DNA of 39,486 nt from Methanobrevibacter sp. (GCA_030539795.1 JAUNXN010000003.1:1-39486); one strand, 5' to 3'; shown: positions 1-39,486, counted from the stretch's first letter. Notes: a model not told the origin generated them from the letters alone. Made by a program: numbers and translations.

Positions 1-13
1 CTTTTTTTAAAAA

Positions 14-685
14 TCAGTCTTTAAATTCCCTATAAATTCTCTTAACGCTGCCATCGGAGTTAAGCTCTATTTTAATTACATGATTATGTGAAATGTTATT
101 CCTATTTTCAAATTCATCATAGCGATTAACCCTTTCATCATCAAGAGTTTGGAAAAATTCATCATCGTCCTCATCAAGGAATCCTGGTTTAAACTCGTCA
201 CTGTCAGTCAAAACATCATCTTCATCAAAAAATTCGCTGAGGTTGTCATTAGCCCAATAGTTATAATCACCAACAGAATAATTTGCCGGCTCGCCATATC
301 TATTATATGCTTTAAATGTTTCTAAAGAGTATGGTAAACATACTATCATATGGAAATAGCCATATCTTGAAAATGTAATCAGATCAGCATCAGAAGGTCT
401 TGCGCTTGGTCCAGGATGTGAATGGACGGACCCAAAATATTTTGTGTTGATTGGTATCAATTCCGTGTGCACCATGGCGCCCGTTTCGCAGGTTTCTCCC
501 GGAACAAATATCAACCCGGTAATGTATAGAATTTTATTCTTTATTTCACCGTCAAAAAATGCAAGGAATTCATTTGGATAAGCTTTCTTTGAATAATAAA
601 TTACAGATTCCAGAACTTCCCTATCTATTCTGACTTCCTTGAATTCCTCATCGTCATTTCTGAATAGTTTAGATATGAAACTCAT
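14..685 (-). CDS. JAMM/MPN-domain metalloprotease (Mov34/PAD-1 family)
   Basis: This is a 223-residue protein with a complete zinc-binding JAMM signature: an upstream Glu39, then H88-S-H90, seven residues, S98 and D101 (HSHPGPSARPSDAD). Family members are zinc isopeptidases. Archaeal ones remove ubiquitin-like SAMP modifiers or cleave small substrates, but the substrate here is unknown. The JAMM core fills about residues 18-140. It is followed by a very acidic tail (about 150-190, rich in D and E) and a short basic/hydrophobic end, so the tail may be a docking segment. There is no signal peptide, so it should be cytoplasmic. It is the last gene of a minus-strand operon: its ATG overlaps the stop of the Thg1 gene by 4 bases (ATGA), so translation is probably coupled. 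Confidence 0.88.
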   Translation of the reverse strand: MSFISKLFRNDDEEFKEVRIDREVLESVIYYSKKAYPNEFLAFFDGEIKNKILYITGLIFVPGETCETGAMVHTELIPINTKYFGSVHSHPGPSARPSDADLITFSRYGYFHMIVCLPYSLETFKAYNRYGEPANYSVGDYNYWANDNLSEFFDEDDVLTDSDEFKPGFLDEDDDEFFQTLDDERVNRYDEFENRNNISHNHVIKIELNSDGSVKRIYREFKD

Positions 686-1404
686 TGAACCGCCCCAATT
701 TGCTTAAAGAATTCTTCGCTGAATTTTGGGAGTTCCCAATCTGTGTAAACATAACTTCTGTAGGAAGTTTGATTTTTATTATCCTTTTTATTGAATCCCA
801 CGACTTTTTTATTTTTCCTGTATATTCCGATTCCACGTTTTTTGTAAGTTTCAATATCATTTAAGTTAATGCCGTTTTGGAACAATAATTCATGTATGTC
901 ACTTAAATTCATGCCATTTATTTTATCGTTTGCTTCAGAATTTGGGTACTTTGATTTGAGGTATGAAATTCCGTGTGAGTTAACGCAATTCCTCCAGGAT
1001 TCATCCTGCCTCCATTTGAAATATTTTAGAATATCATCATTTGAAACAGGAATTACCCTTGAATCGAAAGCAGGGGGTTTTTTAAATTCAACATCATAAT
1101 GAATTACAAAAGAGCTAGAAGCGAAACTAGCAATTACAGAATCAATTTTTTCAATTCTTCCATCAAAAGGAACCTTATCCAAAAGCAAGCTTATTTCATC
1201 TGAAAAGGTATAGACAAACAGTGGTGAAAACTCCTTGAACAAATCCTCGCACACCTTTGCAATTACCTGATAAAATTTTTCATCATAGGGCTTGATGAGA
1301 TTTAAATCCTGAGCCAACTGATGAAAGCTTCTGCCGTCTAAGCGAATGATGATTTTTGAGTTTTTAGGAACTTTCAGTGATGAATAAACTTCATACTCTT
1401 TCAT
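682..1404 (-). CDS. thg1: tRNA(His) guanylyltransferase / Thg1-like protein
   Basis: Thg1-family enzymes add nucleotides in the 3'-to-5' direction to tRNA 5' ends. Archaeal members (TLPs) mostly perform template-dependent repair of truncated tRNA 5' ends, and some add G-1 to tRNA(His). Seen here: the RLDGRSFH motif at residues 21-28 with metal ligand D23, the FSDE motif at 67-70 with D69, and the conserved segment YFKWRQDESWRN at 128-139. The length of 240 aa is normal for the family. The start codon overlaps the aspartate dehydrogenase stop by one base (TAATG), and its own stop overlaps the start of the JAMM gene. The three genes therefore form a tightly coupled operon. Family assignment is secure; whether it acts in tRNA(His) maturation or in repair cannot be decided from sequence alone. 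Confidence 0.93.
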   Translation of the reverse strand: MKEYEVYSSLKVPKNSKIIIRLDGRSFHQLAQDLNLIKPYDEKFYQVIAKVCEDLFKEFSPLFVYTFSDEISLLLDKVPFDGRIEKIDSVIASFASSSFVIHYDVEFKKPPAFDSRVIPVSNDDILKYFKWRQDESWRNCVNSHGISYLKSKYPNSEANDKINGMNLSDIHELLFQNGINLNDIETYKKRGIGIYRKNKKVVGFNKKDNKNQTSYRSYVYTDWELPKFSEEFFKQIGAVQ

Positions 1405-2168
1405 TAGGCTCCCACACAGATGGTTTCATTAAAACTCTTGAGCAACCTTATGGCTGAAAGTGCGGCCAGCATGCTTGTTTTAGGATTTGCTTCGCAAGGT
1501 AGGTTCATTGTTAGTGTCCTAAACTCACCGAAGTCCCCTTTTGCGGTAATCTCATGAACATTCCTATCAACTTTAGGATCAACAATTATCTTTACAGTGA
1601 TGTCCATCTGACAGGCAATGCTGATTGTTGCTGCAACATTAATGTTTAATGGGAATTCTTTTACAGCTTCAGAAGCTTTTCCTTCAAACAACACTTCCTC
1701 TTTATCTATATTTTTACCAAGAGATTTTGGAGATTTACGGGTTACAAGATTAACTTCTTTAAGACCAAATTTGGCAACCGCCTTAATTCCATCCAAACCG
1801 ACAATTGCGCCTGAAGGCAAATGAACTTTGGCATTGTTTTGTTTAGCGATTTTTTCAATATTGTAATAAAAGTCCATATCCATAAATGCGCCAATGCTCA
1901 TAACAATCATGTCACATCCTTTTTCTAGGACTTTTGGTGCAAATTCCCTAACTGAATCCGGTGACGCACATTCCAGGATTAAATCGACATTATCAACCAT
2001 ATCATCAAAATCAAGTGCAGCAACACCTCCGGCTAAACTTGCCAAATTTTCCGCTCTTTCAATATCCTTATCAAAAAAATATTCAATATCAATGCCATTA
2101 TCTTCAGAGACTATGCTTGTTGTAATAATGTTAGCGATAGCTCCACAGCCAATAATACCTACTTTCAT
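1404..2168 (-). CDS. nadX: L-aspartate dehydrogenase (NAD biosynthesis)
   Basis: A 254-residue NAD(P)-dependent oxidoreductase that converts L-aspartate to iminoaspartate, the substrate of quinolinate synthase. It substitutes for the oxygen-dependent oxidase NadB, which suits a strict anaerobe. The N-terminal Rossmann fold has GCGAIA at residues 7-12. The family-specific segments LPSGAIVGLDGIKA (117-130) and PLNINVAAT (173-181) are present, and H205 in RNVHEI corresponds to the catalytic histidine. It is the first gene of the operon with Thg1 and the JAMM protein. The start ATG is preceded by GTGATACT, a weak GTGAT-type ribosome binding site. No functional link to tRNA repair is evident beyond co-transcription. 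Confidence 0.92.
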   Translation of the reverse strand: MKVGIIGCGAIANIITTSIVSEDNGIDIEYFFDKDIERAENLASLAGGVAALDFDDMVDNVDLILECASPDSVREFAPKVLEKGCDMIVMSIGAFMDMDFYYNIEKIAKQNNAKVHLPSGAIVGLDGIKAVAKFGLKEVNLVTRKSPKSLGKNIDKEEVLFEGKASEAVKEFPLNINVAATISIACQMDITVKIIVDPKVDRNVHEITAKGDFGEFRTLTMNLPCEANPKTSMLAALSAIRLLKSFNETICVGA

Positions 2169-2206
2169 AGTATCACACTAAAAAAAAGTTATAAAAAAAG
2201 AATTTA

Positions 2207-2230
2207 TGAAAGATTAATTATAATCTTTCA
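2207..2230 (-). terminator. Hairpin terminator containing the PRC-barrel gene stop codon
   Basis: Perfect 10-bp inverted repeat: TGAAAGATTA (2207-2216), loop ATTA, TAATCTTTCA (2221-2230). On the minus strand it is followed by two long T-tracts (complement of 2180-2200). The stop codon of the PRC-barrel gene (2218-2220) lies in the loop. Confidence 0.75.
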
Positions 2231-2619
2231 GCACCGAATTGGACTTGAGTCTCTTGTGGTTGAGTTTCAGGTTGTTTTGGAGGTACAGCTTCAGGGATTT
2301 GTGGTTCTGGGTTTACTTTTTTAATATCCCTTGGGTTGATTAGCATAATATCTCCAATAGCTTGAACTTTATCAAAGTCCACAGTTAATAAATCACTTTG
2401 GAAAGACCTCATATCATTTTCTTCAGGTACTTCTCCACGGATACTTCCTAAAAATGTATTGATAACTCCAGTAGGTTTTCTTTCATGTTCAATAGCTCTA
2501 ACTTGTAATTTTGAAATAGTTCCTAATCTAATATTAAGAATAACATCTTCTACACGACCAACATAATGACCTGTGTTGGTATAAATATCTAAACTGCGTA
2601 ATTTTGAAACTTCTACCAT
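2218..2619 (-). CDS. PRC-barrel domain protein
   Basis: A 133-residue protein. Residues 1-98 form one PRC-barrel: it opens with VSKLRSLDIYTNTGHYVGRVEDVIL, here cited in two parts as VSKLRSLDIY (4-13) and GHYVGRVEDVIL (17-28), and ends with IGDIMLINPRDIKK. The last 35 residues are a low-complexity Pro/Gln tail. PRC-barrels are small beta-barrel adaptor domains. In archaea, stand-alone PRC-barrel proteins have been linked to FtsZ/SepF-based cell division (CdpB-type), and that is one possible role here, but it is inference. The gene is monocistronic. Its start is preceded by a GTGGTG ribosome binding site 5-6 bases upstream and an AT-rich promoter shared divergently with the tRNA-binding protein gene. 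Confidence 0.85.
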   Translation of the reverse strand: MVEVSKLRSLDIYTNTGHYVGRVEDVILNIRLGTISKLQVRAIEHERKPTGVINTFLGSIRGEVPEENDMRSFQSDLLTVDFDKVQAIGDIMLINPRDIKKVNPEPQIPEAVPPKQPETQPQETQVQFGAERL

Positions 2620-2732
2620 TTTTACACCACAACATAATATAATAATTAAATAAATATGTATAAATTTATTTTATTGTTAATATAAATAGTTTTTGTTTTT
2701 AAAAGTTGAAAATCAGCCCATTTAACAAAAAA

Positions 2733-2740
2733 TTTATAAA
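2733..2740 (+). promoter_or_regulatory. TATA box of the tRNA-binding protein gene
   Basis: TTTATAAA lies about 45 bases upstream of the ATG at 2785, inside a 165-base divergent AT-rich region. A start site about 25 bases downstream would leave a short leader containing the GAGG ribosome binding site at 2773-2776. Confidence 0.5.
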
Positions 2741-2784
2741 ATTATAAATTTAAAATATAATTTAGACAAAAAAGAGGACTTCAA

Positions 2785-3507
2785 ATGTGGGATACAACAA
2801 AAGATTACAGAATTTTAGTGGCAAGTAAAGCAAGAGAAAATTATATGAATCTCATTCCGACAGCTTCTTTTAGGGGAAGTTGGAATAAAAAACAAGCTAT
2901 TGACATGGGAAAACAGATGAATAGTGATTTTCAATCATTAACTTATTCCTACTTAGAAGGAGACGAATTAGTAAATTCTCCAGATGTTGCTGCATTGAAA
3001 GAAAAAGCAGAAAAGATTATTGAATATTTGGGTGGTCCCGACTGGAATAAGAAATTCTTAAGCAATGCACCTAAAGAAGATCGGGAAAAAACCCAAGAGA
3101 ATATTGCAAAAGTGAGATTTTTCCTAGACACAATTATCGGCTTAAAAGACAGGTTGGCATTGGGACCCATCAATGACCCCATCATGGGTGTTGACATCAA
3201 GGTTGGGGAAGTTATGAGCGTTACAAAACATCCGAAAAATGATAACCTCTTAATATGTAATGTCAATTTAGGAAAACGTGCCATTACAGTTGTCACCAAT
3301 GATTTGAATGTTAAAGACAACAATAAAGTTGGCGTCTCCTTACTCCCACCGCAGGCATTTAGTGACATTGTAAGCGAAGGAATGTTTCTTGGAATGGACG
3401 GAAGCATCCTCAAAGATGTGGGTGGAGAACTTGGAGAAATGCCTAAAGGAATACCGATGGAGTCCCTCAACGAAACACGTAACCTTGTCGAAAATTATTT
3501 AAAATAA
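2785..3507 (+). CDS. tRNA-binding domain protein (EMAP/Trbp111 type)
   Basis: A 240-residue protein. Residues about 134-238 match the OB-fold tRNA-binding domain found in Trbp111, EMAP-II and the C-terminus of some methionyl-tRNA synthetases: VDIKVGEVMSVTKHP (136-150), VNLGKRAITVVTNDL and the closing GEMPKGIP. The N-terminal 130 residues are helical and charged and match no family I recognise. Such proteins bind the tRNA outer corner and act as synthetase cofactors or chaperones. The fused N-terminal part may dock a synthetase, but this is inference. The gene is monocistronic, with GAGG upstream of the ATG and a strong hairpin/T-tract at the 3' end. Confidence 0.82.
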   Translation: MWDTTKDYRILVASKARENYMNLIPTASFRGSWNKKQAIDMGKQMNSDFQSLTYSYLEGDELVNSPDVAALKEKAEKIIEYLGGPDWNKKFLSNAPKEDREKTQENIAKVRFFLDTIIGLKDRLALGPINDPIMGVDIKVGEVMSVTKHPKNDNLLICNVNLGKRAITVVTNDLNVKDNNKVGVSLLPPQAFSDIVSEGMFLGMDGSILKDVGGELGEMPKGIPMESLNETRNLVENYLK

Positions 3508-3532
3508 GTTTAATTACTTATTTTCTTTTTTT
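3501..3532 (+). terminator. Hairpin terminator overlapping the tRNA-binding protein stop codon
   Basis: Perfect 9-bp inverted repeat AAAATAAGT (3501-3509) / ACTTATTTT (3516-3524) with loop TTAATT, then C and seven T. The stop TAA (3505-3507) lies inside the 5' arm. Confidence 0.78.
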
Positions 3533-3562
3533 ATTATCAAATATATTTTAAAGACAAAAATC

Positions 3563-4975
3563 CTACCTTAAATTCAAACCAATCAATTTTGTCTTTGTCA
3601 TCTCTTCTACAGCATATTTAATTCCTTCTTTTCCAACACCACTGCTTTTAAATCCACCAAATGGCATGTTATCGGTTCTGAAAGTGGATTGCTTATTCAC
3701 AAATACGGTTCCCGCTTCAATTTCCTGAGCACACCTCATTGCAAGTGCATAATCATTTGTAAATACTCCTGCCTGCAAGCCATAATCTGTATCATTTGCT
3801 ACCTTAATAGCCTCATCAACATCACTAACACGAATGATAGGTGCAACAGGACCAAATGTTTCGTTAATGACCAAATCCATCTCCGGTGTGACATTATCTA
3901 TTACTGTAGCTTCATAAAAGGCACCGTCACGAACACCCCCAGTCAATATTTTTGCACCCTCATTGACTGCATTGTTTACAGTTTCCTCAACCTGCATTGC
4001 CGCTTTTTCGGATATCAAAGTTCCCAAAGTAGTTTTACTATCTGAAGGGTCCCCCATGACCAATTTTTCAGTTTCAAAAACCAATTTTTCTGCAAATTCA
4101 TCTGCAATGCCATTATCCACAATGATTCTTTTAACGCCCATGCAGACCTGTCCGGCATTTAAGAATGCACCGTTGATAACACCTTTTACTGCCTTGTCAA
4201 TATCTGCATCAGCAAAAACAATCATCGGATCGTTTCCGCCAAGTTCCAAAGTTACCTTTTTCATCCCCGCTTTCTGTGATATCATCATTCCTGTTGTTAT
4301 GCTTCCAGTAAATGAAATCTTATTAACGTCCGGTGATGTTACAAGATGGTCTCCGACTTCAGATCCGTATCCAGTTACCGTATTTACGACACCATCCGGA
4401 AATTCCTCATTCAAAAGTTCGCAAAACTTCATTACAGTTAATGGTGCTTCTGTTGGCGGCTTTACAATCACGGTGTTTTTACAGGCAATTGCTGGTGCGA
4501 TTTTATGGATTGTTAGGTTTAGAGGATAGTTAAATGGAGTAATTGCTGCAACAACACCCAATGGCAAACGTTGGGTAAATGCAAAAAATCCTTTGCCGTT
4601 TAAACCGGCATCTAAAGGGACGCTTTCCCCATAGATTCTTTTTGCTTCCTCTGCAGCCAACTTCATTGTTTCAATGGACCTGTCAAGCTCAACCAAAGAT
4701 TCATTGATTGGCTTTCCGACTTCCAATGTCAATAATCTGGCAAAGTCTTCGCGGTTGGCCTTTAACTTTTCAACTACATTGAATAACTTATTTGAAACTT
4801 TAAAAGCAGACATCTCACATAAGCTTTCTTTGGCATTATTCGCTCCAGCAATTGCCAAATCTGCAGTCTGCCTATGGGCAATAGGCACAGTATCGATTAC
4901 TTCACCATTGTAAGGGTTAATTACATCTTCTAAATCTTCACTTGAAATGTGTTTTCCACCAATCAACATATCCAT
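3563..4975 (-). CDS. cofA: NAD-dependent aldehyde dehydrogenase, CofA-like lactaldehyde dehydrogenase
   Basis: A 470-residue ALDH-superfamily enzyme with all catalytic residues: PFNY with N149, TLELGG with E244, and nucleophile C278 in NAGQVCMG. ETFGPVAPI and MPFGGFKSSGVGKEG in the C-terminal third complete the family signature. The length and methanogen context fit the lactaldehyde dehydrogenase of Methanocaldococcus (CofA), which oxidises L-lactaldehyde to L-lactate for the side chain of coenzyme F420. Other aldehydes such as succinate semialdehyde or glyceraldehyde-3-phosphate are possible, so the gene symbol is tentative. It is monocistronic and convergent with the tRNA-binding protein gene. 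Its start lies only 50 bases from the likely start of the divergent TMEM175 gene. TAAGGTGATAAAATG gives a clear GGTGAT ribosome binding site. Confidence 0.82.
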   Translation of the reverse strand: MDMLIGGKHISSEDLEDVINPYNGEVIDTVPIAHRQTADLAIAGANNAKESLCEMSAFKVSNKLFNVVEKLKANREDFARLLTLEVGKPINESLVELDRSIETMKLAAEEAKRIYGESVPLDAGLNGKGFFAFTQRLPLGVVAAITPFNYPLNLTIHKIAPAIACKNTVIVKPPTEAPLTVMKFCELLNEEFPDGVVNTVTGYGSEVGDHLVTSPDVNKISFTGSITTGMMISQKAGMKKVTLELGGNDPMIVFADADIDKAVKGVINGAFLNAGQVCMGVKRIIVDNGIADEFAEKLVFETEKLVMGDPSDSKTTLGTLISEKAAMQVEETVNNAVNEGAKILTGGVRDGAFYEATVIDNVTPEMDLVINETFGPVAPIIRVSDVDEAIKVANDTDYGLQAGVFTNDYALAMRCAQEIEAGTVFVNKQSTFRTDNMPFGGFKSSGVGKEGIKYAVEEMTKTKLIGLNLR

Positions 4976-4996
4976 TTTATCACCTTAATCTTAATA

Positions 4997-5004
4997 TTTA
5001 TATT
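4997..5004 (+). promoter_or_regulatory. TATA box suggesting a leaderless TMEM175 transcript
   Basis: TTTATATT is centred about 25 bases upstream of the ATG at 5026. Archaeal initiation about 25 bases downstream of TATA would start at the ATG itself. No ribosome binding site is visible (AATATTCACCCATG), in line with a leaderless mRNA. Confidence 0.45.
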
Positions 5005-5025
5005 AAAAGCAATAAATATTCACCC

Positions 5026-5607
5026 ATGCAAACAACTAGATTTGAAACATTTTTCGATGCAATTCTGGCAATCATCATTACAGTTCTAGTTTTGAAAATC
5101 CCGCAACCTGCATCACCTACATTGGAGGCTTTGTTTGGATTAAACACAATTTATGTGGCATATTTGATAAGTTTCCTGATATTATTCAACATTTGGTATG
5201 CCAACCATAACCTATTCCAAGTAGTTGATACAATTGACAACACCTCTGTTTGGTTTTACGGGACAATGACATTTGTTATTTCTCTTTTGCCTTATTTCAC
5301 TATTTGGCTTGCAAACAATGTTTATTCCATTCCTGCAGAGACCATGTTCGGATTAATTTTTATAGTAACCCATATTTTAAGTACATTGGCCACACGGGCA
5401 ATTTACAGAAGCAACCCTTATAATCAGGAATTAATGGACTTGCATTTTGACTCGTATTATATGAATCTGCCTATTATAATTTTAATAATTGGGTTTATTT
5501 TAACTTACACAATTTACGTTCCGGGAATATATGTCTGCTGTTTATTGTCAATCATCATGTGGATTTTACTTGGAAGAATAATGAGGGAACATTATGATGG
5601 AAACTGA
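5026..5607 (+). CDS. TMEM175-family potassium channel-like protein, copy 1
   Basis: A 193-residue membrane protein with about six transmembrane helices. The first helix carries the TMEM175 (DUF1211) signature in the form RFETFFDAILAIIITVLVL at residues 5-23, where most family members have R-x-x-x-F-S-D. Prokaryotic TMEM175 proteins are tetrameric potassium channels gated by hydrophobic residues of helix 1. The longer frame from 4942 would overlap the aldehyde dehydrogenase start and adds no family sequence, so the ATG at 5026 was chosen. Its 3' end overlaps copy 2 by 14 bases. The serine of the FSD motif is replaced by Phe, so conduction properties may differ. The assignment rests on the helix 1 motif and topology. 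Confidence 0.8.
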   Translation: MQTTRFETFFDAILAIIITVLVLKIPQPASPTLEALFGLNTIYVAYLISFLILFNIWYANHNLFQVVDTIDNTSVWFYGTMTFVISLLPYFTIWLANNVYSIPAETMFGLIFIVTHILSTLATRAIYRSNPYNQELMDLHFDSYYMNLPIIILIIGFILTYTIYVPGIYVCCLLSIIMWILLGRIMREHYDGN

Positions 5608-6169
5608 TAGATTTGAAGCGTTCATTGATGCCATTCTGGCAATTATAATTACAATCATTGTTTTGGAAATACCTCTTGCAAGCTCAGGAAGTTGGGAGGC
5701 ACTTTATGAGCTACGGTATGAATTCATAATTTATGCAGTCAGCTTTATTGTGTGCTTCAACTTTTGGAATTACAACAACAACCTATTTAGCATCGTGAAT
5801 AGAATTGACCCTAAAGTTATTTGGTCTATGGGAATCACATTGTTTGTATTCTCACTATTACCTTACTTTACAACCTTCGTTGGGGAAAATTTCTATGAAT
5901 TCCTCCCGCAATTCCTTTATGGCTTGTGTTTCATCATCACTGCAATTTTATCCATGGTCATCGGAGAATACTTGAAAAAAGCAGATCCTGGAAATATTGC
6001 GTTGCAACTTGCATTAGCGGACCATTATCCTATGTATTCAACAATTATTTTGGTTTCCATAGGAATCATAATAGGATACCTCTTTTATCCTCCTGCGATT
6101 ATGGTAAGTTGCTTAATTTCAATAATTTTTGTATGGCTCATGCCAAAAATCCGAAGCCATTTGAATTGA
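5594..6169 (+). CDS. TMEM175-family potassium channel-like protein, copy 2
   Basis: A 191-residue paralogue of the preceding gene. It has the same helix 1 signature (RFEAFIDAILAIIITIIVL) near residues 6-24, and parallel blocks such as FSLLPYFTTFVGENFY against ISLLPYFTIWLANNVY in copy 1. Here the FSD motif reads FID. The ATG at 5594 lies inside the end of copy 1 (14-base overlap in another frame); a second ATG at 5597 is equally possible. The overlap implies co-translation, and equal synthesis would allow a heteromeric channel, which is inference. A hairpin with a T-tract follows the stop. Confidence 0.8.
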   Translation: MMETDRFEAFIDAILAIIITIIVLEIPLASSGSWEALYELRYEFIIYAVSFIVCFNFWNYNNNLFSIVNRIDPKVIWSMGITLFVFSLLPYFTTFVGENFYEFLPQFLYGLCFIITAILSMVIGEYLKKADPGNIALQLALADHYPMYSTIILVSIGIIIGYLFYPPAIMVSCLISIIFVWLMPKIRSHLN

Positions 6170-6179
6170 AGTGAGAGGT

Positions 6180-6218
6180 GCATTTCAAGTGTAACTGCTT
6201 GAGATGCTTACTTTTTTT
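6180..6218 (+). terminator. Hairpin terminator of the TMEM175 pair
   Basis: Ten-bp stem with one G-T wobble: GCATTTCAAG (6180-6189), loop TGTAACTG, CTTGAGATGC (6198-6207), followed by seven T at 6212-6218. It starts 10 bases after the stop codon at 6169. Confidence 0.7.
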
Positions 6219-6846
6219 AAATTGTGTGCAAAAATTACTTTTTTAAATTATTTACCAGTTATTTAGAAATATTTTTAATTTTCATTGATAAAAACCTAAA
6301 ATAAGAAAATTGAATTTTCAAATTAGGGAATATGGAAAAAATCTTGAGTTACTAGGAAGAAAATTTATTCCAATAATTTTGTAGGCATAGTTTAAATCAA
6401 TGCGGCCTATTTAAAAAAGACTCAAATTGACATTTAACATTTAAGTTTCATTTATACTGATAATTATATATGCAAAAGTTCTGATTTGAAAAAATAAGAA
6501 AATTTTAAAAAATCATATTTTTAACCAAAATTTTAATAATTTTTAGAGATTTCAAAAGTAATACAAGTTATCATGAATGTAATACAAAAAAATAAAATTT
6601 TAAAAATACGGACAAGGAAACCTTTAATATAACAATAACTTTCAATAATAGCTCCCTCAATAAGAATAACATAAATTCACAGCAAAAATATGGAATTCAA
6701 AAGAAGATCATTAATTATTAGAAAAAAATTCAATTCAAGAAAAAGCATGAAAAAAGTTTATTTAACTACATTTAAAATGAAATAGCCTTAATGAAAAAAT
6801 AAAACCATTATAATTAATGAAAATAAAAATAAAAGATTTAAAAATC
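6219..6846. other. AT-rich intergenic stretch without recognisable genes
   Basis: About 630 bases between the TMEM175 terminator and the pilin terminator. I see many stops in all frames, A/T homopolymer runs and no frame above 60 codons. There is no tRNA-like cloverleaf, CRISPR repeat or clear TATA-plus-RBS unit. Both neighbouring operons end towards it, so it needs no promoter. It may hold decayed sequence or an unrecognised small RNA. Confidence 0.6.
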
Positions 6847-6862
6847 GAAGTGAAAACACTTC
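6847..6862 (-). terminator. Short hairpin downstream of the pilin gene
   Basis: Perfect 6-bp repeat GAAGTG / CACTTC with a four-base loop. On the minus strand it is followed by GATTTTTAAA. It lies 11 bases past the pilin stop and is the likely 3' end of the tadC-pilin transcript. Confidence 0.6.
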
Positions 6863-6873
6863 TTATTTAAATA

Positions 6874-7056
6874 TTATTTAAAGTAGTTTCCAAGAGTTTT
6901 CAGCTGATTGTTGAATTCATTGACTTCCTTTGATGAAATTTCACTGCTTAAATCACTCATATAATTATTATACATATAAATAGCCAGCAAAACTACAACC
7001 ATTATCCCGCCAAAGAGCAAAATCAGTTCTGCAGATGCTTGGCCGGTTTCATCCAT
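6874..7056 (-). CDS. Archaeal type IV pilin with class III signal peptide
   Basis: A 60-residue protein beginning MDETGQASAELILL. It contains the exact archaeal class III prepilin motif QxSxExxxL at residues 6-14, with predicted cleavage between G5 and Q6 by an EppA/PibD-type peptidase. A hydrophobic helix (about 12-28) then acts as scaffold for pilus assembly. The mature protein of about 55 residues ends in a charged amphipathic segment (DLSSEISSKEVNEFNNQLK). The ATG overlaps the tadC stop by one base (TAATG), so pilin translation is coupled to the membrane assembly protein. No ATPase or peptidase gene lies nearby, so the rest of the machinery must be elsewhere. Confidence 0.85.
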   Translation of the reverse strand: MDETGQASAELILLFGGIMVVVLLAIYMYNNYMSDLSSEISSKEVNEFNNQLKTLGNYFK

Positions 7057-7982
7057 TAAAATCCCCCCATAAGCAGATTTCCGCCAAAAGTGGAAATCAT
7101 GTAAAATATTGCGAAAGATGTCGCTGCCAAAGGCAGTGAAAACTTTATTCCCTTTTTAATCTCACCATACATTATAATGCTAATGATAAAAGCAACCAAA
7201 ACAGAATGAATAATCAGATAAATCTCCCCGGCAATTGGGGCTGTTAGAATAATCTCCGATTCCATCCCATAGCTTTGCATAAATCCTGAATATACGCTTA
7301 CCATTCCAATCGCAAAGGGTGTTGCAACAACTGCCGAAATTAATAAAAACATGACAGACATCATAACGGCCGATTTTCTCTCGCGCTTAAGCGCCATTAA
7401 ATCCCTCAAATCATCAGAAACATCCGACAATACAGTTGAAATGCTGGATCCTGATTTTCTTCCATCAAGAATGATTCCAAAAACTCTCCCCAATTCTTTG
7501 GATTTCAAACGTTTGGCCATTGCCCGCCAAGCATCATCAAAATTGCGCCCCATCCGGATTTCAATAATAGTCCGGCGCATTTCATCATATAGCGGCCCTT
7601 CGCCGTACTGTGACATGTCCTCCATTGCATTTTCGAAACTGAGTCCCACCTGCAGCATGCTTGAAAGCTGCCTTAAAAAGTCGGGGGCAGTTTTTTCAAT
7701 TTCCTGTGCCCTTTTTTCCTGCTGGACAATAACATATGTGAAAATTCCTGGAATTACAAAAAAGGGCAAGATCAATACTGAAACAGGCAATCCCCAAATT
7801 GTTAAGGTTAACGCCAAGGCGATTTCCGAGATTAAAATAAAAATTATGAGTATGGCTAAAACTTTACTTGCTTCTGTAAAAATAGCTCCACTTAGTAAAA
7901 ATTCCTGCAATTTGGATAAATGCTTTTCGGGAATAATATTATCTAAAAATATAGTTAAATCATCTATTATTTTAAATTTCAT
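7056..7982 (-). CDS. tadC: Pilus assembly membrane protein, TadC/type II secretion F family
   Basis: A 308-residue integral membrane protein of the T2SSF/TadC family, the platform of archaeal pilus machines. It has two N-terminal helices (about 45-90), a cytoplasmic T2SSF domain containing DFLRQLSSMLQVGLSFENAM and the second conserved stretch GRVFGIILDGRKSGSSIST, and several C-terminal transmembrane helices. The frame is open back to 8069, but the extra 29 residues are Cys/Phe/Lys-rich and atypical, so I start at the ATG at 7982 (MKFKIIDDL). It directly precedes and overlaps the pilin gene, forming a two-gene pilus cassette. The cognate secretion ATPase is not in the window. Confidence 0.83.
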   Translation of the reverse strand: MKFKIIDDLTIFLDNIIPEKHLSKLQEFLLSGAIFTEASKVLAILIIFILISEIALALTLTIWGLPVSVLILPFFVIPGIFTYVIVQQEKRAQEIEKTAPDFLRQLSSMLQVGLSFENAMEDMSQYGEGPLYDEMRRTIIEIRMGRNFDDAWRAMAKRLKSKELGRVFGIILDGRKSGSSISTVLSDVSDDLRDLMALKRERKSAVMMSVMFLLISAVVATPFAIGMVSVYSGFMQSYGMESEIILTAPIAGEIYLIIHSVLVAFIISIIMYGEIKKGIKFSLPLAATSFAIFYMISTFGGNLLMGGF

Positions 7983-8179
7983 GAAATAACATTTGAATTT
8001 AAAGCATATAAAGTGTTGGTTGTATTTCAAATCAATTTTATCAACTGAAAAAATATGACAAAAGGACATGTCCTTTTAATAACACCACCAAAACCCATTT
8101 TTTGTAAAAATTATATTACTGAAAAATTTATATTTTAATTTGTTAAAAATTAAAATGAAATAAACAACTGAGGCAGTTT

Positions 8180-9613
8180 ATGCGGTATATTCACAAAAAT
8201 GATTTGTTAATCATTGCCAAAAATTCCGGATATTTAATGATTGGAATCGGATTAATGTGTTTAATCCCCATAATCATCGACTTGATATATGTCGAATATA
8301 CACCAATAGGTTTCTTCATACCCGCTTCAATATCAATGATTACAGGGTGGATTTTAATAAATGCCCTGGAAAAATACAATATCAATAAAATGCGCCCAAA
8401 GCACGGAATGATCATATCCGCATTGTCATGGCTGTGGGCATGCATTATTTGTGGCTTAGTACTTTATCTTGTTACAGACATAAACATAATAGATTCTGTT
8501 TTTGAAAGCATGTCCGCCTTGACCGGCAGTGGAATTACAATATACAGTGATGTGGAATCCTTACCGCACAGCATATTATTTTTCAGAGCATTACAACAAT
8601 GGATTGGTGGTTTGGGAATTATAGTTATGATAATATCTTTTGTAATAAAATCCGGAACCACATCATATACATTATACCACTCCGAAGCCCGGGAGGACCA
8701 ACTTAAGCCATCAACCAACTCCACAATCAAAGAATCCTTCAAAATTTATTTAATTTATACCGCTTTTGGAATTATCGCATATACGCTTGCCGGAATGCCC
8801 CTTTTTGATTCAATATGCAATACATTCTGCATTATCTCAACTGGGGGAATGAGCGTAAAAAATGCAAATATAGGATTCTACAATAATGAGATAATATATT
8901 TCATTACAATGGTTTTGATGATATTGGGGGCTACAAGCTTTTTGGTTCATTATCAAATCATTAAAAAACGCGGAAGATCAATAATTCATGATTTGCAGTT
9001 TAAGGTAATGATTTCATTGATAGCAATTTCATCATTATTGATATATTACACCTCAAATATCGTTCCAATGGAGATGCTGTTTACTGTAGTTTCCGCCATT
9101 ACAACAACCGGAGCCAGCATTCCAAATTCTGTTACAATGGGCGGGTGGCCATCATTTACAATCTTAATTATTATGACACTGATGCTTATCGGAGGTTCCA
9201 CAGGATCTACTGTAGGTGCAATAAAATTACTGCGTGTCATTACATTTTCAAAAGGAATTTATAAAAATTTACGCGAAATTCTTTCTCCGGAAGGCAGAGT
9301 CGTTACAATGAAAATTTCAGGTAAAAAACTCCCTGAAAAAATTGCCACTCAAAGTGGAAACTACATAACCCTCTATTTCATCTGCATTTTAATTACATGG
9401 TCCCTGTTATGCTTATACGGCCATGATCCATTCAATTCATTATTTTTCACCATGTCCATGCAGGGTAATGTCGGTTTGGAAATCGGACAGATATCCCAAA
9501 CAATGGAATTGCCATTGAAAGTCATAGGCATTTTCAATATGTGGACAGGAAGACTAGAGATTTATCCAGTATTAATCACAATTAGGGCATTTTTTGAAAT
9601 ATTTAAAAAATAG
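8180..9613 (+). CDS. trkH: TrkH-type potassium uptake membrane subunit
   Basis: A 477-residue cation transporter subunit with the four pore-loop repeats typical of TrkH/KtrB. The selectivity segments are LTGSG (114-118), STGGM (220-224), TTTGA (308-312) and QGNVGLE (428-434). The lysine/arginine-rich segment near 262-266 (KKRGR) and GGSTGSTVGAIKLLR (338-352) are also characteristic. It moves potassium across the cytoplasmic membrane and normally requires a TrkA/KtrA-type NAD-binding regulator. No such gene is adjacent, so the partner must be encoded elsewhere. It is transcribed divergently from tadC, with a TATA-like ATTTATATTTTA near 8125. It lies 2 kb from the TMEM175 pair, which may also concern potassium. 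Confidence 0.92.
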   Translation: MRYIHKNDLLIIAKNSGYLMIGIGLMCLIPIIIDLIYVEYTPIGFFIPASISMITGWILINALEKYNINKMRPKHGMIISALSWLWACIICGLVLYLVTDINIIDSVFESMSALTGSGITIYSDVESLPHSILFFRALQQWIGGLGIIVMIISFVIKSGTTSYTLYHSEAREDQLKPSTNSTIKESFKIYLIYTAFGIIAYTLAGMPLFDSICNTFCIISTGGMSVKNANIGFYNNEIIYFITMVLMILGATSFLVHYQIIKKRGRSIIHDLQFKVMISLIAISSLLIYYTSNIVPMEMLFTVVSAITTTGASIPNSVTMGGWPSFTILIIMTLMLIGGSTGSTVGAIKLLRVITFSKGIYKNLREILSPEGRVVTMKISGKKLPEKIATQSGNYITLYFICILITWSLLCLYGHDPFNSLFFTMSMQGNVGLEIGQISQTMELPLKVIGIFNMWTGRLEIYPVLITIRAFFEIFKK

Positions 9614-9632
9614 CCTATCCCTATTTAATACA

Positions 9633-9761
9633 GGCCAAATTTACATTAATGAAACTTTTCCAGATGATTTTAGAGCTAAATTCGGAGCGTTCATGCAATC
9701 AGGAGCACCTATTGGCGTGATTTTAGATTCAATAGTTGGAAGATTTGTAACTCCAATGAAT
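9633..9761 (+). pseudogene. Remnant of a major facilitator superfamily transporter
   Basis: Downstream of trkH, in a different frame, 43 codons read GQIYINETFPDDFRAKFGAF and then MQSGAPIGVILDSIVGRFVT. This is the pattern of the helix 4 to helix 5 region of MFS permeases (acidic-aromatic-Pro, Arg, then a glycine-rich helix ending in a phi-GG/R-F-hydrophobic segment). Nothing before or after in the same frame resembles an MFS protein, and no start or promoter is apparent. I interpret it as a decayed fragment. Chance similarity is possible because the stretch is short. Confidence 0.4.
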
Positions 9762-9818
9762 CGGATTAATGAACATCAAAACCTTTGTAAACCTGTTAAA
9801 AAAAAAAGAAAAAAAAGA

Positions 9819-10007
9819 TTATTTGATTACTTTAGATATGACATCGCTATTTCCAGTAATCTGAACGCTTTTTCCATCTTGAGCATCACTGAAGGGAGTG
9901 ATATCCAATGCACTCAACATGCTAACATCATCATCAGCAGCTGATACGAAGCCTATCGATACTATTGCAATAGCAAAACCTATTATTAAAAAATGTTTTA
10001 ATTTCAT
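9819..10007 (-). CDS. Small secreted protein of unknown function
   Basis: A 62-residue protein with a clear Sec signal peptide: basic start MKLKH, hydrophobic core FLIIGFAIAIVSIGFV and a cleavage site after VSA at about residue 23. The mature part is only about 39 residues, starts with an acidic ADDD, has no cysteine and matches no family I know. GTGAT precedes the ATG at a usual distance. On the minus strand the gene is followed by a long T-rich tract (complement of 9797-9816), a plausible terminator. The signal peptide and ribosome binding site argue for a real gene despite the small size. It overlaps the opposite-strand frame that follows trkH, which I do not accept as coding. Confidence 0.65.
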   Translation of the reverse strand: MKLKHFLIIGFAIAIVSIGFVSAADDDVSMLSALDITPFSDAQDGKSVQITGNSDVISKVIK

Positions 10008-10216
10008 AATATCACATCATCATTTAAAATAATTAATTTTTTACATCTATTTATAAAGCCGCGCATCTCAAACACCCGACTTATCCTATCAACTACTCCC
10101 ATTTAAAATGTAAAAAATACAGTATATATTTTTACAATTAATAATATTTTTAAACACCATCATAAAGAATTCAAAAGTAAAAAAAATGAGAAGTGCCTGA
10201 AATTCCTTAGCTAAAA

Positions 10217-11155
10217 TCAGACATATCTTCTAAACATATATGCCAGAATCGAACCTGCGAAATTCTGCCAAACGGAATAGAGAGCTCCTGGAACTGTTGC
10301 CTGAGACAAACTAGGGAAATGAGTCTTTGCAAGGCCAGTAGACAACCCTGAATTTTGAAATGCAAGCTCAATTGCAACAGTTATAATTTGTTTTCTGTTC
10401 ATTCCAGCCAAATAGCCCACACCAAATCCAAGAATCATCGCAAGGAAATATTGTACAATAATGACAATCATAATTATCGCTGAAGAAGTCAAAATAGCCT
10501 GTTTATTAACGCCAATTACTCCTGCAACAATTAAACAAATAACAATGGATGATATTGCAGGCAGATAATCTTTTAATTTCTCACAGAAATCAGGGAACTT
10601 GTAATTCAATAACAAACCTAAAATGATAGGTATTATCACAATTTCAATGATTGAAATGAACATGTCCACCGGACTGAAATTAATCTGATTGCCGATCAAT
10701 AACAATGTAATTATTGGAGTTAAAATCGGAGAAATGAGAGTGGATACGGCAGTCAATGAAACGGATAATGCCACATCCCCCTTTGCAAGAAAAGTGATTA
10801 CATCAGATGCAGTTCCCCCAGGCACAGTGCCGACAAGAATAAGGCCAACAGTTAAGGCAGTATTTAGGGAAAAAACATTTGCAAGAGCCAATGCTATAAG
10901 CGGCATTATGATATATTGTGCTGAAATCCCAACAGCTATCTCTTTCGGATTCTTAAATACATTAACGAAGTCATCCACTTTCAATGTGGTTCCCATTGTA
11001 AAAAGAATAATGCCTAAAAGTAAATTCAATATGTTAATTCCATTATATTCACTTAAAACCCAACTAAATGATTTGGGATAAATTAACGAAATGACAACCG
11101 CAAGTAATATAATTATAAAATAATATTTTTCAATGAATTTAAAAATCCTTTTCAT
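10217..11155 (-). CDS. Bile acid:sodium symporter (BASS) family transporter
   Basis: A 312-residue membrane protein with about nine to ten helices and both hallmark regions of the BASS/SBF family: VGTVPGGTASDVITFLAKGD (108-127), which forms the first crossover helix, and IELAFQNSGLSTGLA (262-276) with sodium-site residues E263 and Q267. Such carriers import organic anions with sodium. Microbial substrates include pantoate, pyruvate and sulfonates as well as bile acids, and which applies here cannot be said. It is monocistronic. An eight-base T-tract on the minus strand (complement of 10179-10187) follows about 30 bases after the stop. Confidence 0.9.
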   Translation of the reverse strand: MKRIFKFIEKYYFIIILLAVVISLIYPKSFSWVLSEYNGINILNLLLGIILFTMGTTLKVDDFVNVFKNPKEIAVGISAQYIIMPLIALALANVFSLNTALTVGLILVGTVPGGTASDVITFLAKGDVALSVSLTAVSTLISPILTPIITLLLIGNQINFSPVDMFISIIEIVIIPIILGLLLNYKFPDFCEKLKDYLPAISSIVICLIVAGVIGVNKQAILTSSAIIMIVIIVQYFLAMILGFGVGYLAGMNRKQIITVAIELAFQNSGLSTGLAKTHFPSLSQATVPGALYSVWQNFAGSILAYMFRRYV

Positions 11156-11330
11156 ACTTTAATATTTTGACATGCTCCATTAAAAAAATTGCCTTTTATT
11201 CAGAAATCCCCTATTTAAAAATGTTATTGTAGTTTTTAAATAAGCAAATAAGTTTATTGAAACAATATTAAATTTAAATAATTAAAAAATCAAATTAAAT
11301 AGCATCTAAACAAGTTATTGGTGATAATGA

Positions 11331-12026
11331 ATGGAATATGAAATACAAGGAGGTTCATTCCCTATTGTAATATGTACCTTACAAAAAGGGGAAACCATGA
11401 AAAATGAAACTGGAGCCATGGCTTTCATGACTTCAGATATGAAAATGGAAACAAATACCGGCGGAGGACTATTAAAAGGACTTGGAAGGGCATTAGCCGG
11501 AGATACAATATTTTTAAATTTCTTTACTGCACAATCCGACAACGAACAAATTGGATTTTCAGCATGCACCCCTGGAAAAATCCTGCCAATAAGGCTGGAT
11601 GGGTCAAATACCATTGTCGGTCAGAAAAATGCGTTTTTGGCTGCAGAAGAGAGTGTTGATGTCGACATATTCTTTAAAAAGAAACTTGGAGCAGGATTAT
11701 TCGGTGGAGAAGGTTTCGTACTCCAGAAATTCAGCGGAAATGGAATACTATTCATAGAAATTGACGGGGAAGTCATTGAAAAAGAATTGCAGCCTGGAGA
11801 GAAATTACTTTTAGACCCGGGACACATTGCTGCAATGGATGAAAGCGTTGATTTTGATATAGAAAGAGTAAAAGGAGCTAAAAACATATTATTCGGAGAA
11901 GGACTATTCTTTGCAAAATTAACAGGGCCTGGAAAAGTATGGATACAAACCATGCCAATCAGCAAATTAGCTGCAGCGATAATTCCATTCTTACCGACCA
12001 ACACAGGGTCTGACTGGGACTTTTAG
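11331..12026 (+). CDS. AIM24/TIGR00266 family protein
   Basis: A 231-residue, all-beta protein. It begins MEYEIQGGSFPIVICTLQKG, and the following ETGAMAFM is the start typical of TIGR00266. The repeated beta elements (GEGFVLQKFSGNGILFIEIDG, cited as GEGFVLQKFSG and GILFIEIDGEV, and GEGLFFAKLTGPGKVWIQT) are also diagnostic. The family is widespread in bacteria and archaea and related to yeast Aim24. Its biochemical role is unknown and no catalytic residues are assigned. There is no signal peptide or membrane helix. GGTGAT lies five bases before the ATG. Only 31 bases separate it from the acyltransferase gene, so they are probably co-transcribed. Confidence 0.85.
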   Translation: MEYEIQGGSFPIVICTLQKGETMKNETGAMAFMTSDMKMETNTGGGLLKGLGRALAGDTIFLNFFTAQSDNEQIGFSACTPGKILPIRLDGSNTIVGQKNAFLAAEESVDVDIFFKKKLGAGLFGGEGFVLQKFSGNGILFIEIDGEVIEKELQPGEKLLLDPGHIAAMDESVDFDIERVKGAKNILFGEGLFFAKLTGPGKVWIQTMPISKLAAAIIPFLPTNTGSDWDF

Positions 12027-12057
12027 AAAAGATAATTGAAAAAAATGGAGAAAAATA

Positions 12058-13101
12058 ATGGGAAAAACAAGAGTTGAATGGATTGATCTTGTACGGGCAA
12101 TAGCTATTTTAACTGTATTGTACATTCATGCTACAGATGGAATCTTTATCATTTCATCTGATGCAATAATGAATTTTACAATTTATTCCAGAATATTTAA
12201 TTTCATATCCCTATTTATTGGCCGTATTGGGGTCCCATTCTTTTTAATGATTACAGGTTATCTGTTACTTGACAGAACTTATGACGATGAGCGCGTTCGT
12301 AAGTTTTGGGAGAAAAACTGTAAAGGGTTGATTATAATTACCATTATTTGGGCAATAATTTATGCAGTCAGTTTGCAGTTCGTTACTGTCAAAAGCGGTC
12401 AAGTTAACTTTTCTGAAGCTGGAAACTTATTCTTCAGCCATATGTGGTATATGCCAATGATTATTGGAATGTATCTTTCAATGCCATTTGTTTCCGCTGC
12501 TCTTGAAAAATTCAAAACAGAAACCATTTGGCAAGCAACAATAGTGTTTTCACTTTTAGCATTCCTGCTGCCGTTTGTTACAACAATATTAGCAATGCAT
12601 GGTATTGAAAATGTTAACATCCAATATTGTCTTGGATTTAGTGGTGGAATTTATGGAATTTATATTATTATCGGATATCTGACTAAAAAAGGATTATTCA
12701 AAAAGTATTCCTCCAATAAACTGAGAATACTTGCAATCGTATCCTTTTTAATATGCGTATTGTTCCAGTATTATGCATTTGTCAGAGGATACAGCTTTTT
12801 CTTATGGTATGAATTCCCATTCATTTTAACTGGATCATTTGCATTATTTGAACTATGTTCCAGAAGAGGTAAAATAAGAGCATATCCGATAGTGAAATTT
12901 TTAGCGAAATATTCATTTGCCGTATTTTTAGTGCATAACTTATTCAGATTACCTTTACTGCCTTTAGTTGTGCAATTACCTTATTCAGAACCAGTTAAAG
13001 CCATAATCCTATGGATTCTATTAATATTCTTCAGTTACTTGGCTACTGTAATAATCTATAGAATCCCAAGATTTGGAAAATATATATTGTATATGAGATA
13101 A
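12058..13101 (+). CDS. Membrane acyltransferase, OafA/WecH-like (acyltransferase family 3)
   Basis: A 347-residue protein with about ten transmembrane helices. It begins with the acyltransferase-3 signature EWIDLVRAIAILTVLYIHAT (7-26), containing the conserved Arg13 and His24. The following IGRIGVPFFLMITGYLLL and the HMWYMP motif near 134 are also typical. These enzymes transfer acetyl or succinyl groups to sugars or other surface molecules using cytoplasmic acyl-CoA. The acceptor here is unknown; pseudomurein or surface glycans are candidates. GGAGAAAAATAATG provides the ribosome binding site. The stop is directly adjacent to the stop of the convergent hydrolase gene. Confidence 0.87.
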   Translation: MGKTRVEWIDLVRAIAILTVLYIHATDGIFIISSDAIMNFTIYSRIFNFISLFIGRIGVPFFLMITGYLLLDRTYDDERVRKFWEKNCKGLIIITIIWAIIYAVSLQFVTVKSGQVNFSEAGNLFFSHMWYMPMIIGMYLSMPFVSAALEKFKTETIWQATIVFSLLAFLLPFVTTILAMHGIENVNIQYCLGFSGGIYGIYIIIGYLTKKGLFKKYSSNKLRILAIVSFLICVLFQYYAFVRGYSFFLWYEFPFILTGSFALFELCSRRGKIRAYPIVKFLAKYSFAVFLVHNLFRLPLLPLVVQLPYSEPVKAIILWILLIFFSYLATVIIYRIPRFGKYILYMR

Positions 13102-13123
13102 TTATTTAATTATCTCCTTTTTT
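13095..13123. terminator. Palindromic terminator shared by two abutting convergent genes
   Basis: Perfect 10-bp inverted repeat GAGATAATTA (13095-13104) / TAATTATCTC (13107-13116) with a two-base spacer, then a T-tract at 13118-13123. The acyltransferase stop (13099-13101) and the hydrolase stop (13102-13104, minus) are adjacent within the 5' arm. Only the plus-strand side has a strong T-tract. Confidence 0.72.
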
Positions 13124-13956
13124 ATTTCTTTGAATGCACTTCTTGCTTCAGGTATCGGAAACAGAGGATAAATGTGGAACAGTCCACTGCCTATTACAAG
13201 TTTTACATTGACACCATCTTTTTTTAGAGTTTCAACATATTTTTCAATGTCCTTACAGAAAATTTCATTTTCACCCACGAATATTAATGTATCAGGCAAG
13301 TCAGCATTATCACCAAAAAGAGGGCTTACCCTATAGTCTTGGGTGTCCAAGTCACCTGCCCATGATTTTCCAATTTCCTTAAGGCCAATTTCACCTAAAA
13401 TAGGATCATTTTTACTGTCATAAGGAGGATTGCTCATGGAAATATCAACCCATGGGGAAAAGGTTATTGTTTTATCGGGCTGAGGCATATCAACCGTTTT
13501 TAGATATTGGCAAAAGGAGTAAACGAATCCTCCGCCTGCTGAGTCGCCCATTACAATCAAATTATTTTTCACAACCAATGTCTTATACAATTCAGCAATC
13601 ACATCAAAAGTTTGCATCGCTTTGCTTGAAGGAGCGAGTGGGTAAACTGGTGCAAGTACATGGGCGTTTAATTTTCGTGATAGCAAAAAGCAATATAGTA
13701 AATGTTGATAATTTATTTCACCAACAAAAGCTCCGCCATGTATGTATAAAATAGTGTTTTCAGCATTTTCATCCCCAAAAGTAAAGACTTCAGTTCCATT
13801 GAAATCCATGCTTTTGAAAATGCTTCGGGGAGGTTCATTTTGTGAGGTATTCTTTAAAAAATCATCTACTTTTTCCTTTGAATCCATGTAATCGGGTTTA
13901 GTGAACCTCAAAATGGCCTCTTCCACTTTTGCGATGAATGATTTGTTGCCAGACAT
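13102..13956 (-). CDS. Alpha/beta hydrolase, hormone-sensitive lipase-like esterase
   Basis: A 284-residue hydrolase (numbering below counts from an upstream ATG at 13971, five residues earlier). It has the HGGAF oxyanion motif (78-82), nucleophile S144 in GDSAGGG, an acidic residue E236 in GENEIF where family members usually have Asp, and H266 in LFHIYPL. This is the HSL/GDXG esterase group. I prefer the start at 13956 because AGGTAAT precedes it at a good distance. The ATG at 13971 overlaps the MATE stop by one base but has no ribosome binding site. It is the third gene of the NRPS operon. It could trim or release an ester or acyl intermediate, protect the host, or be unrelated. No signal peptide, so probably cytoplasmic. 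Confidence 0.82.
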   Translation of the reverse strand: MSGNKSFIAKVEEAILRFTKPDYMDSKEKVDDFLKNTSQNEPPRSIFKSMDFNGTEVFTFGDENAENTILYIHGGAFVGEINYQHLLYCFLLSRKLNAHVLAPVYPLAPSSKAMQTFDVIAELYKTLVVKNNLIVMGDSAGGGFVYSFCQYLKTVDMPQPDKTITFSPWVDISMSNPPYDSKNDPILGEIGLKEIGKSWAGDLDTQDYRVSPLFGDNADLPDTLIFVGENEIFCKDIEKYVETLKKDGVNVKLVIGSGLFHIYPLFPIPEARSAFKEIKKEIIK

Positions 13957-13970
13957 GAATATTACCTGCA

Positions 13971-15701
13971 TTAGCTATTTTTAATAGTAATTACTGTACT
14001 GTTCAAACCCAATACTCTTGAATAATCAATCTTATAGGCAATTTTATTTAAAACGCTGATGTTATCAAATTCAAAATCAGGATTTTCAATTACCGGATTG
14101 AAATCAATTCCAGTATCTTTAATGGATATCAATATGTTCTCAACATTATCCCTAACGATAACATCGATTGTGTCGACTGTTTCATTATTGTTGATTATAT
14201 TTACAAGCATCTCTTCAATAGCCATGCTGACCAATGCCGCTGATTTATTTCCGGACAGATATTCCTGAACGTCACGTGACAAGCTGACCGCTTCATCAAC
14301 ATTCCCATTTATTGTATGCTCAAATACGGCCTCATCATCATTATGCTTGTTAATGAAGAAACCTGAGTATTCACCATCAGTTTTCCTGTTAATATATTTT
14401 GAATAAGCGAAAATAAACAATATTGTTAATAGTTCAGCTATTGCAAATGAAATCCAAATTCCATTTCCACCAATTGCATGGGAAAGTATGAATGCTGCTG
14501 AAATAGGCAATACAAAACCTTCAAGCAAGGAAATGATTGTGGACAACTGATTTTTTTGAATCGCCTGAGCATAAAATGTATATAGGAATGTAATGGCGGT
14601 TCCAACATAACTTATTGCAAATATCCTTAATGCATTCAATACAACCGGAACATCCGCAGGGTTTTTAACGCTGTAGAGGAACAGCAAAGCTTGAGGATAA
14701 ACTATGAACAGAACGGATAGAGCCAAACTTGAAGCAACAACAATCTTTAAGGACCTCTTGATAATGTAATTAACTCCTGAATAGTCCTCTTCCTTAAAGT
14801 ATACGGAAACAATTGGAGACATTGTCTGTGCGGTTCCGATTAGGAAAATGTACAATATGAATAGGCTGTTATAGCATATACCAAATGCGACAACACCGGA
14901 TTTTCCAACATAAATCCCGACTAAAAAGTTTATTACAAGCAATTTTAAGGTCAAGTACAATTGTGTTGATGCTGATGAAAATCCTGAAGTTACAATCTTT
15001 TTAAGGAAATTAAAGAAAGCATTAACTTTCAATTTAATAAATTCCAAAGTACGTTCTTTTTTAAGGAAGTAATATGAAATCAGAATTGAACCGACCAGAT
15101 ATCCTGTTGAAGTAGCTAATGCCGCACCTGAAAGCCCCATTCCAAAAAAGTGAATATAAATTACATCACAGCAGATGTTAACAATATTGGCTATCAATAT
15201 TGCCCTGAACGGCAATGTTGGAATACCGTCCGCCCTTATAAAATAGGACAAACTCATCATATAACATAAGAAAGGCATTCCTATTATCAATGTTGAAAAA
15301 TAGCTGGATACATCAGAAACTAATTCAGGCTGTGAAGCGCATAAAAACTGTGCAATGCTTCCTGAAAAGACCAATCCGAAAACCGTAATCAATATTCCAA
15401 TTGATATAAGCGAAATAATTGATACTGAAAAATAACTGTTGCTCTTTTCCTCATCAAATTCTGCCTTAGCAACAGAGCACAATACACTGCCGCCCAATCC
15501 AATCATCCAGTAAATGAGATTGACAAATGTGATTACCGGCGCAACAATTTGGATTGGAGCAAGATTGCTTGCACCAATCAGAAAACTTACAATCAATCCA
15601 TCCACGAATAAACAGATATTCCCTGCCATAGATGTGAATAACGTTGGCAGGAAAAATTCTGCGAATTTACTTCTTAGTAGTTCATAATTCCTTTCATACA
15701 T
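13971..15701 (-). CDS. MATE efflux transporter fused to a C-terminal RsbW-like ATPase domain
   Basis: A 576-residue protein. Residues 1-440 form a complete 12-helix MATE exporter of the NorM/DinF type. Residues about 455-576 are soluble and resemble a GHKL/RsbW-type kinase domain: N-box IEEMLVNIINN (495-505) with E497 and N501, and G1 box KDTGIDFNP (528-536). These match the free-standing kinase of the divergent operon (LEEIFVNIVEY, IDNGIEFNP). The glycine-rich ATP-lid box present in the free-standing protein (GGLGIFL) is missing here; the aligned segment reads DNISVLNKIAY. The domain may thus bind partners rather than phosphorylate. The gene starts 9 bases after the NRPS stop with AGAGGT as ribosome binding site, so it is almost surely co-transcribed. 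Likely role: export of the NRPS product, gated through the C-terminal domain (inference). Confidence 0.88.
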   Translation of the reverse strand: MYERNYELLRSKFAEFFLPTLFTSMAGNICLFVDGLIVSFLIGASNLAPIQIVAPVITFVNLIYWMIGLGGSVLCSVAKAEFDEEKSNSYFSVSIISLISIGILITVFGLVFSGSIAQFLCASQPELVSDVSSYFSTLIIGMPFLCYMMSLSYFIRADGIPTLPFRAILIANIVNICCDVIYIHFFGMGLSGAALATSTGYLVGSILISYYFLKKERTLEFIKLKVNAFFNFLKKIVTSGFSSASTQLYLTLKLLVINFLVGIYVGKSGVVAFGICYNSLFILYIFLIGTAQTMSPIVSVYFKEEDYSGVNYIIKRSLKIVVASSLALSVLFIVYPQALLFLYSVKNPADVPVVLNALRIFAISYVGTAITFLYTFYAQAIQKNQLSTIISLLEGFVLPISAAFILSHAIGGNGIWISFAIAELLTILFIFAYSKYINRKTDGEYSGFFINKHNDDEAVFEHTINGNVDEAVSLSRDVQEYLSGNKSAALVSMAIEEMLVNIINNNETVDTIDVIVRDNVENILISIKDTGIDFNPVIENPDFEFDNISVLNKIAYKIDYSRVLGLNSTVITIKNS

Positions 15702-15710
15702 TGTTTACCT

Positions 15711-18700
15711 CTAAATACTAAAGAAATCTAACTCATCCAAATATTTAACAAAATTATATATGTACTCTTCTGAAACGAATGGCCATTTAATGCCTAAACG
15801 ATATAATGCCTGAATGGTATATGTATTGTCAACAGGCATCCAAATCTTCTTAACTTTTCCTGAACCGATTGAAGTGATGAGCCCTGATACACCTTCCTGT
15901 TTTGATTTATCGGCAAGCGCATCATCCAAAGCGTTTTCATAATCATCCTCTTCGGCAGGTTCAATATCCAATCCTAAAGGTTTGATAATATCAATTATAT
16001 CTCCAAAGCTTATGCTGTGATAATCATATGGATGGAAAACTGTACAGTCCTTAGGAGTTTTTGAAAGATTTATAATAGCCTTTGCAGTAATGTCAATCGG
16101 TGAAAACTCCACATTGGCCATCAGCATTGAATAAGGCATTTTTCCAATTGTTACAAATGCTTTTAAACGATTGATGAAGCCGTTTGATTCGAAATTGATT
16201 TGGAATTCACTGTCTGAGCTTCTTGCCATCAGGTTTCCGACTCTCATGATCTTTACATCCAAATCATCATTAACGGCGGCTTCCAATACTGCACGTTCTG
16301 CCAGGAATTTGGAATTGAGATATTGGTTGTCTACCGCCTGGCCGATGAACAAGTCTTTTTCTGTGAATTTCACGTCGACAGGAGGGAAATTGTTTATACT
16401 TTCACCGGCGATACTGTATGTGGATACCTGGACATATTTTGCATCCTTCATTTTTGCAAATTTAAGTCCGTTTATTACACCGCCAAGGTTAATGTCTTCG
16501 ATGTCTGTTCCGGATGAGAAGTGTTTTACGTTAGCCGCACAGTTAACTACTGCATCGATATTTTCAGATACAAGTTTTTCAAAGTCTTCGAAGTTAGTGA
16601 TGTCCCCTTCAATAATATGCAATCTCTCGCCGAACATCTCTGAATAATCGTTTGAGAAGTAATAGAACAGCAATGATTTTAATCTTTCCTCACCGCTTAA
16701 TACTTTATTGCCTCTGATGAAACAGTAAACATCCCCAGTTTCATTTTCAAGAATTTCATGAAGCACATGTATTCCTAAAAATCCTGTAGCTCCCGTGAGT
16801 AGAATATTGCCTAAACTGTCTTGGAGTTCTCCGCCAATAATGTTTTCAAGAGTATTTTTCTTGAGGAGCGCATTGATTTTAGAGTAGTCATAGGACATTT
16901 CGGTCTTTTTCTCCAATGTTTCATCAGACAAAATGAACTCTGACAATGCTCTTGGAGTCGGATTTGAGAAAACATCACCATAGCTTAAATTATAATTCCT
17001 GTTTAAAGCTTCCATAGTGATTTTGGTAACCAGGAGTGATGTTCCACCAATTTCAAAGAAATTATCGGTGCCGCTCACTTCATCAAGCCCTAAAATTTCT
17101 GCAAATAGGTTTGCGAAGAAAGCCTCAATGTCATTTTCAGGAGCAACATATTCTGTTACCAATACAGGTTCAGGCAAGTTTCTCAAGTCTGTTTTGCCGT
17201 TTGCGGTTTGAGGCATTTCATCAAGTTCCATATAGACGGTTGGAACCATGTAATAAACTAATTTTTCAGCAAGTGAAGCTTTTAACTCATCAATGTTTAT
17301 GGAATATCCGTTTTCTTCACGATTTTCATCTTTGTATTCATCATGAACAGTGAAGTAAGCGCATAAATGGTCATTTCCCTTAATTTTCTTAACTACTACA
17401 GCTACTGATTTGATTCCAGGGAATTTTGAAAGACCGACTTCAATTTCGCCTATTTCAATTCTTAAACCTCTGAGCTTGATTTGGTTATCCATTCTTCCGA
17501 ATACATAATAGTCGCCGTCTTCAGTGACTTTGACAAAGTCCCCGGAACGGTAGAACCTGATTCCATTAATCATCTCATAGGCTTCGGCATTTTTCTCAGG
17601 ACGGTTCAGGTATTCCCTTGAAACACCTTTTCCTGCAATGTATAACTCCCCAATGACATTTGGAGGCAGAGGATTGGAATCGAAATCCATGACCTTCTCA
17701 TGAACATTGAACAATTCTTTTCCTATATGGATATCTGAGCTTTCCAGTTGTTGGCCGTTACAATAAACTGTAGTTTCAGTTGGCCCATACATGTTAAAGA
17801 ATTTTCCATTGGAGTTTTCGGAAAGCAATTCATATAATCTTGCGGAAAATGGTTCTCCGGCATGAATATATACCTTAAATCCGTACATTGTTTCCTGCAT
17901 CGCTTCAATTTCCAAATATTGCAGCAAACGTGAAGGTGTGGCAATGTAAACATTTGCTCCGGACCTGTGAATTAAGTCCATCATTTCAATTGGGTCCTTG
18001 TATTCAGTATCGTTGGCGAATACCATAGGGACTCCATTCAGTAATGATCCCATCAACTCCTGCTGGAATACGTCGAAAGCGACTGTTGTGGTGGACAATA
18101 CCTTATAATCCTCTTTTTCAAGATTGTGAACCAATTCATATGTACAGACGTTTCTAGGGTCAGGATATACGAAGTTGGCAATGTTTCCATGCTCAAGGAT
18201 TACTCCTTTAGGAAGTCCTGTTGAACCTGAAGTGTATATGAGATATGCCATATTGTTTGCATGCACATCAGGATCAGGATTTGATGTGTCCTCCTCTTTC
18301 AGCAATTCATTGACATCCAATAAATTATCTTTGTATTCTGATAGATCAATGCCCTTTTTCTCAATTACATCATCCACAATGATGAATTTTGATTCACTGT
18401 CAGTTAAAACATGTTCAATCCTTTCAGAAGGATATTCTGAGTCGACTGGAATAAATGCCGCACCCGCTTTCAAAATACCAAATACTGATGCCATTACATT
18501 ACTGTCCCTATTCAATATGAACATTATCCTATCTTCAGGGCCGACACCTTTTTTAATAAGGCTATGGGCAATCCTATTGGCCTTTTCATTTAACTCTGAA
18601 TAGGTGAATTCGCCGTCAGTGGCATACAGAATAACCCTGTCAGGATGCATTTCAACCTGATTCTCAAATATCTTATTTAATCTGTCTTCAGGAATTTCAT

Positions 18701-21700
18701 CGTATTCCAAATCATCGACACCCCAATCATCGTTTTCAATGATTGAAATATCCTTCATCAATGTATCATCACCCAATGACTGGAATTTATTTAAGACTAT
18801 TTTAATGCAGTCAAGGAAAGTGTTGATTAGGGTTTCAGAGTACAGCCGGTCGTTGTATTCACAGAAAATTCTGTATTGGTTATCGACTTCAACCACATTA
18901 ATGTTGATTTTGAATTTCAGTCCCTCATAGTCAATTGATTGCCTTTCAACATTCATTCCGCCAATTTCAATGTCTTCGATGATTTTTCCGTGATAAGCGT
19001 ATAATATTTCAGGAGTGATGTCGAATTGATTTGAAATTTCAGTTAAAGGATATGATGAATAGGCCAATACATTCAACCATTCTGAATTAACATATTCCAG
19101 GTATTCCTTAAGATTGGAATCGGAATTTAATTTCAGTGCCAATGGCAATGTTTTAACCATCATGGCTATTGTCTTTTGCTGATTCGGATTGAATCTTCCA
19201 TTTGTGATTGTTGCAATCAGTATATTGCGGTTATAGACAAATTTATTTAAAACAAATGAAGTTGCCGCCAAGAACAAGTTATTCTGAGAGATGCTGGATT
19301 TTGAACAGAATTCATCAATAGATTCCTTATCCAGGAAAATGTCTTCCATTGCAGCATTGCCCTCTGATTCGTCGCCGTTAATGTCCTGTGCAATTAATGT
19401 TGCATCATCAAATTCCTTGATTTTATTTGAAAAGAATAATTCTGCTTCCTTGTATAAACTGGATTGTTCTGTCTTGATTTCATTCAGGGAGTATTCGAAA
19501 CCGTCAAGTTCTTCCAGTTCATAATCTTTACCGTCATAGATTTTTGCGATTTCATCGAATAGAATGTTCAGGGAGGTTCCATCGACGATTATATGGTGGA
19601 AGTCCGCAAGCAACATTGAATTGCCGACTATTTTAAATCTGAACAATGGGCCTTCATCAAGTTTGAATGGCTTTACAAACTCTTCCAAATTAACCTCATC
19701 GACAATCTCGATTAAATCATCAACTTTCAGACTGTCCCTTCTTTCCTGGCAAACCTCACCATTTTCCATTACTATCCTTGTTTTTAAATAAGGATGATTA
19801 TCAATGGCTTTGATGATTGATGATTTGAGTTTATCCGCATCAATGCCTTCGCTGAATTCCATTTTCTTTGGAAGGTTATATGCAGTATTTTCAGGATCTT
19901 TAATGCAGTCAAAGTAAACTCCCAATTGATTTGAAGTTAACGGATACAATTCTTGAACATCGGCTGAACTCTCATCATCTTGCCTAATTTCAGAAGCTAT
20001 TTTTTCAATGGTTTTATAATTCAATATTTCTGTAACGTTCAATTGAGCATTCAAATTATTGTAAATTGCTGATGTTAACTTAATGACTGACAGGGAAGTC
20101 AATCCTATGCTGAATAAATCCGTATTAACACCAAATTCCTCGATATTTAAAATTTCAGAGACTATGTTGAATAATTCCTGTTCAAGTTCAGTTCTTGGCT
20201 TTATAAACTCATCAATATCGATTTCAGGGTCAGGCAAGTTTTTAAAGTCTGTCTTGCCGTTCGGTGTTTTTGGGAATTCATCCAATTGTGTGAAATAGGA
20301 CGGAACCATATATTCAGGAATTGAATCAATCAGATGCTGCTTTAAATCATCAATGTCAATATCGGTTACTGCTGTGAAATAAGCGCACAGATGTTCGATT
20401 GAGTTGATCTTTTTAACAACGACCTTTGAAATGCTGATGTTTTCATAATTTGCAATTGCCCCTTCAATTTCGGACAATTCTATCCTCAAACCTCTAAGCT
20501 TGATTTGAGTATCGTTTCTTCCGTGAACATATAACTCGCCGTTTGCGTCTTTTTTACCCAAATCCCCTGTATTATAATATGGAATATCATTTAAAGTCAA
20601 AAAGACCTTTTGAGTTTGTTCTTCATTATTCAGATAACCTCTAGCAATTCCTGCACCACCCACATAGATTTCACCAGGCACATAAGGAGGCAGTTGATTT
20701 CCATCGATATCCATTATCTTATCAACCACATTGAGCATTTTCCAACCTGCAGTGACTTCTGGACTGTCAATCAACTTGTAATGTGATGCAATTGTTACTT
20801 CTGTTGGACCATAGGAGTTGTAAATATCTGCATCGGTGTATTTTGACAATCTATCATATAATACCGGAGGGAAACCTTCCCCACCTACAATAATCACGTT
20901 GCAGTTTCCAACAACCTCCTGGATTTCTTCAAGCTGCAAGTATTCAAGCAATCTTGTCGGTGTTGAACCGAATCCTTCAGCATCGGTCTTTTTGAATAAC
21001 TCAACCAATTCCAATGGGTCAATGGATTGTTCATCATTGGCAAATACAACAGGCAATCCATTGAGTATAGTACCGAATATCTCTCTTAAAAATACGATGA
21101 AGGATACTGTTGAAATTGAAATGAACTTGTTGCATTTGTGGTTTAGCTCATAAATCGGAACATTTTCCTCGACATTGGCAATATAGTTGGATATTCCCCT
21201 GTGTGTAATCATTACGCCTTTTGGTTTTCCTGTTGAACCTGAAGTGTAAATCAGGAAACATAAATTATCCGGAGTCAACTCGATTTCAGGATTTGAGTCA
21301 TCTTCACAAGCCAGCAATTCATCCACATCGATTCTATTGTCACCGTCATAATCTATTTCGGAGCTTGTTATGACAAATTTGGAGTCACTGTCATCAAGAA
21401 TTTGATTAATTCTATTTATAGGGTAATTCGGATCGATTGGGATAAATGCAGCTCCTGCCTTAACAATACCTAATACTGCAGCTATCAAATCACTATTCCT
21501 TCTCATCATGAACATGATCCTGTCTTCAATGTTCACTCCTCTTTTGATTAATGAATTGGCAATCCTATTTGCTTTTTTGTTTAAATCATCATATGTGAGC
21601 TCGCCATCTTCAGCTATGAGTATTGTCTTTTGTGGATTCTGAGCGGATATCTCTTCAAATATCTTGCTGATGACACCCTCATTTGCAAGCTCAATTTTGA

Positions 21701-23528
21701 AGTCCTCATCATACTCAAGTTCCCTTCTGATTGAAATATCCTTTAGCAAATCATCGCCTGAAGCAAACTTATCCAATAAAACATCGATTGAATCCAAGAA
21801 AGTTTCAATTAACTCTTTTGAGTAAAATGATTCATCATAAGAAATGTTTATGTTTCCGCTTTCATAATTAAATATAAATTTGTAGTCCTTAGTGTCATAC
21901 TCATCTGTGAAAAACAAGATTTCACTTTCAAAATCCAATTTTCTATTGTTTAACAATGGATAATTTGAATAATGCTTGAAAGACTTTTTGAAATCGTTTA
22001 AATATTTGTTAACAGAGAGATTTGTGTCAAAATGATATCCGCAAGCCTGTTTATTATATGCTATCAAAATATCTTTTGAAAACGAGAATTTTGTTAAATT
22101 AAACAAGAATGCAGACAGCAATATTCTCTCTTTGGACAAATGATATTGGTTTGATAAATTCTTTAGTTTATCTTCGCCGATCGGTTTTGAAATATCTGTA
22201 AAATTGATTTTGTCCCCATTGATATCTGGAGAGATTGCAGTTGAATTTTCAAAGGAATTTATCAGGTTATTATAGTAATTTTCAGCATTGAAGAAATCAA
22301 CCACATCAACATCATAATCCTTGCATTTTTTAGAAGAATCATCAATTACTTGCCTTACCAGGTCTTTTAGCCCATTTGCCATTGAAGCTATCTCATTATA
22401 GCTAAAGCAAGATTTGTCATATTCAATGAATAATGATTGCAATCCGTTTTTATCTGAGTAATTTTTATTTATCCTAAAGTGTAATGGGAATTTGATATCT
22501 TTTTGAAGTGTTAGGAATTTTGAATTATAGTCTGTTGAATTGGATACAATAGAAATCATTGAAATGCAATCAGGATCAATATTTTCATTTCTTAAGTCAG
22601 TGGTGTATTCGCTGAACTGCAATTTTGCATGGGACAATCCTTCTTTTAGAACTGACTTGGAATATGATAACAATTCATCAAAAGTCAATTCTTCATCATA
22701 GGTCAATCTTAATGGAATCGTATTTACAAACATTCCCAATGCATCATCCTGTCCGAAGTATCTTCCATGAACTGAAGTATTCATTACAAGGTCACTGAAC
22801 AGTTTATTGTCTTTTTTGGACTTTGCAAAGTATAAAAAGTCGAGTGCGAGTGCAGTTACGAACGGGGAATAATCGAATTTTGGAATCTGATCTAAAAGCA
22901 CTTCATAATAACCAAGTTCAGATTTATCAAACGAATACCAGTCCTGAGCATAATCCTTTAGATTATCCAACCAATACCGTTTGTCTTCACTAGCTTCAGA
23001 AGATGCCAAATAATCCAATTCGTCATTAACATAGGTTTCATACGAATAATCCCTTGGAACATATTCTTCATTATTTTTTACACAATCAAGACACTTCTGA
23101 ATTTCCATAGGAATTAAGGAAAACAATGAAGTACCATCCAATAATATATGTTGTACAACACCGATAAGCACTGTTGATGATTCTGTTTTCAATATTGCCC
23201 ATTTATACAATGGAGAATCAAAAACATCCTCAAAAGGTTTGTCTAAATAATCAACAATGAATTCATCAATATTTTCATTGGCAACTTCAAATGATTCAAT
23301 GTTTACATCAAAATCATCATAATACTGTTTGAAATCACCATTTTCATCATATTTAATTTTTAAATTCAAATAATTTTTAGAAATAATCTCTATCGCACTT
23401 TTTACATCTTCAAAATCTTTCAAATCATAATCCTTTCTAAATTTAAGATAAAAAGAGTCATTATTTGGATTGTTAATCTCCGAAAATAATAACATCTTTT
23501 GACAGGAGGATAACTTAAAATTTCCCAT
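15711..23528 (-). CDS. Two-module nonribosomal peptide synthetase with terminal reductase
   Basis: A 2605-residue NRPS. Domains: condensation C1 (1-405; QHILLDG at 126-132, catalytic H127 retained); a second C-terminal lobe of a condensation domain without its active-site half (about 420-602); adenylation A1 (620-1110; YTSGSTGKPKG about 762, NSYGPTE 904-910); thiolation T1 (Ser1145 in GLTSL); C2 (about 1190-1600; HHIIVDG 1311-1317); A2 (1615-2110; YTSGSTGLPKG about 1764, NMYGPTE from 1912); T2 (Ser2164 in GGTSL); and a thioester reductase (2235-2605; GATGFLG 2246-2252, Y2403-xxx-K2407). Predicted product: a dipeptide or acyl-peptide released as aldehyde or alcohol. In A1 the position equivalent to GrsA Asp235 is Ile811; A2 has the normal Asp1819. 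A perfect AGGAGGT lies 8 bases before the ATG. Substrates are not predicted. Confidence 0.95.
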   Translation of the reverse strand: MGNFKLSSCQKMLLFSEINNPNNDSFYLKFRKDYDLKDFEDVKSAIEIISKNYLNLKIKYDENGDFKQYYDDFDVNIESFEVANENIDEFIVDYLDKPFEDVFDSPLYKWAILKTESSTVLIGVVQHILLDGTSLFSLIPMEIQKCLDCVKNNEEYVPRDYSYETYVNDELDYLASSEASEDKRYWLDNLKDYAQDWYSFDKSELGYYEVLLDQIPKFDYSPFVTALALDFLYFAKSKKDNKLFSDLVMNTSVHGRYFGQDDALGMFVNTIPLRLTYDEELTFDELLSYSKSVLKEGLSHAKLQFSEYTTDLRNENIDPDCISMISIVSNSTDYNSKFLTLQKDIKFPLHFRINKNYSDKNGLQSLFIEYDKSCFSYNEIASMANGLKDLVRQVIDDSSKKCKDYDVDVVDFFNAENYYNNLINSFENSTAISPDINGDKINFTDISKPIGEDKLKNLSNQYHLSKERILLSAFLFNLTKFSFSKDILIAYNKQACGYHFDTNLSVNKYLNDFKKSFKHYSNYPLLNNRKLDFESEILFFTDEYDTKDYKFIFNYESGNINISYDESFYSKELIETFLDSIDVLLDKFASGDDLLKDISIRRELEYDEDFKIELANEGVISKIFEEISAQNPQKTILIAEDGELTYDDLNKKANRIANSLIKRGVNIEDRIMFMMRRNSDLIAAVLGIVKAGAAFIPIDPNYPINRINQILDDSDSKFVITSSEIDYDGDNRIDVDELLACEDDSNPEIELTPDNLCFLIYTSGSTGKPKGVMITHRGISNYIANVEENVPIYELNHKCNKFISISTVSFIVFLREIFGTILNGLPVVFANDEQSIDPLELVELFKKTDAEGFGSTPTRLLEYLQLEEIQEVVGNCNVIIVGGEGFPPVLYDRLSKYTDADIYNSYGPTEVTIASHYKLIDSPEVTAGWKMLNVVDKIMDIDGNQLPPYVPGEIYVGGAGIARGYLNNEEQTQKVFLTLNDIPYYNTGDLGKKDANGELYVHGRNDTQIKLRGLRIELSEIEGAIANYENISISKVVVKKINSIEHLCAYFTAVTDIDIDDLKQHLIDSIPEYMVPSYFTQLDEFPKTPNGKTDFKNLPDPEIDIDEFIKPRTELEQELFNIVSEILNIEEFGVNTDLFSIGLTSLSVIKLTSAIYNNLNAQLNVTEILNYKTIEKIASEIRQDDESSADVQELYPLTSNQLGVYFDCIKDPENTAYNLPKKMEFSEGIDADKLKSSIIKAIDNHPYLKTRIVMENGEVCQERRDSLKVDDLIEIVDEVNLEEFVKPFKLDEGPLFRFKIVGNSMLLADFHHIIVDGTSLNILFDEIAKIYDGKDYELEELDGFEYSLNEIKTEQSSLYKEAELFFSNKIKEFDDATLIAQDINGDESEGNAAMEDIFLDKESIDEFCSKSSISQNNLFLAATSFVLNKFVYNRNILIATITNGRFNPNQQKTIAMMVKTLPLALKLNSDSNLKEYLEYVNSEWLNVLAYSSYPLTEISNQFDITPEILYAYHGKIIEDIEIGGMNVERQSIDYEGLKFKININVVEVDNQYRIFCEYNDRLYSETLINTFLDCIKIVLNKFQSLGDDTLMKDISIIENDDWGVDDLEYDEIPEDRLNKIFENQVEMHPDRVILYATDGEFTYSELNEKANRIAHSLIKKGVGPEDRIMFILNRDSNVMASVFGILKAGAAFIPVDSEYPSERIEHVLTDSESKFIIVDDVIEKKGIDLSEYKDNLLDVNELLKEEDTSNPDPDVHANNMAYLIYTSGSTGLPKGVILEHGNIANFVYPDPRNVCTYELVHNLEKEDYKVLSTTTVAFDVFQQELMGSLLNGVPMVFANDTEYKDPIEMMDLIHRSGANVYIATPSRLLQYLEIEAMQETMYGFKVYIHAGEPFSARLYELLSENSNGKFFNMYGPTETTVYCNGQQLESSDIHIGKELFNVHEKVMDFDSNPLPPNVIGELYIAGKGVSREYLNRPEKNAEAYEMINGIRFYRSGDFVKVTEDGDYYVFGRMDNQIKLRGLRIEIGEIEVGLSKFPGIKSVAVVVKKIKGNDHLCAYFTVHDEYKDENREENGYSINIDELKASLAEKLVYYMVPTVYMELDEMPQTANGKTDLRNLPEPVLVTEYVAPENDIEAFFANLFAEILGLDEVSGTDNFFEIGGTSLLVTKITMEALNRNYNLSYGDVFSNPTPRALSEFILSDETLEKKTEMSYDYSKINALLKKNTLENIIGGELQDSLGNILLTGATGFLGIHVLHEILENETGDVYCFIRGNKVLSGEERLKSLLFYYFSNDYSEMFGERLHIIEGDITNFEDFEKLVSENIDAVVNCAANVKHFSSGTDIEDINLGGVINGLKFAKMKDAKYVQVSTYSIAGESINNFPPVDVKFTEKDLFIGQAVDNQYLNSKFLAERAVLEAAVNDDLDVKIMRVGNLMARSSDSEFQINFESNGFINRLKAFVTIGKMPYSMLMANVEFSPIDITAKAIINLSKTPKDCTVFHPYDYHSISFGDIIDIIKPLGLDIEPAEEDDYENALDDALADKSKQEGVSGLITSIGSGKVKKIWMPVDNTYTIQALYRLGIKWPFVSEEYIYNFVKYLDELDFFSI

Positions 23529-23536
23529 AAAACATA

Positions 23537-23543
23537 ACCTCCT
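23537..23543 (-). promoter_or_regulatory. Strong Shine-Dalgarno of the NRPS gene
   Basis: The minus strand reads AGGAGGT, a full match to the anti-Shine-Dalgarno sequence, with 8 bases before the NRPS ATG. It is much stronger than the GGTG-type sites of most genes here and fixes the start codon. Confidence 0.8.
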
Positions 23544-23544
23544 T

Positions 23545-23612
23545 CTATTTCAATATAAGTTATCTATATTAAACAAAATATATAAAATTAATAAATTAAA
23601 TAAAATTAATTA
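23545..23612. promoter_or_regulatory. Divergent promoter region between the NRPS operon and the STAS operon
   Basis: A very AT-rich stretch that must hold promoters for both operons. A plus-strand TATA candidate is ATATATAAA near 23577-23585, and a minus-strand candidate is TTAATATA, complement of about 23566-23573. AATATA-AGTTATC-TATATT (23552-23570) forms an imperfect dyad between them that could be an operator. The assignment is by position and composition only. Confidence 0.5.
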
Positions 23613-23621
23613 GTGATTGAA

Positions 23622-23921
23622 ATGGATATCATAAAAAAATATAATGAAAAAGAATTAACAATTGAAGTTAAAGACCGCATTGATACAGTGACTGCCCCTG
23701 ATTTTGAAAATGAAATATTGGATGAAATGGGCAAATTCGATTCATTGATTATTGACTTCACTAATTTAGAGTACATTTCAAGTGCGGGATTACGTGTTTT
23801 GATTGCAACTCAAAAAAAATTGAAACCGGAAAACATACCAATGACCATTATTAACGTTAACGACACAATTAATGAAATATTCAGAATGTCCGGTTTTGAT
23901 AAAATCTTAAAGATAGAATGA
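23622..23921 (+). CDS. STAS-domain protein, anti-sigma-factor-antagonist type (RsbV/SpoIIAA-like)
   Basis: A 99-residue single STAS domain. The conserved core DFTNLEYISSAGLRVLIA (45-62) contains the serine pair (53-54) in which the phosphorylated serine of RsbV/SpoIIAA proteins lies, so the switch site appears intact. In bacteria the unphosphorylated form binds an RsbW-type kinase and frees its target. Phosphorylation by that kinase and dephosphorylation by a PP2C/SpoIIE phosphatase reset it, and both partners are encoded immediately downstream. The frame can be read from a GTG at 23613, but that GTGATT fits better as the ribosome binding site of the ATG at 23622. First gene of a four-gene coupled operon. 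Archaea have no sigma factor, so the final target must be something else. Confidence 0.9.
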   Translation: MDIIKKYNEKELTIEVKDRIDTVTAPDFENEILDEMGKFDSLIIDFTNLEYISSAGLRVLIATQKKLKPENIPMTIINVNDTINEIFRMSGFDKILKIE

Positions 23922-24295
23922 ACTCAATTTCATTAAAACCCGAATTAAAGGAATTATACACCTTAAACGAGTTTATTTTAAATGAACTTCCAGAAGAAAA
24001 CATCCAGGTTAATTTAATTTTGGAAGAAATTTTTGTCAATATCGTGGAATATTCGAAAGCTGACTATATAAAGGTCAATGCTGAATTCGAAACCCCAATA
24101 TTGACCATAGAATTTATTGACAATGGAATTGAATTTAATCCTCTTTTAAAAGATGATCCTGAAGCTCCCACAACAATTGATGATGCTCAAATAGGTGGGC
24201 TCGGAATTTTCTTAACAAAAGAAATGGCAGATGAACTTGAATACCAATATGTAAATAATGAGAATCATTTAAAAATAATCAAAAAAGTGGAATAA
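23918..24295 (+). CDS. RsbW-like serine kinase / anti-sigma-type ATPase
   Basis: A 125-residue GHKL ATPase-fold protein of the RsbW/SpoIIAB type. It has N-box LEEIFVNIVEY (36-46) with E37 and N41, G1 box IDNGIEFNP (67-75), and G2 box GGLGIFL (93-99). All ATP-binding boxes are present, so it is likely an active kinase for the adjacent STAS protein. It starts within the STAS stop codon (ATGA, 4-base overlap), which enforces near-equal synthesis, as expected for binding partners. The C-terminal ATPase domain of the MATE exporter across the promoter is a homologue lacking the G2 box. In bacteria the free kinase sequesters a sigma factor. Here the target is unknown; candidates are the exporter domain or the phosphatase. 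Confidence 0.88.
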   Translation: MNSISLKPELKELYTLNEFILNELPEENIQVNLILEEIFVNIVEYSKADYIKVNAEFETPILTIEFIDNGIEFNPLLKDDPEAPTTIDDAQIGGLGIFLTKEMADELEYQYVNNENHLKIIKKVE

Positions 24296-26166
24296 TGAAA
24301 ACCAAACTAAAACAAATATTAGTCCCATTCTTATCAATGATAATAATTAACTTTATATTATATTCAGATTTCTTTCTTGAATTAGGAATAGAAAGTCCTT
24401 ATGTCGGATTGCTATTTGTTTTTGGTTTATTATTCGGACCATATGGTGCTCTAGGTGCCGTGCTTGGAAATATAGTAATAGATTATATTGGCGGATTTAC
24501 ACCCCTTGAAATACTTCCTTCAGCTATTTTTAGTTTTGGTGTTTCCTGTTTGACATATAAACTTTGGTATTCCGGTTTTAAAACAGACAAAATCACAAAA
24601 CCAAAATTGGATAATATTTACCATCTTAGCCTATTTTTATCAATCATGATAATATGCGGCATCATCTATTCGGCAATTCATGGAAAGTTAGTTGGTCTTA
24701 TAATTAGTACTGATATAATTGACTTTTTCACCCCTTCCTATTTTTTAAACTTTGTTAATGGGGCATTTATTTTTGGAATAGTGAGCCTTTTCATTTCGGA
24801 TAAAATTGATTTTATACATACTCCTAAAACAACAAAAAAAGCCTTTAACAGAAAATTATATCGGATATTATTTTATTTATTGCTCATCAGCGGAATAATC
24901 GCATTCATCACATCTGAATTTGATATGGGGAAAAATTTCATAATTGGGGAAATAATAGTGCTTGGAATTTTATTATTTGCCTACCTGACAAAACCATTTG
25001 AATATGAAATACAACCAAATGATGAAAACACCATGATTGAAAGCATTATGAGGAATTTTCTCATAGTAACCTTAGCCCTTGCTATTTTGGGGATATTGGT
25101 TTCTATTTTTAGTTATAAATATGTGGCCAGTTTGGATGCTAATATCTTCATCACCCTACTACCTTTACTTATCATAACTGATGTGTTTATAATATTGTTC
25201 TTTATTCCAGGAATGATTATTTTCCGATACATTGAACAAAAACTGATCAAACCTATTTCATCATTTTCAAAAATTGAAAACTTCATTAATGAAAATGAAA
25301 AAATCGAAGCAGAAGGATTGCTTGACATTTATTCTAAATATGTTAATGAAAAAAATGAAATCGGAACTCTTGCTAGGTCATATTCCAAATTAATCGAGCA
25401 TAACAACAATTATATTGAGAATATCCGTGAAATTGAAAGTGAAAAAGAGCGCGTTAATGCCGAACTTGACATTGCGACTAAGATTCAGGCGGCAGCCCTT
25501 CCAACTGAAGCGCTTGAAACTGATGAATTTATTGTTAATGGTTATTCACATCCTGCAAAAGAGGTTGGAGGAGACTTTTTTGATTATTATATGATAGATG
25601 ATGATAATTTGGCCATTGTAATCGGTGATGCATCAGGAAAAGGTGTTCCTGCGGCAATTCTTGCAATGATCACTCAGGTCATAATTAAACAATTGATTAA
25701 ACATGAAACCGATCCGTCCAAAGTATTATGCTCTTTAAATAACCAAATAAGCGCGAATAATTCTGAATCTATGTTCATTACAATATGGCTTGGAATATAT
25801 AATAAATCAAGTAAAAAAATCATATTTTCAAATGCAGGACATAATCCCCCATTAATAAAGGAAAATGGAGAATTTAAATATTTGGATATTGAAACAGGGC
25901 TTGTTTTAGGAATTATGGAAGACTTTGGCTATGTAAAAGAAGAAATTACATTAACCAATGAATTAGTACTCTACACTGATGGAATAACTGATGCCAATAA
26001 TAATCGCAACGAAATGTATGGCGAAGATAGGTTATTGAAATTCTTTAATGAATTTAAAAGCGATGAAGGTCCAATTATTCCTTTGTTAAATGACATTTCC
26101 GAATTTACTGAAGATGCCGAACAATATGATGACATGACCCTCCTCTATCTAAAGGATAAAACATGA
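24295..26166 (+). CDS. Membrane-bound SpoIIE/RsbU-type serine phosphatase
   Basis: A 623-residue sensor phosphatase. Residues 1-310 contain about nine transmembrane helices, including a glycine-rich pair (FGLLFGPYGALGAVLGNIVI) unlike standard sensor domains I can name. A HAMP-like linker (310-365) and a coiled-coil (370-400) follow, then a PP2C-type SpoIIE domain (about 390-623): GGDFFDY (425-431), GDASGKG (444-450), NAGHNPPL, LYTDGITDA and QYDDMTLL (610-617). The metal-binding aspartates D427, D445 and D613 are in place, so it should be active. It would dephosphorylate the STAS protein in response to a membrane or extracellular signal. It starts in the kinase stop codon (TAATG) and overlaps the phosphopantetheinyl transferase by 4 bases. 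Confidence 0.9.
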   Translation: MKTKLKQILVPFLSMIIINFILYSDFFLELGIESPYVGLLFVFGLLFGPYGALGAVLGNIVIDYIGGFTPLEILPSAIFSFGVSCLTYKLWYSGFKTDKITKPKLDNIYHLSLFLSIMIICGIIYSAIHGKLVGLIISTDIIDFFTPSYFLNFVNGAFIFGIVSLFISDKIDFIHTPKTTKKAFNRKLYRILFYLLLISGIIAFITSEFDMGKNFIIGEIIVLGILLFAYLTKPFEYEIQPNDENTMIESIMRNFLIVTLALAILGILVSIFSYKYVASLDANIFITLLPLLIITDVFIILFFIPGMIIFRYIEQKLIKPISSFSKIENFINENEKIEAEGLLDIYSKYVNEKNEIGTLARSYSKLIEHNNNYIENIREIESEKERVNAELDIATKIQAAALPTEALETDEFIVNGYSHPAKEVGGDFFDYYMIDDDNLAIVIGDASGKGVPAAILAMITQVIIKQLIKHETDPSKVLCSLNNQISANNSESMFITIWLGIYNKSSKKIIFSNAGHNPPLIKENGEFKYLDIETGLVLGIMEDFGYVKEEITLTNELVLYTDGITDANNNRNEMYGEDRLLKFFNEFKSDEGPIIPLLNDISEFTEDAEQYDDMTLLYLKDKT

Positions 26167-26804
26167 TTAAAATAGCTTATTGCAATGTAGAAAGCTTGGA
26201 TTTGAAGAAAGCCTACGACTTAGTTTCTCAAAACCGCAAGGAAAAAATAGATTTTTACAGGTTTGAAAAGGATAAAAAACTAAGTGCAGGAGCTTATCTC
26301 CTTTTAAAAAAATTACTTGAAGAAGAAGACATCACAAAACCTGCTTTTAAAACTGAAAAATATGGAAAGGCATACATATCCAATTATGACAACATTCATT
26401 TTAATTTAAGCCATTCCAACAGGATAGTTTTATGTGCAATATCAGACATGGCCATTGGAGTCGACGTTGAATATATTGATGCTGAAATTGATTTGAGCAT
26501 AGCCAAACATTATTTCTACAACAGTGAATATGAAACCATCATGAAATCCAAGAATCCCTCAGACGAATTTTTCAATTATTGGGTTTTGAAAGAAAGTTAC
26601 ATGAAATATACTGGACTTGGAATGAATTTGGAATTAGATAACTTTGAAATAATAATAAAAGATAAAATCCGCCTTAAAAATGATAATGAAAATTTAAAAT
26701 TCAACTTATTTGACATTGAAAACTACAAAATCGGAATAGTCGGCAATTATGATGTGCATGATTTAATCGAGTATGATGTTGAGGAACTATATCCCAAAGT
26801 TTAA
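26163..26804 (+). CDS. 4'-phosphopantetheinyl transferase, Sfp type
   Basis: A 213-residue Sfp-superfamily enzyme that transfers phosphopantetheine from CoA to the serine of carrier domains. It has the FNLSHS motif (80-85), the Mg-binding GVDVE (99-103, D101 and E103) and WVLKES (140-145, with K143 and E144). Length and motif spacing match Sfp-like enzymes rather than the short AcpS type. Its expected substrates are Ser1145 and Ser2164 of the neighbouring NRPS, since archaea have no fatty-acid synthase needing such a modification. It is the last gene of the STAS-kinase-phosphatase operon (4-base ATGA overlap), so NRPS activation is produced together with the signalling module. AT-rich hairpin and T-runs follow at 26807-26840. 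Confidence 0.92.
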   Translation: MIKIAYCNVESLDLKKAYDLVSQNRKEKIDFYRFEKDKKLSAGAYLLLKKLLEEEDITKPAFKTEKYGKAYISNYDNIHFNLSHSNRIVLCAISDMAIGVDVEYIDAEIDLSIAKHYFYNSEYETIMKSKNPSDEFFNYWVLKESYMKYTGLGMNLELDNFEIIIKDKIRLKNDNENLKFNLFDIENYKIGIVGNYDVHDLIEYDVEELYPKV

Positions 26805-26806
26805 TT

Positions 26807-26840
26807 TTAAATAATATTTTAAGCTTTTTTATTGATTTTT
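26807..26840 (+). terminator. Probable terminator of the STAS to phosphopantetheinyl transferase operon
   Basis: TTAAA-TAATAT-TTTAA forms a weak hairpin, followed by GCTTTTTTATTGATTTTTTT. The T-runs, rather than the stem, are the convincing part. Confidence 0.5.
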
Positions 26841-26883
26841 TTAACTATTTAACTATGTATGTGAGCACTTGCATTCGAAAAAC

Positions 26884-26891
26884 TTTATATA
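26884..26891 (+). promoter_or_regulatory. TATA box of the DUF2207-like gene
   Basis: TTTATATA is preceded by purine-rich GAAAAAC, which would fit a BRE. Initiation about 25 bases downstream gives a leader of about 90 bases to the ATG at 27005, unusually long for this window. Confidence 0.5.
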
Positions 26892-26990
26892 TTGTCTTTT
26901 ATAGACTAATCAACAAGTGTGGTATCTTAAGCACGAATAAAATATTGAATTAACAAATAAACTCACAAAGAATATGTGTAATCTTAAAAA

Positions 26991-26997
26991 AAGGAGA
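26991..26997 (+). promoter_or_regulatory. Ribosome binding site of the DUF2207-like gene
   Basis: AAGGAGA lies 7 bases before the ATG at 27005. A second in-frame ATG nine bases further on is also possible, but its spacing would be too long. Confidence 0.65.
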
Positions 26998-27004
26998 GAT
27001 TAAG

Positions 27005-27820
27005 ATGTTAGGTATGAACAAAAAGAATCCTGAAAATGAAAATATTAAAAATCCCCCTAGCGATGATTCTTATCCAATTGTTGCAACATTATTTAAAAAT
27101 AAACGTTTGAACAATAGAGAGATTGATATTTCCTGCCTATCACTCACTGTTCTTGATTTGATTAATGAAAATCAAATCAAATGTGAAATCAACTATAATG
27201 ATTCATATAATGTTAATGGCAAAGTAAATGAGAGTGACATGGAAGTTATGAAAAATATTACTCTTAGAATCGCAAATAAAGGAGAGCTAAAAACATCCGA
27301 AACAATAGCCATCAATTTGCTGAAGAAAATGAATAACTCCAAAAAATTCACTCTAAAAGACATGTACAAACAAAGCAAAAGCACTACTGTGGCCAATAAC
27401 TTTTATAAGGATTTCTATTCATTCAAACAAGCCGTTGAAAATGAAAATGAATTTACATCCAAAGATTATGGGGACATCCTGATTAATGGAAAATTTACCG
27501 ATAAAGGAAAAGAAATCAAAAAAGAATGGAAATACTTCCAAGATTATTTAAAATCAGAAGAATTGACAGAAAAGTACCCTCCGGAATCTGCTGTGGAAAA
27601 TTCCTCACAAATAATCTATGCAGCCTGTTTTAACCTTGAAAAAGACGCTTTAGAATTAAGGGAAAATAATTCAGAATTATGCGATTTCATTGATAAAGAC
27701 GGATATAAACTATTGAATATGATTTTTGATAATGCATTATCCAATGTCAATGAAAAAAGCAAAGGAACTGGCATATTTTATGGTGTTAATGACAAATATA
27801 CCATTCCTGGTGGAGGTTAA
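27005..27820 (+). CDS. Soluble protein resembling the C-terminal region of DUF2207 (YciQ-like) proteins
   Basis: A 271-residue protein with no signal peptide or transmembrane helix. Two stretches recall the cytoplasmic part of DUF2207 membrane proteins. The first is PPSDDSYPIVATLF (17-30), continuing into a winged-helix-like segment with SCLSLTVLDLINENQIKCEI. The second is WKYFQDYL, then EKYPPESAVENSSQIIYAACF, the spot where DUF2207 proteins have W-x-x-F-x-x-Y-L and a YA-x-x-LG helix. The usual N-terminal beta domain and membrane anchors are absent. Function unknown. The C-terminus ends in IPGGG, glycine-rich as in some DUF2207 tails. It has its own promoter 120 bases downstream of the phosphopantetheinyl transferase T-runs and is probably not part of the NRPS system. 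Its stop overlaps the stop of pepQ by 4 bases. Confidence 0.62.
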   Translation: MLGMNKKNPENENIKNPPSDDSYPIVATLFKNKRLNNREIDISCLSLTVLDLINENQIKCEINYNDSYNVNGKVNESDMEVMKNITLRIANKGELKTSETIAINLLKKMNNSKKFTLKDMYKQSKSTTVANNFYKDFYSFKQAVENENEFTSKDYGDILINGKFTDKGKEIKKEWKYFQDYLKSEELTEKYPPESAVENSSQIIYAACFNLEKDALELRENNSELCDFIDKDGYKLLNMIFDNALSNVNEKSKGTGIFYGVNDKYTIPGGG

Positions 27821-28833
27821 TCAATATTTAACGGCAAATTGCCAATGACATTTGCCCTCTTAGAAATTGAAACAGTATCTTCAAGGCGAACTCCAAATTC
27901 GCCTTCCAGATATATTCCTGGCTCAACAGTGATGACCATGCCCTCTTCAATTATTGTATCATCACGAAGCGAAAATCCAGGAGTTTCATGAATGTCAAGA
28001 CCTAAACTATGGCCTGTTGAGTGGATAAACTTATCACCATAACCATAATCTTCAATTATATCGCGAGCCACCTTATCAATCTCACAACACTTTAAGCCCG
28101 GCCTAATAGCTTGAATTGCCTTATCATGTGCTTCAGCTACAATATCCCAAATTTCCTGTTGGCGTTCTGTATAAACCATAGTACGTGTATTATCAGAGCA
28201 ATACCCCTCATAGATTGCACCCCAATCAATCAAAATTGGTTGATCTAATTTTTTAGCCTGCGGAATTGCATGGGGAAGACTTGAATCTGCCCCGCTTGTA
28301 ACAATTGTGTCAAATGATTCTTTTGAAGCACCATTTTCAATCATCAAGCGGACCAAATCAAAAGCCACTTCTTTTTCCGTGGCCGAATTATTTAAAATAT
28401 CCAATTGTAAAAATGACTTTTGAGCAATTTCAGTAGCTTCAGTTATCTTTTCTATCTCATGAGGTGTTTTAATCATCCTTTGTTTGTCAATATAGGTTTT
28501 TGAGTCAATTTCAAAATCGTCCCTGAATCGGACATAGGTGCTGAAAGGCAAACTAGGTTCAATAGCTAAATTCTTAATGCCCTCCCTTTTCAGCTCGTCG
28601 ACCATAATCTCATATGATTCATATTTCTTTACTTCAATTTTTGAATCACGGTTGGCTAGTTCCATATCCATTCCAGATGCATAGATAACTGGATTTTCCT
28701 TTAGAATGCAAAAAGCGAAACTAGTTGGCTTATAACCTGAAATGTATTCAACATTTGTAAATTGGGTAAGTAAATAAGCTTGAAAATTATCCTTTTCCAA
28801 ATCCTTTAAAATATTGCTAATATGTATGTCCAT
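27817..28833 (-). CDS. pepQ: Xaa-Pro dipeptidase / M24 aminopeptidase
   Basis: A 338-residue metallopeptidase with an N-terminal creatinase-like domain (1-120) and a C-terminal pita-bread catalytic domain. All five metal ligands are present: D203 (ILIDWG), D214 (CSDNTRT), H275 (HSTGHSLG), E304 (TVEPG) and E318 (GVRLED). It cleaves the bond before proline in small peptides in the cytoplasm. The gene is monocistronic and convergent with the DUF2207-like gene, their stops overlapping by 4 bases. It is divergent from the M50 protease gene, with 52 bases between the two starts. The gene symbol is by family; aminopeptidase P activity is an alternative. Confidence 0.92.
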   Translation of the reverse strand: MDIHISNILKDLEKDNFQAYLLTQFTNVEYISGYKPTSFAFCILKENPVIYASGMDMELANRDSKIEVKKYESYEIMVDELKREGIKNLAIEPSLPFSTYVRFRDDFEIDSKTYIDKQRMIKTPHEIEKITEATEIAQKSFLQLDILNNSATEKEVAFDLVRLMIENGASKESFDTIVTSGADSSLPHAIPQAKKLDQPILIDWGAIYEGYCSDNTRTMVYTERQQEIWDIVAEAHDKAIQAIRPGLKCCEIDKVARDIIEDYGYGDKFIHSTGHSLGLDIHETPGFSLRDDTIIEEGMVITVEPGIYLEGEFGVRLEDTVSISKRANVIGNLPLNID

Positions 28834-28885
28834 GGTTTAATATTTAGAAAAAACTTTTATATATAAAATTAGATATTTTAAAATT

Positions 28886-29527
28886 ATGTTCAAATTTACA
28901 AGTAGTGAAGTAAGAGATTTAATAATTGCATTTGTCGTTATTTCACTTTGTTTTGCAATAGTGAATGCCGGAAGGGACATATCTGGAATTCTATCAACAT
29001 TGCCTATTGTAATGGTTGGTGTAGGTGCCGGATTTATCCTGCACGAACTTGGACACAAATTCGTGTCAATGAAATACGGTTACTGGGCAGAATTCAAGTT
29101 ATGGCCTCAAGGATTAATATTTGCACTTATAACATCCTTTTTCGGTTTTGTATTTGCAGCACCGGGTGCAGTTTACACTTATGCAAATCATATGACTGAT
29201 GAAATTAACGGTAAAATATCCATTGCAGGACCTATTGTTAATATAATTCTTGCATTGGTATTTTTAGGCATTGCAACAATGGTATATCCATCTGCACTTT
29301 ATTCAGAAGGTACAGCATTAATATTCATTATTTGTGCTGTAGGTTACTCAATTAACAGTTTCTTGGCTGTATTCAACCTATTGCCTATAGGAAACTTGGA
29401 TGGATCCAAAGTATTGACATGGAACTTTGGAATTTGGCTTGTTACAATAGCTATTGCCGCCATATTAACAGGATTATCCATGACAATAGGCGTTCAAAAT
29501 ATTGTTAGATTAATTTTAGGATTTTAA
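28886..29527 (+). CDS. M50-family (site-2-protease-like) membrane metalloprotease
   Basis: A 213-residue membrane protein with about six helices. Zinc motif HELGH (53-57, ligands H53 and H57, catalytic E54) and the distal NLLPIGNLDG (164-173) with D172 as third ligand are both inside hydrophobic segments. This is the hallmark of intramembrane M50 proteases. There is no PDZ or CBS domain. Substrate unknown. The stop is followed after 3 bases by the YcaO start, so it leads a three-gene operon with ycaO and tfuA. Whether the protease has any role in McrA maturation is not known; the link is positional. Confidence 0.88.
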   Translation: MFKFTSSEVRDLIIAFVVISLCFAIVNAGRDISGILSTLPIVMVGVGAGFILHELGHKFVSMKYGYWAEFKLWPQGLIFALITSFFGFVFAAPGAVYTYANHMTDEINGKISIAGPIVNIILALVFLGIATMVYPSALYSEGTALIFIICAVGYSINSFLAVFNLLPIGNLDGSKVLTWNFGIWLVTIAIAAILTGLSMTIGVQNIVRLILGF

Positions 29528-29530
29528 AAA

Positions 29531-30733
29531 ATGACAGACGAACTTACATATTTTAAAGGGACACACAGGGTTATAGCTCCTAAAAAAACTATCGAAATCA
29601 ATGAAGATAAGTTAAAAATAGCTGGAATTACCCGTATTGCAGATATAACTGATTTGGATAGAATCGGACTCCCGATATACACTGCCATTAGGCCAACTGC
29701 GGAAGATGGTGCCATCAGCATTTATGGTGGTAAAGGAATTACAAAAGACCATGCGAAAGCGTCAGCAATGATGGAAGGTTTTGAGAGATATTCCGCTGAA
29801 AAACAAGATTGTGATGAAGTCATAGTTGCCAATATAAAGGAAATATCCGAAAGAGGAGAATATATTGATCCCGTTTCTTTGAATTTACCAAAAGATTTCA
29901 AAAAAGAGAACATTGAAGAGATGCAACTTGAATGGAGCATTGCAAAGGACATCATATCTGATGAAGAATTCTATATCCCTACTAATGCAATTTATCATCC
30001 ATATCTCCATGACAATCAAGTACAGAGTTTATTTAAATCAAATACCAATGGTTTAGCTTCTGGAAATGTCCTTGAAGAGGCAATATTGCATGGAATGCTT
30101 GAAGTGATTGAAAGAGATGCATGGAGCATTTTCGAGTTGACCCATAAAAACTATGCTCAAATCGACCTTGACAGCATTGAAAGCGAAACAGTTAATGACA
30201 TACTTGAAAAATTCGAATCTGAAGGCATCAAGATTAAATTGATGGACTTTACAGCCGATGTTAAAATTCCAACAATAGCTGCATCCGCCGATGATACAGT
30301 TACAAAGGATGCAGGACTTTTAACTTTAGGGATGGGAACCCATTTGGACCCTGAAGTTGCAATCTTAAGAGCATTAACTGAAGTTGCGCAGAGCAGAGCC
30401 ACCCAGATTAATGGAGCGCGTGAAGATACTGTAAGAGCGGATTTTGCTCGTGAAGCAGGTTATGAACGAATGAAAAGGATTAATAAATTTTATTTCCAGG
30501 ATGAGGAAGAAAAAATTAAGTTATCAGATATTGAAAACAAGAGCACTTCTTCAATTACAAAAGACATTGAAATCGTCAAGAACGAATTAATGGATAATGA
30601 TATTGATAAAATATTATATGTTGATTTGACAAGACCTGAACTTGATGTCAGCGTTGTCAGAGTTATAATTCCTGAAATGGAACTTTTTGCACTTGATCCA
30701 AGCCGTGCAGGATACAGATTTTTGAAAGTATGA
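29531..30733 (+). CDS. ycaO: YcaO-family protein, probable McrA-glycine thioamidation
   Basis: A 400-residue YcaO enzyme. These use ATP to activate a peptide backbone amide. In methanogens, the YcaO encoded next to TfuA converts a glycine of methyl-coenzyme M reductase subunit alpha to thioglycine. The ATP/Mg-binding signatures are visible: KASAMMEGFERYSAE (76-90), with E82, E85 and R86; MLEVIERDAW (189-198); and TEVAQSRATQI near 290. The C-terminus ends SRAGYRFLKV and lacks the proline-rich end of azoline-forming YcaOs, which fits the thioamide group. The gene is followed by tfuA after 4 bases, the diagnostic arrangement. No precursor-peptide gene is nearby, which argues against a RiPP role. 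Confidence 0.9.
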   Translation: MTDELTYFKGTHRVIAPKKTIEINEDKLKIAGITRIADITDLDRIGLPIYTAIRPTAEDGAISIYGGKGITKDHAKASAMMEGFERYSAEKQDCDEVIVANIKEISERGEYIDPVSLNLPKDFKKENIEEMQLEWSIAKDIISDEEFYIPTNAIYHPYLHDNQVQSLFKSNTNGLASGNVLEEAILHGMLEVIERDAWSIFELTHKNYAQIDLDSIESETVNDILEKFESEGIKIKLMDFTADVKIPTIAASADDTVTKDAGLLTLGMGTHLDPEVAILRALTEVAQSRATQINGAREDTVRADFAREAGYERMKRINKFYFQDEEEKIKLSDIENKSTSSITKDIEIVKNELMDNDIDKILYVDLTRPELDVSVVRVIIPEMELFALDPSRAGYRFLKV

Positions 30734-30737
30734 TATA

Positions 30738-31394
30738 ATGGTTAAGATAATAATTTATGCTGGACTGTCAATTCCCTTTGATGAAGCAAAGGAAATACTC
30801 GATTCGGAGGGTGACATTGAAGTAATCTATAAAAGGCCTATTCAAAGAGGAGATTTGGGCCAAGCCTTGAAAGAACATCCCGACATCATCGCAATAATCG
30901 ATGGGGTCTTCCATCAAAATTCCGCTGTGGGGCATAAAGAAATACTGAATGTGATTAAAAGCGGAATTAAAGTATTTGGAGCTTCCAGTATGGGTGCCTT
31001 AAGAGCATCTGAACTTGACAGTTTAGGAATGACAGGAATAGGTTATGTTTACAACCAGTATGCTTCCGGTGAAGTGGATTCTGATGACGATGTTGCCGTG
31101 ATGCTTGATTCTGAAAGTTTAGAAGCACTTTCAGAGCCTTTAATAAACATGAAATATGTTTTTACAAATGCAGTGTCCCAGAACATCATAAGTGAAGATG
31201 AAAAAGATGAATTGCTGAGCATTGCAAAGAAAACCTATTATCCTCAAAGAAACTATGCTAAAATACTGTCAGAGTCTGATTTGAACGATACCACTAAAGA
31301 AAAATTAATTGATTTTATCAGGATATCTCCAGACATCAAAAAAGAAGATGCAAAAGAATTGCTCCTACATGTTAAAGCTGTTGTAGAACAATAA
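30738..31394 (+). CDS. tfuA: TfuA-like protein, partner of YcaO in McrA-glycine thioamidation
   Basis: A 218-residue TfuA-domain protein with the two conserved blocks IIDGVFHQNSAVGHKEIL (53-70) and FGASSMGALRASELDSLGM (80-98). In thioamidation systems TfuA is proposed to deliver sulfide or help the YcaO enzyme; archaeal ycaO-tfuA pairs are required for thioglycine in methyl-coenzyme M reductase. The C-terminal 70 residues are helical and charged. It is the last gene of the M50-ycaO-tfuA operon. Confidence 0.9.
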   Translation: MVKIIIYAGLSIPFDEAKEILDSEGDIEVIYKRPIQRGDLGQALKEHPDIIAIIDGVFHQNSAVGHKEILNVIKSGIKVFGASSMGALRASELDSLGMTGIGYVYNQYASGEVDSDDDVAVMLDSESLEALSEPLINMKYVFTNAVSQNIISEDEKDELLSIAKKTYYPQRNYAKILSESDLNDTTKEKLIDFIRISPDIKKEDAKELLLHVKAVVEQ

Positions 31395-31450
31395 TCGCTA
31401 AAAGTTATTTTATTTTTGAATTAATATACTGCACACAACAATAAGTTAAT

Positions 31451-31473
31451 TATTTTGATTATGAATCAAAATA
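31451..31473. repeat. Perfect 10-bp dyad in a convergent intergenic region
   Basis: TATTTTGATT (31451-31460), ATG, AATCAAAATA (31464-31473). It lies between the tfuA stop and the minus-strand gene ending at 31592. No T-tract follows on the plus strand. It may be a terminator-associated hairpin or a protein-binding dyad. Confidence 0.5.
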
Positions 31474-31591
31474 AAAAGAAAAACAACTAATTAAATAATA
31501 ATCAATATTGAAAAATACTATTTAATGAGACATGAATTAAAAATAATTGAAGTTACAACTATTGCAAAAAAAAGAATTAAAATATTGAAAC

Positions 31592-32050
31592 TCACTTTTT
31601 CATTTCCAGATATTTTTTCAACACAATGTCCGGAGTTTCAATAACATGATCAAAAGCAGTTTCAAATTCTTTAGCCTCAAAATCCGGTTCAACCTTACGA
31701 ATTCCACTTAACGAAAACTTACCATTTTCTATTTTAAAACCAACATCATCAGCTGAAACGGAAATTAAATTTACTTCAATTTCTGACGCTTTATCTAATA
31801 TTTGATTTGCCTTAACCTCATATTTTAAATTTAATGTTTTATGAGGCATGATTTCATTAACCGTCCTTTTAATTACTGAATCAAAAAGCTCTAGAAATTT
31901 AATAGCCGGAGGCATATTATTAGCCCACCAATAAGTGAGAACTGAGTTTAAGACAATTTCATGTTCGGCAAAATCATCATACAACCTTGCACGAACACTT
32001 AGAGCACTGTCTTTAACTAGTTTAACCACTAAAACCGGACTAACCGCCAT
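31592..32050 (-). CDS. Conserved-looking hypothetical protein downstream of a CBS protein
   Basis: A 152-residue protein I do not recognise. It is soluble, without cysteine clusters or signal peptide. It begins MAVSPVLVVKLVKDSALSVR and contains WWANNMPPAI (41-50), then alternating helical and beta-like segments (VNLISVSADDVGFKIENGKF) and a basic C-terminus. The ATG is preceded by GTGAT within the 7-base gap to the CBS-protein stop, so it is co-translated with that gene. That implies a partner role for the CBS protein, possibly binding or reacting to its ligand state; this is inference. Codon use and composition do not differ visibly from neighbours. Confidence 0.7.
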   Translation of the reverse strand: MAVSPVLVVKLVKDSALSVRARLYDDFAEHEIVLNSVLTYWWANNMPPAIKFLELFDSVIKRTVNEIMPHKTLNLKYEVKANQILDKASEIEVNLISVSADDVGFKIENGKFSLSGIRKVEPDFEAKEFETAFDHVIETPDIVLKKYLEMKK

Positions 32051-32057
32051 TATATCA

Positions 32058-32900
32058 CTATTGTGAAACTAATGCTTTAATTAAATCACTTGCTCTTACA
32101 AGACCCACTAAATCGCCTTCAACACCAATAACAGGAATTTGCTCGATGTTTAAGGTTTTCATTTTTTTAGCGCAGTCTGAAACTTTAGTTTTGGAGTTAG
32201 CGACTTCCACATTACTGATAGCGACATCACTTACGACTTTGTCAGTGAATTTCAAGTGATTTTTCTCAATGTATAAAACAGATGTGCTGTCCCATGACCA
32301 TTTATCCCCTTCAGTACCTACAGTGGAACTGTGTTCGCTTCTTTCGGAGATAATTTCAATTTCGGAAATGAAATCGGTTTCGGTTAAAATACCTGATAAT
32401 TTAGCATCATCATCCAATGCTAAAATGGATTTTAAACCAAATTGATTCATGCTTTCAAAAGCTACATTCAATGGAGCTTTTTCCCAAGTTGTTGGGACAG
32501 TGGTAATCATATAATTTTCAACTACATCATTAACTTCAATTTTAGTTAAAGCTTTAGATACTAAATCAAAAGATGTTATAATTCCAACCAATTCACCATC
32601 ATCATTGACAACTGGAACTCTTCTAACATCATTTTCAATCATTTTTTGAGCAGCAACAACTACATCATCGCCAGGATTTACTGTAATCAAATCTCTGGTC
32701 ATTAACATTGCAATTTGTTCTTCATCAGGATTATTAATTAAATCAGAACGAGTTACTAGTCCTACTAAAATATCAGTATCTTCTTTAACTACTGGCAATA
32801 CTGCTTTTTTTTCTTTTCTCATTAAGTCTAAAACTTTATCTCTGTTTCCAGGTACAGAAACACTAACAACATTTTTAGACATTGTTCTTTTAACTAACAT
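32058..32900 (-). CDS. Four-CBS-domain protein
   Basis: A 280-residue protein made of four CBS motifs, at about 1-57, 66-120, 127-182 and 222-280. Each ends with a variant of G-x-x-T/R-x-x-D (LVGLVTRSDLI, LVGIITSFDLV, LSGILTETDFI, LVGLVRASDLI). Pairs of CBS motifs form Bateman modules that bind AMP, ATP or S-adenosylmethionine. A 40-residue insert rich in S, E and W separates the third and fourth motifs. There is no attached enzyme domain, so it probably regulates a partner, perhaps the protein encoded 7 bases downstream. AGGTGTTTTTATG gives the ribosome binding site. Confidence 0.87.
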   Translation of the reverse strand: MLVKRTMSKNVVSVSVPGNRDKVLDLMRKEKKAVLPVVKEDTDILVGLVTRSDLINNPDEEQIAMLMTRDLITVNPGDDVVVAAQKMIENDVRRVPVVNDDGELVGIITSFDLVSKALTKIEVNDVVENYMITTVPTTWEKAPLNVAFESMNQFGLKSILALDDDAKLSGILTETDFISEIEIISERSEHSSTVGTEGDKWSWDSTSVLYIEKNHLKFTDKVVSDVAISNVEVANSKTKVSDCAKKMKTLNIEQIPVIGVEGDLVGLVRASDLIKALVSQ

Positions 32901-32940
32901 AAAAACACCTTTTTACAAAATACAATAATAAATGGTAATC

Positions 32941-33369
32941 TTAATGAATAACGAGCACTGCACATTTAGCTGAATTAACAACTTTATCCGCAACACTGCC
33001 CATTATAAATCTATCGAAACCGGATTTACCAGAACTACCCATTACTATCAAATCAACATTTTCATCCTTGGCCACTTCTAAAATAACTTTAGCAGGTGAA
33101 CCTTCCCTTATTATATGAGTAATCTTTAAATCATTATTATCGTTTAGCTCATCGAATTCCTTAAGATTTTCTTCAGATCTTTCTTTTAGAATTTGATTTA
33201 ATTGATATACTTCATCATCTAATGGAAGTCCATTAACAAAATTATTCTCTGTGACACTTACGGCCACAATTTCAGCCCCACTGACTTTAGATAAAAACAA
33301 AGCATGTTTTTCAGCTTTTTTTGCAAATTCAGAACCGTCTGTAGGAACTAATATTTTCTTATACATCAT
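32941..33369 (-). CDS. Universal stress protein, UspA family
   Basis: A 142-residue single Usp domain: YKKILVPTDGSEFAKKAEKH at the N-terminus and the ATP-binding signature GSSGKSGFDRFIMGS (G-2x-G-9x-G-S) near the C-terminus, so it is an ATP-binding type Usp. The frame extends to a TTG at 33375, but GGGAG lies 6 bases before the ATG at 33369, which I take as start; the ATG at 33366 is the alternative. It is transcribed in the same direction as the CBS and unknown genes, with a 40-base gap. A 6-bp dyad (33388-33403) lies just upstream of the ribosome binding site. Confidence 0.88.
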   Translation of the reverse strand: MMYKKILVPTDGSEFAKKAEKHALFLSKVSGAEIVAVSVTENNFVNGLPLDDEVYQLNQILKERSEENLKEFDELNDNNDLKITHIIREGSPAKVILEVAKDENVDLIVMGSSGKSGFDRFIMGSVADKVVNSAKCAVLVIH

Positions 33370-33387
33370 TAACAACTCCCATAATAT

Positions 33388-33403
33388 ATAGATTTATATC
33401 TAT
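33388..33403. repeat. Short dyad upstream of the universal stress protein gene
   Basis: ATAGAT-TTAT-ATCTAT, a perfect 6-bp inverted repeat, sits between the amidohydrolase tail and the Usp ribosome binding site, within an AT-rich putative promoter. It is palindromic and could be an operator or an accidental AT-rich symmetry. Confidence 0.35.
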
Positions 33404-33407
33404 GATA

Positions 33408-34562
33408 TTATACATTAAATTTTTTATTAATAGTATATAATATATTTTTCGTTTCCACCCTATTTATTATATTTAAATAAGGATTTTTAGAAAAAGAATT
33501 GAAAATATTGAATTCGGCAAAATTATCTTCCATTATCACAGACTTTTGAATGACATCATTAATTTTAAATCCGCAAATATTGGTGGTTGCCATCTTTAAA
33601 ATCTCAACGGCATCAAGATAATCCCTATGATAAACAGACATGACTTTTGAGGTAAACTCCAATTCACGAAGCATATTCGGAGAATTGAGCATTACATTAT
33701 CAGTTCCAAGCAGCGGTTTTAAGCCTAAATTAACCATATCATTTAAAGGAGCGACACCAACATTCAAGGTTGCATTAGCTCTTGGACATACCACTACATT
33801 TGCAGCAGTTTTTGAGACAAAATCCAAATCATCATTTTTGGGATTTGTGAGATGAACCAACTGGGAAAAATTAGCTTTGACACCCTTTTCGATTTCACTT
33901 AAACCGTATTTATTTAACGATTCTATTTGATTGGATTCAGATTCGGCAACATGAATCGATGAAATCTTTCCTGCCTTTTCGCATTCCTCGGAAATTATTT
34001 CGGCAACATCCATTGTAATTTCACCAAATCCGCTTGGAGCTATTCCATCAGCAATTTTAAGAAGTTTGCGTATAGCAATTTTTACTTTAGTCAAATCAGG
34101 ATCTTCCCCATAAAAACTATCATCACGGCCTAAGATTATTGGTTTTATTGGAATGTCTTTTGAAGCTTCTTTTAATAGCTTAACTCCTTTGACTCCGCCT
34201 TCCCTGTAATCAATAAAATGAGTTGTTCCACTATTCACCATATCCCACATTGAACACCTCACGGCTTCAACCAATTCATCATCGCTAGCATTAGCTAAAG
34301 CAACATGCTTAACGCCATTCGGAGGTTTGACCATTTCACTTAAAGACAAACCGTATCCTTCATCCTTAATGATGGAGTCGCCAATATGAATATGGCCATT
34401 AATAAAAGACGGGCAAACAACAGCTCCATCAACATCAATGATTTTACCTTCACGAGCATCTTTTGCGATTTCAATGATTTTACCTTCATCGACAACGATA
34501 TTTTCCCGATTAGGAACTAAATTCTCGCCTTTTAAAATGATTCCATTAGCAATAGTGAACAT
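33408..34562 (-). CDS. Amidohydrolase-family metal-dependent hydrolase (deaminase-like)
   Basis: A 384-residue member of the amidohydrolase superfamily. Metal ligands: H57 and H59 (NGHIHIGD), H204 (SSIHVAES), H237 (LVHLTN) and D288 (LGTDN). The pattern PSFINGHIH and the SIHVAES block are those of the cytosine/adenosine/S-adenosylhomocysteine deaminase branch, which usually uses one metal ion. It may deaminate a nucleobase or nucleoside, but the substrate cannot be read from the motifs. The last 30 residues (NKKFNV end) are poorly conserved-looking. GTTCACTATT precedes no strong ribosome binding site upstream of the ATG at 34562, so it may be leaderless or use another start. Confidence 0.83.
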   Translation of the reverse strand: MFTIANGIILKGENLVPNRENIVVDEGKIIEIAKDAREGKIIDVDGAVVCPSFINGHIHIGDSIIKDEGYGLSLSEMVKPPNGVKHVALANASDDELVEAVRCSMWDMVNSGTTHFIDYREGGVKGVKLLKEASKDIPIKPIILGRDDSFYGEDPDLTKVKIAIRKLLKIADGIAPSGFGEITMDVAEIISEECEKAGKISSIHVAESESNQIESLNKYGLSEIEKGVKANFSQLVHLTNPKNDDLDFVSKTAANVVVCPRANATLNVGVAPLNDMVNLGLKPLLGTDNVMLNSPNMLRELEFTSKVMSVYHRDYLDAVEILKMATTNICGFKINDVIQKSVIMEDNFAEFNIFNSFSKNPYLNIINRVETKNILYTINKKFNV

Positions 34563-34684
34563 TAAAGAAAAATCTAATTTTTTTTATTAATAAAATTTTT
34601 TGTTTAAAAAAATATAAAAATTAAAAAAGCTTAATAATAAAGTATAATCATGATTTTGATATCATTTCCTTTTAAACCATCAAG

Positions 34685-35278
34685 GTGATTGCTATTAACT
34701 CTCAAGAAATAAGATACTTCTACAGGAACATTGTAAAAACTGGTGATGTATATAGAGTTAAATATAACAATAAAGATTATGGGGAGTTCAGAAAGTTATC
34801 TGATGCATTATATGAAAGGGATGCGCTATTTTTTTGTAATTTTGATTATGACCTGCTTGTTGAATGTGATTTGGAAAACAAGTATGAGAATATGGAATTG
34901 CCGCCATTTCCTGAAAAAAGGCCTAAAGGAAGAATCAAAGGGACCAAATTCAACAAAACAGAAAGGGAAGGTGAAATTCTCTTTGACCACAAGATTCGTA
35001 AATTCTATATTCAAAAAGGCGAAGAGATTATTGGCGCCTATGACACCATGACCGAAGCGTTTTACTATAAAAAATTGCTGATGAACAGTAATTGGGACAA
35101 AAATGTACTTAAAACAAATATCACCGAAAGAATCGAAGTTAATATCATTATTGATCCAACAGTTGAGTATAAAGTGCAATTGAACTTCTGTCCTAAATGT
35201 AAAAGCAGGTTAAAAATCGGTGCGGAAGAATGTCCTTCCTGCGGTATCAATATTAAAGATTATCTATACAAAAATTAA
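34685..35278 (+). CDS. Two-repeat (AP2-like) protein with C-terminal zinc ribbon
   Basis: A 197-residue protein. Two similar units occur: VYRVKYNNKDYGEFRKLSDA (22-41) and KFYIQKGEEIIGAYDTMTEA (105-124). Both are followed by a helix and resemble the strand-strand-strand-helix unit of AP2-like DNA-binding or integrase N-terminal repeats. The C-terminus has a CxxC-15-CxxC zinc ribbon (CPKCKSRL, then CPSCG). A DNA- or RNA-binding role is plausible but unproven. The frame opens with GTG at 34685; no in-frame ATG exists before the middle of the gene. The surrounding AAGGTGATT resembles a ribosome binding site itself, so the exact start is uncertain. It is convergent with carB, 18 bases apart. Confidence 0.68.
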   Translation: MIAINSQEIRYFYRNIVKTGDVYRVKYNNKDYGEFRKLSDALYERDALFFCNFDYDLLVECDLENKYENMELPPFPEKRPKGRIKGTKFNKTEREGEILFDHKIRKFYIQKGEEIIGAYDTMTEAFYYKKLLMNSNWDKNVLKTNITERIEVNIIIDPTVEYKVQLNFCPKCKSRLKIGAEECPSCGINIKDYLYKN

Positions 35279-35308
35279 AAAAAGGATAGAGAAAAATCAT
35301 TCTCCATC
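35277..35308 (-). terminator. Hairpin terminator containing the carB stop codon
   Basis: On the minus strand GATGGAGAA (complement of 35300-35308), loop TGATTT, TTCTCTATC (complement of 35285-35293) pair with one G-U wobble, followed by C and seven T. The stop TGA of carB occupies the loop and its last three codons (DGE) form the 5' arm. Confidence 0.75.
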
Positions 35309-38300
35309 TACATATTCATTTAAAGATTTTACATTGATTTCATTATTTTGAACAGCCTGAATAGCATTTAAAACTGCTCTTGCACCAGCTAATGTGGTAA
35401 CATAAGGAATACCAAGTTCAATAGCTAGACGCCTAATGATATAACCATCTTTTGCAGATTGCTTACCTTCAGAAGTGTTAATAATCAAATCAATCTCGTT
35501 GTTAAGGATAGCCTCTCTAATGTTAGGTGAACCTTGAGATACCTTTAGGATTTTTTCAACTGAATCGAGGCCTGTAGCATCTGCAGTACCGTCGGTAGCT
35601 ACGATGTCAAATCCTAAATTAGCAGCCTTTTCAGCAATAGGTCTGATTTTTTTCTTATCAGTTTCTTTAACACTAATGAAGATTTTACCTTCTTTAGGCA
35701 ATTCCATACCTGCTGAAAGCTGTGATTTGTAAAATGCCATTCCATAACTTTCATCAATACCAATACTTTCTCCAGTAGATTTCATTTCTGGACCTAAAAC
35801 AGTATCTGATTCCGGAAGTTTCAAGAATGGGAATACGGATTCTTTTACAGCAACATGATCTATTTTAATTTCTTTGGTTAAACCGAAGTCTTTCAATTTA
35901 GCACCTTGCATAATCCAGGTTGCAACTTTAGCCAATGGCACACCAATAGCTTTACTTACAAATGGAACAGTCCTACTTGCACGAGGGTTCGCTTCAATGA
36001 TATAAACCATCTCTTCATCAAGTTTTACTGCATATTGGATATTCATTAATCCTTTAACATCCAATTCCAATGCCAATTTAGTGGAGTTTTCACGAATAGT
36101 GTCCAGAATATGTTCCGGAATGGTCTGAGGAGGTATTACACATGCAGAATCTCCGGAGTGAACACCAGCTTCTTCAATGTGTTCCATAATTCCTGCTATG
36201 AATACGTCTTCACCATCACATAAAATGTCCACATCAAGCTCAATAGCGTCTTCAAGGAATTTGTCCACTAAAATAGGATGTTCAGGGGATACTTTAACAG
36301 CTTCCTTCATATATTCTTCAAGCTCGGCATTATCATAAACAATTTCCATAGCTCTTCCACCAATAACGTATGATGGACGTACAAGAACTGGGAAGGTAAT
36401 TTTTTCAGCAATTTCTTTAGCTTCTTCAAATGAATTTGCTGTTCCATATGGTGCTTGATGAATGTGTAATTTTTCTAAAAGTTCTGCGAACAATTCTCTG
36501 TCTTCCACTCTGTCAATACTGTCATATGGAGTTCCTAAGATTTTGACGCCTGCATTTGCGAGAGGAACTGCCAAGTTGATTGAGGTTTGACCACCGAATT
36601 GTACAATTACGCCATCAGGTTTTTCCTGATCAATTACTCCCATCACATCTTCAAAAGTAATCGGTTCAAAGAACAGTTTATCTGAAATGTCATAATCGGT
36701 ACTTACGGTCTCAGGGTTGTTGTTGATTAAAATTGTTTCAATTCCTTCTTCTTTTAAAGCTAAAGAAGAGTGTACACAACAGTAATCGAATTCAATACCC
36801 TGACCAATTCTAATTGGTCCTGCACCAAGGATTACAACCTTTTTCCTTGTTGTGGATGTCAATTCATTACCTTCATCATAACTGCTGTAGTAATAAGGAG
36901 TTTTCGCTTCAAACTCTGCAGCACAGGTATCCACCATCTTATAGGATTGCTTGATGTTGTATCTGGAAAGCAAGTTTCTGATATATTCTTCAGTTTGACC
37001 GGATAAATCTGCTAACCTCTTATTGGAAAATCCTAATTGTTTTGCTTTTCTTAAATAGAACTCATCATTGAGCTTTTCAGCAGTGACGTCATTTTCAAAT
37101 TCAACGATGTTTCTGATTTTATATAAGAAGAAATTATCGATTTTTGTAAGTTCTCTTATCTCATCAACATCCATTCCATCTTTAAGAGCGGAGTAGATTT
37201 GGAAGTAAATAATATCTGTAGGTTTTGCCAAATCTTCTTTAGTCCATTCGACATATTCAAACCCATCGAATCCCATATCAAGTGACCTTAGTGCTTTTTG
37301 GAAAGCTTCCTCAAATGTTCTTCCGATAGCCATCACTTCACCGGTTGCCTTCATTTGAACACCGACTTGGCGGCTAACGCCTTTGAATTTGTCAAACGGC
37401 CATCTTGGGATTTTGATAACCACATAGTCAATAGCCGGTTCAAAGGAAGCAGGAGTTTCTTTAGTAATATCGTTTTTGATTTCATCTAAAGTCAAGCCTA
37501 AAGCAACTTTTGAGGAAATTTTAGCAATTGGATAACCTGTTGCCTTGGATGCGAGTGCACTACTTCTTGATACACGAGGGTTTACTTCAATGACTTTGTA
37601 TTCGTCAGTTTCAGGGTTAAGCGCAAATTGAATGTTACATCCACCGCGAATACCTAATGCCCTGATAATCTTAATGGAAGCATCTCTCATCTTTTGAATG
37701 GTTTCGTCACATAAACATTGAATAGGAGCGACAACAACACTGTCTCCAGTGTGAATACCCATAGGGTCAATGTTTTCCATGGTACATACGATGATACAAG
37801 TGTCTTCCTTATCCCTCATTACTTCGAATTCGATTTCTTTCCATCCAAGAACTGATTCGTCAATGAGAACTTGGTTAATGAAACTCATATCCAAACCATG
37901 GTTTGCAATTTCAATTAATTCTTCTTCATTGTGGGCGATTCCACCACCGGTTCCACCTAATGTGAAAGCCGGCCTTACAATTACCGGATAACCGATGTCC
38001 TCTACCGCTTTAAGAGCATCCTCTACACTTTCAACAGCATGACATTTTGGAATTTCCTCGCCGATTTCTTCCATAAGGTTGGCGAATAAATCACGGTCTT
38101 CCACGTCTTTGATTGTTTGAACATCGGAACCTATAACCTTAATTCCTTCTAATAATCCTAAGTCTCCAAGACCTGTTGCAATGTTTAATCCGGTTTGTCC
38201 ACCCATGGTTGGTAAAATAGCATCTATATCTTCTTCTTCTATGATTTTTGCAACAACTTCCGGAGTTAATGGTTCGGTATAAACAGTATCTGCCATTCCA

Positions 38301-38473
38301 AGGTCAGTTTGTATTGTAGCTGGATTACTGTTAACGAGTACTGTTTCAATACCTTCTTCTCTTAGTGATTTACATGCTTGTGAACCTGAATAATCGAACT
38401 CGGCAGCCTGTCCGATTTGAATAGGCCCAGAACCAATAATTAATACTTTTTTAATATCTTTATCAACTGGCAT
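35297..38473 (-). CDS. carB: Carbamoyl-phosphate synthase large subunit
   Basis: A 1058-residue full-length CarB, which makes carbamoyl phosphate from bicarbonate, ATP and glutamine-derived ammonia for pyrimidine and arginine synthesis. Two homologous ATP-grasp halves are visible: [20 protein letters not shown] (8-27) and [20 protein letters not shown] in the second half. [11 protein letters not shown] and VIGGRAMEI provide the nucleotide loops, and a C-terminal MGS-like allosteric domain (from about 925, [20 protein letters not shown]) completes it. In some methanogens such as Methanocaldococcus jannaschii this protein is split into two genes; here it is one. It lies 21 bases after carA and GAGG precedes the ATG, so the two form an operon. 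Confidence 0.97.
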
Positions 38474-38494
38474 ATGTAATCCTCATTAAATTTT

Positions 38495-39486
38495 TTAATA
38501 ATCATCCATCATTTGATTGAATTCGTCAAAAATGCTTCTTGTATCGTTTGGACCAGGGCCCGCTTCAGGGTGGTACTGTATACAATGCAAAGGCAATTCC
38601 TTATGTGAAATTCCTTCTGGAGTTCCATCGTTTAAGTTAATTTGGGTTAAAACTAAATCAGTTTCTTTTAATGATTCTTTATCAATGGTAAATCCGTGGT
38701 TTTGTGATGTGATAAATACTTTTCCAGTCGCCAAATCTTTAACTGGTTGATTTTCACCTCTGTGTCCAAATTTCATTTTATATGATCTTGCTCCGAAGGA
38801 TTTTGCAATTAATTGCTGTCCCATACAAATACCGAAAATCGGCAATCTGTTTGATAACTTTTTCATTGTTTCAATTGTTTCAGATACCCTATCAGGGTTA
38901 CCCGGGCCTGATGTAATCATCAATCCGCTTGGAGAATAATCTAAAACAGTTTTATAATCAGTATCATAAGGGAATAAAATAACACCAATATCCCTTTCTA
39001 AAAATGAGTTAATAATATTCTTTTTAACACCACAGTCAATTAAAGCAACCCTTTTATCCGCATCTTCGTTAAATATTTTAATTTCTTTAGTAGATACTAA
39101 TGGCACTACATCCCTATCTTCAATACTTGGTTGTGAGCGAGCCATATCAAGCAATTCATCATCGGGAATATCTTCAGTTGTTATTGCTGCTTTAAGTGAA
39201 CCTCTTTCACGAATTTTTAGTGTTAAATCACGGGTGTCGATTCCGCAAATTCCAGGAGTTTCAAATTCCTTTAAAAATTCATCTAAAGTTTTTTGAGGTC
39301 CGAAATTAGAAACTTCGCGACAAACCTCACGACAAACAAAACCTTCAACCTGAATATTATCAGATTGATACCAATCCTCACTTACACCATGATTTCCTTC
39401 CAATGGGTAAGTGGACATTAAAATCTCTCCTTTAAAAGACGGATCAGTTAAAGATTCAGTATAACCACCCATACCTGTTGAAAAAA
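38495..39486 (-). CDS. carA: Carbamoyl-phosphate synthase small subunit (5' end outside the window)
   Basis: The glutamine amidotransferase subunit of carbamoyl-phosphate synthase. At least 325 residues are in the window, starting in the conserved [17 protein letters not shown]. The frame stays open to the window edge, so about 30-35 N-terminal residues are missing; the internal ATG at 39472 is not the start. The amidotransferase domain has nucleophile C216 (GICMGQQL; numbered from the internal Met) and H301/E303 ([10 protein letters not shown]). The N-terminal CPSase domain includes [11 protein letters not shown]. It hydrolyses glutamine and channels ammonia to CarB, encoded 21 bases downstream. 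Confidence 0.96.

Follow-up and report, generated by a model that had tools for sequence, protein, structure and literature searches.

The window, i.e. the whole stretch of 39,486 nt of Methanobrevibacter DNA analyzed here, encodes what we read, with a probability of roughly 0.6, as a partner switch of bacterial type in which an exporter has taken the place of the sigma factor as output, and which would gate the export of the product of a non-ribosomal peptide synthetase (NRPS) or, in related loci, of GH3 amide synthetases. The best candidate for the target of the switch is the C-terminal domain of the MATE exporter. Since the trio of STAS protein, kinase and SpoIIE phosphatase is encoded beside enzymes of peptide synthesis and an exporter bearing a disabled copy of its kinase, what the switch controls is probably product release and not transcription. 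In bacteria, trios of this type usually govern a sigma factor; archaea are not known to possess one. If true, this reading would show an anti-sigma switch working without sigma factors, the sigma-binding fold having been shifted onto a transporter. It would also help to learn when NRPS products are released by the methanogens of rumen and gut.

The genes form two divergent operons, whose starts are 84-93 bp apart (Table 1). On the plus strand, the genes for STAS, kinase, membrane SpoIIE and phosphopantetheinyl transferase (PPTase) constitute one operon with overlaps of 1-4 nt between neighbors; on the minus strand, a gap of 9 nt separates NRPS and MATE. The initial annotation had described two tightly packed operons facing each other. 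The tight packing and the composition of the plus strand operon hold, the latter with the families as claimed, but the operons lie back to back. For STAS an alternative GTG start exists at 23613 (23613-23921, +); the ATG at 23622 is more likely, because most homologues begin at that methionine. That the DNA comes from a methanogen is shown by McrA-glycine thioamidation YcaO and TfuA equivalogs encoded on the same contig (29531-31394). A reading as a defence system was dropped, as a PADLOC search gave nothing convincing.

Table 1. Features of the two divergent operons and their surroundings in the window
Feature	Position	Strand	Evidence
Abhydrolase_3 hydrolase, flanking gene, probably outside the module	13102..13971	-	synteny
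MATE exporter	13971..15701	-	MatE Pfam 3.5e-23
Pseudo-ATPase (pseudo-anti-sigma) domain, residues about 440-576 of MATE	13971..14384	-	profile, fold, motif loss
NRPS	15711..23528	-	Pfam and NCBIfam domains
Divergent intergenic region (93 bp with the ATG start of STAS), presumed shared promoter	23529..23621	.	sequence; function inferred
STAS, anti-sigma-factor-antagonist type	23622..23921	+	TIGR00377 67.8 bits (above cut-off), PF01740 6.5e-16
RsbW/SpoIIAB-type serine kinase	23918..24295	+	PF13581 2.7e-15
Membrane SpoIIE/PPM phosphatase	24295..26166	+	PF07228 7.7e-45
4'-Phosphopantetheinyl transferase (PPTase, Sfp type)	26163..26804	+	PF01648 1.1e-14

All switch elements were found to be intact, as had been proposed. 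The phosphosite motif of the window STAS is ISSAGL, and ISS[AS] is kept in all aligned STAS proteins. The window kinase possesses the boxes EEIFVN (N), DNGIEF (G1) and GGLGI (G2), which are intact in 35/35 free kinases, and the metal aspartates D427/D445/D562/D613 of the PPM phosphatase are invariant among seven aligned SpoIIE proteins. Thus, the module has a STAS protein with a phosphorylatable serine, a GHKL kinase with N/G1/G2 boxes and a PPM phosphatase with metal aspartates, while no cognate sigma factor as output was detected in the genome. The N-terminus of SpoIIE is a multi-TM sensor with a HAMP-like stretch (model pLDDT 86), whose fold gave no significant match in the PDB. The sensor region (24295-25464) weakly resembles RibU/ThiT (RibU: TM 0.61 to target, E 2.2) and one homologue matches the ECF riboflavin S-component (ECF-ribofla_trS, 8.7e-5). 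As a lead, the first TM part of the sensor is perhaps ECF-S-like. The PPTase is predicted to activate the NRPS carrier domains.

A search for Sigma70_r2 in the window's genome (80% complete) did not yield a match, which supports the earlier claim that the output is not a sigma factor. Among 62 genomes of the genus, each at least 80% complete and many of them MAGs, three had Sigma70_r2 matches above the cut-off and the other 59 had none. The one strong match among these (G096:C110:1754-1963), residing in a 689-aa ORF of a MAG without SpoIIE, is probably bacterial contamination.

The exporter contains two MatE repeats (PF01554 in two stretches) and scored below the cut-off of the subfamily TIGR00797 (127 versus 147 bits). 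Pfam disclosed only MatE in this protein and no match in its C-terminal domain. By hhalign, however, the last 137 residues matched the profile of the free kinases over the whole domain (97.8%, E 1e-12). In a Foldseek comparison with the PDB, the AF2 model of the domain (mean pLDDT 80.2) gave SpoIIAB, UsfX and RsbW as best matches, the top chains stemming from the complexes SpoIIAB-sigmaF, UsfX-RsfB and RsbV-RsbW (1l0o, 1.8e-5; 8ih8; 6m37). The domain thus has the anti-sigma GHKL fold, but is devoid of the G2 box/ATP lid. This box is deleted in 31/31 MATE-I and 5/5 MATE-II domains, and GGLG is missing in 4/4 MATEs of GH3 operons and altogether in all 40 MATE fusions scored. In MATE-I, 30/31 domains retain the N-box Glu, and the same count holds for the N-box Asn and for the G1 Asp. 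In MATE-II the N-box is lost as well, and this domain may therefore bind differently. With a dN/dS of 0.068, similar to that of the transporter part (0.082), the C-terminal domain is maintained by purifying selection. Owing to the loss of the ATP lid, we ruled out that it acts as a second active kinase. Of the initial proposal that the exporter carries a homologous kinase-like domain, the SpoIIAB/RsbW fold and the role as best candidate target were retained, whereas the domain is too degenerate for an equal second kinase. From these motifs we infer a lidless, non-phosphorylating, pseudokinase-like docking domain.

In the crystal structure of the B. subtilis RsbV-RsbW complex, RsbW Glu49 contacts the phosphosite Ser56 of RsbV, and an RsbW Arg binds RsbV Asp23 (PMC7340262). 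The counterpart of Glu49 is the N-box Glu kept by the MATE domain; for the Arg, a hand alignment showed no obvious conservation in the archaeal kinase or the MATE domain. We did not find a description of the exporter pseudo-anti-sigma domain in the literature searched, which consisted mainly of papers outside subscription journals. A tblastn search of PLSDB with two MATE fusions gave matches to the MATE core only, and the best match and two others that were inspected are unfused. At one locus (L195:13818-15553, G019), MATE and its C-terminal domain lie in two frames, by decay or by a sequencing error; SpoIIE and STAS are encoded near by, a kinase is absent there.

The initial proposal would have been refuted by a trio just as common away from NRPS and MATE genes, and the genome counts do not refute it. 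In the genus, SpoIIE was present in 44/44 genomes with condensation domains and in 5/18 without them, in the family (128 genomes) in 70/75 and 12/53 genomes, respectively (table 70/5/12/41), both comparisons being uncorrected for phylogeny. Of the five genus genomes that have SpoIIE but no condensation domains, two possess GH3 operons and a third a fragment of an NRPS reductase. Five genomes of the family possess NRPS but no SpoIIE (G007, G008, G025, G026 and G032). Within the genus, 38 of the 83 STAS genes have a MATE fusion at a distance of up to 10 kb, where about 2.4 are expected at random, and 14 have one within 500 bp (0.3 expected), phylogeny being ignored in both estimates. Of the 28 solo STAS genes, whose 12-kb surroundings contain no kinase and no SpoIIE, 11 likewise have a MATE fusion at most 10 kb away. 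Near 17 of the 83 STAS genes, none of the gene types searched was found.

The set of STAS, kinase, SpoIIE and MATE-pseudoATPase recurs in several genera, often in a single operon with NRPS. Operons of the order NRPS > MATE > STAS > kinase > SpoIIE exist in other genera (L175, L176, L177, L178 and L181), those of L176-L178 with the PPTase at the 5' end. Other arrangements are STAS > kinase > NRPS > MATE > PPTase > SpoIIE (L179) and MATE > STAS > PPTase > kinase > SpoIIE (L180), and with GH3 genes, STAS > GH3 > GH3 > MATE > kinase > SpoIIE (L187) and MATE > kinase > SpoIIE > STAS > GH3 > GH3 (L191). In the GH3 operons of the genus, the GH3 protein itself bears an intact HATPase_c_2 kinase domain as a fusion (L103:2479-4614, L107:13769-15904, L114:5331-7466 and L115:7737-9872), and unlike the MATE domains this one keeps G2 (4/4); here MATE > STAS > GH3-kinase faces tandem SpoIIE genes and NRPS is absent. 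Since NRPS and GH3 amide synthetases are swapped while STAS, kinase, SpoIIE and MATE stay, gene content suggests the exporter as the partner shared by all versions of the switch. The GH3-based versions show that the module is not NRPS-specific.

The initial annotation had regarded the circuit as the NRPS locus's own, which turned out not to be the case. At a chromosomal site between an acyltransferase/Abhydrolase_3 pair and M24/YcaO/TfuA, the STAS-kinase-SpoIIE-PPTase genes or parts of them occur without NRPS in at least 11 congeners, and NRPS-MATE is also found there in three loci (the window, L121 and L132), several of the compared loci being covered on one flank only. These four genes are better regarded as a shared genome-wide hub, because they usually reside at the site without NRPS. 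The union of the hub with NRPS-MATE in the window is secondary. The window STAS clusters with hub STAS proteins, apart from solo NRPS STAS proteins. The hydrolase, which had been assigned to the NRPS operon, was rejected as a member by synteny: together with the acyltransferase neighbor it occupies the site in genomes without NRPS there, so it probably belongs to the site and not to the module, and it is absent from most NRPS-MATE loci.

A block of approximately 10.4 kb comprising STAS, NRPS and MATE shows 99.3-99.7% nucleotide identity among the otherwise divergent genomes G039 (one contig), G045, G089 and G091, yet the kinases of G039, G045 and G091 share just 58-73% amino acid identity. As this near-identical block contains neither kinase nor phosphatase, the transferred unit consists of synthetase, exporter and STAS, joining a resident kinase/phosphatase. 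A search for inverted repeats at the ends of the block gave none exceeding 9 nt. The kinase/phosphatase/PPTase hub is probably shared by all NRPS-MATE-STAS units in the genome.

In the mechanism that we propose, a membrane signal, possibly a ligand, would activate SpoIIE, which would dephosphorylate STAS. Dephosphorylated STAS would then dock on the MATE pseudokinase domain and alter how the product of NRPS or GH3 is exported, opening and closing both being allowed, and the free kinase would reset the system by rephosphorylating STAS. Because the intact kinase is fused to the synthetase in the GH3 operons of the genus, STAS would there move back and forth between this enzyme and the exporter. 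A wider version, to which we give slightly less than even odds, is a general non-transcriptional archaeal switch, in which one kinase/phosphatase hub would work through several STAS messengers, each directed to its own MATE via the pseudo-anti-sigma domain, and would thereby couple NRPS/GH3 amide synthesis to gated export.

The switch might instead act on transcription of the NRPS operon through some archaeal transcription factor. This would fit the usual bacterial role of such trios and the 93-bp intergenic region common to the divergent operons, and it is how Leahy et al. (2010) interpret the genes, proposing regulation of the NRPS (PMC2812497). We regard it as unlikely, since no recurring DNA-binding protein was seen in the module, the genome is without a detectable sigma factor, and what recurs as an additional partner is the MATE domain. 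In another reading, control of synthesis would be direct, STAS or the kinase regulating the NRPS or the PPTase, or GH3 in the operons that have this enzyme instead. The intact HATPase domain on GH3 in four genomes and the PPTase within the hub operon would suit such a control, but the NRPS has no extra domain for binding, and it is the synthetases that are interchangeable whereas MATE, STAS, kinase and SpoIIE remain, which makes this explanation quite improbable.

We are still more doubtful that the MATE domain is a structural or dimerization element, or a decoy titrating STAS from the kinase, instead of a STAS receptor. Its degeneracy, including the missing N-box of MATE-II, and the occurrence of MATE fusions without SpoIIE in G007, whose domains (L190) are degenerate further still, would agree with this, but the repeated adjacency to STAS, the joint transfer and the strong purifying selection on the domain do not. 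That the genes are a laterally acquired bacterial cassette, functionless in the archaeon, is hardly credible: although Leahy et al. infer a possible bacterial origin (PMC2812497), the motifs are intact in all STAS proteins and kinases compared, the set is present in several genera and the dN/dS of MATE is low.

The export switch favored here resembles RsbU/RsbV/RsbW and SpoIIE/SpoIIAA/SpoIIAB in its STAS phosphoserine protein, GHKL serine kinase and PPM phosphatase, encoded here in an overlapping operon, and differs in having no detectable sigma factor and in the extra lidless anti-sigma fold carried by a transporter. Among known partner switches, the output of SypA/SypE, BtrUVW and RbaV is unknown or is not a sigma factor, one case being the control of secretion by Btr proteins (PMC8256260). 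These systems likewise use STAS as output component but are bacterial, whereas the candidate output here is a pseudo-anti-sigma domain on MATE beside NRPS/GH3. For M. ruminantium M1, the 2010 publication reports NRPS, anti-sigma antagonist, serine phosphatases and MatE as well as a separate STAS/PPTase/SpoIIE/kinase cluster (mru_0066-0071, mru_0513-0516; PMC2812497), confirming that a comparable gene set had been published. The two clusters, apart there, are joined in the window; the paper reads the genes as regulation of expression, and its passages on them that were consulted make no mention of an extra exporter domain (PMC2812497). Hence the gene set was already known, and new with respect to the literature searched is the pseudo-anti-sigma domain on the exporter.

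Some STAS genes have other neighbors. In six loci (L066, L070, L074, L075, L080 and L111) STAS occupies a conserved place, flanked by apparent topoisomerase VI genes on one side and by a P-type ATPase on the other; both families were checked in L111 only. The STAS genes of L066, L070, L074 and L075 are orphans, and MATE and tandem SpoIIE are sometimes added at such loci. In another genus of the family (L183:5710-9837), the order is STAS > TPP-dependent enzyme > SpoIIE > kinase with NRPS and MATE absent, which we take as another metabolic partner of the trio. A Lachnoclostridium MAG (L150:7809-11635) contains STAS > amidohydrolase > GH3, with a STAS resembling that of the archaeal GH3 operons; this locus is a possible bacterial source.

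The NRPS has the domain order C-A-T-C-A-T-R, from which reductive product release is predicted. Its best NCBIfam match, the AusA aureusimine NRPS (NF047350), scored 991 bits, below the cut-off of 2500 for this equivalog. Both enzymes have two modules and a terminal reductase, but the first domain of the window NRPS is a condensation domain, which would allow an N-acyl product. At residues about 805-825 (near 21070-21120, -), its first A domain reads SFIVFLREI, compared with AFDVFQQEL in the second, and thus has Ile where Asp usually binds the substrate amino group. The SFIVFLREI motif was found in most class-I NRPS checked, including those of other genera.
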